Positions 1 to 51,385 of a DNA stretch of 51,385 nt are shown piece by piece. The notes under the pieces were generated by a model. That model was not told where the DNA came from, did no database searches, and saw only the letters and a list, made by a program, of their open reading frames with translations. The number at the start of each line of letters is the position of its first letter. The first letter of the stretch is position 1. This DNA is from Acidimicrobiia bacterium. Lineage in GTDB: Bacteria > Actinomycetota > Acidimicrobiia > Acidimicrobiales > Poriferisodalaceae. The stretch is from the NCBI GenBank assembly GCA_012960315.1, contig DUBN01000091.1, positions 1 through 51,385 of the forward strand, read 5' to 3'. A program made the position numbers and the translations under genes.

Positions 1-2198
1 TCAAGGCCGGCAATAGTGGCGAGTATCTCGTCGGTGTCTTGATCGAATAGCGGAGCATGTCTGATGGGCTTGGGTCGGAAGCCATCGAGCGTAAATGGTG
101 ACGCGAGGTGCCGCATAGGTCCGGTTATGGGGTGGTCCACGAGATCGAGAAGGGACGCGACGGGTTCTTCGTCGGGAGCCGTCCAGGGATCCCAACAAAC
201 CTGGGCTTTTCCTCCGCTTGCTTGGATCTGTCTCACGAAGTCGTTTGCCGACATTTCACTCGAGTGTTCGAGTAACTGAGTCACTGGCCCAGCTGCGGGT
301 CCAGTAGCTACGACTGCCACCCAACGGTCACGAGTTGACGTAAACGTCGCTACTTCAACGCCTGGTTCGCGATTACCCATTCGGCCAATGTTCCGATCGT
401 GTAGCGAGGCTAGGACCAGCGCTTCGCCGGAGTGTTGCCACATAGCTTCATGTTGACTTAGGTCGATTTCAAGACCGTGGCCTGTTGTATCTGCATGAAA
501 TAAGCCAGTGAGTAGCGCGTTCGCGGCGTGTATACCGGCGGTCGGGTCGGGAAAATAGATGTTCGATACGCGTGCCTCTTCATGTTCATACCCTTGCCGA
601 TGAGCTATTCCCCCCATAGCTTCGATGATCGAGCCATATCCAACTGCGTTGCAGTAGGGGCCATCGACCCCGAAAGCAGGCATGCGTACGACAACAAAGC
701 GAGGGTTGACGTCGGTAAGTGTTTCGAAGTCGAGGCCGAGTTGAGGCAAGACGTGTGCAGAAAAGTTCGCGATGAGTCCGTCGCTGTGTCTGACGAGCTC
801 GAGAAATGCTGCCCTGCCTTCATCGCTGGCTAAGTTGATGACGCAGTCTTTTTTGCCTTTATTGACTGCGTTGAACAGGCCACCCGCCTCATAGAACCGG
901 TTGTCGTGCACCAAATCTTGTTGCCCTGGGCGCATTCCGTGGTCGTAGGGTCGTTGGGTGCGGAAGCCATCAAAAGGTGCTGTGGACTCAATCTTTATTA
1001 CCTCGATTCCGAGAGGTGAAAGTACGTTGCCGACGTAGGGCCCCGCCCAAGAAATAGTCATCTCAATGATTCTTAATTCGTTGAAGGGCCGTAACTTCAA
1101 CGACCTCTCAGTCCCGACAGGAGGAACCTCATCGTTCCCAGCCGGCCGCACCTTTTGGTCCAGAACCGGTAGACCCGGGGTCTTAAAGGGTCGAACAGGT
1201 CCGGTTACCGTTGATTGGGGCGTCGAAATTTCGCCTAAGTAACCCCGATCAGCGAGATGCGGGTCCGCGAGTGCATCGAGAGGAGTCATAACCATCCCTG
1301 CGGCCCAGGGTGACTCCAACGCTAGATCGAAGATTTCTCGTTTAGTTCTCGCTGAATACCAAGGCGCGATCTTTTCCCAGATCATTGGGATGTGAGGCTG
1401 CCTTCGGAGCCTATTTCGTAGTTCGGGATCATCAATCCATTCTGGTATGCCATAGAAAAGACATTGCATTTCCCAGTCGATAGGGCGGATTGAACCCGGT
1501 GCGACGTGCCCGTCTTTGCATTTGATGGCCCCTGATGGAAAGGCTGTCGGGGGATGGGCGCCGACCAATGGACGGACACGTTGACAATGTAAAGCATCTC
1601 CGTAGCAAAGCTCGGTTGCAGTTAGAAGAGCACTTAACCACGAAACGTCTATATGCGAAACGTTAGTTCTGAGGATCGTTTGCACCATTGCCGCCGCGAG
1701 CCCACCTGCTACGTATTGGCTTTGCCATCCCGGAAGCCTTAAAGGGCCTAATCCTTCATCTCCGTTAAATCCTAAAAATCCGGTCGCGGTTTGTACTAAT
1801 AGTTCATCGGCGATGCACCCCGGGCTTGCAGCATCCGCTCCCCAAGCCGTTGTTGTCACTAACCGAGTGTTGTGCTCGCGGAGGCGGTTTGGATCCCACT
1901 GAGTATTACGAAGATCGGCGAGAACATCGCTGGCCAACACCACATCAGCCCAAGATGGATCGATCTTTTCAGGGTTCATGTTGTACTTGCCAGCGTTCAG
2001 ATGAATAAACAGCGGACTGAGTTCGCCGTCAAGTAGGGGAACATCATCGACTTGTTGAACCCTTGCCGGGTCGCCGCCGCAGGGTTCAATTTTGATTACT
2101 TGGGCGCCCAAAGAAGCCAGAAGGCGCCCTGCATAGGGCCCCGACACACCCGTGGCTGTTTCGATGACTCGAAGGCCATCTAAAGGAGGTGTTGCCAT
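1..2198 (-). CDS. Tandem-domain CaiB/BaiF (family III) CoA-transferase, 3' end beyond window
   Basis: Family III CoA-transferases move CoA between acyl-CoA and free acids in the cytoplasm. The frame opens at ATG 2198 and stays free of stops to base 1 (about 732 codons), so the C-terminus is missing. Two CaiB-like domains follow each other. Domain 1 starts at about residue 5 (LDGLRVIETA; later GAQVIKIEP). Domain 2 starts at about residue 372 (LRIIEMTISWAGPYVG; later GIEVIKIES). The catalytic Asp is present in domain 2 (Asp551, FPDPTAG). The matching place in domain 1 reads GWQSQYVAG, with Gln161 instead. The gene follows the luciferase-like gene at 2242-3456 by 43 bp on the same strand, so the two probably form one operon. 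The substrate is unknown. Family assignment is firm. Confidence 0.93.
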   Translation of the reverse strand, partial: MATPPLDGLRVIETATGVSGPYAGRLLASLGAQVIKIEPCGGDPARVQQVDDVPLLDGELSPLFIHLNAGKYNMNPEKIDPSWADVVLASDVLADLRNTQWDPNRLREHNTRLVTTTAWGADAASPGCIADELLVQTATGFLGFNGDEGLGPLRLPGWQSQYVAGGLAAAMVQTILRTNVSHIDVSWLSALLTATELCYGDALHCQRVRPLVGAHPPTAFPSGAIKCKDGHVAPGSIRPIDWEMQCLFYGIPEWIDDPELRNRLRRQPHIPMIWEKIAPWYSARTKREIFDLALESPWAAGMVMTPLDALADPHLADRGYLGEISTPQSTVTGPVRPFKTPGLPVLDQKVRPAGNDEVPPVGTERSLKLRPFNELRIIEMTISWAGPYVGNVLSPLGIEVIKIESTAPFDGFRTQRPYDHGMRPGQQDLVHDNRFYEAGGLFNAVNKGKKDCVINLASDEGRAAFLELVRHSDGLIANFSAHVLPQLGLDFETLTDVNPRFVVVRMPAFGVDGPYCNAVGYGSIIEAMGGIAHRQGYEHEEARVSNIYFPDPTAGIHAANALLTGLFHADTTGHGLEIDLSQHEAMWQHSGEALVLASLHDRNIGRMGNREPGVEVATFTSTRDRWVAVVATGPAAGPVTQLLEHSSEMSANDFVRQIQASGGKAQVCWDPWTAPDEEPVASLLDLVDHPITGPMRHLASPFTLDGFRPKPIRHAPLFDQDTDEILATIAGL

Positions 2199-2241
2199 CC
2201 GTACAGCATGTCGCGTGGATCAGGACGACGCCTGCTAGGTA

Positions 2242-3456
2242 CTAATTTTTATTCGCTTTGTTCTTGTTCTGGGCAACTGTCACCTGCATGGCTTCCGCTG
2301 CTTTCTCGTTGCCCATGATCTTGTTGAGGATGGCTTCGCCAGCGCGGTTGAATGCTTCGCGTTTAGTCGAGACGAATTCTTGAGATTCTCTCAATTTTTT
2401 GGTGTACCCATTTATTTCGGGAATGACATACCGCGCCACGAGATCCCAACTGTTGACCGTGTCGCGAGGGTTGGCCCAATCGTGGACGAAGCCAATCGCT
2501 GTTCCGAAACCGCCCGTGATCTCATACATCTTGCGAATGAACTCGACCAAGTCATCTGGTGTACCCACAACGGCTGACTGCACGACACCTTGAGACGCGC
2601 CACCGCAGACAGCGTCCAGCGCCTCGTCTGGGTCGTTGTAAGCGACAGCCCCTGGCCGCTGCAGAGTGCCCGCGATGTATTCGTTATGCCAACGTTGGAG
2701 TCCATCGCGGGCCTGCGCACGTGCCAAATCGCGGGTTTCGGCCAAGTGCCAGTTCATGAGCACTCGCCAGTTAGACCTGTCTACTGTCGCCCCCGATTCG
2801 AGTGCTGCGTCTTCGGCGAATTCCCATTGGGTGGCGAGGGCGGTAATTCCTTCTGATGCCATGGATCCAATGGAGATCACGCCGGTTCCGTATTTCCCGG
2901 CCAGGGTCATTCCGGAGGGAGACACCATCGACGCAGTTGCGGTGGGCATGATTTCTTGGACCGGGAGTAGCTGCAATTGAGCGTCTTTCATCGTGAACCA
3001 GTCACAGTCGTAGGAGAAGCGAGGCTCTCCCCGGAGAAGACGCAAGATCACGCCAAGTGCTTCGTCTTGACGGTCGCGTAAGAGCATCGGGTCAATGTCA
3101 AATGTGTGGGCGTCGGACGGAAGCGCTCCGGGTCCGGTTCCAAAGATCACTCGGCCAGCAGTCATGTGATCCAGTTGGACGATGCGCTGAGCGACGTTAT
3201 AGGGATGATGATACGGAAGCGAAATAACTCCCGTCCCGAGTTTGATCCGTGATGTTCGCTCACCAGCGGCTGCGAGGAACATTTCGGGACTAGCGATCAT
3301 TTCCCAACCGGACGAGTGGTGTTCACCACACCAAAATTCGTGGTAACCAAGCTGCTCTAGCTGAACAACGAGGTCTAAATCCCGACGAAATTGAAGCATT
3401 GGGTTTTCACCGATTGGATGATGCGGCGCAAGAAACGCTCCGAAGCGCAAAGCCAT
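2242..3456 (-). CDS. Luciferase-like (LLM) flavin-dependent monooxygenase, LimB-like
   Basis: This is a 404-residue protein of the bacterial luciferase-like TIM-barrel family, probably an FMN/FMNH2-dependent monooxygenase. The N-terminus (LRFGAFLAPHHPIGENP) and the run FWCGEHHSSGWEMIASPEMFLAA are typical of the long LLM branch that includes limonene monooxygenase. TSRIKLGTGVISLPYHHP and GRVIFGTGPGALPSDA form the usual flavin-phosphate region. The C-terminal tail is Lys/Asn-rich (KNKANKN). It lies upstream of the tandem CoA-transferase, which suggests oxidation and CoA activation of the same unknown hydrophobic compound. The start at 3456 has only a weak purine stretch upstream. Family is sure, substrate is not. 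Confidence 0.9.
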   Translation of the reverse strand: MALRFGAFLAPHHPIGENPMLQFRRDLDLVVQLEQLGYHEFWCGEHHSSGWEMIASPEMFLAAAGERTSRIKLGTGVISLPYHHPYNVAQRIVQLDHMTAGRVIFGTGPGALPSDAHTFDIDPMLLRDRQDEALGVILRLLRGEPRFSYDCDWFTMKDAQLQLLPVQEIMPTATASMVSPSGMTLAGKYGTGVISIGSMASEGITALATQWEFAEDAALESGATVDRSNWRVLMNWHLAETRDLARAQARDGLQRWHNEYIAGTLQRPGAVAYNDPDEALDAVCGGASQGVVQSAVVGTPDDLVEFIRKMYEITGGFGTAIGFVHDWANPRDTVNSWDLVARYVIPEINGYTKKLRESQEFVSTKREAFNRAGEAILNKIMGNEKAAEAMQVTVAQNKNKANKN

Positions 3457-3792
3457 TACGCAATCCGCCAGATCGATGGGTTAGCGATCGAAACCAATTC
3501 TTCAGTTGATGCCATTGCCAGAACATAGTGGGTAGCTCTGGGTCAAATTTATTCGAGTTCTCGGCGTCCCCAATCCGTCGGGAGTGCAAAGCTGAAGAAC
3601 AAGGTGAGTGCAAGCGTTGAAGAGTCATGTCACTATGACGAATAATGAACGCGACGAACTTACTTTTCCTCCATGGCTCGAAGCCCGCAGGGCACGGGCG
3701 TGAGCATGCCCTCCGAAGCCGCCAATGCATCCAATTTCGAATCGCGGCTGGTCGAGGTGAATACGACGCGTAGTCCGGAGGTAATGTTCGTC
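3457..3792. other. Divergent intergenic region
   Basis: This 336 bp gap lies between the divergent LLM monooxygenase and PhyH genes and is the longest non-coding stretch here. The plus frame of the PhyH gene is open back to 3673, but that extension has no family resemblance. Promoters for both directions should lie here, although I could not pick convincing boxes. A GGAGG at 3777-3781 suits a start at 3793. I see no repeat, RNA gene or hairpin terminator. Confidence 0.5.
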
Positions 3793-4617
3793 ATGGCGAC
3801 AGCGCAACCCGAGGCCCCGTCTCGTATTCTTTCTGGCTCTGAAGTGGAAGCTCTCCGAGAAGATGGCGTAATTTGCGCCCCTAAAGTTTTGCCCAAAGCG
3901 TGGGTTGATCGGATTGCAATAGGCATAGAAGCAATGCAAAGCGCTCCTAGCGCCCTCGGAGAAATTCTTTCTATGAGGAATCGAGGTTTTAGTGCCGACC
4001 TCTTTATGTGGCTTCAAAACGACGAGTTCAAACACATTGTTTTTAACTCGCCTCTCGCGCGCCTAGCGCAACAAGTGCTTGATTCGCCGACGGTGACTCA
4101 CTGGTATGACCAGCTGTTCTTAAAAGAGCCTGGGTCAGACGTCCCAACGCCGTGGCATCACGATCTGACTTTCTGGCCCATTAGCGGTGACCAAATCGTC
4201 AGTATTTGGATACCCATCGACAGCGTTACTTCCGAATCAAGCGGGTTGGAATTCATTCGAGGGTCTCACACGTGGCCAAACCGCTTCAAAGCCATCACCC
4301 CTGATTACAACTCTTTTATGGTCAATCCAGAACTCGAAGATATGCCGGACATAGATTCCAACCGCGACAAGTACCAACTTCTGTCATGGGACCTGGAGCC
4401 GGGTGACGTGTTGATCTTCCACCCCCTGACCGTTCACGGAAGCCCGGGAAATTCGTCAAAAAACAAGACGCGTCGTGCACTCGCCAGTCGCTGGGTTGGA
4501 GCCGACGTGGTTTACGACCCAAAGCCCCACACGATGCCAATGCCCGCCAACCATGGGTTAGACCCAGGTGATCAACTTGGGGGACCAATCTTTCCTACCG
4601 TTTTGCAGGGTGGATAG
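3793..4617 (+). CDS. Phytanoyl-CoA dioxygenase (PhyH) family Fe(II)/2-oxoglutarate oxygenase
   Basis: This is a predicted non-heme iron, 2-oxoglutarate-dependent hydroxylase of 274 residues. The iron triad is visible as H122-x-D124 (in TPWHHDLTFW) and distal His215 (LTVHGSPGNS). The following Arg pair (KTRRALASRW) should bind 2-oxoglutarate. SGLEFIRGSHTWPN is the conserved core turn. I prefer ATG 3793: GGAGG lies 11 bp upstream, and homologues start near the ILSGSEVEALREDG segment. ATG 3784 and a far upstream in-frame start at 3673 are possible. The substrate is unknown. The neighbourhood is rich in acyl-CoA enzymes, so the substrate could be an acyl-CoA or a small metabolite. Confidence 0.88.
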   Translation: MATAQPEAPSRILSGSEVEALREDGVICAPKVLPKAWVDRIAIGIEAMQSAPSALGEILSMRNRGFSADLFMWLQNDEFKHIVFNSPLARLAQQVLDSPTVTHWYDQLFLKEPGSDVPTPWHHDLTFWPISGDQIVSIWIPIDSVTSESSGLEFIRGSHTWPNRFKAITPDYNSFMVNPELEDMPDIDSNRDKYQLLSWDLEPGDVLIFHPLTVHGSPGNSSKNKTRRALASRWVGADVVYDPKPHTMPMPANHGLDPGDQLGGPIFPTVLQGG

Positions 4618-4644
4618 CTGTTAATCACCAAACTCAGCGTGAGT

Positions 4645-4872
4645 TCAATCGGCTTCCGAGCCGTCACTAGCTTCATCACCCTCGTCGACCCAAGTTGAGG
4701 GAGGACCAAACCGTGTTTCGTTCGAGACATTAATGACCGTTGAAAGGGCGAACCCTACGAACATGCCAAAGCCCGTAAAAATTATAGGGACGCTTTTCAA
4801 AAAAATTCCCAGCCATGAAACTGCCACGCCAACGGCGATGAACCACGCTGGTTCTATGGGTCGGTTTCGCAC
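4645..4872 (-). CDS. Small two-helix membrane protein
   Basis: This 75-residue protein has two hydrophobic segments (about residues 9-25, AWFIAVGVAVSWLGIFL, and 28-47, VPIIFTGFGMFVGFALSTVI) and an acidic C-terminal tail (DEGDEASDGSEAD). The GTG start has an AAGGAG five bases upstream, which supports a real gene. It converges on the PhyH gene with a 27 bp gap. No family is recognised. It is probably an inner-membrane protein of unknown role. Confidence 0.65.
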   Translation of the reverse strand: MRNRPIEPAWFIAVGVAVSWLGIFLKSVPIIFTGFGMFVGFALSTVINVSNETRFGPPSTWVDEGDEASDGSEAD

Positions 4873-5049
4873 GGCGGCTCCTTAGAAGTTTGAAAGGACT
4901 ACCGTAACGAATCAGCGTCCAACTGCCGCGCAGCGCGTAGCTTTTGCCTCTGTAAAGCAAGCAAATGGGCTAGACCTACCACAGTGCGGCCCTGTGTTGA
5001 AGTCCGACAAGGTGGCGAAGTTAACGATTGTGTCTTAGGGGGTGCCGCG

Positions 5050-5931
5050 GTGAATAAATCACGAACCTCAATCGGTGTGATGTTCAACACCGATCGGCTG
5101 CCAGGACCCTCTTTGGTCAAGTTTGCCCAACATCTTGAATCGATCTCTATCGACACGCTATGGGTAACCGAGTTGTTTGGTCGTGAACCTTTCGCTACCT
5201 CGGGACACTTGCTGGCAAACACCGAACGGCTGCGGATCGCTACAGGAATAGCAAATGTTTATGCAAGAGATGCCGTCGCGGCTGCAGCTGGCGCTCAAAC
5301 TCTTAGTGAGTTCTCGGATGGAAGGTTTGTGCTTGGTTTGGGGGTATCCAACGCCGGACTTGCGAATGCCAGAGGTCACGTGTGGGAACCCCCAGTTGAA
5401 AAATTGGTTTCGTATGTGAAAGCTGTTCGAGCCGCACAGGTCTCTGTTCCGGGCTCACAGGAAGTACAAATCCATGTCGCAGCACATGGACCCAAAATGC
5501 TGGAGGCGATGCATCAACTGGCGGATGGGATCAGCACGTTTTTGCAAACCCCTGATCACACTGCGATGGTGCGTCGACGTATCCCCGAAAAGTCGTCGTT
5601 AAATGTGAGTCAGATGTGTTTGCTGTGTGATGAGCCTGTTGAGGCAAGGAGATTGGCTCGGCGCGCCCTTGGCGTCTACATGGGACTTGAGTACTACCAC
5701 CGAGCTTGGCGGACCCTTGGATTCGACGATGCAGATTTCACAAGTGGAGGAAGTGACCGACTCATCGATGCTTTGGTCGCCTGGGGAACGCTTGAGGCGA
5801 TATCAGAACGTTTGGCTCAGCATGGAGAAGCAGGAGCAACAGAGCTAGTCGTCATTCCGTTGAATCCAACTGGCGGAGCCGAGCCTCACATGCCTCTTCT
5901 AGAAGGGTTAGCCCATAACCGCGTAGGCTGA
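5050..5931 (+). CDS. F420-dependent LLM-class oxidoreductase (TIGR03620-like)
   Basis: This is a luciferase-like TIM-barrel oxidoreductase of 293 residues, short enough for the actinobacterial F420-dependent branch. Typical segments are SIGVMFNTDRLPG at the N-terminus, IDTLWVTELFGREPF, LRIATGIANVYARDA and FSDGRFVLGLGVSN. The start is GTG 5050, with AGGGGG at 5037-5042 seven bases upstream. The open frame reaches back to 4984 but has no better signal there. The hisC-like gene follows after 28 bp and an aldehyde dehydrogenase after that, all on the same strand. Use of F420 rather than FMN is inferred from family resemblance only. Confidence 0.85.
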   Translation: MNKSRTSIGVMFNTDRLPGPSLVKFAQHLESISIDTLWVTELFGREPFATSGHLLANTERLRIATGIANVYARDAVAAAAGAQTLSEFSDGRFVLGLGVSNAGLANARGHVWEPPVEKLVSYVKAVRAAQVSVPGSQEVQIHVAAHGPKMLEAMHQLADGISTFLQTPDHTAMVRRRIPEKSSLNVSQMCLLCDEPVEARRLARRALGVYMGLEYYHRAWRTLGFDDADFTSGGSDRLIDALVAWGTLEAISERLAQHGEAGATELVVIPLNPTGGAEPHMPLLEGLAHNRVG

Positions 5932-5959
5932 CCAGAGCCCACATCTTTGAGGAGTTTTC

Positions 5960-7039
5960 GTGAGTGGACGACCCCGCGCCGTTCTGGACGGCCTCCCTCA
6001 GTACAAGCCAGGGAAGTCAGCGGCTCAGGCAGCTGCCGATCATCAATTAGACGAGGCCATAAAGCTTGCTTCGAACGAAAGCTCGTATGGCCCACTTCCG
6101 TCTGTGTTGTCCGCAATTACTGGCGAAGCAAACTTGCTGAATCGCTACCCCGATCACCGAGGCCAAGCCGTACGAGACGCGTTGGCGGCCAAGCACGGTG
6201 TCGAAGGTGACCGAGTAACCGTTGGTTGTGGCTCGGTTGGCTTGTTACAGCAAGCGTTTATGGCTTACGTCGATGCCGGTGACGAAGTCGTCTATCCGTG
6301 GCGGTCGTTTGAAGTACATCCAGTCTTTAGCGCGATCTCCGAAGCAAAAGCAGTGACGGTGCCTTTGGATGGCCAGTCTTTCGACCTCGATGCCGTCGCC
6401 GCCGCTGTCACAGGTCGCACGAAGCTCGTAATTCTTTCAACCCCGAACAATCCAACCGGCACAGTCTGTTCGACGAACGCCCTGAAGCATTTGCTCGAAT
6501 CAGTCAATAACGACGTATTGGTCATAATCGACGAGGCGTATCTCGAATTCGTTACTGACGGCTCAGTTGCTAACGCAGTGACTGAAATTCTCCCGCACCA
6601 TGACAACGCAGTGGTTTTCAGAACCTTCTCTAAGGCTTACGGTTTGGCAAATTTGAGAGTGGGCTACGCGATAGGCCATCATCAAGCCATCGGGGCTATC
6701 GACAAGGTAGCGCTGCCCTTTCTCGTGAACGGATTAGCTCAGACGGCGGTTTTGGCCTCGTTAGAACCTCAAGCAGAAAAGGAATTGAAAGCACGCGTCG
6801 AAGAAGTAATCAGTGAACGGTCTCGCGTGTCAGCTGAGCTTGAAGCGAGAGGATGGCCTGTAACCCCAAGTCAGGCAAACTTCGTGTGGTTGCCTGTCGG
6901 AGAACAAGCGGGCCCACTGTTCCAGCGCCTTGAAAGCATGGGAGTGGTGACGCGTCCTTTTGAAAATGAGGGGCTGCGAGTAACAATGGGCACGCCTGCT
7001 GAGAACGATCGATTCCTCGATGTAATCGGCTCCCAGTAG
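5960..7039 (+). CDS. hisC: HisC-like class I/II aminotransferase (histidinol-phosphate or aromatic)
   Basis: This is a PLP enzyme of 359 residues. Histidinol-phosphate aminotransferases convert imidazole acetol phosphate plus Glu to histidinol phosphate, and actinobacterial relatives also act on aromatic 2-oxo acids. Visible motifs are KLASNESSYGP, NRYPD, STPNNPTGT, DEAYLEF and the PLP-lysine segment RTFSKAYGLANLRVGY. The start is GTG 5960 with GAGGAG at 5949-5954. No other his genes are nearby. The neighbours are an LLM oxidoreductase and an aldehyde dehydrogenase, so this may be a second, catabolic paralogue rather than the biosynthetic hisC. The symbol is therefore tentative. Confidence 0.88.
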   Translation: MSGRPRAVLDGLPQYKPGKSAAQAAADHQLDEAIKLASNESSYGPLPSVLSAITGEANLLNRYPDHRGQAVRDALAAKHGVEGDRVTVGCGSVGLLQQAFMAYVDAGDEVVYPWRSFEVHPVFSAISEAKAVTVPLDGQSFDLDAVAAAVTGRTKLVILSTPNNPTGTVCSTNALKHLLESVNNDVLVIIDEAYLEFVTDGSVANAVTEILPHHDNAVVFRTFSKAYGLANLRVGYAIGHHQAIGAIDKVALPFLVNGLAQTAVLASLEPQAEKELKARVEEVISERSRVSAELEARGWPVTPSQANFVWLPVGEQAGPLFQRLESMGVVTRPFENEGLRVTMGTPAENDRFLDVIGSQ

Positions 7040-7098
7040 AAGATCTCCTAGGCTTCGCCAAGGGCAGAACGAGTCAGACCAATTAACTGGAGGTTGGA

Positions 7099-8526
7099 GT
7101 GTTCATTGATGGCAAATGGGTTGACGCTCGATCTGGCAAAACCTTTGACGTCACTAACCCAGCCACGGGGGAAGTCCTTGGATCCGTTCCTGCAGGAGGG
7201 TCTGAGGATGCCGTAGCCGCGATCGACGCAGCTCACGCCTCATTTTCGGAGTGGTCGAACACCACGGCTTATGAACGGTCTCGGCTGCTGTATCGGGCGT
7301 GGGAGTTGATGACTGAACGAAGTGAGGCTTTAGCCGAACTGATGACCGTTGAGCAGGGTAAACCGCTAAAGGCTTCTCGCGCAGAAGTGAAATACGCGGC
7401 TGATTTCCTGATCTGGTTCGCCGAGGAGGCTAAACGTGTCACTGGCGAGTGGTTGCCGTCGCAGCGCCCCGACCAACGTTTTCTTTCTGTTAAGGCACCT
7501 GTTGGAGTTGTGGCAGCGATAACTCCATGGAATTACCCGATTTCGATGTTGACCAGAAAGATGGGCCCAGCGCTCGCAGCGGGGTGCACCTTGGTTCTCA
7601 AGCCTGCCGAGGCGACACCCCTGTGCGCTAAGGCCACCTATGAGGTTTTTGTGGATGCCGGTATTCCTGACGGGGTAATCAATCTTGTTACCGCTGTTGA
7701 CCCTGCTCCCGTTGGTGAGGTCTTTACTTCGGATCCAAGAGTCGCAAAGTTGACCTTTACTGGAAGTACCGCTGTAGGTCGAGTTCTGGCAGCAAAGTCA
7801 GCGGCGAACCTGAAAAGAATCTCGGTTGAATTAGGGGGCCACGCCCCCTTCATCGTTTTCCCGGATGCAGACCCAGTGCACGCTGCTAAGGGCGCAGCGG
7901 CTCTCAAGTTTCTCAACGCTGGACAGGCTTGCATAAGCCCAAATCGTCTCTACGTTCCCACCTCGTTACGGTCCGCTTTCGAAGAGACCCTCTGCAGCCG
8001 AGTAGAAAAACTGCGAACAGGGAACGGCATGGATGAAGGCGTGGGAGTCGGTCCGCTAATCAACGATCTCGCTGTGGCGAAAGTTGAAAGACAAGTTGAA
8101 GACGCAAGAGAAAAAGGCGCAGGAGTGCCTGTAGGTGGGGTTCGCTTACTCGAAGACGGGTACGCCTCTGGTCATTTTTTTGCTCCAACCGTGCTCACTG
8201 ATGTCCGCGAGGACATGACTATTTACCGCGAAGAGACATTTGGGCCTATAGCCCCAGTGATTGCATACGATGATCCAGATGAAGTCATCGAACTAGCAAA
8301 CGATACGAACTACGGGTTAGCTGCATACATATACACGCGAGATATCGCGGTTGCGATGCGCGCCTTTGAAGGTTTGCGATTCGGAATCATTGGCGTGAAC
8401 GACGTAAACCCAACTTCCGCGTCGGTTCCATTCGGAGGGATGGGTGACTCTGGCTTGGGGCGTGAAGGGGGTCATGAGGGGATCAGCGAATACCTTGAAA
8501 CGAAGACAGGTGGCTTCGCGATCTGA
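7099..8526 (+). CDS. NAD(P)-dependent aldehyde dehydrogenase, succinate-semialdehyde dehydrogenase-like
   Basis: This 475-residue enzyme oxidises an aldehyde to the acid with NAD(P). Motifs are TPWNYPI and TLVLKPAEATPLCA (cofactor pocket), TFTGSTAVGR, the general-base Glu in SVELGGHAP, and the catalytic Cys in NAGQACISPNR. EETFGPIAPV and PFGGMGDSGLGREGG complete the family pattern, and overall likeness is to GabD-type enzymes. The start is GTG 7099 with GGAGG five bases upstream. It is the last gene of the LLM-hisC-ALDH run and converges on a decarboxylase. An amine-to-aldehyde-to-acid route using both is an inference. Confidence 0.9.
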   Translation: MFIDGKWVDARSGKTFDVTNPATGEVLGSVPAGGSEDAVAAIDAAHASFSEWSNTTAYERSRLLYRAWELMTERSEALAELMTVEQGKPLKASRAEVKYAADFLIWFAEEAKRVTGEWLPSQRPDQRFLSVKAPVGVVAAITPWNYPISMLTRKMGPALAAGCTLVLKPAEATPLCAKATYEVFVDAGIPDGVINLVTAVDPAPVGEVFTSDPRVAKLTFTGSTAVGRVLAAKSAANLKRISVELGGHAPFIVFPDADPVHAAKGAAALKFLNAGQACISPNRLYVPTSLRSAFEETLCSRVEKLRTGNGMDEGVGVGPLINDLAVAKVERQVEDAREKGAGVPVGGVRLLEDGYASGHFFAPTVLTDVREDMTIYREETFGPIAPVIAYDDPDEVIELANDTNYGLAAYIYTRDIAVAMRAFEGLRFGIIGVNDVNPTSASVPFGGMGDSGLGREGGHEGISEYLETKTGGFAI

Positions 8527-8553
8527 ACGAGCTTTACATCCGTGTTCGCGTAT

Positions 8554-9972
8554 TCATCCAAGCTGGTCGATGAGATTCCATAGCGCGTCTACATGGCGCT
8601 GTTCTGTCCGACTTTGCCCAATTGACACTCGAATCATCGGATGTTCATTCAGTTCCGACCCCGTCCATGCCACGGTCTCGGTTTCGTTTACCTTCTGAAT
8701 GAGCCGCTCCGTGGCCTCATCTCCTTCGCTGCAGCGAAAGCAGACGAGTGCGAAAGGGTGAGGAGCGACGAGTTCGAAGCGGGGGTCGGCCTCGATACGA
8801 GCGGCGAGCTGCGCAGCGAGTCCTACGTGGTAACGAATCATCGACCTGAGGCCATCGGTTCCATAGCTTCGGATCACCCACCACAGCTTGAGTGCCCGAA
8901 AGCGACGGCCTAAAGGCACATGCCAGTCTCGATAATCAATTACTGCTCCCGATGAGCTGGCTTCATTCTTGAGATAAGGCGGCAGAATGCTGAGACAGTT
9001 GATCAACGGTGCGCGATCAGCGACATAGAAAACGGAACAGTCAAAATTGACCATCATCCATTTGTGGGGGTTAAACGTGTAGCTGTTAGCTAGTTCTAAA
9101 CCGTCCTGGTGATGGCGAAACTCCCGGCAGATCATTGCGTTGCCCGCGTAGGCGGCATCCACATGGAGCCAGAGCATTTCTGCGGCACAGATTTCACCGA
9201 TAGATCTGACTGGGTCGACACCGGTAGTTCCCGTGGTACCCACTGTCGCTCCGACAAATACCGGAGTCAGGCCACTTGAGCGGTCGTCTTCGATGGCTCG
9301 CCGTAATGCGTCGGTGCGCATCGCCTGTTCGTCGTCAACCTCAATCAGTCGCACGTGGCCGTATCCCGCAACTGTTGCCCCCTTTTGAATGGAGCTATGA
9401 GCTTGCGTCGACGCGTAAGCGACCATGGACTCAGCCTGAACTCCGAGCCTGCCCGCCTCGTGTCTTGCTACGACGAGGGCAGTATGAGTCGAGTCCGACG
9501 CGCTCATCTGCAGCACCCCGCCGCCTTTTTCGGTAGTGCGCCACGAATTAGGTAAGTCCAGCATCTCGACCAACCAGTCCAAGACGTGACTTTCAATTTC
9601 TGTTGCGGCTGGAGAAGTGGACCAAAGCATCCCTTGAACCCCGAGCCCAGCGGAAGCTAACTCCGCGAGAACCGAAGGCGGCGAAGCGTTTGCCGGGAAG
9701 TAAGCAAACCATGATGGGTGCTGCCAGTGGGTAATGCCCGGCAGCACGATGGAATCTAAGTCCTTGATCAAGTCCACAAACGGCTCACCGGTCTCCGGGG
9801 CTTGAGAAGGCAGCCGTTCGCGAATCGCTCCTGGCTGTACTAGCGACACGGGAGGAAGATCTTCAACACGTTCCCAGTAATCTGCGATCCAATCGATCAG
9901 GGCATGTCCGTGCTCGCGAAACTCTTCCGTCGAGAGATGTTGAGGAGGCTGAGAGAGACTGTCTTCGGTCAC
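8554..9972 (-). CDS. Group II PLP-dependent decarboxylase (aromatic-L-amino-acid type)
   Basis: This is a 472-residue PLP decarboxylase of the DDC/tyrosine-decarboxylase family, which converts amino acids to amines and CO2. The N-terminal segment HGHALIDWIADYWERVEDLP, HWQHPSWFAYFPANAS, HVDAAYAGNAMICREFR and the PLP-lysine motif NPHKWMMVNFDC are all diagnostic. GATVGTTGTTGVDPV is the usual cofactor loop. Its length matches the family. It converges on the aldehyde dehydrogenase with a 27 bp gap and has no same-strand partner. Substrate could be Tyr, Trp, Phe or DOPA-like; the sequence alone does not say. Confidence 0.92.
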   Translation of the reverse strand: MTEDSLSQPPQHLSTEEFREHGHALIDWIADYWERVEDLPPVSLVQPGAIRERLPSQAPETGEPFVDLIKDLDSIVLPGITHWQHPSWFAYFPANASPPSVLAELASAGLGVQGMLWSTSPAATEIESHVLDWLVEMLDLPNSWRTTEKGGGVLQMSASDSTHTALVVARHEAGRLGVQAESMVAYASTQAHSSIQKGATVAGYGHVRLIEVDDEQAMRTDALRRAIEDDRSSGLTPVFVGATVGTTGTTGVDPVRSIGEICAAEMLWLHVDAAYAGNAMICREFRHHQDGLELANSYTFNPHKWMMVNFDCSVFYVADRAPLINCLSILPPYLKNEASSSGAVIDYRDWHVPLGRRFRALKLWWVIRSYGTDGLRSMIRYHVGLAAQLAARIEADPRFELVAPHPFALVCFRCSEGDEATERLIQKVNETETVAWTGSELNEHPMIRVSIGQSRTEQRHVDALWNLIDQLG

Positions 9973-10086
9973 GGCATGGCCTTACCAAGAGAAATCTGGA
10001 TGAAAAAGTGTTGCTTTGTAGCCGCAGGGTAGCGCCGGGTTCAATCGTAACGATCAAGCGAGCCTTACAAGATCTACGCTCTCAGT

Positions 10087-10848
10087 ATGGGAAGACTTGA
10101 GGGGCGCGTAGCCCTGGTAACAGGCGGCGGTTCAGGCATTGGAAGATCAACGGCGTGTCGATTCGCCGAGGAGGGTGCGACAGTCGTTGTTGTCGACATC
10201 AATGCTGAAGGCTCGGCAGAGACAGCGGAACTTATTGAGAGGGAAGGACGAAAAGCTTGTTGGTTTCAGGCAGACGTCACCGAAGACCGTGCGGCAAGCG
10301 CCATTGTTGAGGAAGTGCAGGGCCGCTTCGGGGCCCCTAACGTGTTGATGACGGCAGCGGCTATTTCTGTTGGTAAAACGGTTCCCGACACTCTTCCAGA
10401 AGAATGGGACAGAGTTTTTGAGGTAAACGTCAAAGGCACATTTCTTTGGATGCGAGCCTGTATCCCCTTCATGTCAGCTAAAGGCGGTTCAATAGTCGCT
10501 GTGGCCTCACAACTTGCAGTTTCCGGTGGACTCTCGAATGCCGCCTACGTAGCTTCCAAAGGGGCGATAGTGAGTCTTTGTCGCACCGCGGCGAACGATC
10601 ATGCATCAGATGGAATACGCATTAACTGCATTTTGCCAGGAGCTACCGAAACGCCGTTCCTCGATCGATCTTTCGCTCGTTTCGATGACCCAACTCCCTA
10701 TATCGAACGCTCACTATCTCGCCACCCTTTGGGCAGATTTGGACGTCCAGAAGAAGTCGCGGACGCCGCTCTATTCCTAGCTTCAGATGAATCCAGCTTC
10801 ACTACAGGAACTGAATTAAGAGTCGACGGAGGTTGGATAGGTGGCTAG
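10087..10848 (+). CDS. Short-chain dehydrogenase/reductase (SDR)
   Basis: This is a classical SDR of 253 residues that oxidises or reduces an alcohol/ketone with NAD(P). The Rossmann motif is TGGGSGIG at about residue 13. The acidic residue VVDIN after beta-2 suggests NAD preference. The active site is Ser in ASQLAVSGG and YVASK. The usual NNAG is replaced by MTAAAIS. The C-terminus (LFLASDESSFTTGTELRVDGG) is typical. There is no clear ribosome-binding site at ATG 10087. It is a single gene converging on the cupin gene. The substrate is unknown. Confidence 0.88.
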   Translation: MGRLEGRVALVTGGGSGIGRSTACRFAEEGATVVVVDINAEGSAETAELIEREGRKACWFQADVTEDRAASAIVEEVQGRFGAPNVLMTAAAISVGKTVPDTLPEEWDRVFEVNVKGTFLWMRACIPFMSAKGGSIVAVASQLAVSGGLSNAAYVASKGAIVSLCRTAANDHASDGIRINCILPGATETPFLDRSFARFDDPTPYIERSLSRHPLGRFGRPEEVADAALFLASDESSFTTGTELRVDGGWIGG

Positions 10849-10923
10849 ACATCAACCAGTGGGAGGACGAAATTCAGGTATTCGCGTCGACACGGGTATG
10901 ACCGCGTTATTAACCCAACCCGC

Positions 10924-11301
10924 CTAGCTCTCTGTATAGAACTTGGAGCCTTCGTCAAAAATGTTGGGCTGTAGAAAAAACCCCAAAATGACTGCGCCGT
11001 CAACGCTTCGGGCTTCATGGCGATTTCCGGCAGGTCGCCAAATGTAATGACCAGGAAGCGCTTTTCCTTCATGGTCTTCGAAGGTCCCCGAAATCACCCA
11101 GGTTTGTTCGATATCTGCATGTTCATGGTGAGGAACCACAGCACCTGGTTCAAGTTTGAAAAGAATGGTCGAACGGCCGGATTCAGGGTCTGACCACAGC
11201 ACTTTGTGCTGTATGCCAGGAAACTCAGACGTGCACCATTCCATCTCGCTGGGATCTACATAAAGTGAACGCAACTCAGGTGGATTATTCATCGTTGCCA
11301 T
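10924..11301 (-). CDS. Cupin-domain protein, ChrR-like
   Basis: This is a single small beta-barrel cupin of 125 residues. The metal-binding motif is visible as PHHEHADIEQTWV, with the second cupin motif PGHYIWRPAGNRHEA. The start ATG 11301 is chosen because AAGGGGG lies five bases upstream. The frame extends to 11346, but that start has no signal. Such proteins bind a metal and may act as a dioxygenase or isomerase, or as a sensor domain. Nothing here fixes the role. It is divergent from the methyltransferase gene. Confidence 0.82.
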   Translation of the reverse strand: MATMNNPPELRSLYVDPSEMEWCTSEFPGIQHKVLWSDPESGRSTILFKLEPGAVVPHHEHADIEQTWVISGTFEDHEGKALPGHYIWRPAGNRHEARSVDGAVILGFFLQPNIFDEGSKFYTES

Positions 11302-11384
11302 CTTTTCCCCCTTTGCACCATAAAGTTCAACACAAATAGGCGCCATATGCAGCGGCGTTCTGTGATTGATGTGGGTGAGCCTAA

Positions 11385-12169
11385 ATGAGCTGGAAAGAAG
11401 TCGATCAAGGTTGGGGCGACCAAGCGAAGGTGTGGGCGTCAGTAATGGAGCCGCGCTGGTGGCAGAATTTGACGCGCTCTTACGGGCGACCCAGGTAGGC
11501 GATGGGAGTGACTATCTAGATATCGCCTGCGGCTCCGGTCTTATGTTGAACATGGCGTCTCGTCGGGGTGCTCTGGCGCATGGACTTGACGCCTCAGACC
11601 GGTTACTGAGCCTTGCGAAACGACGTACCCCCGAATCTGATATTCGACATGGTGACATGAACGCGCTTCCTTGGGATGACCAAAGTTTCGACGTAGCCAC
11701 AAGTTGTCGCGGAATCTGGGGACCAAACCAGCAAGCAGTTCACGAAGCTGCCCGAGTTCTACGACCAGGTGGCTGCCTCGGGTTGAGTTTCTTCGGCGCT
11801 GGTCGTGATGGCAGCCAGATCGGGAAAGCATTTAAGGCGATTAGACGCATATCGGATCATGAGATCGATTGGTCACAACAACTAGGAGAAATTGGGCTAG
11901 AGGGCAGAGCCGAGGAGATGTGTCGAATCGCCGGTTTGGAACCAGCCGAGCGACAGCGAGTGCAATTCGACCTCGAAGGAGCCGATCTCGATCACGAGGT
12001 ACGTGCTTGGATGGCTGCTGGTCCGGCGTGGATGGCTATTCAAGAACGCGGTGCTGACGAGGTTGAACGATCAATCCGCCAAGAGCTCTCCGAGCTCGAT
12101 GAGCCGGGATTGGAGTGCGTACTCAAGTGCTTATCGAATTTGTTGTCGCAACGAAACCATCATAATTAG
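11385..12169 (+). pseudogene. Class I SAM-dependent methyltransferase with probable frameshift near 11456-11470
   Basis: The core is a clear SAM methyltransferase: YLDIACGSGLML (motif I), HGLDASDRLL, HGDMNALPWDDQSFDVAT and RVLRPGGCLGLSFF. The long open frame starts at a TTG (11366), but its first 45 residues do not resemble the family. The expected N-terminus, with GWGDQAKVWASVMEPRW, is encoded from ATG 11385 in another frame, which stops at TAG 11496. The two frames join well if one base is missing around 11456-11470. This is either a real 1-nt deletion or a base-call error, and the stop is not TGA. If it is an error, the gene is intact and about 261 residues long. Confidence 0.7.
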
Positions 12170-12504
12170 TCATCAAAACTCACTAAAATCGCTGCGTTCA
12201 CCATAGTTATCCTGTCGGTTCCGTTCTCCGAGATGACGTCGAGTCCTCCGCTGGTGACGGTTACGGTCACGGTTCCGTAAGGGATTTCTTGTGCAATCAC
12301 CGCTGGGTCAATATTCGCCGGTTCGGCTGCACCTATAACCACCTCAACCTTCATATCCTGTGCCGATTTATCGGTGACATCGAAAAAGTGGAGGCTGCTA
12401 TGACGAAGAGCATCTGAGACGGCACGTCGGGCAGCCTTGTTGTAATCGGCACCGTGCACGTCAACACCTAGGCCCATCTCCGTGATCCAGCGATTTTGTC
12501 CCAT
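12166..12504 (-). CDS. Lin0512 family protein
   Basis: This 112-residue protein resembles the uncharacterised Lin0512 family through EMGLGVDVHGADYNKAARRAV and the repeated hydrophobic strands VKVEVVIGAAEP and YGTVTVTVTSGGLDV. The start ATG 12504 has GAGGGC six bases upstream. The frame extends to a TTG at 12540 without a signal. Its stop codon overlaps the stop of the convergent methyltransferase (TTAG at 12166-12169). The function of the family is unknown to me. Confidence 0.75.
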   Translation of the reverse strand: MGQNRWITEMGLGVDVHGADYNKAARRAVSDALRHSSLHFFDVTDKSAQDMKVEVVIGAAEPANIDPAVIAQEIPYGTVTVTVTSGGLDVISENGTDRITMVNAAILVSFDD

Positions 12505-12565
12505 GGCAGTGCCCTCGCTCGCGTTTTCAGATGATTGCAAGCCAAAACATAGCTAGCTTTCAGGG

Positions 12566-12931
12566 ATGGAAGCAGCTATTCATGAATTAGAACAGCGGCG
12601 TTGGCAGGCGATGATCGACGCTGATTTACAAGTGCTGGATGAGTTACTTCATCAGGACCTCAGATACACCCACTCAACCGCCGCGGTGGATTCAAAAGAG
12701 TCGTACCTAACCGCTATTGAACTCGGCACTTTCGACTATCGAGCCGTCGATAACAGCGAAGTGGAGATCAGAATTTTCGACAACGTAGCGCTGGTCAACG
12801 GGACCGCAGAAATAACGGTTGTAGCGCGTGAGAGAGAGTTCCTACTCCGAAGTCGTTACACCTGTGTCTGGCTAGACACGATTGAGGGCTGGAAGTTTCT
12901 TGCCTGGCAAAACACCCCCATCGCCGACTAG
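12566..12931 (+). CDS. NTF2-like (SnoaL/DUF4440) protein
   Basis: This 121-residue protein has the cone-shaped alpha+beta NTF2-like pattern: an N-terminal helix (IHELEQRRWQAMIDADLQVLDELL), then HQDLRYTHSTAAVDSKESYL, and paired strands VEIRIFDNVALVNGTAEITV and RYTCVWLDTIEGWKFLAWQNT. Such domains form isomerases, hydrolases or ligand-binding modules. No catalytic assignment is possible. It precedes the phosphotransferase-like gene by 112 bp on the same strand. Confidence 0.78.
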   Translation: MEAAIHELEQRRWQAMIDADLQVLDELLHQDLRYTHSTAAVDSKESYLTAIELGTFDYRAVDNSEVEIRIFDNVALVNGTAEITVVAREREFLLRSRYTCVWLDTIEGWKFLAWQNTPIAD

Positions 12932-13043
12932 TGACTTCGAGTCTTATTTACCCAAAAAGAGTTGGCCAGACACAGCTGCGCTGAAAGCCGATACGCGATC
13001 TCGCTTAATGTCTTGTATCAGGGTTAAAGTGACCGGGGATGAC

Positions 13044-14093
13044 ATGAGCGAGAGTGTTGAGATTGTTGGGTACGACGTCGCCGCCGTAGAGGAGTGGATT
13101 AGTCAGAACACTGAAGGTCTAGAACCTCCATTCGAGTGGACCCGCCTAGAAGGCGGCCATAGCAACTTGACGTATGCGTTAGTAGATCAAAACGGGGAGA
13201 GAGCCGTGGTTCGGCGGCCTCCCATGGGTGAGTTGCTGCCGAAGGCTCACGATATGGGTCGCGAGTATTCAATTATTAGTGGACTTGGCCCAACTCCAGT
13301 CCCAGTGCCAGAAGCCTACGGTTATTGCGAAAGCCCCGACGTGACCGGCGCTCACTTCTACGTGATGAGTCAAGTTGACGGCAAAGCTCTGTTCGAATTG
13401 GAAGAGGCAATGGATTATCTGACCGTGGATGCCCGGGCCAAAGTCGGACTGTCGTTCATGGATGTGCTGGCAGCCCTTCACTCGGTAGACCCTGACGAAG
13501 TGGGACTTGGTGACCTTGGAAAGAAAGAGGATTACGTCGGCCGTCAAATCCGCACCTGGTACCGAAGCTGGCTGGCATCGGCCGAGGGAGCGTCATATGA
13601 GGACCAAGATCTGCATGAACTCCATGACTTTCTTGAGGCAAGGCGGCCACAGCAAGGCCCGGCTCGAGTGGTGCACGGAGACTACGGCTTACACAACTGT
13701 CTCGTTAACCCGGATGGCGAACTGACAGCAGTTCTGGATTGGGAGATCTCAACTCTGGGTGACCCGATGGCGGACTTTGCCTACGCGTTGAATACCTGGG
13801 CTGAACCGGGTGACGAATTGGTGAACAAAGATAACGCGCCCACCCTTGCCGAAGGATTCCTGGGTCGGGCTGAACTCATCGACCGCTATGCATCACAGAC
13901 GGGATGTGATCTAACGAATCTTCCTTATTACATCAGCTTCAACCACTTCAAAAGCGCCTGCATCATCCACGGCGTGTATGCCCGATACATGCAAGGCCAA
14001 AAATCTACGGACGGCGTTGATCTGGATTACTACCGCTCCCGCATTGGTATTTGCATTGAATTAAGCAAGCAGGCAGCTGACGAGCTTGAGTGA
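13044..14093 (+). CDS. Phosphotransferase-family (APH/ACAD10-like) protein
   Basis: This is an aminoglycoside-phosphotransferase/choline-kinase fold protein of 349 residues. LEGGHSNLTYAL is the nucleotide loop and VVRRPP carries the lysine-like position. VVHGDYGLHNCLVN is the catalytic loop (Asp and Asn) and VLDWEISTLGDPMAD holds the metal-binding Asp. This subfamily often accompanies acyl-CoA dehydrogenases (as in ACAD10/11) and phosphorylates hydroxyacyl-CoA-type substrates, which would suit this region. The start ATG 13044 has GGGG five bases upstream. The open frame to 12882 overlaps the preceding gene and is rejected. The ung gene follows at once. Confidence 0.88.
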   Translation: MSESVEIVGYDVAAVEEWISQNTEGLEPPFEWTRLEGGHSNLTYALVDQNGERAVVRRPPMGELLPKAHDMGREYSIISGLGPTPVPVPEAYGYCESPDVTGAHFYVMSQVDGKALFELEEAMDYLTVDARAKVGLSFMDVLAALHSVDPDEVGLGDLGKKEDYVGRQIRTWYRSWLASAEGASYEDQDLHELHDFLEARRPQQGPARVVHGDYGLHNCLVNPDGELTAVLDWEISTLGDPMADFAYALNTWAEPGDELVNKDNAPTLAEGFLGRAELIDRYASQTGCDLTNLPYYISFNHFKSACIIHGVYARYMQGQKSTDGVDLDYYRSRIGICIELSKQAADELE

Positions 14094-14103
14094 GGATCCG
14101 CGA

Positions 14104-14769
14104 GTGATTACGGACTGGAATCCTCTCTTGCGAGACCAATTCACTGAACCTTATTGGATTGAACTCCAAGGGTTCGTTCAGCAGGAACGGGGTGTTTCTC
14201 AGGTCTTTCCACCCGAAGAAGATGTCTTCTCGGCGCTCCACCTCACCGCCTATAACGATGTAAAGGTACTGATCTTGGGGCAAGACCCGTATCACGGTAA
14301 AAAACAAGCACATGGCTTATGTTTCTCAGTTCGGCGAGACGTAGATGTTCCACCCTCCCTGCAAAACATCTATAAGGAAATGCAGTCCGACATTGGTCTC
14401 CTTCCACCGCCACACGGGAACTTAGAGTCGTGGGCTCGACAAGGAGTGCTGTTGTTGAACTCAGTCCTTACGGTGCGCGCCCACAACGCTGGTTCGCATC
14501 GCAATCGCGGCTGGGAGACCTTCACCGATCAGATCATTCGGATCGTTAATGAGAAGAAAGAACGAGTCGTCTTTTTGCTGTGGGGAGCATTTGCCCAGAA
14601 AAAGAAACCACTTATCGACGGTGAGCGACACGTCATCATCGAATCACCTCACCCGTCTCCTCTCAGCGCTCACAGAGGTTTTTTCGGCAGTCACCCATTC
14701 TCGCGAACCAATTCAGCATTAACCGATGCGGCAAGGGAACCCATTGACTGGAGCATCCCTCATAGTTGA
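14104..14769 (+). CDS. ung: Uracil-DNA glycosylase, family 1
   Basis: The product removes uracil from DNA in base-excision repair. Family 1 motifs are complete: the catalytic-water loop LGQDPYHGKKQAHGL, the Pro-rich PPSLQNIYKEM, the specificity Asn in LLLNSVLTVRAHNAGSH, and the Leu-intercalation loop ESPHPSPLSAHRGFFGSHPFS. At about 221 residues it is full length. The start is either GTG 14104 (GAGG upstream) or TTG 14086 overlapping the previous stop; I prefer 14104. The 3' end overlaps the convergent hypothetical gene by 10 bp. It is a housekeeping gene. Confidence 0.97.
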   Translation: MITDWNPLLRDQFTEPYWIELQGFVQQERGVSQVFPPEEDVFSALHLTAYNDVKVLILGQDPYHGKKQAHGLCFSVRRDVDVPPSLQNIYKEMQSDIGLLPPPHGNLESWARQGVLLLNSVLTVRAHNAGSHRNRGWETFTDQIIRIVNEKKERVVFLLWGAFAQKKKPLIDGERHVIIESPHPSPLSAHRGFFGSHPFSRTNSALTDAAREPIDWSIPHS

Positions 14770-15557
14770 CATGCCGTGAGGCGCGGATCGAGTTTGCCGT
14801 TATTGGGAACCCACTCAACCTGGGTTAATAGAACCGAATCTTTTTGTTCACTTGCATCAACCGTAAAACGGTCATTATGAACAGACACACCTCGAGCCCA
14901 AACTCGGCTCAGCCAACGGGGATGTAGAGAAATTTCTATGCGACTATCGCGGCCGGACAAGCATCCGCGGATCCAAGGTTCCCCGTAAAGCTCAATTTCG
15001 CATTTGAATGGGATCAACGCCGGACTAGGCACAGCGGGTCGCTGATTTGTGAGTGCCTTCACAAATGCGCGACGAGCCCTCAGTCTCGTGGCCTCGGCGA
15101 GATGGCGACTGAGAGCGGGGCCGAAATCCCAGCCGCGCTGATCTCTGACGTCAACGACCGCCGCCATAGCTCGATCGAGGAATTCGTGAGGCAAAACAAC
15201 TGACGCTTCGCCCATCTTGGCCGCTCGTTCTCTAGGTAAGTCGTACAAAAAATCTTGCACACCTTCCGACCGTAATCTCTCGAGCGCTGTTCTTAACCAC
15301 CACCTACGTTGCCGGTCGGCTGTTTGCCATGGGGCCCACTCTTCGATGAAACCACCGTCTCTTAACGCAAACTCCCACAATTCAAAAACATCGAGACATT
15401 TTGGTTTTGCACCGCCTAAAGCAACGAGTGCCTTTTCTGCTTCTATTTGTGGGTGCTGTTCAAGAATTACCCGGCCATTAGACCAAGTAATTGTGTGTCG
15501 GACGTCCTCGCAATCTATCTCGAAGGAAACTGCGGGGACCTGGTCGTACCAAGGCAC
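14760..15557 (-). CDS. Hypothetical protein (265 aa)
   Basis: I do not recognise a family. The sequence is soluble, without a signal peptide or membrane span. It opens with strand-rich segments (SFEIDCEDVRHTITWSNGRVILEQ), has an Arg/Glu-rich helical centre (WQTADRQRRWWLRTALERLR; LSRHLAEATRLRARRAFVKAL) and ends with strands (IEISLHPRWLSRVWARGVSVH). The GTG start at 15557 directly follows the stop of the ridA-like pseudogene at 15558, so it lies in the flavodoxin-ridA-hypothetical run. Its end overlaps ung by 10 bp on the opposite strand. Its uninterrupted length argues that it is a real gene. Confidence 0.7.
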   Translation of the reverse strand: MPWYDQVPAVSFEIDCEDVRHTITWSNGRVILEQHPQIEAEKALVALGGAKPKCLDVFELWEFALRDGGFIEEWAPWQTADRQRRWWLRTALERLRSEGVQDFLYDLPRERAAKMGEASVVLPHEFLDRAMAAVVDVRDQRGWDFGPALSRHLAEATRLRARRAFVKALTNQRPAVPSPALIPFKCEIELYGEPWIRGCLSGRDSRIEISLHPRWLSRVWARGVSVHNDRFTVDASEQKDSVLLTQVEWVPNNGKLDPRLTACQL

Positions 15558-15949
15558 TTAGCGACATGCCTCCGAAGCAACGACTGCGACTTCCACTAAC
15601 AGGTCAGGTTCTACTGAGCGGGGAACCGTTGCGAGAGAGCCCGCAACACGGTAACCCATTAACGTTGAATCCCTATCCATCATGGTGAGGCCACGATCAA
15701 CGTTCACCGTGACGTAAGTAGCAATTGAGACGATGTCGGTTGCGTTCATCGGCGCCTCATTGAGCATCGCTTCGGTGTTTGATCAGATGCTTGACGTTTG
15801 ATCGTCAACGTTTGGGGCACTGATCCATTGAGTGTCACTAGTACGAGGCCGGAGGTACTGAGCCAGAGCGCCCCTCCTTTGGCAAGGATCGCGCGGGCAC
15901 AACTAATAGCAGGTGGGCTTATATGCCTAGGCGCAATTCCTCGGATCAC
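15558..15949 (-). pseudogene. RidA/YjgF-like pseudogene (frameshift and nonsense codon)
   Basis: RidA proteins hydrolyse reactive enamines. The N-terminal half, from GTG 15949, reads in one frame (MIRGIAP, then LWLSTSGLV). The C-terminal half, ending at 15558, reads in another (NTEAMLNEAPMNATDIVSIATY, then LLVEVAVVA). The segment between them, DDQTSSI, is followed by TGA at 15783-15785, where the family usually has Trp, and needs a one-base deletion near 15805-15808 to join the N-terminal half. The GPYSHA-like signature near the N-terminus is also degenerate (AISCARA). Three separate lesions argue for real decay rather than one sequencing error. It is flanked by intact genes on the same strand. 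Confidence 0.85.
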
Positions 15950-15981
15950 ATTTACATCGTAGAGATTCGGACGAAGGCATC

Positions 15982-16455
15982 TCAGATCAGTTCGTTGTCG
16001 AGACTCACGGCAAGTAGCTGCCCGAGCTCAAAAGCGCTGCTCAGAGCGGTTTCTGTAAGGTCGCCAACCACGAGGAGAGGCGGACGGAATTGCTTCCAAC
16101 CCTGAGCTTTCGCCAACTTTTGTACTCCCTCGGCGGTTTGAGCCCCATCGGTTCCGGCTTTTACTAGTAGTTGCCAAGGCAGCCCCTGAGTCTGATCGAG
16201 GCATCCGGCCCAGATCTCTTCGAAGAAAACCTTTGTAGCTCCGGCCATCGAGCCGAAGTGCTCAGGAGTGGCGATAACGAGTGCATCAGCGCTTCTTACG
16301 TCTTTCGACGTGCCCAGCAACGCTGACCTCGTCACCGTGGTTATTTCGACGTCGACCAAATCTGATGCGCTTTCGATTCCGGCCACAAGTGATTCGACCA
16401 ACTGAAGAGTCGCGCCGCTACGGCTTTGATAGACGATCAGCACCTGTAGAGACAT
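15982..16455 (-). CDS. Flavodoxin-like / NAD(P)H-dependent FMN oxidoreductase
   Basis: This is a 157-residue flavodoxin-fold protein. The phosphate-binding loop YQSRSGATLQLVESL lies right after the first strand (LQVLIV). DALVIATPEHFGSMAGATKVFFEEIW is the second FMN loop, with an aromatic/His-Phe contact. It is probably an electron-transfer or quinone/FMN-reductase protein. Its start is followed by the oppositely oriented amidohydrolase gene 132 bp away. It is first in a minus-strand run with the ridA-like pseudogene and a hypothetical gene. The substrate is unknown. Confidence 0.82.
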   Translation of the reverse strand: MSLQVLIVYQSRSGATLQLVESLVAGIESASDLVDVEITTVTRSALLGTSKDVRSADALVIATPEHFGSMAGATKVFFEEIWAGCLDQTQGLPWQLLVKAGTDGAQTAEGVQKLAKAQGWKQFRPPLLVVGDLTETALSSAFELGQLLAVSLDNELI

Positions 16456-16587
16456 GGCACTACTCTGCCATTCGATTTCAGATACCCCGGCACACCTTTC
16501 TTCAAGAAATGGAATCTCGCCGCCATAAGTGAGGTTGGGCGCGCCTCACGGGAATCAATGGGTCAATCATGGGTACGCTTTCGAACC

Positions 16588-18297
16588 ATGCATGATCTTG
16601 TCGTCCGAGACGGCGTCATTATTGATGGAAGCGGCTCCGCACAGCTAACCGGTGACCTTGCCATAAACGGGGGTCTTGTAACTGCCGTCGGTGAAGTTGA
16701 TGGGGCCGGGCACCGTGAAATTAACGCTGATGGTCAGCTCGTTCTTCCCGGATGGGTGGATGTCCACACCCATTACGACGGCCAAGCTACGTGGGATCCC
16801 GAGATGACTCCCTCTTCGTGGCACGGAGTAACTACCGCCGTGTTCGGCAACTGCGGCGTGGGATTTGCCCCTGTGCATCGAGGCAGCGAGGAATTCCTGA
16901 TCAATCTCATGGAAGGCGTAGAAGATATTCCCGGCACTGTCCTTGCCGAAGGCATCGATTTCACCTGGCAGAGTTACCCGGAGTATTTGGACGTATTAGA
17001 GAGCATGCCGCGCGTGATGGACATCGGTAGCCAGATTCCGCATGGAGCGCTTCGATTTTTCGTAATGGGGGAGCGCGGAGCGAACCACGACGAGGCACCT
17101 ACCGTCGATGAATTGTCGCTCTTCGAACAACTCATAACCGAAGGGTTCCACGCGGGAGCGCTCGGCTTCAGTACCAGCCGTACAACTAAACACAAAGCAG
17201 CTGATGGCAGGCTCACACCATCGTTGTCAGCCGGAGACCCGGAATTAGCAGCGATTGCAAACGCGATGCGATCTTCTGGAACTGGAGTGTTGCAAGTCAA
17301 CAGCGATTTTGGACCCGGCGAATTCGAAATTCTTCGAGAAGCAGCTCGCATTTCCCAAAGACCACTTTCCGCTCTCATAATTCAGGTCGACCACTCTCCC
17401 GATCTTTGGCGTCAAACTCTTGATCAAATCCGCGAGGCAAACGCCCAAGGCGTGACCGCGACCGGGCAGGTCGGATGCCGACCGATCGGCGTTTTACTGG
17501 GTTTAGATGCCACCGTTAACCCATTTGGAAACCACCCCGCCTACAAGGCAATCGCTGACCTTCCGACCTCTGAACGCGCTGTCCTACTTCGGACGGACAG
17601 CGCTTTACGAGAACAGCTGATTAACGATCGGCCCGTTGATGCCTTCAGCAAGTGGATGAATTATGCGCTTACGCGAGCATACGAATTAGGTCCAGAACTG
17701 AACTATGAACCCGAACCGTCGACATCGGTTTCCGCTAGAGCAGAACTTACCGGTCGCAGTCCGTGGGAGGTCGTCCTTGATCTGTTGGCAACCGGAAACG
17801 GCGAAACACTGCTGCTGTATCCCTTTGAGAATTACACCTCAGGGTCGCTAGACGAAATCCACGAGATGCTTACGGATCCGCACACCATTTGCGGTGTGGG
17901 AGACGCAGGGGCCCATGTCGGAACCATTTGCGACGCGTCCTATCCGACCTATCTCCTCACCCATTGGGGACGCGACCGGACACGCGGAGAAAAGATTCCG
18001 CTGGAGTTTCTCGTAAACAAACAAACCCGCCGAACTGCGGAAGCCTACGGATTACTAGATCGCGGGTTGCTGCGACCCGGATACAAAGCAGACTTCAATA
18101 TCGTCGATTTTGAACGCCTTTCTGTTGGCCAACCAGAACTCCTTTACGATCTTCCCGCTGGCGGCAAACGCCTCGTGCAACGACCTACGGGTTACAGCCA
18201 CACATTTGTTTCCGGCACGGAGGTGTCGTGCGAAGGCGAGGTCACGGGCCAGCGACCTGGCCGACTTGTCAGAGGTGCGCAAAGTGACCCCGGGTGA
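16588..18297 (+). CDS. Amidohydrolase, N-acyl-D-amino-acid deacylase (D-aminoacylase) family
   Basis: This is a metal-dependent amidohydrolase of 569 residues that removes acyl groups from N-acyl-D-amino acids or related amides. The N-terminal beta-sandwich ([15 protein letters not shown]) leads to the metal motif [35 protein letters not shown] and [10 protein letters not shown] are typical of this subfamily, the last holding the catalytic Asp. ATG 16588 fits homologues. ATG 16558 is ten codons upstream and neither has a strong ribosome site. It is the first of three tightly linked genes, with the PEP mutase/ICL-like gene 7 bp away and then a CoA-transferase. Confidence 0.88.
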
Positions 18298-18304
18298 CTG
18301 AGCG

Positions 18305-19177
18305 ATGAATGACGCTCGAAGTCGTCTTCGTCAAGCAATGTTCGGTGACGACACCATTTTCGCGCCACTAGTACTTGATCCGTTGTCGGGTCTGCTAGCG
18401 CAAGAATTTGGTTTTAAAGCCGGGTACTTGAGCGGGGGAGCGCTCGGCTTCCAATATGCGGTTTCTGAAGCTCTTCTAACCGCAACAGAAATAGCCGACG
18501 TCGCCCGTCGCATCACGTCTCGGTGCGAACTTCCACTGATCGTGGATGGAGGCGTTGGCTTCGGGGACCCCGTCCACGTAGTCAGAGCGGTATGGGAATT
18601 TGAACAAGCAGGTGCAGCGGCAGTCGAATTTGAAGACCAGGTCGCACCTAAACGCGTACACCATCACATTGGAGTCGAGCACTTAATCTCCACCGCAGAT
18701 ATGTGTGCAAAGGTCACAGCCGCGACGGAAGCGCGGTCTGATAAAGACTTCCTGATCATCGCGCGAACGGGTGCAATGCGCCACGAAGGTGTTGAAAGTG
18801 GGATCGCACGCCTCAAGTCTTATGTCGATGCGGGCGCCGACGTAGCAATGGCCTTTTGTCGAGATCAAGATCTACAAAAAGTAGCAACCAACGTTTCAGC
18901 ACCCATGGCCACGATTACTTCGCTAGACCACCACTCCTCGCAAGAATGGAAAGAGTACGGCTGGTCGTTAATCATTGACGCGTTTACCCCTCAAGCACTT
19001 TCGCTAACAGCCACTCGAGAGGCATATCGCAGGTTCACTGAGAATGGTTCCACGGGAACAGATATCGACGGCCTGAAACTCCATCGCGAATTAGTGGAAA
19101 TGACAGGGTTAGCTGCGCTCCTTGATTTAGAACGCCGAACTACTGAGATCGAAGCATCCGAAGAGGGAACGCGCTGA
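18305..19177 (+). CDS. Isocitrate lyase/PEP mutase superfamily protein with altered active site
   Basis: This 290-residue protein has the TIM-barrel fold of PEP mutase, methylisocitrate lyase and oxaloacetate decarboxylase, as seen in FGFKAGYLSGGALGFQY, AGAAAVEFEDQVAPKRV and IIARTGAMRHEGVE. Two hallmark sites differ. The metal motif DADTGYG is VDGGVGFG, losing the second Asp. The lyase loop KRCGH is KRVHHH, losing the catalytic Cys. It is therefore unlikely to be a classic isocitrate or methylisocitrate lyase. A decarboxylase, hydrolase or other C-C lyase is possible. Its end overlaps the CoA-transferase start by one base (TGATG). Confidence 0.85.
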   Translation: MNDARSRLRQAMFGDDTIFAPLVLDPLSGLLAQEFGFKAGYLSGGALGFQYAVSEALLTATEIADVARRITSRCELPLIVDGGVGFGDPVHVVRAVWEFEQAGAAAVEFEDQVAPKRVHHHIGVEHLISTADMCAKVTAATEARSDKDFLIIARTGAMRHEGVESGIARLKSYVDAGADVAMAFCRDQDLQKVATNVSAPMATITSLDHHSSQEWKEYGWSLIIDAFTPQALSLTATREAYRRFTENGSTGTDIDGLKLHRELVEMTGLAALLDLERRTTEIEASEEGTR

Positions 19178-20364
19178 TGGATGAACCGATGCCCCTATCC
19201 GATATCACCGTCATCGATTTGACGATTGCGCGGGCAGGGCCTACCGCGGTGCGGCAACTGGCTGACTGGGGTGCTGATGTCGTGCGCGTGGAGTCTCCAG
19301 AAGGGGGCTTTGAAGCTGGCGGTCGGACCTCGCCTGACTACCTGAATCTGCACCGAAACAAACGCTCAATCGTGATTGACCTTAAGAATCCAGATGGTCA
19401 AGCAGTTCTTCATCGAATGGTGAAATCAGCAGATGTTGTGGTTGAGAATATGAGGACTCCGGTGAAGCACAAACTTGGTTTTGACTACCAAACGCTTGCC
19501 GACATCAATCCTGGGATTATTCTCGGTTCCATATCGGGCTTTGGTCAAAACGGGCCCTATAGCCGACGCGGAGGTGTGGATCAGATCGCCCAGGGGATGG
19601 GCGGGCTGATGGCTATTACCGGATTACCCGGCCAGGGACCTGTGCGAGCTGGAGTAGCGATCAGCGATGTAACTGCAGGGCTCCAACTTGCCATCGGTAT
19701 CTTGACAGCCTTACACGAGCGACATCGAACCGGGAAAGGCCGATGGGTCCACACATCGCTGCTTGAATCCATGATCAGCATGCTTGATTTTCAAGCTGCA
19801 CGATGGACTGTCGCAAGTGACGATCCTCCGCAAGCAGGAAATGACCACCCAACTATGGGCCCGATGGGCATGTACAAAACTATGGATGGTTATTTGAACC
19901 TCGCTGCTTCGGGTGGACGTCTCTGGGAGGGTCTTTGTTCCGAACTCGGTGTAGTGGAGTGGCTCGAAGACGAACGCTTTTCTTCAGCGTCAGCACGAAG
20001 AGACAACAAGACTGTCCTGAATGTGCTTATCGAAGAACGCCTCTCAGAGGACACAACTGAGCATTGGGTTCTGCGCCTTAACGAAGTAGGAGTTCCTTGT
20101 GGCCCGGTAAACACCGTTGCCGAAACCTTTTCCGATCCACAGGTACAACACCTCGGTCTAGCATCCCCCGTCTCTCACCCAACTGCTGGCGAAATCAAGA
20201 TCCTCAGAAATGCCACCAACTTAGAGGGCGTACCAAACGGTATTCGGTCCGCTAGCCCTCTGCAAGGGCAACACTCAGAGGAACTTCTCACGCAATTTGG
20301 CTTCACTAATGAGGAAATCGACTCCTTGGCCCGTAGCGGCGCAGTGCCACGAGCTTCTAATTGA
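19177..20364 (+). CDS. CaiB/BaiF family III CoA-transferase
   Basis: This is a single-domain enzyme of 395 residues, the usual length for the family. Motifs are ITVIDLTIARAGPTAVRQLADWGADVVRVE, LNLHRNKRSIVIDLKNPDG, GSISGFGQNGPY and the catalytic Asp164 in ISDVTAGL. It probably activates the acid released by the upstream amidohydrolase or lyase, or acts as an alpha-methylacyl-CoA racemase-like enzyme. It is translationally coupled to the upstream gene (1-base overlap) and ends the three-gene run. Family is certain, acid substrate unknown. Confidence 0.93.
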   Translation: MDEPMPLSDITVIDLTIARAGPTAVRQLADWGADVVRVESPEGGFEAGGRTSPDYLNLHRNKRSIVIDLKNPDGQAVLHRMVKSADVVVENMRTPVKHKLGFDYQTLADINPGIILGSISGFGQNGPYSRRGGVDQIAQGMGGLMAITGLPGQGPVRAGVAISDVTAGLQLAIGILTALHERHRTGKGRWVHTSLLESMISMLDFQAARWTVASDDPPQAGNDHPTMGPMGMYKTMDGYLNLAASGGRLWEGLCSELGVVEWLEDERFSSASARRDNKTVLNVLIEERLSEDTTEHWVLRLNEVGVPCGPVNTVAETFSDPQVQHLGLASPVSHPTAGEIKILRNATNLEGVPNGIRSASPLQGQHSEELLTQFGFTNEEIDSLARSGAVPRASN

Positions 20365-20494
20365 CCGACCCCGGACAATCAGAGCAAACGACCTCCTCAG
20401 ACCGTCAAGTCCTTCCTATTTCTCCACCCTAGAATGGCGAGTCGTCTAATTACTTGAGAAGTAAAGAGGCGGGCGGCAACGAACATCCAGATCT

Positions 20495-21502
20495 TCAAAA
20501 ACCAGCCTGCTTATCGACGGCACCCTCCAACGCGCTGCCCTCGCGAACAGCTACTAAATTTCGGCAGAATCGTTCCAAATTTCGACGTCCGCGATGCTGG
20601 CTAGCGCCAGCGGTGTGTGGAGTCATTACACAATTTTTAAAACCCCATAGAGGGCTGTCGGCAGGTAAGGGCTCGACCGGAGCTACATCCAGCGCCGCTC
20701 CTCCGATAGCTCCATTCTGTAGAGCTCGTTCGAGTGATGGCCCGTCAATGATTTCACCACGAGTGACGTTGAGGAAGATAGCGGTTGACTTCATGGTGCT
20801 GAAAAAGTTGTCGTTACACATTCCGCGTGTTTCATTGGTTAATGGCAGGCCGACTGCCAGCACGTCGCTTATGCCAATGACTTCATCCAAAACATCCAGG
20901 CCTTCGACCACTTCGACGCCATCACTAGGCTCAACCGGAAAAGCATCCACGGCTCTCACCTTCATCCCAAACGCCAAGGCTCGCCTGGCGAGATGACGCC
21001 CGGTTCCACCGAAGCCAACAATGCCCATAGTTAGGCCCTCCAGCTCTATTTCGGAGAACCGCATCTCTTCTCGATTTTTAAGAGTCCAGCCATCAGGTCC
21101 CAACTCAATTGCAGTCTTAATTCTTCTTGTCAATGCAAGTAGCAACCCGAACGCGGTATCAGCCAAGTGGCCTCCCACCAGACCCTTCTCGCCGGTAAGT
21201 ACCACATTGCTTTCGACGAATTCTTCGTACATGAACATGTCCACGCCAGACGCAGTTGCGTGCACCCATTTAAGATTAGGAGCAGCGCGAAAAAGTGATT
21301 TCGGTGTGATGCCCAAAACCACGTCCGCCATAGCAGCGTGTTCGATGCCTTCCCTTGGGTTATCAACAATGGTGACGCTCGCCCCTGGACCGGCCGCTTC
21401 CCTGATCATCGCTTCGTCTTCAACGCTTACTTCAGGCAACGTCAGAGTTTTCGTCACCAGGATGTTCAGAGGTTTGTCTGGCACTGAGATTGTGGGACTC
21501 AT
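20495..21502 (-). CDS. D-2-hydroxyacid dehydrogenase (NAD-dependent)
   Basis: This 335-residue enzyme interconverts a D-2-hydroxy acid and a 2-oxo acid. The Rossmann motif is GIVGFGGTGRHLAR. The three catalytic residues are visible: Arg in NVTRGEIIDG, Glu in DVAPVEPLP and His in MTPHTAGAS. Its start overlaps the stop of the hydratase gene by 4 bp (ATGA, 21499-21502), so the two are translationally coupled and may act on one 2-oxo acid. It resembles the glyoxylate/phosphoglycerate dehydrogenase branch, but the substrate is not given by the sequence. Confidence 0.9.
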   Translation of the reverse strand: MSPTISVPDKPLNILVTKTLTLPEVSVEDEAMIREAAGPGASVTIVDNPREGIEHAAMADVVLGITPKSLFRAAPNLKWVHATASGVDMFMYEEFVESNVVLTGEKGLVGGHLADTAFGLLLALTRRIKTAIELGPDGWTLKNREEMRFSEIELEGLTMGIVGFGGTGRHLARRALAFGMKVRAVDAFPVEPSDGVEVVEGLDVLDEVIGISDVLAVGLPLTNETRGMCNDNFFSTMKSTAIFLNVTRGEIIDGPSLERALQNGAIGGAALDVAPVEPLPADSPLWGFKNCVMTPHTAGASQHRGRRNLERFCRNLVAVREGSALEGAVDKQAGF

Positions 21503-22269
21503 TCATAACTCGTTTCTACACGTCCGATACCTGAGTACTCGGCGACCCAGTTCTCTCCAGGAGCGACTGGGTACCGGGTATATGCGCCGGTGATTATCTT
21601 CTGTCCAACTTCTAAACCAAGATCGAAGCGATGCAGCGTCGCTGCGAGGCGGGCAATCGAGACGAATGGGTTATCGACCTCTTGATGGTGGAAGCACCGA
21701 AATCGCTCTTCTCCGTTGCAATACTGCACAATTTCGGTTTCATCAATATCGGGGACCTCATCGGGAGCTACGCCGCTGCCCTCAACGATTGCCCAATTAG
21801 TCAGATTGTCCGCAACCAACATCGCTAGGTTGCCTCCGACCATGGCTCGCCGTTCGTTTAGCTCGTAGCCAGCTGAAACTTTTTCGATTCGACTTGGCAC
21901 GCTTCCAGGATCAACATCAGCGCCCGAGATTGGTTCACCGATCGTGAAACACATCTCAGGTTCAATAGTCGCTCCGTTGACTGATGAAGCGAGGAGCGAA
22001 ACACCGCTATCGAACTTCTGCATAAGGTGACCGAAAGGACGATCGTCTATGCCCACTTGTTTTCGAGCCCTATCGGAAGTGAGTCCCACTTTCCAACCGA
22101 TTTGAATCGCTCCGTTTGCGAGCCGGCGGCGACGAATGTCCGCCTGAATTGCTAATCCATCGCTGAAACCAAGATTCTCAAATGCCTCATGCGGTAAATC
22201 GGATCCTTGTTGATAATGCTCCCAAAGAGCATCTGTCGCGCGAGATTGGGCGGCGTTGAGAGAAGTCAC
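21499..22269 (-). CDS. 2-keto-4-pentenoate hydratase / oxalocrotonate decarboxylase-like (FAH superfamily)
   Basis: This 256-residue protein resembles MhpD/DmpE/DmpH enzymes of meta-cleavage pathways, which hydrate 2-oxopent-4-enoate or decarboxylate 4-oxalocrotonate. Signs are IGWKVGLTSDRARKQVGID, the metal-binding region ATIEPEMCFTIGEPI, VSAGYELNERR, and the C-terminal GAYTRYPVAPGENWVAEYSG. It is coupled to the hydroxyacid dehydrogenase by a 4 bp overlap. No ring-cleavage dioxygenase lies in the window, so which aromatic or steroid fragment feeds it is open. Confidence 0.86.
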   Translation of the reverse strand: MTSLNAAQSRATDALWEHYQQGSDLPHEAFENLGFSDGLAIQADIRRRRLANGAIQIGWKVGLTSDRARKQVGIDDRPFGHLMQKFDSGVSLLASSVNGATIEPEMCFTIGEPISGADVDPGSVPSRIEKVSAGYELNERRAMVGGNLAMLVADNLTNWAIVEGSGVAPDEVPDIDETEIVQYCNGEERFRCFHHQEVDNPFVSIARLAATLHRFDLGLEVGQKIITGAYTRYPVAPGENWVAEYSGIGRVETSYE

Positions 22270-22429
22270 GCGACCGACCGTAGCTGGGCTTTATAGATCG
22301 TGCCCGTTGTTCTCGCTCAGGGTGCATGCCTTGTCACTGACAACATAGATCGGTTACCAATCAGTCGACTTGCTTGACTCGTCTCAACTGAAAGAATCGA
22401 AGAAGGTTTGGGTCCATTACCCTCGCAGA

Positions 22430-23245
22430 ATGACCAGTCATCCAGTGAGCTTCAGCGAGATTATGCGCCTAGAGCAGCATGGCCCGGATACTTGGCTCGG
22501 ACTCAGTCCTGAATATCACTGGGGACGTATCTACGGTGGCCAGGTGATTGCCCAGGGTCTGGGAGCCGCGTTTAAGACAGTCACTAATGACTACGTCCCG
22601 CACTCGATACACGCATACTTCATTCGCGGTGGAAATTTGAATGAACCCGTTCGTTATGAGGTTGATCGCCTTCGAAATGGGCGATCTTTCTGCACACGCT
22701 CCGTTGTCGCTCGCCAGAGTGGAGGGGCGATACTTAATCTTTCCTGCTCTTTTCACATTATTGAGAACGATGCCGAAGTCCAGACGGCGCGAATGCCGCT
22801 AGCCCCAGATCCACAAGATTGTCGTCAGCGCGACGATGACCATATGAGATTGATAATGGATCGTCGAGCATTAACCAGCCCCCCTGGAGCAGGGCGGTCG
22901 ATGGGTTGGGTGCGACTTCTCGATGAGCTGCCTGACGACCCGAGACTTCAGATATGTGGCCTTGCCTTTACATCCGATTCCATTCAATTCGACGCAGCCC
23001 GCTCCATTCACCCTATACAGGCACCAAGGGAGGAATACCAAGACCGGTTTATGGGTGCCTCGTTAGATCACGCGATGTGGTTTCATCGGCCAACAAGAGC
23101 GGACCAGTGGCATCTCTATGAATGGGATTGCCATGGGCTCAGTGGCGCTCGAGGGATGACGGTGGGGAACCTGTTCGCTCCCGATGGAAGTCACGTCGCG
23201 ACGATCGCTCAAGAGGTTCTTCTGCGGGAGAAGCGAGTTAGGTAA
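22430..23245 (+). CDS. tesB: Acyl-CoA thioesterase II (TesB family)
   Basis: This 271-residue double-hotdog thioesterase hydrolyses acyl-CoA to the acid and CoA. HWGRIYGGQVIAQGLGAAFKTV and HSIHAYFIRGGN in hotdog 1, and LDHAMWFHRP plus WHLYEWDCHGLSGARGMTVG in hotdog 2, match TesB, including the Asp/Thr/Gln active-site region. The start at ATG 22430 fits homologues. The frame is open back to 22370, and no ribosome site stands out. Its end is 1 bp from the convergent acyl-CoA dehydrogenase. It may release CoA from beta-oxidation intermediates. Confidence 0.9.
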   Translation: MTSHPVSFSEIMRLEQHGPDTWLGLSPEYHWGRIYGGQVIAQGLGAAFKTVTNDYVPHSIHAYFIRGGNLNEPVRYEVDRLRNGRSFCTRSVVARQSGGAILNLSCSFHIIENDAEVQTARMPLAPDPQDCRQRDDDHMRLIMDRRALTSPPGAGRSMGWVRLLDELPDDPRLQICGLAFTSDSIQFDAARSIHPIQAPREEYQDRFMGASLDHAMWFHRPTRADQWHLYEWDCHGLSGARGMTVGNLFAPDGSHVATIAQEVLLREKRVR

Positions 23246-23246
23246 A

Positions 23247-24443
23247 TTAAAGTAGACCGCGACGACTTTCACGCCAAGGAGCATCACGATCAAGGCGAGG
23301 CTCCCCTGGAAGGCCCAGTACGCGTTCGCCGAGAATGTTTCGTTGAATTTCGTCAGTGCCACCGCGAATTGACATCGAAGGAGCCGTCATCGTCTCGATA
23401 TATCCAGGACCTTCGCTGAGCATTCCGTAGGACCCTCCCGATCGATTCGTTAGGTATGCCCTGTCCTTGTATGACTTCACCGTTCGCAACTTGGCTCCGC
23501 TGCCGGCGGGACCAGGAACACCAGTTGCGCGAGCTTCGTCTGCTGCGCGTTGTGACGTCCATCGGCTGACACTGTCGTGTGCATAAATTTTAGAAACCTC
23601 ATCTCGCCAAACTTGCTCTTCGGCAACGCCTAATGCCTGAAGGTCTGAAATCCAACCGGGAACCCGCACGCCGCGGGCGTTGCCGTCACCACCACCCCTG
23701 CTTCCTCCACCCGCGCGTTCGTGGGCTAGGACAGTCATTGCAACTCGCCAGCCTTCGCCTCGTTCGCCGATTCGCCAGGAATCAAGAACCCGTGCGTCGC
23801 TGACAAATACTTCGCTGAAGTGAGCATCGCGGTTCATTTGGGTAAGGGGCCGAACTTCTACTCCGGGAGTATCGATAGGCAACGAGAACATCGTTAAACC
23901 TTTGTGCTTGGGTTGGTCGGGATCGGTTCGGGCTAAACAAATAGCCCAATCGGCCCACATAGCCCGACTCGTCCAGGTTTTTTGTCCGCTGAGAACCCAC
24001 TCTTCGCCATCCTGGTCCGCCTTCAAAGCGACATTGGCAAGGTCGGAACCGGCTTCAGGTTCTGAGAACATTTGGCACCAAATGGAGGCTCCTGAAGCGA
24101 TAGGGCGCAACCACTCGTCCTGCTGTGTCTCGGTACCGTGAGCTAGCAATGCTGGGCCGACCATGCCAAGTCCGATGGCGAATGGGTAAAGATCGGGAAC
24201 AACGAATTCGCGCAGCAAACGACCGATTAACGCGTTTTGACTGGGAGATGCTCCGCGACCCCCATGTTGTTGTGGCCAAGTCGGAACATGCCAGCCTCCG
24301 TCGACCGTCGTGGCGAGATACCGTCGACCGTCGTCGAGATCGTCAGACCCTGCACCCATTGTGGTGAGTCGCGTACCGGCACTTCGGCGCTCCAGAATTG
24401 AATCGAGATCGGAGCGGATCTGGTCTTCAGTGAGGTCGCTCAC
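23247..24443 (-). CDS. Acyl-CoA dehydrogenase (FadE-like)
   Basis: This is a flavin-dependent acyl-CoA dehydrogenase of 398 residues that introduces the alpha-beta double bond. The FAD/substrate motifs are WCQMFSEPEAGSDLAN and VLSGQKTWTSRAMWADW, with RGGTDEIQRNILGERVLGLP at the C-terminus. A Gly/Arg-rich linker (GGGSRGGGDGNARG) sits in the middle domain. It follows an enoyl-CoA hydratase-like gene on the same strand by 31 bp. Chain-length preference cannot be told. Confidence 0.92.
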   Translation of the reverse strand: MSDLTEDQIRSDLDSILERRSAGTRLTTMGAGSDDLDDGRRYLATTVDGGWHVPTWPQQHGGRGASPSQNALIGRLLREFVVPDLYPFAIGLGMVGPALLAHGTETQQDEWLRPIASGASIWCQMFSEPEAGSDLANVALKADQDGEEWVLSGQKTWTSRAMWADWAICLARTDPDQPKHKGLTMFSLPIDTPGVEVRPLTQMNRDAHFSEVFVSDARVLDSWRIGERGEGWRVAMTVLAHERAGGGSRGGGDGNARGVRVPGWISDLQALGVAEEQVWRDEVSKIYAHDSVSRWTSQRAADEARATGVPGPAGSGAKLRTVKSYKDRAYLTNRSGGSYGMLSEGPGYIETMTAPSMSIRGGTDEIQRNILGERVLGLPGEPRLDRDAPWRESRRGLL

Positions 24444-24474
24444 AGTTTTGTATGGAAGTTGAACATGATTGAAA

Positions 24475-25275
24475 CTACTTCCGAGAAAAGTTTGGAGTAC
24501 GGCGTTCGTTCATGGCAGCGACACCTTCTTTCCAGTCATCGGTACTTCGGAGCCGGTCTTGTTCAACTTTTTCACGATCTGTGGCCGCCTTGATTGCCTC
24601 CGGTAGGTGTCCTCGCATTGTCTCGCGTATCGATTCGACGGCGAGCGGCGCAGAAGCAGCGATCTCACTTGCTAATTCGTAAGCGGCTGAGCGAAGGTCA
24701 GCGAGAGGGACGAGACGATCTGCTAAGCCAATAGCGACCGCTTCCTCTCCTTTGATGCGGGCGCCGGTATACAGCAGTTCTAACGCTTTTTGTTGTCCAA
24801 CTAGCGATGGGAGAGTGGCCGTTAATCCGAAACCGTGGTGGAAGCCGAGCCGAGAGAAGTTTGCTGTAAAACGTGCCTCCGGAGCAGCGATTCTAAAATC
24901 AGCGAAACAAGCGACGCCGAGTCCTCCTCCGACTGCTGCGCCTTGAATCGCTGCGACGACCGGGGTTTTGCAGCTGAAGAGGTCAAAGGCAGCGTCGTAC
25001 AGGTGTCTAGCGGAGCCGTCTGCGTTGCGGGCGATTATTTCACCGCCTCGACTGCCGTCATTGTGGAATTGCGCCCCCGCGCAGAAATTCTTTCCTTCTG
25101 CACACAGCATGATCGCCCGGCAGCTGTCGTCTGCATCTAAGTCTCTGAACGCGGACACCAATCCATCAATCAAATCGAGGTCGAAAAAGTTGTTGGGCGG
25201 ACGGCGAATTTCTGCCGTTGCTACGAATCCGTCAACAGACACGTGAAGATCACCGTAGACACCAAAATCGTTCAT
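24475..25275 (-). CDS. Enoyl-CoA hydratase/isomerase (crotonase) family protein lacking both catalytic Glu
   Basis: This is a 266-residue crotonase-fold protein. The oxyanion-hole segments are AEGKNFCAGAQF and AAIQGAAVGGGLGVACFADFRIA. In classic hydratases the two catalytic glutamates lie in GGCELA and PEI. Here they read GGLGVA and NFSRL, so both are replaced. It is therefore probably not a standard hydratase but another crotonase (isomerase, thioesterase, decarboxylase or C-C hydrolase). It lies between acyl-CoA dehydrogenase genes on the same strand, which puts it in an acyl-CoA degradation run. Confidence 0.86.
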   Translation of the reverse strand: MNDFGVYGDLHVSVDGFVATAEIRRPPNNFFDLDLIDGLVSAFRDLDADDSCRAIMLCAEGKNFCAGAQFHNDGSRGGEIIARNADGSARHLYDAAFDLFSCKTPVVAAIQGAAVGGGLGVACFADFRIAAPEARFTANFSRLGFHHGFGLTATLPSLVGQQKALELLYTGARIKGEEAVAIGLADRLVPLADLRSAAYELASEIAASAPLAVESIRETMRGHLPEAIKAATDREKVEQDRLRSTDDWKEGVAAMNERRTPNFSRK

Positions 25276-25327
25276 AGCTTGATGCTAGGTCTGATCAGCG
25301 TCTATTGCCGTAAGAACTGTCGGTGTC

Positions 25328-26404
25328 CTAGCTGAGGACAGAGGACCCGCCGGTGACTAGTGCGTATAAACCTTCCGCGCCTTGAGACACGGCCGCATTG
25401 CCAAGCCATTTACTCCACTCGGCGTCGCCGCCATATTCTTTTCGCCATGACCACAGTCGCCGGCTGTAGTGGTGAAGTGGGTACTCCTGAGTCATCCCCA
25501 TAGCGCCGTGCGCTTGATGGCATGCCTTTGTTGCTCGTGCCGCGGCCTGATTGGTGATGAGCTTCGCTGCGGCGATTTCGAAGAAAGCCGGTCCGCGGTT
25601 TGCTTCCCTCCCAGCCGTTTCAGCGGCCATGCGAGCTAGAGCGGCTTCCTGAGCACCCCAGACCAGATGTTGCTGCACCGCCTGAAACCTCGCGACTGGA
25701 CGGCCAAATTGAATTCTGTCATTGGTGTACGTCACCGTTAGTTGGCTCATCTTCTCAATGGCTCCTGCCATTAGAGCTGCGCGGGAGAGAGCTCCCCGAA
25801 AACGAAACGACTCTGGGTTTACACCGGCGACGCAGGGAGACGCAGGCGCTATCGCCCCGTCGAAGCAAACCGTGTCGCGAGGTTCGCCTGCCATATTTGT
25901 CATTGGTTGGATGACACAATCTTTTGGATTGACAGATGCGACCATGCTCTGCCCGTCAACTTCGACCAGAACGGCGATTCGTTCTGCTATTCGTGCCCAA
26001 GGGACACGGGTACAGGTTCCTGCGAGCGTCATCTGATCACCCGAAACTGATGCCGTGATGTTGTTGCCATTAGGTAGGACCGTTACTGGGCCAGCGGGAA
26101 TTTCATGCCCTGAACTAGCGAGCAACCATCCACCCAATACTCCAGTTTCAGCGGCTGGGATCGGTGCGGCGTGATATCCGACCAGCCTGAGAACCTCTAA
26201 TGCATCAAGAAGCGTGCCACCCGACCCACCGCGATCTTCGTCAATGGAGATCCAAGGAAACCCCGTTTCGGCAAACGCAGACCAAATTTCCGGTGCGGCG
26301 CCCGCTGCTTCAGCATTCTGTACCGACTCATGGTCACAGATCTGAGTAAATAGACGATCAGCGGTTTCGGTGACCAGTTCATCAACGCCAGTTGCCTCGG
26401 TCAT
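25328..26404 (-). CDS. Acyl-CoA dehydrogenase subunit, short/degenerate type (FadE partner)
   Basis: This 358-residue subunit has the C-terminal acyl-CoA dehydrogenase domain (DRIQFGRPVARFQAVQQHL; HQAHGAMGMTQEYPLHHYSRR). It lacks the SEPxxGSD flavin motif in the middle, where only strands such as VTVLPNGNNITASV are seen. Its ATG at 26404 overlaps the stop of the next acyl-CoA dehydrogenase by 4 bp (ATGA), so the longer frame to 26497 is rejected. Coupled pairs like this form alpha2-beta2 dehydrogenases in actinobacterial steroid degradation (known family knowledge). That this is such a pair is my inference. Confidence 0.88.
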   Translation of the reverse strand: MTEATGVDELVTETADRLFTQICDHESVQNAEAAGAAPEIWSAFAETGFPWISIDEDRGGSGGTLLDALEVLRLVGYHAAPIPAAETGVLGGWLLASSGHEIPAGPVTVLPNGNNITASVSGDQMTLAGTCTRVPWARIAERIAVLVEVDGQSMVASVNPKDCVIQPMTNMAGEPRDTVCFDGAIAPASPCVAGVNPESFRFRGALSRAALMAGAIEKMSQLTVTYTNDRIQFGRPVARFQAVQQHLVWGAQEAALARMAAETAGREANRGPAFFEIAAAKLITNQAAARATKACHQAHGAMGMTQEYPLHHYSRRLWSWRKEYGGDAEWSKWLGNAAVSQGAEGLYALVTGGSSVLS

Positions 26405-27552
26405 GCTGGTAACCCCTTCAAACCCTTTGACGCAACCGAACGAAGGATCTCGATAGTGCCGCCTCTGATGGTGTTGCCTGGGAAAGTCACAACACATTGA
26501 GCCAACAACCGTTCGAATAATGAATCTGAATCTGGCGAGTATTCAATATCGATGAGATGAACAAGCTTTTCCACTACTTCTTGTTCGTAGCGAGTGCCCA
26601 TCTCCTTGACGAGCGACGATTCGATGGAAGGAGCTTCGCCGGTGTCAATGAGTCGTGCCACAGAGAGAGAAAGATTTCGGATACCCCACCAGCGGGCGAC
26701 TAACTCACCGAAAAGATCCGACACTGTCTCCTCTAGCTCAGTTCCCTTTGCTTCGCGCAAGAGTTGTTCGACTGTGGAGAAAGGTGAAAGCCAACGGTCA
26801 GGCCCACCACGTTCATAGGCCATCTCCGTTGTGTTCTGATGCCAACCCATTCCCAGATCACCCACAACGTTGATGTCGGGCACAAATACTTCGTTAAATG
26901 TGACTTCGTTGAAGTGGTGAGATCCATCGAGAAAAGGGATAGGGCTTATTTCTAAACCGGGGGATTTAAGGTCGATCAATAGTTGTGACAACCCTGCGTG
27001 TTTGTTTCCATCCTCCATGGGGGAGGTGCGCAGTAGACACACAAACCAGTCATTTTCGTGGGCACCAGACGTCCAAATCTTGGTGCCGTTAATAATCCAT
27101 CCGTCAGTCGTTTGTTCGGCCTTGGTGCTCACCGAGGCCAAATCAGATCCGCTGTCAGGTTCACTCATCCCGATAGAAAATCCGAGTTCCCCCCGACAGA
27201 TAGCAGGTAGAAACCTTTCCCTTTGTTCTTCTGTCCCGAATTTCAAAATCACATTACCGGTTTGGCGATCCGCGACCCAATGGTGTCCGACTGGGGCACC
27301 CCAGCGGAGCATCTCTTCGACCACGATGAATCGGTCGACAGCTGTTCTGTCCGATCCGCCCCATTCCTTGGGCAATGCCATGCCGACCCAGCCACGTTCA
27401 GCCATTTTGAGAGAAAACGCTTTGTCTTTATTTGCTGCCATGCCAAGGCATGGCTCGTGGGATCCAGGTGGTAGCTCTTCTTGAAGGAAATCTCGCACCT
27501 GTTGTTGGAGGCTGAGCTCTTCTTCTGTGAGTTCTGTTGGAGTGAAACGCAT
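26401..27552 (-). CDS. Acyl-CoA dehydrogenase subunit, FAD-motif type (partner of the previous gene)
   Basis: This 383-residue acyl-CoA dehydrogenase keeps the motifs the partner lacks: FSIGMSEPDSGSDLASV and WIINGTKIWTSGAHENDWF. The C-terminus (FPGNTIRGGTIEILRSVASKGLKGLP) is a variant of the usual RGGTxEIxR ending. The start at 27552 (MRFTPTELTEEELSLQQQV) is typical. The gene is coupled to the downstream subunit. Together they probably form one heteromeric enzyme for a branched or ring-containing CoA ester. Confidence 0.91.
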   Translation of the reverse strand: MRFTPTELTEEELSLQQQVRDFLQEELPPGSHEPCLGMAANKDKAFSLKMAERGWVGMALPKEWGGSDRTAVDRFIVVEEMLRWGAPVGHHWVADRQTGNVILKFGTEEQRERFLPAICRGELGFSIGMSEPDSGSDLASVSTKAEQTTDGWIINGTKIWTSGAHENDWFVCLLRTSPMEDGNKHAGLSQLLIDLKSPGLEISPIPFLDGSHHFNEVTFNEVFVPDINVVGDLGMGWHQNTTEMAYERGGPDRWLSPFSTVEQLLREAKGTELEETVSDLFGELVARWWGIRNLSLSVARLIDTGEAPSIESSLVKEMGTRYEQEVVEKLVHLIDIEYSPDSDSLFERLLAQCVVTFPGNTIRGGTIEILRSVASKGLKGLPA

Positions 27553-27707
27553 GTGAGTTGTTTTCTTTTACGCAAGCTAAGTGTGCGGCCCGAGCTGAGA
27601 TGCTCGAGTAGCGGATGCTGTTTAAGACAGCGACACGTCGGGTGATGTATCGGTCGGTATGTGATGGTATTCGACGCGGCGCCCCAATGGTGAGGCAGGA
27701 TCAAAGA

Positions 27708-28208
27708 GTGAATGACACAGCAAGACCCTTTGAAGGACATAACGACGTCGTGCGAAAAGAGTGGATTGACTTTAATGGTCATTTCAACGCGGGGTACTAC
27801 CTCGTTTGTTTTGATGACGCCATCGAATCTTGGATGGACTTCATCGGAGTGGGGCGGTCACATCGAGATCAACATTCGGTAACTACCTTCTCAGCGCAGA
27901 ATCACGTTACGTACCTTCGCGAAGTGCGCGAAGGGGCCAATTTGACGGTCACCACACAACTGCTCGGATTCGATCGCAAACGCATTCATGCGATGCAGGT
28001 GATGTGGAACGCCGACGAACGTTTCGTTTCGGCTACTTGCGAAGTGATGTCGCTGCACGTGTCAGAGGAGACTCGTCGAGTGTCAGAGATGCACGATGAG
28101 GTGTATGAGCGATTGCTAGAAGTGTGGGATAGCCATGGAAAGCTAAAGGCGCCACAACAAGTTGGTCAGGTGATGTCTATCCCGGGATGGCCCACTTCGT
28201 TGGGTTAA
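27708..28208 (+). CDS. cdhB: Hotdog thioesterase, betainyl-CoA thioesterase-like (CdhB candidate)
   Basis: This is a single-hotdog 4HBT-type thioesterase of about 166 residues. VVRKEWIDFNGHFNAGYYLVCFDDA, VTYLREVREGANLTV and DRKRIHAMQVMWN match the thioesterase that is free (CdhB) or fused to carnitine dehydrogenase in carnitine-degrading bacteria. There it hydrolyses betainyl-CoA to glycine betaine. The rest of that pathway lies about 7 kb away at 34859-38010. The start is GTG 27708 (AGGA seven bases upstream) or ATG 27687; the long frame from 27615 is unlikely. The symbol is tentative, because related thioesterases act on other substrates. An SDR follows after 18 bp. Confidence 0.78.
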   Translation: MNDTARPFEGHNDVVRKEWIDFNGHFNAGYYLVCFDDAIESWMDFIGVGRSHRDQHSVTTFSAQNHVTYLREVREGANLTVTTQLLGFDRKRIHAMQVMWNADERFVSATCEVMSLHVSEETRRVSEMHDEVYERLLEVWDSHGKLKAPQQVGQVMSIPGWPTSLG

Positions 28209-28226
28209 CGCGCGCAGAATATAGAC

Positions 28227-28991
28227 ATGAGTCGGCGACTAGAAGGTAAACGAGCAGTTATTACAGGCGGTGGGCGAGGCATAGGAAGGGCCATAGCGCT
28301 GGCTTTTGTTGAAGAGGGAGCGAGTTGTGTGGTGACCAGCCGACAGCTCGAAGATCTCGAAGCGACCGCTGAACTGGCGCCGGCGGGTGCTATTGAACCC
28401 ATAGCGTGTGACGTCTCTAATGATGCGTCCGTAGCGGCAATGTCGGAGTTAGTTCTGGATAAGTTCGGCGGTGTTGACATCGTCGTAAATAACGCAGGTG
28501 TTCACGCCGCGGGGAGTTTTCTAGAAATAGATGCCGCCACATATTCTCGTCTTTACGAGGTAAATGTTGTCGGCATAGTACGCATCAGCCAGGCATTCCT
28601 AACGGGAATGATTGAGCGAGGTCGTGGAAGCATCATCAACATGGCCTCGACAGCTGGCCTTTTTGAATCACCAGGGCAGGCCCCTTACAACGCTTCCAAA
28701 CATGGGGCAGTGGGGCTAACGCGGTGTATGGCATTAGAACTCGCGTCGGCGGGCGTTACCTGCAACGCCATATGCCCGGGGTTTGTGAATACACCGATGC
28801 TTGATGGATTCGCGGACCTGGTCGGTGCTGAAGCCGAAGAATTGCGAAGGCGGCTGGCCCAGCGAACCCCCATGGGGCGAATCCTTGAACCGAACGAAAT
28901 TGCAGACCTGGCTATCTATTTAGGAAGCGACGAATCATCTGGAATGACGGGACAAACTATGGCCATTAGTAATGGGATGCGAATGTCATGA
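28227..28991 (+). CDS. Short-chain dehydrogenase/reductase (SDR)
   Basis: This classical SDR of 254 residues has the cofactor motif TGGGRGIGRAIA, an Arg after beta-2 (VVTSRQLEDLEA, suggesting NADP), NNAGVHAAG, the active-site Ser in NMASTAGLF and YNASKHG. The C-terminus GSDESSGMTGQTMAISNG is usual. It lies 18 bp after the thioesterase and overlaps the next gene by 4 bp (ATGA, 28988-28991), so the three genes are probably one transcript. The substrate is unknown; a 3-hydroxyacyl-CoA or similar alcohol is plausible. Confidence 0.89.
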   Translation: MSRRLEGKRAVITGGGRGIGRAIALAFVEEGASCVVTSRQLEDLEATAELAPAGAIEPIACDVSNDASVAAMSELVLDKFGGVDIVVNNAGVHAAGSFLEIDAATYSRLYEVNVVGIVRISQAFLTGMIERGRGSIINMASTAGLFESPGQAPYNASKHGAVGLTRCMALELASAGVTCNAICPGFVNTPMLDGFADLVGAEAEELRRRLAQRTPMGRILEPNEIADLAIYLGSDESSGMTGQTMAISNGMRMS

Positions 28992-29431
28992 GTGGTGACG
29001 CCGGCGACCTGATCCGAGCGGCGATTCGAGTCGGGAGGACCTGTCATGAAGATGGCTTGTTGCGGCTCGCTACGCGTTTTTGGACGGGAACTCTCTGGCT
29101 GACTTTTGATGCTCGCTCCGTGGTATTTCGGTTTGATTTAGGCAATCTCGTGGAAGTAGTTGAATGCCAAAATGATTTGAAGCATGACGAAGGGCATTTC
29201 GGATTCTCAGCTTCGGCTACTTCATGGCGGCAAGTGTTACTCGCTCGCGCTTCCTCAGACTCCAATGGTGGATCCACCGCATGGGTCAGCGACATCGTCA
29301 GGACCGGGCACAGGGGCACCTACTGGCAGTATCACCGAGCAGCAGGGCGCCTTTTCGACCTGCTAGGCGAGGAGCTAGATGCGCGTCGGAACTCTTGGAC
29401 TGGAAGAAAATCTTTTTCTCGTTCTTCCTAA
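28988..29431 (+). CDS. Hypothetical protein, possible SCP2-like fold
   Basis: This 147-residue protein is coupled to the SDR by a 4 bp overlap. The strand pattern (LWLTFDARSVVFRFDLGNLVEVVE), then SASATSWRQVLLAR and the end YWQYHRAAGRLFDLLGEELDA, loosely suggests a sterol-carrier-type (SCP2) fold, but I see no decisive motif. It has no membrane span or signal peptide. After it come 117 bp with no feature I can support before the exporter gene. Confidence 0.6.
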   Translation: MSGDAGDLIRAAIRVGRTCHEDGLLRLATRFWTGTLWLTFDARSVVFRFDLGNLVEVVECQNDLKHDEGHFGFSASATSWRQVLLARASSDSNGGSTAWVSDIVRTGHRGTYWQYHRAAGRLFDLLGEELDARRNSWTGRKSFSRSS

Positions 29432-29548
29432 GTCGCAGGGTTCTAGGCTGGAGCAATGCCTCAGTATCGATCAACTACTTCTACTGGCGGTCGCAACATG
29501 GCCGGAGCACGCGCCCTAAGCGGCCTTGGGTAGCGATCGACGCTACCT

Positions 29549-30787
29549 GTGAATGGGTCAACATTTGAAAGTCTTGCCATACCGGCATTTCGTCGGCTTT
29601 GGATAGCTGGCTACCTGTACTTCCTGGCAATTTTCGCGCAGATGATTGCACGCGGCGCCTTGGCGAAAGACCTCGAAGGCAGCAATGCGGCTTTGGGGGC
29701 GGTCACACTGGCTTTCGGTCTTACAGGGTTGATTGCAACACCTTTCGGCGGAGTCGCAGCGGATCGTTTCCCTAAGCGTTCCATGTTGCTCATTTCGACG
29801 GGTCTGCTTCTCGTTTCCTCATTGTGGATTGCTGTCGCCGTGCAGTTCGGGTTCATCAGCTTCTGGATGCTTGTGACTGCGTCGGCAATCCAATCGGCGG
29901 GGTTCAGTTTCCTTTCGCCCGCCAGGATGGCCTTCACTGCTGAGCTTGTTGGACGAGATCGATTAGCAAATGGCGTCGTACTCACTCAAATATCCATGAA
30001 TGTGAACCGCGTCGCCGGACCGGTACTTGCTGGAGTGTTCTTAAGCGTGCCAGTCCTCGGCATCGGAGGCATCTACTGGGTCGGCAGCGCGATCACTGCG
30101 ATAGGAGGCCTCCTTTTCCTCAAGCTTCCTCCTGGTTTGCCTCGCCCTAACGCGACTCGCTCTTCGGCTACCCGTGACCTACTGGACGGCGTCCGTTACG
30201 GCTATACCCAGTGGCCGCTTCCGCTGCTGCTTGCTACGTCAACGCTTGCCCTTATCTTTGGATTTCCTTACGTCGTTTTTTTGCCGAGCGTGTCCGAAGA
30301 CTTGTTTGGAGCTGGCGATACCGGCTTCGCTTGGCTTTCCACCATCGGAGCTGTAGGCGGGCTTGGCGCTTCGTTATTTATCGCTGGACGCTCCGAGGGT
30401 TCCGTCGCGTGGAAAATTCAAAACTTGTCGGTGATCGGATTTGGCGTAGGGGTAGCAGCTACGGGCATAGCTCCCACCTTCGCCATCGCGATGGTGGTCA
30501 TGTTGTTGCTGGGAGCGGCATCGGCGGCGTTTCAGTCGATGAACGCGACACTGATCCTTGGGTCGAGCGAAGCTGCCTACCACGGTCGTATGCAGTCCTT
30601 ATTGCAACTCGGATTCAACCTCTTTGGCATCGCCGCTCTACCTATTGGCATATGTGCCGACAAATTCGGACTCCGGGAAACACTTGTGGCGATGGGGGCC
30701 GTGGTGACTTTGGTCGGCGCGGCGTCGATCATGGTGCGCAATGCCAAAATCAACATCGATGGAGTGCAACATCAGAGTCGGGGGTAG
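29549..30787 (+). CDS. MFS transporter, MFS_3-like exporter
   Basis: This 412-residue polytopic membrane protein has about 12 hydrophobic helices. FRRLWIAGYLYFLAIFAQMIARGAL opens helix 1. GGVAADRFPKRSMLL is the loop 2-3 signature of the major facilitator superfamily. FLSPARMAFTAELVGRDRLANGVVL is typical of the MFS_3 drug/siderophore exporter branch. The start is GTG 29549. The dihydropteroate synthase homologue follows after 9 bp. It exports an unknown small molecule, and nothing nearby points to one. Confidence 0.9.
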   Translation: MNGSTFESLAIPAFRRLWIAGYLYFLAIFAQMIARGALAKDLEGSNAALGAVTLAFGLTGLIATPFGGVAADRFPKRSMLLISTGLLLVSSLWIAVAVQFGFISFWMLVTASAIQSAGFSFLSPARMAFTAELVGRDRLANGVVLTQISMNVNRVAGPVLAGVFLSVPVLGIGGIYWVGSAITAIGGLLFLKLPPGLPRPNATRSSATRDLLDGVRYGYTQWPLPLLLATSTLALIFGFPYVVFLPSVSEDLFGAGDTGFAWLSTIGAVGGLGASLFIAGRSEGSVAWKIQNLSVIGFGVGVAATGIAPTFAIAMVVMLLLGAASAAFQSMNATLILGSSEAAYHGRMQSLLQLGFNLFGIAALPIGICADKFGLRETLVAMGAVVTLVGAASIMVRNAKINIDGVQHQSRG

Positions 30788-30796
30788 TTTCCGAGT

Positions 30797-31585
30797 ATGG
30801 AGATTTTTGGGGTCGTCAACGCTTCCCCTGATTCCTTAGCTGGCTTCTCAGTGGTTTCCGACCAAACAGAGGCCGAGGAGTACGGGGCTCATCTGCTTGC
30901 AGAAGGCGCCGACCACCTTGATGTTGGCGCACAAGCATCACATGGGAATGCGGCATTTGTGAGCGCCGACGAAGAGTGGCGGATTATCGAAGGCCCATTA
31001 CAAGGACTTCTTTCGTCAGGGGTAGAGGTAGCAATTGACACTTGGCAAGTTGAAACAGCCCGTCGAGCGTTGGATGCGGGTGCCCATGTGCTTAATGCTG
31101 CAGATGCGTTGCAGTCCGACGAAATGATCGAATTAGCCGCAGAGCGCGAGGTCCAGGTGGTCTTACCGTTCATGATGGGCCCAGATCCCCGTCACCTCAA
31201 ACACGTCCAAGGTGACCCCGTGCAAGTCATGGTTGATTGGTTCGACCTTCAGTTGGAGCGCGCTGCACGATGGGGGATCCGCGAACGGTTGATGCTTGAT
31301 CCCGGGACAGGGTTTGCACCACCCCACTGGGAGTGGGAAGACCGTTTTCGGTATCAAAAAGCTATTTATAGTGGCCTGGATCGATTGCGAGTATTTGAAT
31401 TACCGCTCTATGTGCCCATTGCGTGGAAGCAGACACCGGACAGACTCGAGTTGGTTGACTTAGTTTTGGCGCAGGAAGTCGAATATGTCAGAGCCCACAT
31501 TCCGCGTCAGATACGTCAACGTCATGCTGCGGTACGCGGTGGAACGCCACTACCTACTTCGGATTTGTGGCCAGGGTACGAGTAA
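30797..31585 (+). CDS. Divergent dihydropteroate synthase (pterin-binding) homologue
   Basis: This 262-residue TIM-barrel protein resembles FolP, which joins pABA to the pterin in folate synthesis. Pterin-pocket positions appear kept: Asn in VVNASPDS, Asp in AIDTWQVETAR, Asn in HVLNAADAL, Asp in LMLDPGTGF, Lys in IAWKQT, and Arg/His in VRAHIP. The pABA loops are altered: NASPDSLAGFS for the usual VTPDSFSDGG, and DVGAQASHGNA for DVGGESTRPGA. It may be a second FolP-like protein without classic activity, or a pterin-dependent enzyme. A true folP is not seen in the window. Confidence 0.8.
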   Translation: MEIFGVVNASPDSLAGFSVVSDQTEAEEYGAHLLAEGADHLDVGAQASHGNAAFVSADEEWRIIEGPLQGLLSSGVEVAIDTWQVETARRALDAGAHVLNAADALQSDEMIELAAEREVQVVLPFMMGPDPRHLKHVQGDPVQVMVDWFDLQLERAARWGIRERLMLDPGTGFAPPHWEWEDRFRYQKAIYSGLDRLRVFELPLYVPIAWKQTPDRLELVDLVLAQEVEYVRAHIPRQIRQRHAAVRGGTPLPTSDLWPGYE

Positions 31586-31588
31586 CGA

Positions 31589-33895
31589 CTAGTTGGGGAG
31601 TGCCTCAAGACGGGCTCGTACATGTTTGTGGTGAGGCGTCAAAGCAAGCCAGTCCCGGTCTTCGATATCAGTCAGTTCGTTGACAGCCACACCATGAATA
31701 TGATGCTCACCTGTTTCATCTGGGTACTCCATGCCGAATCCGTGCGGAAGGCTTACCTGGCCTTCCATCATCGTCTCGGAGATGTCGATGGGAGCCTCGG
31801 CTTCGCCGCGTTTCGTGATGATACGGACTCTTTGGCCCTCGCTAACTCCCACTCGGCTGGCATCAGCAGGATGGATCCGTAAAGCACCATCTTTGTCTTT
31901 CTTGCGCCAGGAGGGATCTCTGATGACATCGTTGACAGTTGACGAGCGATGTTCACCGGCCGTCAGAACAAACGGGTAAGCATCCGACGGAGACGCGGGT
32001 TCCTCTTGGGCCAGACTTCGCAGTTCTTCGACCAGTTCGGGGATGTGAATATGAATTTTCCCATCCGGAGTTTTAATCCGATCAAAACTAGATGCGTAAT
32101 CGCTGGTGCTGAAGACCATGCCAGATTTAGCTTCCAGCAATGAATCAAAGAGGTTGTTTGCAAGTTCCAGACCATCGCCTTTCAGTCCTGCCGCACGAAG
32201 CGAATCTGGGAATCGCATAGATGCTTGGATCGCCGAGCCGAACATCACCGCGGCCGGCCCCATCTGTCCAAGGCTCTGCCCAAGGCTTCGATACAACGCC
32301 GTTGGAAGCTTTGAACCCAAGTCAGGATTGTCTGTTGATAAGCGCGTAAAGGTTTCGATGAACTCCTCGCGACTTTTCGCTGCAGCCTGAGCGAGCTCTT
32401 CCACTCCGTCAGGTGCGCCTCCCATAGCCTCAACTAAACGCGAATGGATCTCCGCTTCGGGCAGAGTGTCTCCCAAAGGCTCAAAAATGGGTTGACGAAT
32501 ATGAAAATAATTTGAAGGCATTTCACCAGCGAAAAAAGTTGCCTCGGGCTTTTCGTACTGAGAACAAGCAGGAAGGACGTAGTGAGCCTGACGTGCAGTT
32601 TCGGTCATAGCCACGTCAATCACCACCAAACAGTCAAGCTTTTGAAATGCTTCACGAAAGCGTTTGGAGTCAGGTAACGAGTGCGCTGGATTGGCGGACT
32701 CGACGATCATCCCCCGGAAACGATCGGGATGGTCTGTATCAATGGCGTCAGGAATTGCTGCACACGCCACCATGCCGCACAAGAGCGGAGTTCCGGTTAC
32801 TGGTTCTACCGCCCCGTCGGGACTATGTCCGCAGATAGGTGCCAGCCGTACCGGAATGTTCATGCCTCCCTCGATACCGAAATTTCCCGTGAGTAGGAAT
32901 AACAGGCGCTGCAACCAGCTGTTCAACGTCGAATGCGGGGCCATTTCTATTCCGAGATCCTCTTCCGTCGCCATTGAACGAGCGTTGGCCATCGTTCTCG
33001 CCGCTGATCGAAGATCCTCTCCTGAGATACCACATTTTCGCGCGTACTCTGTGATGTTTATTTCCTCAAGCAAAGGGCGAAGTTCATCCCAGCCGACGCA
33101 CTGTTCCTCAAGGAATCGACCGTCGATCAGAGTTTCTTCAACCATGATTCCCAAAATCGCCGCGAGAGCCCAAGCGTCGGTGCCGGGCCTTACACGGAGA
33201 TGATGATCTGAGATATTGGCGGTTTCAGAAATCCGAGGATCAAACACCACTAGATGACGGTTTTCGTCGTTCTTGATTGCGTTGAGAACATTGCGAGCCT
33301 CTGGGAATCCATGGCTGTGCCATGGGTTCTTGCCGACGAAGACCGCGCAATCGGTGTGATGAAAATCAGGAGTAGCTCCGATGTCTTGGCGACCGAAGAA
33401 CTTCCCCTGCACCCAGTACATCCCCGTCTTCTCTTGAGCTAAAGCGTTGCTTCTGTACCGGACTCCTAAGGTCTGTAAAACACTGCGGGCGTAAGCACCG
33501 GGAAAGTGATTGCCCTGTCCGCCACCGCCGTAATACATGATTTTGTCACCACCGTAGGTGTCGCGGATTCCGACCAGTTGATCAGCGACCTCTTTAATTG
33601 CCTGATCCCAGCTGATTTTGGCAAACGTTCCATCTTTCATTCGCTTCATCGGCGAGGTGAGCCGGTCGCGACCGTTCTGATAGTGGTTGACCCGCAAACC
33701 CTTCTCGCAGGTGTACCCCCTGCTTGCCGGATGGTCCTTGTCGCCGCGAACGCGAATGATTTCACGACCGTCAATACGAACCTCGATACCGCAGTTGTCA
33801 GAACACAGAATGCAAGCCGTTTTGTGCCATTCCTTCGTCGGGTCAACTTCGGCGTCAATCTTGTCCACTGCTTGCTGATCGCTAATCTGCTGCAT
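31589..33895 (-). CDS. Molybdopterin-dependent oxidoreductase (formate dehydrogenase/Nap-like family)
   Basis: This is a 768-residue catalytic subunit of the DMSO-reductase superfamily. The [4Fe-4S] cluster ligands are Cys28-x2-Cys31-x3-Cys35-x27-Cys63 (ACILCSDNCG; GYTCEKG). VFVGKNPWHSHGFPEAR and DPRISETANISDHHLRVRPGTDAW are molybdopterin-binding segments, and the C-terminal beta-barrel domain includes LTAGEHRSSTVND. There is no Tat signal, so it is cytoplasmic. The usual Cys/Sec/Ser metal ligand site seems to be Gln154 (ALAQEKTG), and no in-frame TGA occurs. No other subunit lies beside it. The start has GGAGGGACGGGA upstream. The exact substrate is unknown. Confidence 0.9.
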   Translation of the reverse strand: MQQISDQQAVDKIDAEVDPTKEWHKTACILCSDNCGIEVRIDGREIIRVRGDKDHPASRGYTCEKGLRVNHYQNGRDRLTSPMKRMKDGTFAKISWDQAIKEVADQLVGIRDTYGGDKIMYYGGGGQGNHFPGAYARSVLQTLGVRYRSNALAQEKTGMYWVQGKFFGRQDIGATPDFHHTDCAVFVGKNPWHSHGFPEARNVLNAIKNDENRHLVVFDPRISETANISDHHLRVRPGTDAWALAAILGIMVEETLIDGRFLEEQCVGWDELRPLLEEINITEYARKCGISGEDLRSAARTMANARSMATEEDLGIEMAPHSTLNSWLQRLLFLLTGNFGIEGGMNIPVRLAPICGHSPDGAVEPVTGTPLLCGMVACAAIPDAIDTDHPDRFRGMIVESANPAHSLPDSKRFREAFQKLDCLVVIDVAMTETARQAHYVLPACSQYEKPEATFFAGEMPSNYFHIRQPIFEPLGDTLPEAEIHSRLVEAMGGAPDGVEELAQAAAKSREEFIETFTRLSTDNPDLGSKLPTALYRSLGQSLGQMGPAAVMFGSAIQASMRFPDSLRAAGLKGDGLELANNLFDSLLEAKSGMVFSTSDYASSFDRIKTPDGKIHIHIPELVEELRSLAQEEPASPSDAYPFVLTAGEHRSSTVNDVIRDPSWRKKDKDGALRIHPADASRVGVSEGQRVRIITKRGEAEAPIDISETMMEGQVSLPHGFGMEYPDETGEHHIHGVAVNELTDIEDRDWLALTPHHKHVRARLEALPN

Positions 33896-34002
33896 CTAGT
33901 CCCGTCCCTCCGGCACAAGCCATGCTAGATCGATCCAATGTGACAAGTCGATCCTCTGTCAGTCGTAAGCCCCGCCGCCTCAGAGATGGCTAACGTGCAA
34001 CC

Positions 34003-34551
34003 GTGAGCGATAACGCACGAAATTACATAAAAGCCCTATATGGCTTCGATGCGGTGGTGCGGCGAGTTGATCAAAGCCGGTGGGGCGCAGCGTCGCCATG
34101 CGAGGGTTGGTCAGCGCTTGATGTAGTTGCCCACAACATTGGAATGTGCACCATGATCGCTGGAATAGCAAGAGGTGTACCCGCCGACAGCGCTGGGCAC
34201 CCCGTTGTTGGTGATCCACAATCTGACTGGGTTGATGCCCGTGACGATGTCCTCGAAGCTCTCGATCAGCAAGGCGCACTTCAACGCGAGGTTGGAACCC
34301 CCTGGGGTCATTTAGCTGTTGACCGTTTTGTGGGCCTTGTTGTTGTCGACCCATTGCTTCACACATTTGATTTGGCGAAAGCTTCTGGCCAGGTGGCGCA
34401 CCTCGACGAAGACTTGGCTGAAGCCGGATATATCCAACTCAAAAAAGCTGGGGACATGATTCGAGGCGAACGATTCGGGCCAGAGGTTCCGATCGACTCT
34501 GATGCTTCGATAACCGATAAATTGATCTCAATAGCGGGTCGGAATCCGTGA
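34003..34551 (+). CDS. TIGR03086-family protein (maleylpyruvate isomerase N-terminal/DinB-like)
   Basis: This 182-residue protein has the four-helix DinB-like fold of mycothiol-dependent enzymes. ASPCEGWSALDVVAHNIGMCTMIAG carries the first metal His, and VDPLLHTFDLAKASGQ carries the last His of the usual three-His site. The family is common in actinobacteria, and mycothiol use is inferred from that. The start is GTG 34003. The ferredoxin gene follows after 17 bp, suggesting co-transcription. The function is not known more closely. Confidence 0.82.
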   Translation: MSDNARNYIKALYGFDAVVRRVDQSRWGAASPCEGWSALDVVAHNIGMCTMIAGIARGVPADSAGHPVVGDPQSDWVDARDDVLEALDQQGALQREVGTPWGHLAVDRFVGLVVVDPLLHTFDLAKASGQVAHLDEDLAEAGYIQLKKAGDMIRGERFGPEVPIDSDASITDKLISIAGRNP

Positions 34552-34568
34552 TTTGGGGGAGGACCGAT

Positions 34569-34763
34569 ATGCGCGTTCGAGTCGATACTGAAAAATGTCA
34601 GGGACATAATCGCTGCTTCTCACTGGCAGCCGAGTTGTTTGACGTAGACGACTACGGCTATGCCACAGAAATCGGCGACGGTGACGTCCCGAGCGGACTG
34701 GAAGATAAGGCTCGGTTGGCGGCTGCTAACTGTCCCGAATTTGCCATTTCCATTGAAGAATGA
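34569..34763 (+). CDS. Single-cluster ferredoxin with CxxHxxC motif (P450-type)
   Basis: This is a 64-residue [3Fe-4S]/[4Fe-4S] ferredoxin. VDTEKCQGHNRCFSLAAELF shows the atypical ligand set in which one Cys is replaced by His (C-x2-H-x2-C), with the last Cys in AANCPEFAI. The protein is acidic, like ferredoxins that hand electrons to cytochrome P450 or to Rieske oxygenases. The start ATG 34569 has a very strong GGGGGAGG six bases upstream (34555-34562). No P450 lies in the window. The TIGR03086 gene is the only partner seen. Confidence 0.9.
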   Translation: MRVRVDTEKCQGHNRCFSLAAELFDVDDYGYATEIGDGDVPSGLEDKARLAAANCPEFAISIEE

Positions 34764-34858
34764 GACCTCGATTGCCGCAGGCCACTGTGCCACTGTCGTA
34801 AGGCGCAGATTTCTGTGGACTCTCGGAGCCCCGACGAATTCTGATGTTAGGCGGACGC

Positions 34859-35836
34859 TTAGCGGCGCAAGTCGCTAACTGATTGACCTGCGCCCCATTG
34901 GTTTTTTTCCAAAGCCAACATTATGTCTACGAGGTTTTCGTCCCTAATTCTTTCGAGTTCAGCAATGGTGTGATGTCCTGATTGATTATCAGATTGCTCA
35001 CTGATCAGTAGCGTCAACGCTTCTGTCAACTCTGGGGTGTCGGTGAGTCTGGACCACGGCCACGAAAGAGTGGGACCGAACTGACTTATGAAGTGAGCCA
35101 TTCCAGATTCGCCTCCCGCGATTCGGTAATTCTCAAACAATCCCATTTGTGCCCAACGCAATCCGAAGCCAAAGCGAATGACATCATCGATTTCTTGAGT
35201 TGTGGCGACGCCGTCGTTTATTAGCCAAAGAGCTTCTCTCCAAACTGCCTCAAGAAGACGATCAGCGATAAATGCGTCGATCTCGACGCGAACATGGAGC
35301 GGGCGCATCCCGGCTGCGCCATACACCGCCATTGCGCGCGAAATTGTGTCGGAGGAAGTCAACTCGCCTCCGACCACTTCAACCATGGGAAGCAAATAGA
35401 CGGGGTTAAATGGGTGTCCCACAACGAGTCGTTCCGGGCACTCCATGTCTTGTTGGAGCAAACTGGGCTTCAGCCCAGAGGTCGAAGAAGCGATCAAAGT
35501 TTTTAATTCGGCAGATCCCTCGATTTGTTTCAGTGTGGCTTTTTTGAGATCAAGGTTCTCGGGAACACTTTCTTGTATGACATCCGCCCCCGAGACGGCT
35601 GCTTCAATCGACTCGCAGAAATCCAATTTGCCCTCGGTCTCCGGCGCGGTCCCCATTCGCTTCCAGGCAGTTCGAGCGTTGTCGAGGACTTGAGAAACAA
35701 TCCTCGGAGCATTAACTGATGGGTCGCTCACTGCAACATCCACACCGCGAAGGAGCCAACGTGCAGCCCAAGCGGCACCGATGACTCCGGCTCCTACGAT
35801 CGCTACGCGTTTGGGCGACTCAATATCTGCAGTCAT
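34859..35836 (-). CDS. cdhA: L-carnitine (3-hydroxyacyl-CoA-type) dehydrogenase
   Basis: This 325-residue NAD-dependent enzyme should oxidise L-carnitine to 3-dehydrocarnitine. The Rossmann motif is VGAGVIGAAWAARWLLRG. VIQESVPENLDLKKATL and the strongly conserved VVGHPFNPVYLLPMVEVVGG are hallmarks of carnitine dehydrogenases within the 3-hydroxyacyl-CoA dehydrogenase family. The start overlaps the BKACE gene stop by 4 bp (ATGA). It is the last of three genes: dioxygenase, BKACE, dehydrogenase. The context makes the carnitine role likely, but it is not proven. The thioesterase domain fused to some homologues is absent. Confidence 0.88.
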   Translation of the reverse strand: MTADIESPKRVAIVGAGVIGAAWAARWLLRGVDVAVSDPSVNAPRIVSQVLDNARTAWKRMGTAPETEGKLDFCESIEAAVSGADVIQESVPENLDLKKATLKQIEGSAELKTLIASSTSGLKPSLLQQDMECPERLVVGHPFNPVYLLPMVEVVGGELTSSDTISRAMAVYGAAGMRPLHVRVEIDAFIADRLLEAVWREALWLINDGVATTQEIDDVIRFGFGLRWAQMGLFENYRIAGGESGMAHFISQFGPTLSWPWSRLTDTPELTEALTLLISEQSDNQSGHHTIAELERIRDENLVDIMLALEKNQWGAGQSVSDLRR

Positions 35837-36726
35837 GGAATGTGTGCAGTGAGTTGCAACATCTCGCGAACTCGTCCCGGTCCGATGACCTCAAAGTTCA
35901 TGGACTCGAGAATTTGCTTTGCACGTGCCGTGAGATTTTCATTTGTCGCGAGATTTCCTCGATCTATATACAAGTTGTCTTCCAGACCAACCCGCGCATT
36001 CCCTCCGGCGACAGCCGCTAGAGCAACGTACGGCAACTGGTCCCTTCCAAGTGAAAACGCTGAAAACGTCCATTCGTCTGGAACGTTGTTCACCATCGCC
36101 ATAAATGTGTTGAGGTCATTTGGGGCTCCCCACTTAACGCCCATACATAGCTGCACCATGACAGGAGAGTCGATCAAACCTTGATCTACGAGTGATTTAG
36201 CCTCCCATAGTTGCCCCGTATCGAAGATTTCGATCTCAGGTCGAACATCGAGTTGTTGTATCTGGCGTGCCATCTCGGCGAGCGTGTCGTGAGTGTTTGT
36301 CGCAACGTAGTTTCCTTCCCCAAAGTTCATGGTCCCGCAATCGAGGGTGCAGATTTCCGGTCGCAAAAGGCGAACATGATCGAGCCTTTCCGTGGCACCA
36401 ACCAGATCAGTTTGCTGAGAATCGAGCGGAAGCGGGTTCTCCACTGAGCCAATCACTAGATCGCCACCCATACCCGCCGTCAAATTGATTATGACGTCAG
36501 TTGACGACGCTCTGACTCGCTCGACTACCTCCTGGTAATAGGCGACCTGGCGGTCGGGATCTCCCGTTATGGGATCCCGTACATGAATGTGGGCGATAGC
36601 CGCGCCCGCCTGGGCCGCGGCGATCACATCCAGTGCGATCGCCTCGGGGGTGAAAGGAACTTGGTCGGATTTCCCGACGGTGTCGCCCGCGCCGGTGACT
36701 GCGCAGGTGATGAACACTTCACTCAT
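35833..36726 (-). CDS. cdhC: Beta-keto acid cleavage enzyme (BKACE), dehydrocarnitine-cleaving type
   Basis: BKACE enzymes transfer an acetyl-CoA moiety onto a beta-keto acid. In carnitine degradation they turn 3-dehydrocarnitine and acetyl-CoA into betainyl-CoA and acetoacetate. Signs in this 297-residue TIM-barrel are the zinc His pair AIAHIHVRDPITGDPDR, IINLTAGMGG, CTLDCGTMNF and the Glu in ARVGLEDNLYID. The gene is flanked on the same strand by the gamma-butyrobetaine dioxygenase (27 bp) and carnitine dehydrogenase (4 bp overlap). Other BKACE substrates exist, so the name rests on context. Confidence 0.88.
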   Translation of the reverse strand: MSEVFITCAVTGAGDTVGKSDQVPFTPEAIALDVIAAAQAGAAIAHIHVRDPITGDPDRQVAYYQEVVERVRASSTDVIINLTAGMGGDLVIGSVENPLPLDSQQTDLVGATERLDHVRLLRPEICTLDCGTMNFGEGNYVATNTHDTLAEMARQIQQLDVRPEIEIFDTGQLWEAKSLVDQGLIDSPVMVQLCMGVKWGAPNDLNTFMAMVNNVPDEWTFSAFSLGRDQLPYVALAAVAGGNARVGLEDNLYIDRGNLATNENLTARAKQILESMNFEVIGPGRVREMLQLTAHIP

Positions 36727-36753
36727 CCTTGTCCTCCATAATGTTGCTCAATC

Positions 36754-38010
36754 CTAGGATTGTTCCTGTGAGGTGATCGCTCGCGCCAGAACTCTCATCC
36801 TCGAATAGACCTCGTCGGCATCAAGGTAAGTGCCCCTCAACTGGCGAGTGCCTTCGCTGCTATCGAATGATTCTCTACCGTGCATGATTCGGCGGTTATC
36901 GAAAGCAATTAGGTCCCCGGGTTCTAACTCATACCGAATCTGAAACTCGGCGCTGTTAGCAATTTCTCCCAGTCGCTGCAGTGAGCGATAGGAGTTTCCG
37001 ATTTCGTGCTGACTCATGGCCGGGAAGCCGCGCACGGGGTGAAAGGCCCGAAATGTCCACGGAATTCGACCGTCGCCCTTGTCAACGACCGGACCAGTCC
37101 ATCGATGATCGTGGTTAGCGTCGCGGTTGGAGAATGTCCACTCAAGAGTGGTCAAGCAACGGAATACATCCGGTTCTTTAGCTTGGAGATAGTTGATGAC
37201 GGCGAGGCCGTCGGTCATCGTTGACTGACCGCCGCTCACGGTGTTCTCAAGACAATGGAGAAGTTGAAATCCGGGTGGAGTTTCCCTTGAAGGCAAGTCG
37301 CTGTGGGCCGGCAGTCTTGCATTCGTGTTCGCCGTCGAGTTTGGATCAAGATCCACGCTGACGTGCCAGGTCACACCAAAGTTGGAATCGCGTAATGCCC
37401 CGATACGGCTCCCCACGAGGCCCACAACTTGGCTCTCGAGCGGCAAGCAAGTCAGTCTCGCTAACCCTGTTTCCAAAAGATCATGCAACCAAGCAGCCAT
37501 GGCGTCATCGTCTTCAAGGACTGACGGTCCATCATGGGTAGGTGGTATTTGCAAATCATGGGCAGTCCAAGGTTTGGGTGTAGGTAACAAAGAGAAGGGA
37601 TGGTGCAGGCCGTCAGCGACATGTCGTAGCCATCCTGGATGAAAGCTTGCCTGTCGGGCTTCAGGAGTGAACTCGACCACTAACGCGCCGGCATCAAGAA
37701 ACGCGTCCCTGATCCTGGTGGAGATATCCAAATCTTGTACATCAAGATCGTTTTCTTTTGATCGCGGATCAATGCCCCCAGGGCCTGGACAATTTTCGCG
37801 GAGCCACAAAGGGTGACATTCGAGTTGTTGACCATCAGGCCACGCTACGAGAACGCCCCCTTGGGGGGTTCTCGTGACAGACTCAATCGCTACCCATGGA
37901 TAACGGTAATAATCGGGCGTGGGTAGGTCGGTCATCTCAAGGCGATTTGCGTCGTTGGCGCGTACGGAGCGGGGCATGTTGTCTGCATCGGTCAAAGTCG
38001 CAGCTTTCAA
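36754..38010 (-). CDS. Gamma-butyrobetaine dioxygenase-like Fe(II)/2OG oxygenase (TauD family)
   Basis: This 418-residue enzyme should hydroxylate gamma-butyrobetaine to L-carnitine using O2 and 2-oxoglutarate. The N-terminal DUF971-like domain (LVAWPDGQQLECHPLWLRENCPG) precedes the TauD barrel. The iron site is His-x-Asp in LPAHSDLPSRE and distal His in NRRIMHGRESF; the 2OG-binding Arg is in RQLRGTYLD. In human BBOX the N-terminal domain holds a zinc via a CPC-x2-C motif. Here it reads NCPGPGG, so the zinc site looks lost. It is the first gene of the operon. The trimethyllysine dioxygenase group is a related alternative. Confidence 0.86.
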   Translation of the reverse strand: MKAATLTDADNMPRSVRANDANRLEMTDLPTPDYYRYPWVAIESVTRTPQGGVLVAWPDGQQLECHPLWLRENCPGPGGIDPRSKENDLDVQDLDISTRIRDAFLDAGALVVEFTPEARQASFHPGWLRHVADGLHHPFSLLPTPKPWTAHDLQIPPTHDGPSVLEDDDAMAAWLHDLLETGLARLTCLPLESQVVGLVGSRIGALRDSNFGVTWHVSVDLDPNSTANTNARLPAHSDLPSRETPPGFQLLHCLENTVSGGQSTMTDGLAVINYLQAKEPDVFRCLTTLEWTFSNRDANHDHRWTGPVVDKGDGRIPWTFRAFHPVRGFPAMSQHEIGNSYRSLQRLGEIANSAEFQIRYELEPGDLIAFDNRRIMHGRESFDSSEGTRQLRGTYLDADEVYSRMRVLARAITSQEQS

Positions 38011-38115
38011 CTCACGGCTAGTGCTTCTATTGAGGAAATCGTAGTCAATGCGAAAGGGTATTTAGATCAACCATCCCAAGTGACGAGAAGCTTCGGATCT
38101 TCTAGGTTTGCGGTG

Positions 38116-38925
38116 ATGCCGAAACGCGATGTCTACACCCATGGCCATCAGCCAGCTGTTGTGAATCAGCACGCTCGACGAACTGCCGAGCGTTGCGCGG
38201 CCTTCGCCCGAGATGTGATTTCCGACAACTCTCTGATGTTGGATGTTGGATGCGGTCCCGCTTCAATCACCGTTGGGTTGGCTAAATGGGTACCGAAGGG
38301 TTCGGTAACTGCAATTGAACTCGGCGGCGCCATTCTTGATACGGCCCGCGTAACTATTACCGAGTCAGGACTCGGCAACGTGAAAGTTGAAGAAGGCTCG
38401 GTATATGAGTTGCCTTACGAAGATGGCGTATTCGACGTCACATACGCACACCAGGTCCTTCAGCATTTGACTGACCCGGTGTTGGCACTTCGAGAAATGG
38501 CTCGAGTAACACGCTCTGGAGGTCATGTGGCTGTGCGCGATGCTGACTATTACACAATGTCTTCTAGCCCTGAGTCAGAGGCAATTGAAAAGTGGAGGAA
38601 GATTTATCGGCAGGTGGCGAGATATAACGGCGCCGACCCGGACGCCGGCCGACATTTGCTGAGTTGGTGTCATAAGGCCGGACTTCAAGATGTTCAGATC
38701 TCAACGTCTGCTTGGTCCTATTGGACCAAAGATGATCGTGAGAATTGGGGTTTCTCGTGGGCCGAAAGGTGTCTTACCACCAGCTTCGCCGAGCAGGCCG
38801 TGGAATATGGCTATGCAACAAGGGCAGAACTTGAAGAGATAGCGGAAGGTTGGCGCGCGTGGGCAAAGAATCCGAGCGGGTATTTTCACTTCATCAATGG
38901 TGAAGCGCTCGCCCAGGTGAAGTAA
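38116..38925 (+). CDS. Class I SAM-dependent methyltransferase
   Basis: This 269-residue methyltransferase has MLDVGCGPASITVGLAKW (motif I), VTAIELGGAILDTA, EEGSVYELPYEDGVFDVTYAHQVLQHL (motifs II/III) and ARVTRSGGHVAVRDADYY. The start ATG 38116 fits family members (PKRDVYTHGHQPAVVNQHARR); a GTG start at 38080 gives 12 extra residues. The acyl-CoA ligase follows after 32 bp. The methyl acceptor is unknown, and resemblance is to the UbiE/menG and small-molecule C/O-methyltransferase group. Confidence 0.88.
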   Translation: MPKRDVYTHGHQPAVVNQHARRTAERCAAFARDVISDNSLMLDVGCGPASITVGLAKWVPKGSVTAIELGGAILDTARVTITESGLGNVKVEEGSVYELPYEDGVFDVTYAHQVLQHLTDPVLALREMARVTRSGGHVAVRDADYYTMSSSPESEAIEKWRKIYRQVARYNGADPDAGRHLLSWCHKAGLQDVQISTSAWSYWTKDDRENWGFSWAERCLTTSFAEQAVEYGYATRAELEEIAEGWRAWAKNPSGYFHFINGEALAQVK

Positions 38926-38957
38926 ACAAGCGTCACACCATTGGTTGTGGGGGGATC

Positions 38958-40544
38958 ATGGACACGCTGATGCCAGATAATTTTCCAGGGCTTGTCAAAC
39001 GAGCGGCGGTTGAGTTCGCTGCAACAGAAGCCATATCTGACGGCGACTTCAGCTGCGATTATGCCGAGATGGGGCGACGCATCAACGAGTGCGCAGCGGC
39101 GCTTGTGGCGTCAGGGATAGAGCCGGGTGATGCAGTGGGGGTATGGGCACCGAACTCATGGGAGTGGGTTGTCGCAGGAATGTCAGTTTTTGAGGCTGGA
39201 GCCGTTTTGGTGCCAGTTAATACCAGGTTCAAAGGACGCGAGGCTGCCTACATCTTGGAGAAAGCGAAAGTGAAGTTGCTCTTCACAGTTGTGGGTTTCT
39301 TAGGCAACGACTACGTCAGTGATTTGCGAGATTCTGGCGTGGAGGTCGATGGTTTAGACGAGATCGTTGTTTTACGAGGAGATACGCCGCCCGGCACCGT
39401 GTCATTTGGAGATTTCTTGCAGCGAAATACGGGTGACGAACCTGAAGAGCTAGACCGACGGAGGTCCCAAATCACCGGCTCTGATCTCGGTTTGGTCATG
39501 TTCACGTCAGGCACGACCGGCTTACCCAAGGGAGTGATGGTGGAACATGCACCGATCATTCGCAGTTTTGGCCACACAGCTCGGGAACTCGGCATGAGAA
39601 CCGGTGACCGCATGCTTGTGATTAATCCGTTCTTTCATGCTTTTGGGTTCAACGGAGCGATTGTTCCCTGCTTTATGCACGGAGCGACGATCCTTCCACA
39701 CCCAATATTTGACGTTCCCCGAGTGCTACAACGCATTCAGGACGAACGTGTAACGGTGTTCCCAGGCCCCCCTGCCTTATTCCAGGGTTTGCTTAACCAT
39801 CCTGAAATGGATCAGTACGACACCTCTAGCCTTCGCGCCGCCATGACCGGAGCGGCAAGCATCCCAGTAGAAACTGTCGTCGACATGAGGCAACGACTTG
39901 GCTTCGAGACAGTGATTACTGCCTACGGAATGACCGAGACTCATGGTTTGGTGACAGCCTGCGCCGCAGATGACCCGCCAGACGTTGTGGCCAGCACTAG
40001 TGGCAAGGCGCTGCCTGGTATGGAGATGAAACTGGTGGATGACGCAGGAATAGAAGTACTTCTAGGAGAGCCGGGCGAACTACTAGTTAGGGGTTACGGA
40101 GTGATGCGGGGTTATCTAGATGACCCTGAACAGACTGCCGAAACTATCGATGATGATGGGTGGATGCGGACCGGTGACATCTGCGTAATGAACGAAGACG
40201 GGTACATCGATATCACCGATCGAAAAAAAGACATGTTCATCAATGGCGGATTCAACGCATACCCAGCTGAGATTGAGCGAATCATGCTTGAACACCCCCG
40301 AATCGGTCAGGTCGCCGTCATCGGCATACCCGACGAACGGCTAGGCGAAGTCGGAGCCGCGTTCGTTGTTCCAACTCCACTAGGCCCACCTGATTCAGCA
40401 GAGGTAGTTGAATGGTGTCGTGAACAAATGGCGAATTATAAGGTGCCTCGACATTGCTGGATCGTAGAAGAATTGCCGCTTAATCCATCCAACAAAGTGC
40501 TCAAGACTGAGCTTCGCGAAAGAGCAGCAGAACTCCTCAGTTGA
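38958..40544 (+). CDS. Acyl-CoA synthetase (AMP-forming), FadD3-like
   Basis: This 528-residue ATP-dependent acid:CoA ligase has the adenylation motifs VMFTSGTTGLPKGVMVEH (P-loop type), TAYGMTETHG, WMRTGDICVMNEDGYIDITDRKKDMF and the lysine near the end (PSNKVLKTELRE). Overall it resembles FadD3-type ligases of actinobacteria, which activate steroid ring fragments, but related enzymes act on medium-chain or aromatic acids. The start ATG 38958 has GGGGGG upstream. It may load a CoA ester for the nearby dehydrogenases and dehydratases. Confidence 0.92.
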   Translation: MDTLMPDNFPGLVKRAAVEFAATEAISDGDFSCDYAEMGRRINECAAALVASGIEPGDAVGVWAPNSWEWVVAGMSVFEAGAVLVPVNTRFKGREAAYILEKAKVKLLFTVVGFLGNDYVSDLRDSGVEVDGLDEIVVLRGDTPPGTVSFGDFLQRNTGDEPEELDRRRSQITGSDLGLVMFTSGTTGLPKGVMVEHAPIIRSFGHTARELGMRTGDRMLVINPFFHAFGFNGAIVPCFMHGATILPHPIFDVPRVLQRIQDERVTVFPGPPALFQGLLNHPEMDQYDTSSLRAAMTGAASIPVETVVDMRQRLGFETVITAYGMTETHGLVTACAADDPPDVVASTSGKALPGMEMKLVDDAGIEVLLGEPGELLVRGYGVMRGYLDDPEQTAETIDDDGWMRTGDICVMNEDGYIDITDRKKDMFINGGFNAYPAEIERIMLEHPRIGQVAVIGIPDERLGEVGAAFVVPTPLGPPDSAEVVEWCREQMANYKVPRHCWIVEELPLNPSNKVLKTELRERAAELLS

Positions 40545-40593
40545 ATCGGCGAAGTAGACAGTCGGGGAGGTGGCCTCAACTTGGCTGCCCGCC

Positions 40594-41382
40594 TCAATCC
40601 AGAAAGTCTGAATTCTCTGCCAAGATTTTGTCGTAGATCGGTTGATAGCTATACCAACCTGCAACGTGGCCGCCTACCTGTTCAGCAGTGTGGCGAGCCA
40701 CGTCTTCACGAATAGGGATCGGTGTTCCCGCTGCTTCGGCCAATAACTGACTCTGGCACGTTCGTTCCATGGTGATAAACCACCAAGCCGCTTCGTCAAC
40801 ACTATGTCCCACCGTTAAAAGGCCGTGGTTTTGCAGGATCACGGCCTTGTTGTCACCCAACGCATCACCAATGCGATCACCTTCGTCCGTGTTGAGAACT
40901 ACCCCTGTGAAGTCGTTAAAGAGAGAGTGGCTCTCAAAAAAAGCACAAGAATCTTGCGTTAAGGGGTCAAGTAGACGCCCGAGACTCGACCAGGTCTTGC
41001 CGTAAAGAGAGTGCGTGTGGGCGGCTGCAATGACATCAGGTCGCGCCTTATGCACGCGGCTGTGAATAGCAAATGCTGCTTGGTTCAACGGGTACTTTCC
41101 CTCGACGATGTTTCCTTCGTGATCAACCAGTAGTAGATCCGATGCTTTGATATGTCCGAAAGGAACCCCAAAAGGGTTGACCCAAAAGTGATCAAGCAAC
41201 TCCGGGTCGCGTGCAGTTACGTGACCCGCCAAACCTTCTTCGAACCCGAACTTGGCGAAAACTCGAAACACCGAAGCTAAGCGTTCTTTACGGTGTTGAC
41301 GCTCCTGTTCAACTGAATCGAAGGTGGGAGCTGCCGGGAGCATCTGCTCAATCGTGTGAATGGGTTCGGCGGTATCTGTCAT
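40594..41382 (-). CDS. Class II aldolase/adducin family protein
   Basis: This is a zinc-dependent class II aldolase-like protein of 262 residues. FGFEEGLAGHVTARDPE and VIAAAHTHSLYGKTWSS (HxH metal ligands), together with ILQNHGLLTVG (third His), match the fold. The group is common in actinobacteria beside CoA-ester genes, and its reactions vary (aldol cleavage, decarboxylation). The frame is open to 41736, but a start at ATG 41382 matches homologues. It is divergent from the tandem CoA-transferase 87 bp away. The 3' end lies 49 bp from fadD on the opposite strand. Confidence 0.87.
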   Translation of the reverse strand: MTDTAEPIHTIEQMLPAAPTFDSVEQERQHRKERLASVFRVFAKFGFEEGLAGHVTARDPELLDHFWVNPFGVPFGHIKASDLLLVDHEGNIVEGKYPLNQAAFAIHSRVHKARPDVIAAAHTHSLYGKTWSSLGRLLDPLTQDSCAFFESHSLFNDFTGVVLNTDEGDRIGDALGDNKAVILQNHGLLTVGHSVDEAAWWFITMERTCQSQLLAEAAGTPIPIREDVARHTAEQVGGHVAGWYSYQPIYDKILAENSDFLD

Positions 41383-41469
41383 GCGTTCAAGCTTAGAACT
41401 CTGGCACGCGATGTGCCCAAGCTCTGAGTTCCTAGACACAAGGCTGACTATCGTGACGACTGGAGAACC

Positions 41470-43518
41470 TTGACCGCAATGGGGGAGTCGGTGACCGAAG
41501 TTGGTGCCTACACAGGGATTCGAGTGCTGGAGATGGTGGAGGGAATCGCTGGTCCTTACGCCACCAGATTTTTCGCGGACCAAGGCTCCGATGTAATCAA
41601 AGTTGAACACCAACGAGGCGATTACTACAGGAAAGACCCTGGGTTTCAAGCCATCAACCGAAATAAACGGTCCGTTATCGTGGACGATGACAGGGATCTG
41701 GTAGCTACTGCTGATGTCGTGGTCGTCCCAAACCAATCTGAAGCAAACCGAATTCGTGGCCTGGCCCCAGGGTCCGTCATTGTTTCCTTTCCCACTTGGG
41801 GATCGCAGGGGCCGATGGCCAACCGACGGGGTTCAGCTGCGCAAGTCGCCGCTATGACGGGGATCGCATGGAATCAAGTGAGTTGGTCTGAAGGTCCTGT
41901 CCATGTTGTTCTCCCGCTGGCTTCCTATGGAGCTGGAATGCTCGGAGCTTTAGCTATAGCTGCAGGCCTATATGCACGCGAGGCTCACGGGTTCGCACCA
42001 ACATACGAAGTTTCCGACGTTGCAGGTGCAGGAGCGATGCAGGTAGGTGATTTTTGGTCCCCAGAAACAACTCAAGAACGAGATGGATCTAGTCCTCTCG
42101 GCCCCGCGGGAAGAGCACCTGCGTACCGCCCTTTTCGCGCAGGGGACGATCGCTGGTTCTTTGTTGCATGCGGTACTCGACGCTTCTATGAGTCACTGTT
42201 AAACGCGCTGGATCGCGTCGATCTATTAGAAGATCCGGACCTCAGCAATCCACCTTGGGGTCTCATCGAACCGGACCCATTGGCCAAAATTACGCCTATC
42301 TTTGAAAACCTTTTCTCGAAACGGAGCCGAGAAGAGTGGATAGAACTTCTGCGTGCACATGACGTCCCGTGCCAGCCCATCCAGACGAGGGCAGAATTTT
42401 TGGCGTCTGACTTGGCGCGATCTAACGAACTCATGGCGACCGTCCAGCATCCTGAACTGGGTTCCCTGTCAATGCCCACGCAGCCTTTGATCTTGGATGC
42501 CTGTCCATCTGAGTTGATACGTGTAGCGCCAAAGGTTGGTGAACACACTCGCCAAGTACTTGCCGAAGTTCACGTGCCCGCTAGTGGGTCGGGTCAAGGG
42601 GGACCGCCACTCGCCGGGACTCGCGCAATCGACTTGGCTTCGTTCATTGCTGGTCCCGTTATCACTCGCCACTTAGCGATGTTGGGTTCCGACGTCATCA
42701 AGGTTGAACCCGCTGACGGTGATCCGTTTCGCACCTTTAGCCCGATGTTTAATGGTTGGAATCAAGGTAAACGAGCGGTAACGCTTGACCTAAAAACCCA
42801 CACCGACCGCGAGTTTCTTTATCGAATGGTGTGCGACTCAGACGTGGTTGTAGAGAACTTCCGTCCTGGCGTTGCGGAACGATTGGGCTGTTCTAGTGCT
42901 GAACTTCGACAAATTCGGCCAGACGTGGTGTTAGTGAAAAGCCCTGGCTATGGCGCTGACCAATCGCGAGCTAGTCAACCGGCATTCGACCCCCTGTTGC
43001 AGGCCCTTGGCGGCATGATGGCAGCACAGGGCGGAGATGACGAACCCGTCTTTTTGACTGTTCCCGTTCACGACGCAGCGACTCCCATTATTGCTGCGTT
43101 TGGCGTTGTGACCGCGATGTATCACCGGTTGCGAACGGGGCAAACCCAGACCGTTCACACTTCACTCGTCCAAACCACCGCTGCTGCTCAGGTGGCAGAG
43201 TTCGTGGATTATGAGGCCCGACCAGAGGTCAGACAAGGCGGCTTTGATCACCAAGGCCCCGACCCAGACAATTGTTTTATCCAGCAGGATGGCGCATGGG
43301 TTTGGTCTGAGCCGCTCGGTCAAGTACCAGTCGAAACAAAGGGCTTCGTTGGTAGCGAGGTCGCCTTAGCGAACGACTTAGTCTGCGAGCACCTTGAATC
43401 ACCAGGATGGGGACCACTGAACCAAGTTGGACAGCTAATCAAGGGTGCGGGTCCGCACCCAGAGCGCGCTCCGCGTTTCAACGAACATGAGGCCGAGTTA
43501 CGTTTGGAATTTGACTAG
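41470..43518 (+). CDS. Tandem-domain CaiB/BaiF family III CoA-transferase
   Basis: This 682-residue protein consists of two CaiB-like domains. Domain 1 starts at about residue 16 (GIRVLEMVEGIAGPYATRFF) and domain 2 at about residue 382 (AGTRAIDLASFIAGPVITRHL). The catalytic Asp is present in domain 2 (Asp535, VHDAATP) but domain 1 has Ser152 there (LPLASYGAG), as in the gene at 1-2198. DVIKVE sits in both halves. The start is TTG 41470 (GGAGA upstream) or ATG 41479. The substrate is unknown. Its neighbours are a class II aldolase (divergent) and an SDR (convergent, 22 bp). Confidence 0.92.
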   Translation: MTAMGESVTEVGAYTGIRVLEMVEGIAGPYATRFFADQGSDVIKVEHQRGDYYRKDPGFQAINRNKRSVIVDDDRDLVATADVVVVPNQSEANRIRGLAPGSVIVSFPTWGSQGPMANRRGSAAQVAAMTGIAWNQVSWSEGPVHVVLPLASYGAGMLGALAIAAGLYAREAHGFAPTYEVSDVAGAGAMQVGDFWSPETTQERDGSSPLGPAGRAPAYRPFRAGDDRWFFVACGTRRFYESLLNALDRVDLLEDPDLSNPPWGLIEPDPLAKITPIFENLFSKRSREEWIELLRAHDVPCQPIQTRAEFLASDLARSNELMATVQHPELGSLSMPTQPLILDACPSELIRVAPKVGEHTRQVLAEVHVPASGSGQGGPPLAGTRAIDLASFIAGPVITRHLAMLGSDVIKVEPADGDPFRTFSPMFNGWNQGKRAVTLDLKTHTDREFLYRMVCDSDVVVENFRPGVAERLGCSSAELRQIRPDVVLVKSPGYGADQSRASQPAFDPLLQALGGMMAAQGGDDEPVFLTVPVHDAATPIIAAFGVVTAMYHRLRTGQTQTVHTSLVQTTAAAQVAEFVDYEARPEVRQGGFDHQGPDPDNCFIQQDGAWVWSEPLGQVPVETKGFVGSEVALANDLVCEHLESPGWGPLNQVGQLIKGAGPHPERAPRFNEHEAELRLEFD

Positions 43519-43540
43519 AAACTTTGTACTAGCGCAACTC

Positions 43541-44389
43541 TTATTCCACGTGCGTCACTTTTGGGGCCGGAGCATTGGCAACATCTACCCAACCCGAAAG
43601 CAAACCTGCGGTGTACCCACCATCTACAACGAGATGGTGGCCGTTGACCCAACGAGATTCACCAACGGCGAGCCACTCGATGGCTTCGGCGATCTCATCG
43701 GGACTCGCAGCGCGCCCTGAGTGAGCGAGAAGCCAGTCGATTCGCTCGTCGCCAATTTGCTCACGAAAGGTTGGTAGCAGTGGTGTGTCGACGGGTCCAG
43801 GGCTCACCACATTGCACCGGATACCAGTTCCTAAAAGTTCTCCGGCTTGGAGCATGCTCCAAACAATGACCGCTTCTTTAGAAAACGTGTACGGGTCAAC
43901 GCCAACAGATTTACTTCGATCACACCACCACTCTCGAGCTTGATCGTCGTCTAGCCCTAGAAGAAATTGGTGAACGTCTAACCGCTGCTGCCAGGCATTA
44001 CCGGAGATCGAACCAATGTTTACGATGCTCGCGCCGGCGGAAAAACGAGATGAGAAAGCGCGGCTGAGGGAACGCACCGCAAGAAGATTTACCTCCAAGA
44101 CTGTCGAAGCAGGTTGAGTACCGGGCACCCCGGCTACGTTGATCAAAGAAGCGAAAGTGGTTGGATCAAACTGATCGTCCAAATCTCGGATCAGGTTTTC
44201 AATGGCGTCAGAGTCACTGAGATCGCAACCGAAATGCGCAACGACATCGACGCCCTCGGGCGCGTTGTTTTGATCAACACTGATAACTGCGATGCCTTTT
44301 TCCGTTAAACGACCGCAAACAGCGTGGCCAATACCGGACGAAGAGCCTGTGACAATGGCAACACGAGCGCGGCTATCAACAGAAGACAC
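43541..44389 (-). CDS. SDR, coniferyl-alcohol/3-alpha-hydroxysteroid dehydrogenase-like
   Basis: This SDR of about 282 residues has the cofactor motif TGSSSGIGHAV, DQNN after beta-2 (NAD), NVAGVPG, NIGSISGNAWQ (active-site Ser) and YTFSKEA (Tyr-x3-Lys). A long insertion (about WQQRLDVHQFLLGLDDDQAREWW) before the active Tyr is typical of the 3-alpha-hydroxysteroid/coniferyl-alcohol dehydrogenase branch. The frame is open to 44494; GTG 44389 gives a family-like N-terminus but no ribosome site is clear, so the start is uncertain. Confidence 0.85.
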   Translation of the reverse strand: MSSVDSRARVAIVTGSSSGIGHAVCGRLTEKGIAVISVDQNNAPEGVDVVAHFGCDLSDSDAIENLIRDLDDQFDPTTFASLINVAGVPGTQPASTVLEVNLLAVRSLSRAFSSRFSAGASIVNIGSISGNAWQQRLDVHQFLLGLDDDQAREWWCDRSKSVGVDPYTFSKEAVIVWSMLQAGELLGTGIRCNVVSPGPVDTPLLPTFREQIGDERIDWLLAHSGRAASPDEIAEAIEWLAVGESRWVNGHHLVVDGGYTAGLLSGWVDVANAPAPKVTHVE

Positions 44390-44550
44390 CGCGATGAAGC
44401 TACTCGGGACCCGGTAAGTCAATGAACCACTGTTATCTAGAAAACTTGCGAGTAGCTGAAAACGTCTCTCCAAAAGGCGCCGTTGGTGTTGCATTGGGCA
44501 TCTGGTTTCCTCCGGCGTAGCATCGTGTTATCACTAGTAAAGAAGCCAAT

Positions 44551-45846
44551 ATGGTTGACCCTGACTATCTAAAATTCGACACGCTTTCGCTTCATGCTGG
44601 GCAAGAACCAGACCCAGTTACTGGCGCTCGCGCTGTGCCCATCTATCAGACCACTTCCTACAGCTTTGTTGATACCGAACAAGCCGCAGGGTTGTTCAAT
44701 CTTGAACAACCTGGGCATATCTACAGTCGAATCTCAAACCCGACTGTGGCTGTGCTTGAAGAGCGAATAGCTGCATTAGAAGGCGGGGTCGGCGCGGTCT
44801 GTACTGCTAGCGGGATGGCGGCGTTTCACTTAGCGGCCGCGACGATTATGAGCGCAGGTAACCACGTTGTGGCTAGCCGCAACATTTACGGCGGTACGCA
44901 CAATATGTTGAACCTGACAATGCCCAGGTTTGGCATTACAACGACATTTGTTGATCCGCGAGATCCTGAAGCTTGGCGGGCCGCTATCACTGCAGACACC
45001 CGGGTCTTATTTGCGGAAACCCTAGGTAATCCGGGGATCGAGGTTCTTGACGTTCCCTTGGTTGCCGAAATCGCTCATGAACATGGTCTTCCCTTGATGG
45101 TTGACGCGACATTCACGACGCCCTACCTAATGAAACCCATTGACCTGGGCGCTGACATCGTTATGCATTCGGTTACCAAGTTCATGGGCGGTCATGGCAT
45201 TGCGCTAGGCGGCGTGATTGTCGATGGCGGAAGATTCGACTGGGCAGCCAATGAAAAGTTCCCCACCCTTTCCCAACCATATGACGGCTATCACGGCATC
45301 ACCTTTGCAGAAGAATATGGTCACCAAGCCCTTTCCATGCGCGCCAGAGCCGAAGGGCTTCGCGACTTCGGTGCAGCAATGAGTCCGACCAACGCATTCC
45401 ATCTCCTACAAGGGATCGAGACACTGCCGCTACGGATGAAACGCCACGTCGAGAACGCAATTTCAGTGATTGACTTTCTCGAAACAAATGATGCTGTTGC
45501 TTGGGTTAGTCACCCCTCCGTAACGACTCACCCAGACCATGATCTGGCGCAACGACTGCTTCCCAAAGGAGCCGGAGCCATTCTGTCCTTTGGTGTCGTC
45601 GGGGGACGAGAGGCCGGCCGTCGGTTTATCGAAAACGTCCAACTTGCGTCGCATCTAGCCAATGTCGGCGATGCTAAGACTCTCGTTCTTCATCCAGCCT
45701 CAACGACACATCAACAACTCAGTGCAGAAGATCTGACAGCGGCAGGAGTCGGAGAGGACCTGATTCGGTTGTCGGTAGGCCTTGAGGACCCTGAAGACAT
45801 CATCGCGGACTTGAGCCGAGCCCTTCGGGCTTCCCAAAAGGGATAG
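44551..45846 (+). CDS. metY: O-acetylhomoserine (thiol)-lyase / homocysteine synthase
   Basis: This 431-residue PLP enzyme forms homocysteine from O-acetylhomoserine and sulfide in methionine synthesis. The N-terminus (FDTLSLHAGQEPDPVTGARAVPIYQTTSY), IYSRISNPT, ASGMAAFHLA and NIYGGTHN match MetY. VDATFTTPYL and HSVTKFMGGHG hold the PLP pocket and the lysine. Its length fits MetY (about 430) rather than MetB/MetC (about 390). An alpha/beta hydrolase follows after 5 bp. No MetX lies nearby. Confidence 0.94.
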   Translation: MVDPDYLKFDTLSLHAGQEPDPVTGARAVPIYQTTSYSFVDTEQAAGLFNLEQPGHIYSRISNPTVAVLEERIAALEGGVGAVCTASGMAAFHLAAATIMSAGNHVVASRNIYGGTHNMLNLTMPRFGITTTFVDPRDPEAWRAAITADTRVLFAETLGNPGIEVLDVPLVAEIAHEHGLPLMVDATFTTPYLMKPIDLGADIVMHSVTKFMGGHGIALGGVIVDGGRFDWAANEKFPTLSQPYDGYHGITFAEEYGHQALSMRARAEGLRDFGAAMSPTNAFHLLQGIETLPLRMKRHVENAISVIDFLETNDAVAWVSHPSVTTHPDHDLAQRLLPKGAGAILSFGVVGGREAGRRFIENVQLASHLANVGDAKTLVLHPASTTHQQLSAEDLTAAGVGEDLIRLSVGLEDPEDIIADLSRALRASQKG

Positions 45847-45851
45847 GTGCT

Positions 45852-46640
45852 ATGAACTTTGAATGTAGAGGCGAAGTCGTTAATTATGCGACAGGCGGAG
45901 TTGCGATTGATCGCGAACTCCCCTTAGTCGTGTTGTTACACGGCGCCGGTATGGATCGAACAGTATGGAGTCAACAGACCCGATATCTGGCTCACCATGG
46001 TTTCGCCGTCATGGCCGTAGACTTTCCAGGTCACGGCGAATCGGGCGGCATGCCGCTTTCTTCTGTGAAGGAAATGGCAGATTGGGTATCTGAATTCATC
46101 GCAGAAGTCGACATGGGACCGGCTTGTCTCATCGGCCATTCGATGGGAAGTTTGGTTTCCCTGGAAGCCGCTGCTCACCATCCCGAGTCTGTAGAACGAC
46201 TGGTCCTGCTAGGAACCGCTCCTGCGATGCCGGTGCACCCGGACCTACTTGGTGCCGCAGAGCGAAATGAAGTCTTGGCCCCACAATTGATGACAAGTTG
46301 GGCCCATGGAACTAGAGCGCACATAGCGGGAAATCCAACCCCAGGTCTCTGGATGCGCAGTGGATGCCAAGCGCTGCTGGAAAGAGCCAAGGACGGCGTA
46401 ATCTTCAACGACCTCAGGGCCTGCGACGCCTATGAAGCGGGCGATGTCGCTGCGATGATTACGTGCACAACAACAGTTGTAGTCGGTAGCGAAGACAAAA
46501 TGACTCCACCGCGAGCTACTGCACATCTGGTCGCCGGATTATCTGACGTAGACCTCAAACACCTAGACGGTGTTGGTCACATGATGATGATTGAAGTCCC
46601 TGATCGCATACGAGAAATACTTTTATCTGCCCTGCGATAA
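45852..46640 (+). CDS. Alpha/beta-hydrolase
   Basis: This 262-residue alpha/beta-hydrolase has the oxyanion-hole motif LLHGAGMDRTVW, the nucleophile elbow IGHSMGS, the Asp in VVGSEDKMTPP and the His in GVGHMMMIE. VDFPGHGESGG is usual. It follows metY after 5 bp and is followed by the HadA-like gene after 66 bp. It is not clearly MetX-type (no typical acetyltransferase features seen). An esterase, thioesterase or C-C hydrolase is possible. The substrate is unknown. Confidence 0.88.
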   Translation: MNFECRGEVVNYATGGVAIDRELPLVVLLHGAGMDRTVWSQQTRYLAHHGFAVMAVDFPGHGESGGMPLSSVKEMADWVSEFIAEVDMGPACLIGHSMGSLVSLEAAAHHPESVERLVLLGTAPAMPVHPDLLGAAERNEVLAPQLMTSWAHGTRAHIAGNPTPGLWMRSGCQALLERAKDGVIFNDLRACDAYEAGDVAAMITCTTTVVVGSEDKMTPPRATAHLVAGLSDVDLKHLDGVGHMMMIEVPDRIREILLSALR

Positions 46641-46706
46641 CTCGAGGCGACAAACAGGGCTGATCAGTGTCATGATTCAGCAACCTTCATCCGAGTAGGA
46701 GGACCC

Positions 46707-47231
46707 ATGGCAGTGGACCATTTCCCGGTCGAGGCTTCGCACATTTTGATGTTCGCTAGAGCGATCGGAGACACGAACCCGATTTATCATGATGAGTCGC
46801 ATGCAGCCGGAACCGAGGTGGGGTCAATAATTGCCCCACCGACATTCGCTCAAGCGAGTGCCCAATTTGACCCTGATTATTTCCTTCGCCCCAAAGCGGG
46901 ACAGAAATGGTTCGGTAGCGGTGGCACAGCTTCTGGAATCATCGGAGGCGAGAAAAAAGAGGCATCGAACTCCGAAGGTGAGGAAAAGGAATCCGGCTCC
47001 GCAGCCGGAGGGCTTCATGCCGAACAACACTTCACCTACCACAGGCACCTAAAGCCCGGTGATGTTCTCACAGCAGAAACGAAACCAGGCGAGAGCTGGG
47101 AGAAAGAATCCAAACGGGCGGGCGTTCTGAAATTCAGTGAAAGCATCACCGAGTACAGAGATCAGAGCGGCAAGTTAGTAGTCACCGCCCGAGGCGTCGG
47201 TGTGGTGACCGAAAAAGTGATCGAACAGTAG
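46707..47231 (+). CDS. MaoC-like dehydratase N-half (FAS1_DH/HadA-type subunit)
   Basis: This 174-residue hotdog protein has ASHILMFARAIGDTNPIYHDE and IIAPPTFAQASAQFD, the N-terminal half of actinobacterial (R)-hydratase pairs. FTYHRHLKPGDVL marks the binding loop. It lacks the classic catalytic Asp-His dyad of hydratase 2, which the next gene supplies. An acidic low-complexity stretch (about residues 92-110, GEKKEASNSEGEEKESGS) is inserted. It has GGAGGA upstream of ATG 46707, and the next gene follows after 11 bp. The pair should hydrate or dehydrate 3-hydroxyacyl-CoA esters. Confidence 0.88.
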   Translation: MAVDHFPVEASHILMFARAIGDTNPIYHDESHAAGTEVGSIIAPPTFAQASAQFDPDYFLRPKAGQKWFGSGGTASGIIGGEKKEASNSEGEEKESGSAAGGLHAEQHFTYHRHLKPGDVLTAETKPGESWEKESKRAGVLKFSESITEYRDQSGKLVVTARGVGVVTEKVIEQ

Positions 47232-47242
47232 GGGACAGACAA

Positions 47243-47662
47243 ATGTCACTAAATGCAAGCGAAATCAAAGTCGGCGATTCCTACTCGGAACTGATCGTTG
47301 AAGACCTCACCCGTACTCAGATTGTTCAATACGCAGGAGCCTCCGGTGATTACAACCCCGTTCACAGCGATGAGAAATTCGTAACCGAGGTAGCCGGATA
47401 CCCAACGGTTTTTGCCCATGGCATGCTCACAATGGGCATGACAGGGCGGATGATCACGAACTACGTGGGAGACGGCCGATTGACTTACTACGGGGTGCGT
47501 TTCGTGAATCAGGTATGGCCGGGCGACACGTTGACAGCCAGAGCAGAAATAGCAGGTATTCGAGAAGAAGACGGTGAAACTCTCGTTGACTTGACCATTT
47601 CGACCACCAACCAAGATGAGAACTTCGTCTTAACGGGTAACGCCACTGCTCGAACTAGCTAA
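47243..47662 (+). CDS. MaoC-like (R)-specific enoyl-CoA hydratase (HadB-type subunit)
   Basis: This 139-residue protein has the hydratase-2 motif YAGASGDYNPVHSDEKFV, with the catalytic Asp and His. It also has TVFAHGMLTMGMTGRMITNYVG and VWPGDTLTARAEIAG. It probably forms a heterodimer with the protein encoded 11 bp upstream, as in mycobacterial HadAB-type dehydratases, and would act on a 3-hydroxyacyl-CoA or acyl-ACP in the beta-oxidation of this region. It ends before a 166 bp gap without a gene. Confidence 0.9.
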   Translation: MSLNASEIKVGDSYSELIVEDLTRTQIVQYAGASGDYNPVHSDEKFVTEVAGYPTVFAHGMLTMGMTGRMITNYVGDGRLTYYGVRFVNQVWPGDTLTARAEIAGIREEDGETLVDLTISTTNQDENFVLTGNATARTS

Positions 47663-47828
47663 ACGAGGCTTTGAGAGTGTTGGTAGTAGTTAAAACCCCA
47701 AAGCTGCGGTTCACGTAACTTCCCAACAGTGCATAGCCTTGAGGACGGCCTAAGTGTCGTAGACGCGAACGCCTGAAAATAATCAAAGTCGTGGCTTTGG
47801 GAATTTTAAAGGCTATTCCTTGCGAGAG

Positions 47829-49085
47829 TCAACCTTTTGCGCGTCCTGCGTAGCCAAACAATTTTCCGGCTACCTTCCGTATCTGTATTTCCTCAGCGCC
47901 TTCGGTTATGCGATAACGCCGGTGGTGTCTATAGATGTGTTCGAAGGGCATGCTTCGGCCATATCCGACTCCTCCACAACTCTGCATGGCCCGATCAGCG
48001 GCGTCGCAGCAGAATCTGTTTCCCCTGTAGTTACACATGGCCACACGATCGGTTATCTCCATGTGGTCTGTGCCTTGGTCCATTTCCCAAGCGGTTTTCC
48101 ATATGAGGGCCCTGATCATTTCCGCTTCGGTATACAACTCGGCCAGGGGAAATTGGATTGCTTGGTTTTGAGATAACGGCTTTCCGAAGGTTGTTCTACC
48201 GTTCACGTAGTCCACGGCTACGTCAATGCAATGGAGACCCGCGCCGACTGAAGATGCGGCTTGTCGGATTCGGTTCTCGTGAACGAAAAGCTGGGCGGTT
48301 TGCAGGCCTCGGGCTTCGTCTCCGAGAATGTCGCCGTTGTGAACTCGCACGTCGGTCAAGCGAACATGAGCATGGTCTGTTGGCATGTTGAAGGTCCACA
48401 TGAACTCTTCGACTTTGAACCCAGGCGACTCCACCGGGACAATGAAACAGGTGATCCCATGGCCCTCTCCAGGATTCCCCGAAGTCCGGGCAAAGATATA
48501 ATCGTGTGTCGCGTGGTGGAGTCCGGTATTCCAGTATTTCTCGCCGTTTATGACCCACTCGTCGCCGTCGCGAACAGCGGTCGTTTCCATCCAAGTCGCA
48601 TCAGAGCCATGAAGCGGTTCCGTTAGCCCAAACCCAATACGGGCTGTTCCCTCGAGGATCTTTGGTATCCACTTTTGTTGTTGGTCCTCTGAACCAAATT
48701 TTTCCATCATCAACACCGTGGGAAAATTTCCGATGATCGAATTCTCATTTTGTAAGTCGTTATGGAGGCCGAGTCCTTTACGAGCCAAATGTTCCCGCAC
48801 GATGGCCATCCCCAAATTGGTGCCATCTTTCCCACCGAAACGTTTCGGGAGATGCCATCGCAGGAAACCTGCCGCATCGGCTTCCGTTCGCATTCTTCCC
48901 AGAAGCTGTTCCCACTCTGCGTTAGGTAGACCATCCCGGTCCCAGTCGGTACGGGAGTCTTCGCGGCGGTGATCGAAGAATCGAATGTTGTCGTTTTCAT
49001 TTTCTATCGGCTTGATTACGTCTTCGATGAACTCATCAAGATCGTCAAGTAATTGTTGAATGTCGTTAGGAATAGCGAAGTCCAT
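47829..49085 (-). CDS. Acyl-CoA dehydrogenase family protein, FadE-like
   Basis: This 418-residue protein has FGLTEPLHGSDATWMETTAV and VINGEKYWNTGLHHATHDYIFA in the middle domain, and FGKPLSQNQAIQFPLAEL plus YRITEGAEEIQIRKVAGKLFGYAG at the C-terminus. It is closest to the long, C-terminally conserved acyl-CoA dehydrogenases of actinobacteria. The start ATG 49085 fits homologues; a longer frame begins at 49115. The gene is divergent from the predicted selenoprotein, with a 28 bp gap. The ribosome site is weak. Confidence 0.9.
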   Translation of the reverse strand: MDFAIPNDIQQLLDDLDEFIEDVIKPIENENDNIRFFDHRREDSRTDWDRDGLPNAEWEQLLGRMRTEADAAGFLRWHLPKRFGGKDGTNLGMAIVREHLARKGLGLHNDLQNENSIIGNFPTVLMMEKFGSEDQQQKWIPKILEGTARIGFGLTEPLHGSDATWMETTAVRDGDEWVINGEKYWNTGLHHATHDYIFARTSGNPGEGHGITCFIVPVESPGFKVEEFMWTFNMPTDHAHVRLTDVRVHNGDILGDEARGLQTAQLFVHENRIRQAASSVGAGLHCIDVAVDYVNGRTTFGKPLSQNQAIQFPLAELYTEAEMIRALIWKTAWEMDQGTDHMEITDRVAMCNYRGNRFCCDAADRAMQSCGGVGYGRSMPFEHIYRHHRRYRITEGAEEIQIRKVAGKLFGYAGRAKG

Positions 49086-49113
49086 AGGCAGCGAACGTAT
49101 ACCGTCGAACCTC

Positions 49114-49719
49114 ATGGTGTTGCCGATTGTTGTCTGGTCGGACTTTCTTTGACCCTGGTGTCACTTGGCGCGGGCCCGTGCGGCTCGCCTCGAAGCACGA
49201 CACGAAATTGCCGTTTCATGGTTGCCATATGAATTGCACCCTGAAATTCCAGATGGCGGTGTACCCAACGAACGCCAGTTCTCAACTCTTCAGCCGATAG
49301 CGGAAGAACTAGGGGTAAGATTGGTGCCGCCCAATCGGTTCCATCCAACGAGGCGAGCCCATCAGGCTGCCCTCGTCGTGGAATATGCCTCACCCAAAGA
49401 GGCAACCATTTACCACGACCGAATTTACGCCTCAGTTTGGGAAGATCAGCTAGATATAGAAAACCCTGAGGTACTCAGCGAGTTGGCCAACGACTTAGCC
49501 GTCCCCTCAGAGATCATTAGGCGGGTAGTTAGCAATGACGAGTTGTGGCCAGCAGTGGTTTCCTCAATGGAAAGAGCCCACGAATGGGGCGCTACCGGTA
49601 CCCCTAGCTGGGTAATCGACAACAAACTTATGGTTCCCGGTCTACAAGATGACGACTTTTTTGACCGGGTAATCGAACGTTTAGCCGTCATTAAAGACAG
49701 CGAAGAGCATTCAGGATAA
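49114..49719 (+). CDS. Predicted selenoprotein: FrnE/DsbA-family thioredoxin-fold oxidoreductase with UPWC motif
   Basis: DsbA/FrnE proteins carry a CPWC redox site after strand 1. The frame from ATG 49114 reads VLPIVVWSDFL, then TGA (49150-49152), then PWCHLARARAARLEA, and continues through SWLPYELHPEIPDGG and TGTPSWVIDNKLMVPGL, both typical of FrnE. The TGA falls on codon 13, exactly the first Cys of CPWC, so it probably encodes selenocysteine (UPWC). Read through, the protein has 201 residues, the family length. A plain reading would start at TTG 49165 and lose both strand 1 and the redox site. A bacterial SECIS-like hairpin follows. Sec machinery is not in the window. Alternatives are a nonsense mutation or a base-call error. 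Confidence 0.85.
49150..49152 (+). other. Predicted selenocysteine codon (in-frame TGA)
   Basis: The TGA is codon 13 of the FrnE-like frame and replaces the first Cys of the CPWC motif, followed by Pro-Trp-Cys. The frame is otherwise open from 49114 to 49719. Sec at the first position of UxxC sites is a known pattern in redox selenoproteins. Confidence 0.8.
49167..49189 (+). promoter_or_regulatory. Candidate bacterial SECIS hairpin
   Basis: Downstream of the TGA the sequence can fold as GGCG (49167-49170) pairing with CGCC (49186-49189) and GCC (49174-49176) with GGC (49182-49184). This leaves a five-base loop CGTGC with G as the second loop base, 26 nt after the TGA. A rival fold pairs GCGCG (49168-49172) with CGTGC (49177-49181) around loop GGCC, with G as the first loop base. 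Both satisfy the usual bSECIS rule of an early loop G at this distance. GC-rich DNA can fold by chance, so this is supporting evidence only. Confidence 0.5.
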
Positions 49720-49753
49720 TCATCTATGTCTAGGCCTTGGTACTGTCCTCGGT

Positions 49754-51004
49754 ATGCAGCCAACCTATTCAGATGATGTTGAGGTCTACCGGGGCAAGAT
49801 CCAGGAATTCATCACGGAACATTTGCCCGCCAACTGGGAAGGCATCGGGTCGCTAACTGGAAATGCCAAAGCCGAGTTCGTTGGTGAGTGGCGGAAAATT
49901 CTCGGCGAAAATCACTTACTGGCGACGATGTGGCCCACTGAATACGGGGGCCCCGGACTGACAGTTAACGAAAATGTGATTATCGCGGAAGAATTCACCA
50001 AGGCCGGATTGCCAACCGGTGGTTCGAACGACGGTTTCGGGATCGGCATGGTCGGCAACACCCTGATCGAATGGGGAACCGAAGAGCAAAAGAAGCACCA
50101 CCTTCCCCGAATCCTGGGTGGAGAAGATCTTTGGTGCCAGGGGTATTCAGAACCAGGAGCAGGTTCCGACCTAGCCAACCTTGGATTCCGGGCAGAGCTT
50201 GATGGTGACGAATGGGTTCTGAACGGACAAAAAATCTGGACATCAAGCGGACATTTAGCGAATTGGATTTTCGTTCTTGGTCGAACTGCCCCCGAGCACG
50301 CGAAACACCAAGGCATCACTTTCTTTCTGTGCCCGATGGACCAAGAAGGAGTCGAGGTTCGACCGATCGTAAATATCGCAGGTCATAGCCATTTCAACGA
50401 AGTCTTCTTCTCAAATGCGAGAGTGCCCAAGGAGAACGTTGTTGGCCAGGTAAACGGTGGATGGGCTGTAGCGATGACTCTGTTGGGTTACGAGCGTGGT
50501 TTTGGCGCGACGACGACTTACTTTCGTTATCGAGCTGAACTAGATCGCTTGGTCGAGATGGCCCAACAACGCGGTCGGACAGAGGAGGCAACTATCCGCC
50601 AGCGGTTGGCCTGGTGTCATAGCAAAGTAGAAATCATGCGGTGGCTTGGACAGCAAGTCCTCACTTCTTTCTTGAATGGCGAACCGCCTGGACCGAAGAG
50701 TTCGATTGGCAAGCTCAACTGGAGTGAATACCACCGAGAGGTCACTGAACTGTCACTCGACATTCTTGGTGCCGACGCAATGGTGGTGGATGGCGACGAT
50801 GCTTTAGCTGCGGGTTTAGGAGCCGCCGATGCGGGCACCCCGAACACGACTTCAGCCTGGATCAATAGCTTCCTCTCTGCGAGATCTGGAACGATCTACG
50901 CCGGTACTAGCCAAGTGCAACGCAATATTATCGGCGAACGGATTTTGGGTTTGCCCAAAGAACCGCGAGCCGATGAAGGGCCTTGGAACGAAACGCCTCG
51001 CTGA
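49754..51004 (+). CDS. Acyl-CoA dehydrogenase (FadE-like)
   Basis: This 416-residue flavoenzyme has WCQGYSEPGAGSDLANLGF and WVLNGQKIWTSSGHLANWIFV in the middle domain, then VAMTLLGYERGF. At the C-terminus SGTIYAGTSQVQRNIIGERILGLPKEP is the usual ending. The start ATG 49754 follows the predicted selenoprotein by 34 bp on the same strand, so they are probably co-transcribed. The uridine kinase follows at once. Chain specificity is unknown. Confidence 0.93.
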   Translation: MQPTYSDDVEVYRGKIQEFITEHLPANWEGIGSLTGNAKAEFVGEWRKILGENHLLATMWPTEYGGPGLTVNENVIIAEEFTKAGLPTGGSNDGFGIGMVGNTLIEWGTEEQKKHHLPRILGGEDLWCQGYSEPGAGSDLANLGFRAELDGDEWVLNGQKIWTSSGHLANWIFVLGRTAPEHAKHQGITFFLCPMDQEGVEVRPIVNIAGHSHFNEVFFSNARVPKENVVGQVNGGWAVAMTLLGYERGFGATTTYFRYRAELDRLVEMAQQRGRTEEATIRQRLAWCHSKVEIMRWLGQQVLTSFLNGEPPGPKSSIGKLNWSEYHREVTELSLDILGADAMVVDGDDALAAGLGAADAGTPNTTSAWINSFLSARSGTIYAGTSQVQRNIIGERILGLPKEPRADEGPWNETPR

Positions 51005-51005
51005 G

Positions 51006-51385
51006 GTGTTAGTTGGTCTTTGTGGTGGATCATGTGCCGGCAAGACAACATTGGCGCGGGCTCTTTTAGTCGAACGGCCCGATGCCACACTGCTCGAATT
51101 TGATGACTATTACCATGACCTCTCGGCCATTTCAGTCGAAGAGCGAGCAAAGGTTAACTACGACCATCCCGACGCCCTAGACATTCAACTCTTGCTGACC
51201 CACATGGATGAGTTAGCCGCGGGACGTGCAGTGGACGTGCCTGACTACGATTTCGCCACCCACACTCGACCTGGCGGCCTACATCGTGTGGAGGCCTCAT
51301 CACTCGTGATCGTTGACGGCCTATTGCTGTTAGCACTTGTTGAATGTCGAGAACGACTAGATCTCAAAGTCTTTGTGGATGCTCC
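51006..51385 (+). CDS. udk: Uridine kinase, 3' end beyond window
   Basis: This P-loop kinase phosphorylates uridine/cytidine to the monophosphate in pyrimidine salvage. The visible 126 residues show the Walker A motif GLCGGSCAGKTTLA, EFDDYYHDL, the NYDHPDALD segment typical of uridine kinases, and VPDYDFATHTR. The frame runs off the right edge. The start is GTG 51006, two bases after the previous stop; an in-frame ATG at 50973 would overlap the acyl-CoA dehydrogenase. Related phosphoribulokinase-family enzymes share the fold, but the NYDHPDALD run favours Udk. Confidence 0.9.
   Translation, partial: MLVGLCGGSCAGKTTLARALLVERPDATLLEFDDYYHDLSAISVEERAKVNYDHPDALDIQLLLTHMDELAAGRAVDVPDYDFATHTRPGGLHRVEASSLVIVDGLLLLALVECRERLDLKVFVDA

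Follow-up and report, generated by a model that had tools for sequence, protein, structure and literature searches.

We identified a gene for a predicted selenoprotein in a 51,385-nt stretch of DNA from an Acidimicrobiia bacterium of the Poriferisodalaceae (contig DUBN01000091.1); this whole stretch is called the window below. The gene (49114..49719, + strand) would encode a selenocysteine (Sec)-containing, FrnE-type oxidoreductase of the DsbA family, probably cytoplasmic, and it is highly probable that its UGA codon 13 is read as Sec by the organism's own SelA, SelB, SelD and tRNA-Sec, aided by a hairpin. This reading is built on sequence evidence: a TGA conserved at the redox codon, protein-coding sequence before and after this TGA, cysteine at this codon in the two next nearest orthologues, the Sec machinery in the genome, and a predicted fold like that of FrnE. 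The same evidence supports the initial annotation of the window, which had predicted a selenoprotein here.

The reading frame and its U-P-W-C site

We found that only one TGA (49150..49152, + strand) interrupts the frame 49114-49719. The read-through product has 201 residues, MVLPIVVWSDFL-U-PWC-HLARAR..., with the predicted Sec at residue 13, in the first position of the U-P-W-C motif. The second position of the redox pair, residue 16, is a cysteine encoded by TGT (49159..49161, + strand), which is invariant in the 13 rows of our alignment A1, and the translated sequence has no cysteine other than this one. An ORF finder that respects stops takes the TTG at 49165..49167 (+ strand) as the start, and the active site would then be lost. 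Both points had been made in the initial annotation and were confirmed: the TGA lies at the first Cys of the CPWC motif, between the ATG at 49114-49116 and the end at 49719, and the TTG start is a product of mechanical ORF calling that lies past the active site. The read-through product matched the Pfam DSBA family with an E value of 1.8e-25. No NCBIfam model matched it above the cut-off (best 20.6 vs 190 bits), so genes of this kind are probably mis-annotated in many genomes.

Conservation of the TGA codon among orthologues

A search of 39 genomes of the family gave 56 matches in 37 genomes, 54 with one TGA and two without. The nearest 30 orthologues, a set that includes the window's own copy and spans six genera at 51-100% identity, all have TGA at this codon (30/30), and the TGA is for this reason more than a chance stop. 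The two stop-free matches are next nearest (40-41% identity) and carry TGT (L077) and TGC (L078) at the same codon. The comparison of homologues at this codon that had been proposed as a check thus came out in favour of Sec.

The other 24 matches form a second group (23-30% identity) found in 24/39 family genomes, each with one TGA. Eight of these 24 were checked, including the second copy in the source genome, and all eight have the TGA at the same motif. This second copy (G000:C73:34590-35207, L074) is itself a DsbA-family selenoprotein gene by prediction, 27% identical, with U-P-W-C and its TGA at about 3618. Our searches of the open-licence literature found no report of such a second Sec paralogue within one genome.

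We also scanned further genome contigs and found 25 loci, with TGA in 25/25. Nineteen of them (L049-L067) are named Acidimicrobiales or other actinobacteria, among them several 'Candidatus Microthrix sp.' UBA bins; these add names and no new sequences, because from the TGA onwards their genes match 19 of the 30 orthologues without any difference. The remaining six (L068-L073) are Sec-containing FrnE-type proteins in Dormibacterota or Chloroflexota records.

In a sample of the phylum, 119 of 396 genomes had a match with an E value of at most 1e-15. Thirty loci were fetched and gave 29 rows, namely the window's own, 13 with Sec and 15 with Cys, and one locus (L105) yielded no row by the motif search. 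The 13 Sec rows fall in four other families (f26, f35, f40, f51). A tree of 74 distinct rows, 57 with Sec and 17 with Cys, left after 20 duplicates were dropped from 94, required 5 Sec/Cys changes vs 15.6 with shuffled labels; relatedness alone clusters such labels, and long branches make the deep joins of the tree unsure.

Coding nature of the stretch before the TGA

The likely start codon is the ATG at 49114..49116 (+ strand); ATG or GTG stands at the same codon in 18/30 family orthologues. In ten others, all of genus g7, an ATG follows after two more codons, and the remaining two read ATC-TTG. We compared substitutions in 28 of the 30 orthologues (two rows with N were dropped, here and in the analysis of synonymous constraint below), and found a pN/pS of 0.246 over the 10 codons before the TGA vs 0.193 over the 29 codons after it. 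The wrong frames of the same pre-TGA stretch gave 3.2 and 0.99. Coding selection is therefore seen on both sides of the TGA.

An AlphaFold model of the protein (mean pLDDT 91.8) has a strand at residues 3-9, before the Sec position, and a helix at 14-29, after it. A strand, then the redox site, then a helix is the usual thioredoxin-fold arrangement. The upstream segment had been taken in the initial annotation for the first strand of the fold, and the model bears this out.

Selenocysteine machinery in the genome

The source assembly (2.82 Mb in 91 contigs, given as 96.55% complete) contains a tRNA-Sec scoring 65.1 bits against a gathering score of 47, and ARAGORN calls the same tRNA as SeC with anticodon tca. 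It lies on a contig of its own among the machinery genes (G000:C25, L001), near a sigma-factor-like reading frame. The selA (395.5 bits) and selB (284.4 bits) genes adjoin each other on another contig (G000:C58, L075), on the same strand, and both score above their cut-offs. The selD gene (370 bits, above cut-off) has one in-frame TGA. By prediction, the product of selD (G000:C4:3866-4801, L076) is a selenoprotein itself, and the context of its TGA, GAG-U-ACK, serves as an internal positive control for Sec reading in this genome. All four components that had been listed for a check (selA, selB, selC as the tRNA-Sec, and selD) are thus present above their cut-offs.

Across the family, tRNA-Sec was found above the cut-off in 34/39 genomes and at 64 bits or more in 32/39. 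Among the 30 genomes with a TGA orthologue, 25 have a match of at least 64 bits; G008, G013, G032, G033 and G034 (completeness 74-92%) have none at that score, a point against the Sec reading, and the match in G033 reaches 51 bits at a contig end. In 14 control genomes, the tRNA-Sec, selB and selD models all matched at lower scores, and above the cut-off in 5, 2 and 2, respectively. Since controls also give such weaker matches, our calls rest on the scores above cut-off and on ARAGORN.

A candidate SECIS hairpin downstream of the TGA

A candidate bacterial SECIS hairpin was located at 49170..49188 (+ strand), with a 7-bp stem (49170-49176/49182-49188) and a 5-nt loop, CGTGC (49177-49181). The second base of the loop is a G (49178), 26 nt past the TGA. 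What speaks most strongly for an RNA element is the synonymous constraint on the loop codons, read from the sequences of 28/30 orthologues: codons +8, +10 and +9 rank 1, 2 and 3 of 82. These three codons make up the loop and its closing pairs, and GCC is used in 27/27 Ala codons and GCG in 27/28. In 26 sequences, 91% of the alignment cells of the stem pair vs 30-50% when the partner strand is slid. Against the hairpin, it is the minimum-energy fold in only 21/30 orthologues.

Folding energy and covariation were both rejected as proof of a SECIS. The energy is ordinary in the window (z -0.69 when 28 nt are folded and -0.20 with 51 nt) and ranges from z -1.28 to 0.26 over seven folds. The covariation of 26 sequences is not above shuffles (242/500 reach the score), and that of 15 sequences is slightly above (19/500). 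An Rfam scan of 49000-49400 gave three matches, none near its gathering score. One locus of a divergent species (L065, which carries the same gene as L036) does not form this stem and has another stem at about that place, with the loop GGUC. The hairpin had been described as GC-rich, with an early loop G 21-26 nt downstream: the stem and its loop G at 26 nt stood, and the fold is not beyond chance by energy. The proposed bSECIS check had a similarly divided outcome, with the loop G and strong synonymous constraint on one side, and ordinary energy and a 26-sequence covariation not above shuffles on the other.

Other readings of the TGA

In one genome, a lone stop in an intact frame would look the same if a FrnE gene were decaying and the stop were a nonsense mutation or an error of sequencing. 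This has next to no probability, given the TGA in 30/30 orthologues from six genera, down to 51% identity and with low pN/pS. The longest frame that obeys the stop starts at TTG 49165, and its product would be truncated and lack the active site, the frame upstream being open by chance. However, the ten codons before the TGA are protein-like in this frame only and encode the opening strand of the modelled structure, and relatives have possible start codons upstream of the TGA; we consider a TTG start extremely improbable. Both the TTG start and gene decay were rejected because the stretch ahead of the TGA shows protein-like evolution, relatives have possible starts upstream of it, and the model has the thioredoxin-like arrangement.

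The weakly supported hairpin would also agree with a TGA that encodes some other residue, such as Trp or Cys, or is passed in a regulatory manner with no Sec inserted. But all four Sec genes are in the genome, selD has the same kind of TGA, and the codon falls exactly at the redox Cys, where the next nearest orthologues have cysteine, so we regard this as very improbable. The reading as Sec is the one used below.

Assignment to FrnE and likely chemistry

In a profile search of solved proteins, FrnE of Deinococcus radiodurans came first (E 1.5e-29), followed by SCO1869 (2.8e-23). FrnE also leads the fold search made with the predicted model (Z 24.8, rmsd 1.9, 196 aligned), ahead of SCO1869 (Z 22.1) and then a putative disulfide isomerase, 2-hydroxychromene-2-carboxylate (HCCA) isomerases and kappa GST (Z 19-21). 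With the single sequence, the order was SCO1869 (8.6e-9), the HCCA-isomerase-like protein 3FZ5 (8.9e-9) and FrnE third (8.8e-7). FrnE is thus the nearest solved relative by profile and fold, though third by single sequence, and the family identity given in the initial annotation is supported by the first two.

HCCA isomerases and kappa GST follow closely in the fold search, one such protein takes second place by single sequence, and acyl-CoA dehydrogenases are encoded next to the gene. All this could point to a Sec-containing isomerase or transferase of that type, with a CoA compound or an intermediate of ring cleavage as substrate, in place of a general disulfide oxidoreductase. We consider this unlikely, as FrnE has the better score in both the profile and the fold search and the CxxC is kept as UPWC or CPWC. 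HCCA isomerase and kappa GST are not known to have a CxxC.

Taking the protein as a FrnE-type oxidoreductase, we compared it with characterized relatives. D. radiodurans FrnE (DR0659; PDB 5CNW, 5CO3, 5XWH), the best match by profile and fold, has Cys where the window protein would have Sec. The active site of Deinococcus FrnE is described as CP(W/F)C, against UPWC here, and D. radiodurans FrnE has a C-terminal CXXXXC that the window protein lacks (PMC8945050). The latter motif occurs in many FrnE proteins but not in all and does not define FrnE, because the FrnE proteins of S. roseofulvus and D. maricopensis also lack it (PMC8945050). FrnE is a predicted cytoplasmic thiol oxidoreductase of the DsbA family; the D. 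radiodurans protein has disulfide isomerase and insulin-reducing activity, and disrupting its gene raises the sensitivity to cadmium and diamide (PMC8945050). The S. coelicolor (Streptomyces) protein SCO1869 (PDB 3GL5) is a DsbA oxidoreductase with CPWC, comparable to UPWC in the window protein, but it is a Cys enzyme with a chain of 239 residues vs 201. The DsbA-like oxidoreductase Rv2466c (PDB 4NXI, 4ZIL, 5XUR) has the same overall fold at Z 14.3-14.7, clearly below FrnE. Rv2466c is mycothiol-dependent. The source genome encodes MshA-like (361 bits) and MshC-like (422 bits) proteins; as both scores are below the curated cut-offs, mycothiol as the reductant is a suggestion.

The predicted sequence begins directly at the first strand of the fold. 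In the mechanism that we propose, Sec would be inserted in the cell at the UGA of codon 13, and the hairpin just downstream may act as the SECIS that aids insertion. The product would be a cytosolic selenol/thiol oxidoreductase in which U13 attacks and C16 resolves. The U13-C16 pair would cycle between the selenol/thiol and selenenylsulfide forms and thereby reduce or isomerise disulfides. Adducts of low-molecular-weight thiols, plausibly mycothiol, may be alternative substrates, and a physiological partner might be found in the neighbouring acyl-CoA metabolism.

Gene neighbourhood and a possible acyl-CoA link

An acyl-CoA dehydrogenase gene (47829..49085, - strand) is divergent from the Sec gene and adjoins it in 29/30 family loci; L039 is the exception, with its match 1.3 kb away. 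From where the similarity of relatives begins, 49085 is likelier than 49115 as its start. Another acyl-CoA dehydrogenase gene (49754..51004, + strand) starts 34 nt past the stop of the Sec gene. Its best NCBIfam match, the pimeloyl-CoA dehydrogenase large subunit, scores 242.6 bits, below the cut-off of 623.85. Also nearby are genes for an alpha/beta hydrolase and for HadA- and HadB/MaoC-like dehydratases, and downstream a uridine-kinase-like gene. The names of these neighbours come from Pfam, with NCBIfam matches below their cut-offs.

The downstream dehydrogenase is present in 19/30 family loci. Of the others, L037 lies on a contig that ends too soon to show it, and ten loci of genus g7 have none, two of which have under 300 nt of downstream sequence. 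Both Cys orthologues are followed by it in the same orientation, at distances of about 0.2 and 0.75 kb. Among the six loci from Dormibacterota or Chloroflexota records, L070 (Chloroflexota) has a 40%-identical acyl-CoA dehydrogenase 12 nt past the Sec gene match, and the others have no match to either dehydrogenase. No dehydrogenase match at E 1e-5 was found at the loci of other families of the phylum (L087-L115, mostly with 1.5 kb flanks) or at those of the second Sec group (L074, L079-L085). The acyl-CoA link is therefore a property of this clade and not of Sec-FrnE in general.

This adjacency points to acyl-CoA metabolism, which is short of proof of joint function. We put forward, as a tentative idea with the odds somewhat against it, that the protein works specifically for a pathway of acyl-CoA dehydrogenases and not as a general stress oxidoreductase.

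The divergent genes start 28 bp apart, and the palindrome GTATAC between them (49097..49102) is separated from each start codon by 11 bases. It is kept in 20/30 family loci. GTATAC is a possible shared -10 element of a symmetric two-way promoter, which would give nearly leaderless transcripts. A sigma-70 scan of 49000-49800 gave no promoter-like match.

Relation to known selenoproteins

Nine DsbA-like selenoproteins with UXXC were reported under COG2761 in a Sargasso Sea study of 2005 (PMC1088965), and COG2761 is FrnE in two other papers (PMC1978522, PMC6316421). The Sargasso Sea family has Sec in UXXC and a downstream hairpin, and the passages on the family name no host lineage (PMC1088965). 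The window gene resembles that description, with a predicted Sec in UPWC and a candidate hairpin. FrnE (DsbA) is listed as a selenoprotein family in SelenoDB 2.0 (PMC3965025). A 2016 study counted 45 DsbA-like selenoproteins in 41 bacteria (PMC5029168). A 2026 review distinguishes DsbA-like form 1 (PF01323, UxxC) from form 2, named crotonase/enoyl-CoA hydratase family protein, and records DsbA-like selenoproteins in Asgard archaea (PMC13188914). The name FrnE is absent from the main text of the papers on microbial selenium use that were queried (including PMC1088965, PMC5029168 and PMC13188914). Among Archaeplastida, Sec-containing FrnE is described in Mamiellophyceae and M. viride (PMC6627142). 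By that description, the algal proteins share the name FrnE and the Sec with the window protein, but they are eukaryotic. Sec-FrnE of eukaryotes (green algae) depends on a different SECIS type and machinery.

The initial annotation had held that a FrnE-type selenoprotein in this kind of actinobacterium may be new. The novelty is limited, because DsbA-like selenoproteins of COG2761 date from 2005 and Sec-FrnE is a named family, also known from SelenoDB 2.0 and algae; what stands is the host, as Sec-FrnE in this actinobacterial family was not found in print in the open-licence literature. The same literature gave no report of a conserved linkage of Sec-FrnE to acyl-CoA dehydrogenase genes, and no paper that combines selenoprotein, DsbA, acyl-CoA dehydrogenase and selenocysteine.

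Taken together, our data suggest that an actinobacterial family, many of whose members are known only from metagenome bins, uses Sec in FrnE-type redox proteins, whose active site is lost when genes are found by respecting stops. Proteins of this kind are already known, and the present one would gain in interest if a functional tie to acyl-CoA metabolism were established. The conserved neighbours give a testable guess on the substrate of the enzyme. If the protein does serve such a pathway, these Acidimicrobiales would require selenium for the breakdown of lipids or for another route of acyl-CoA degradation.
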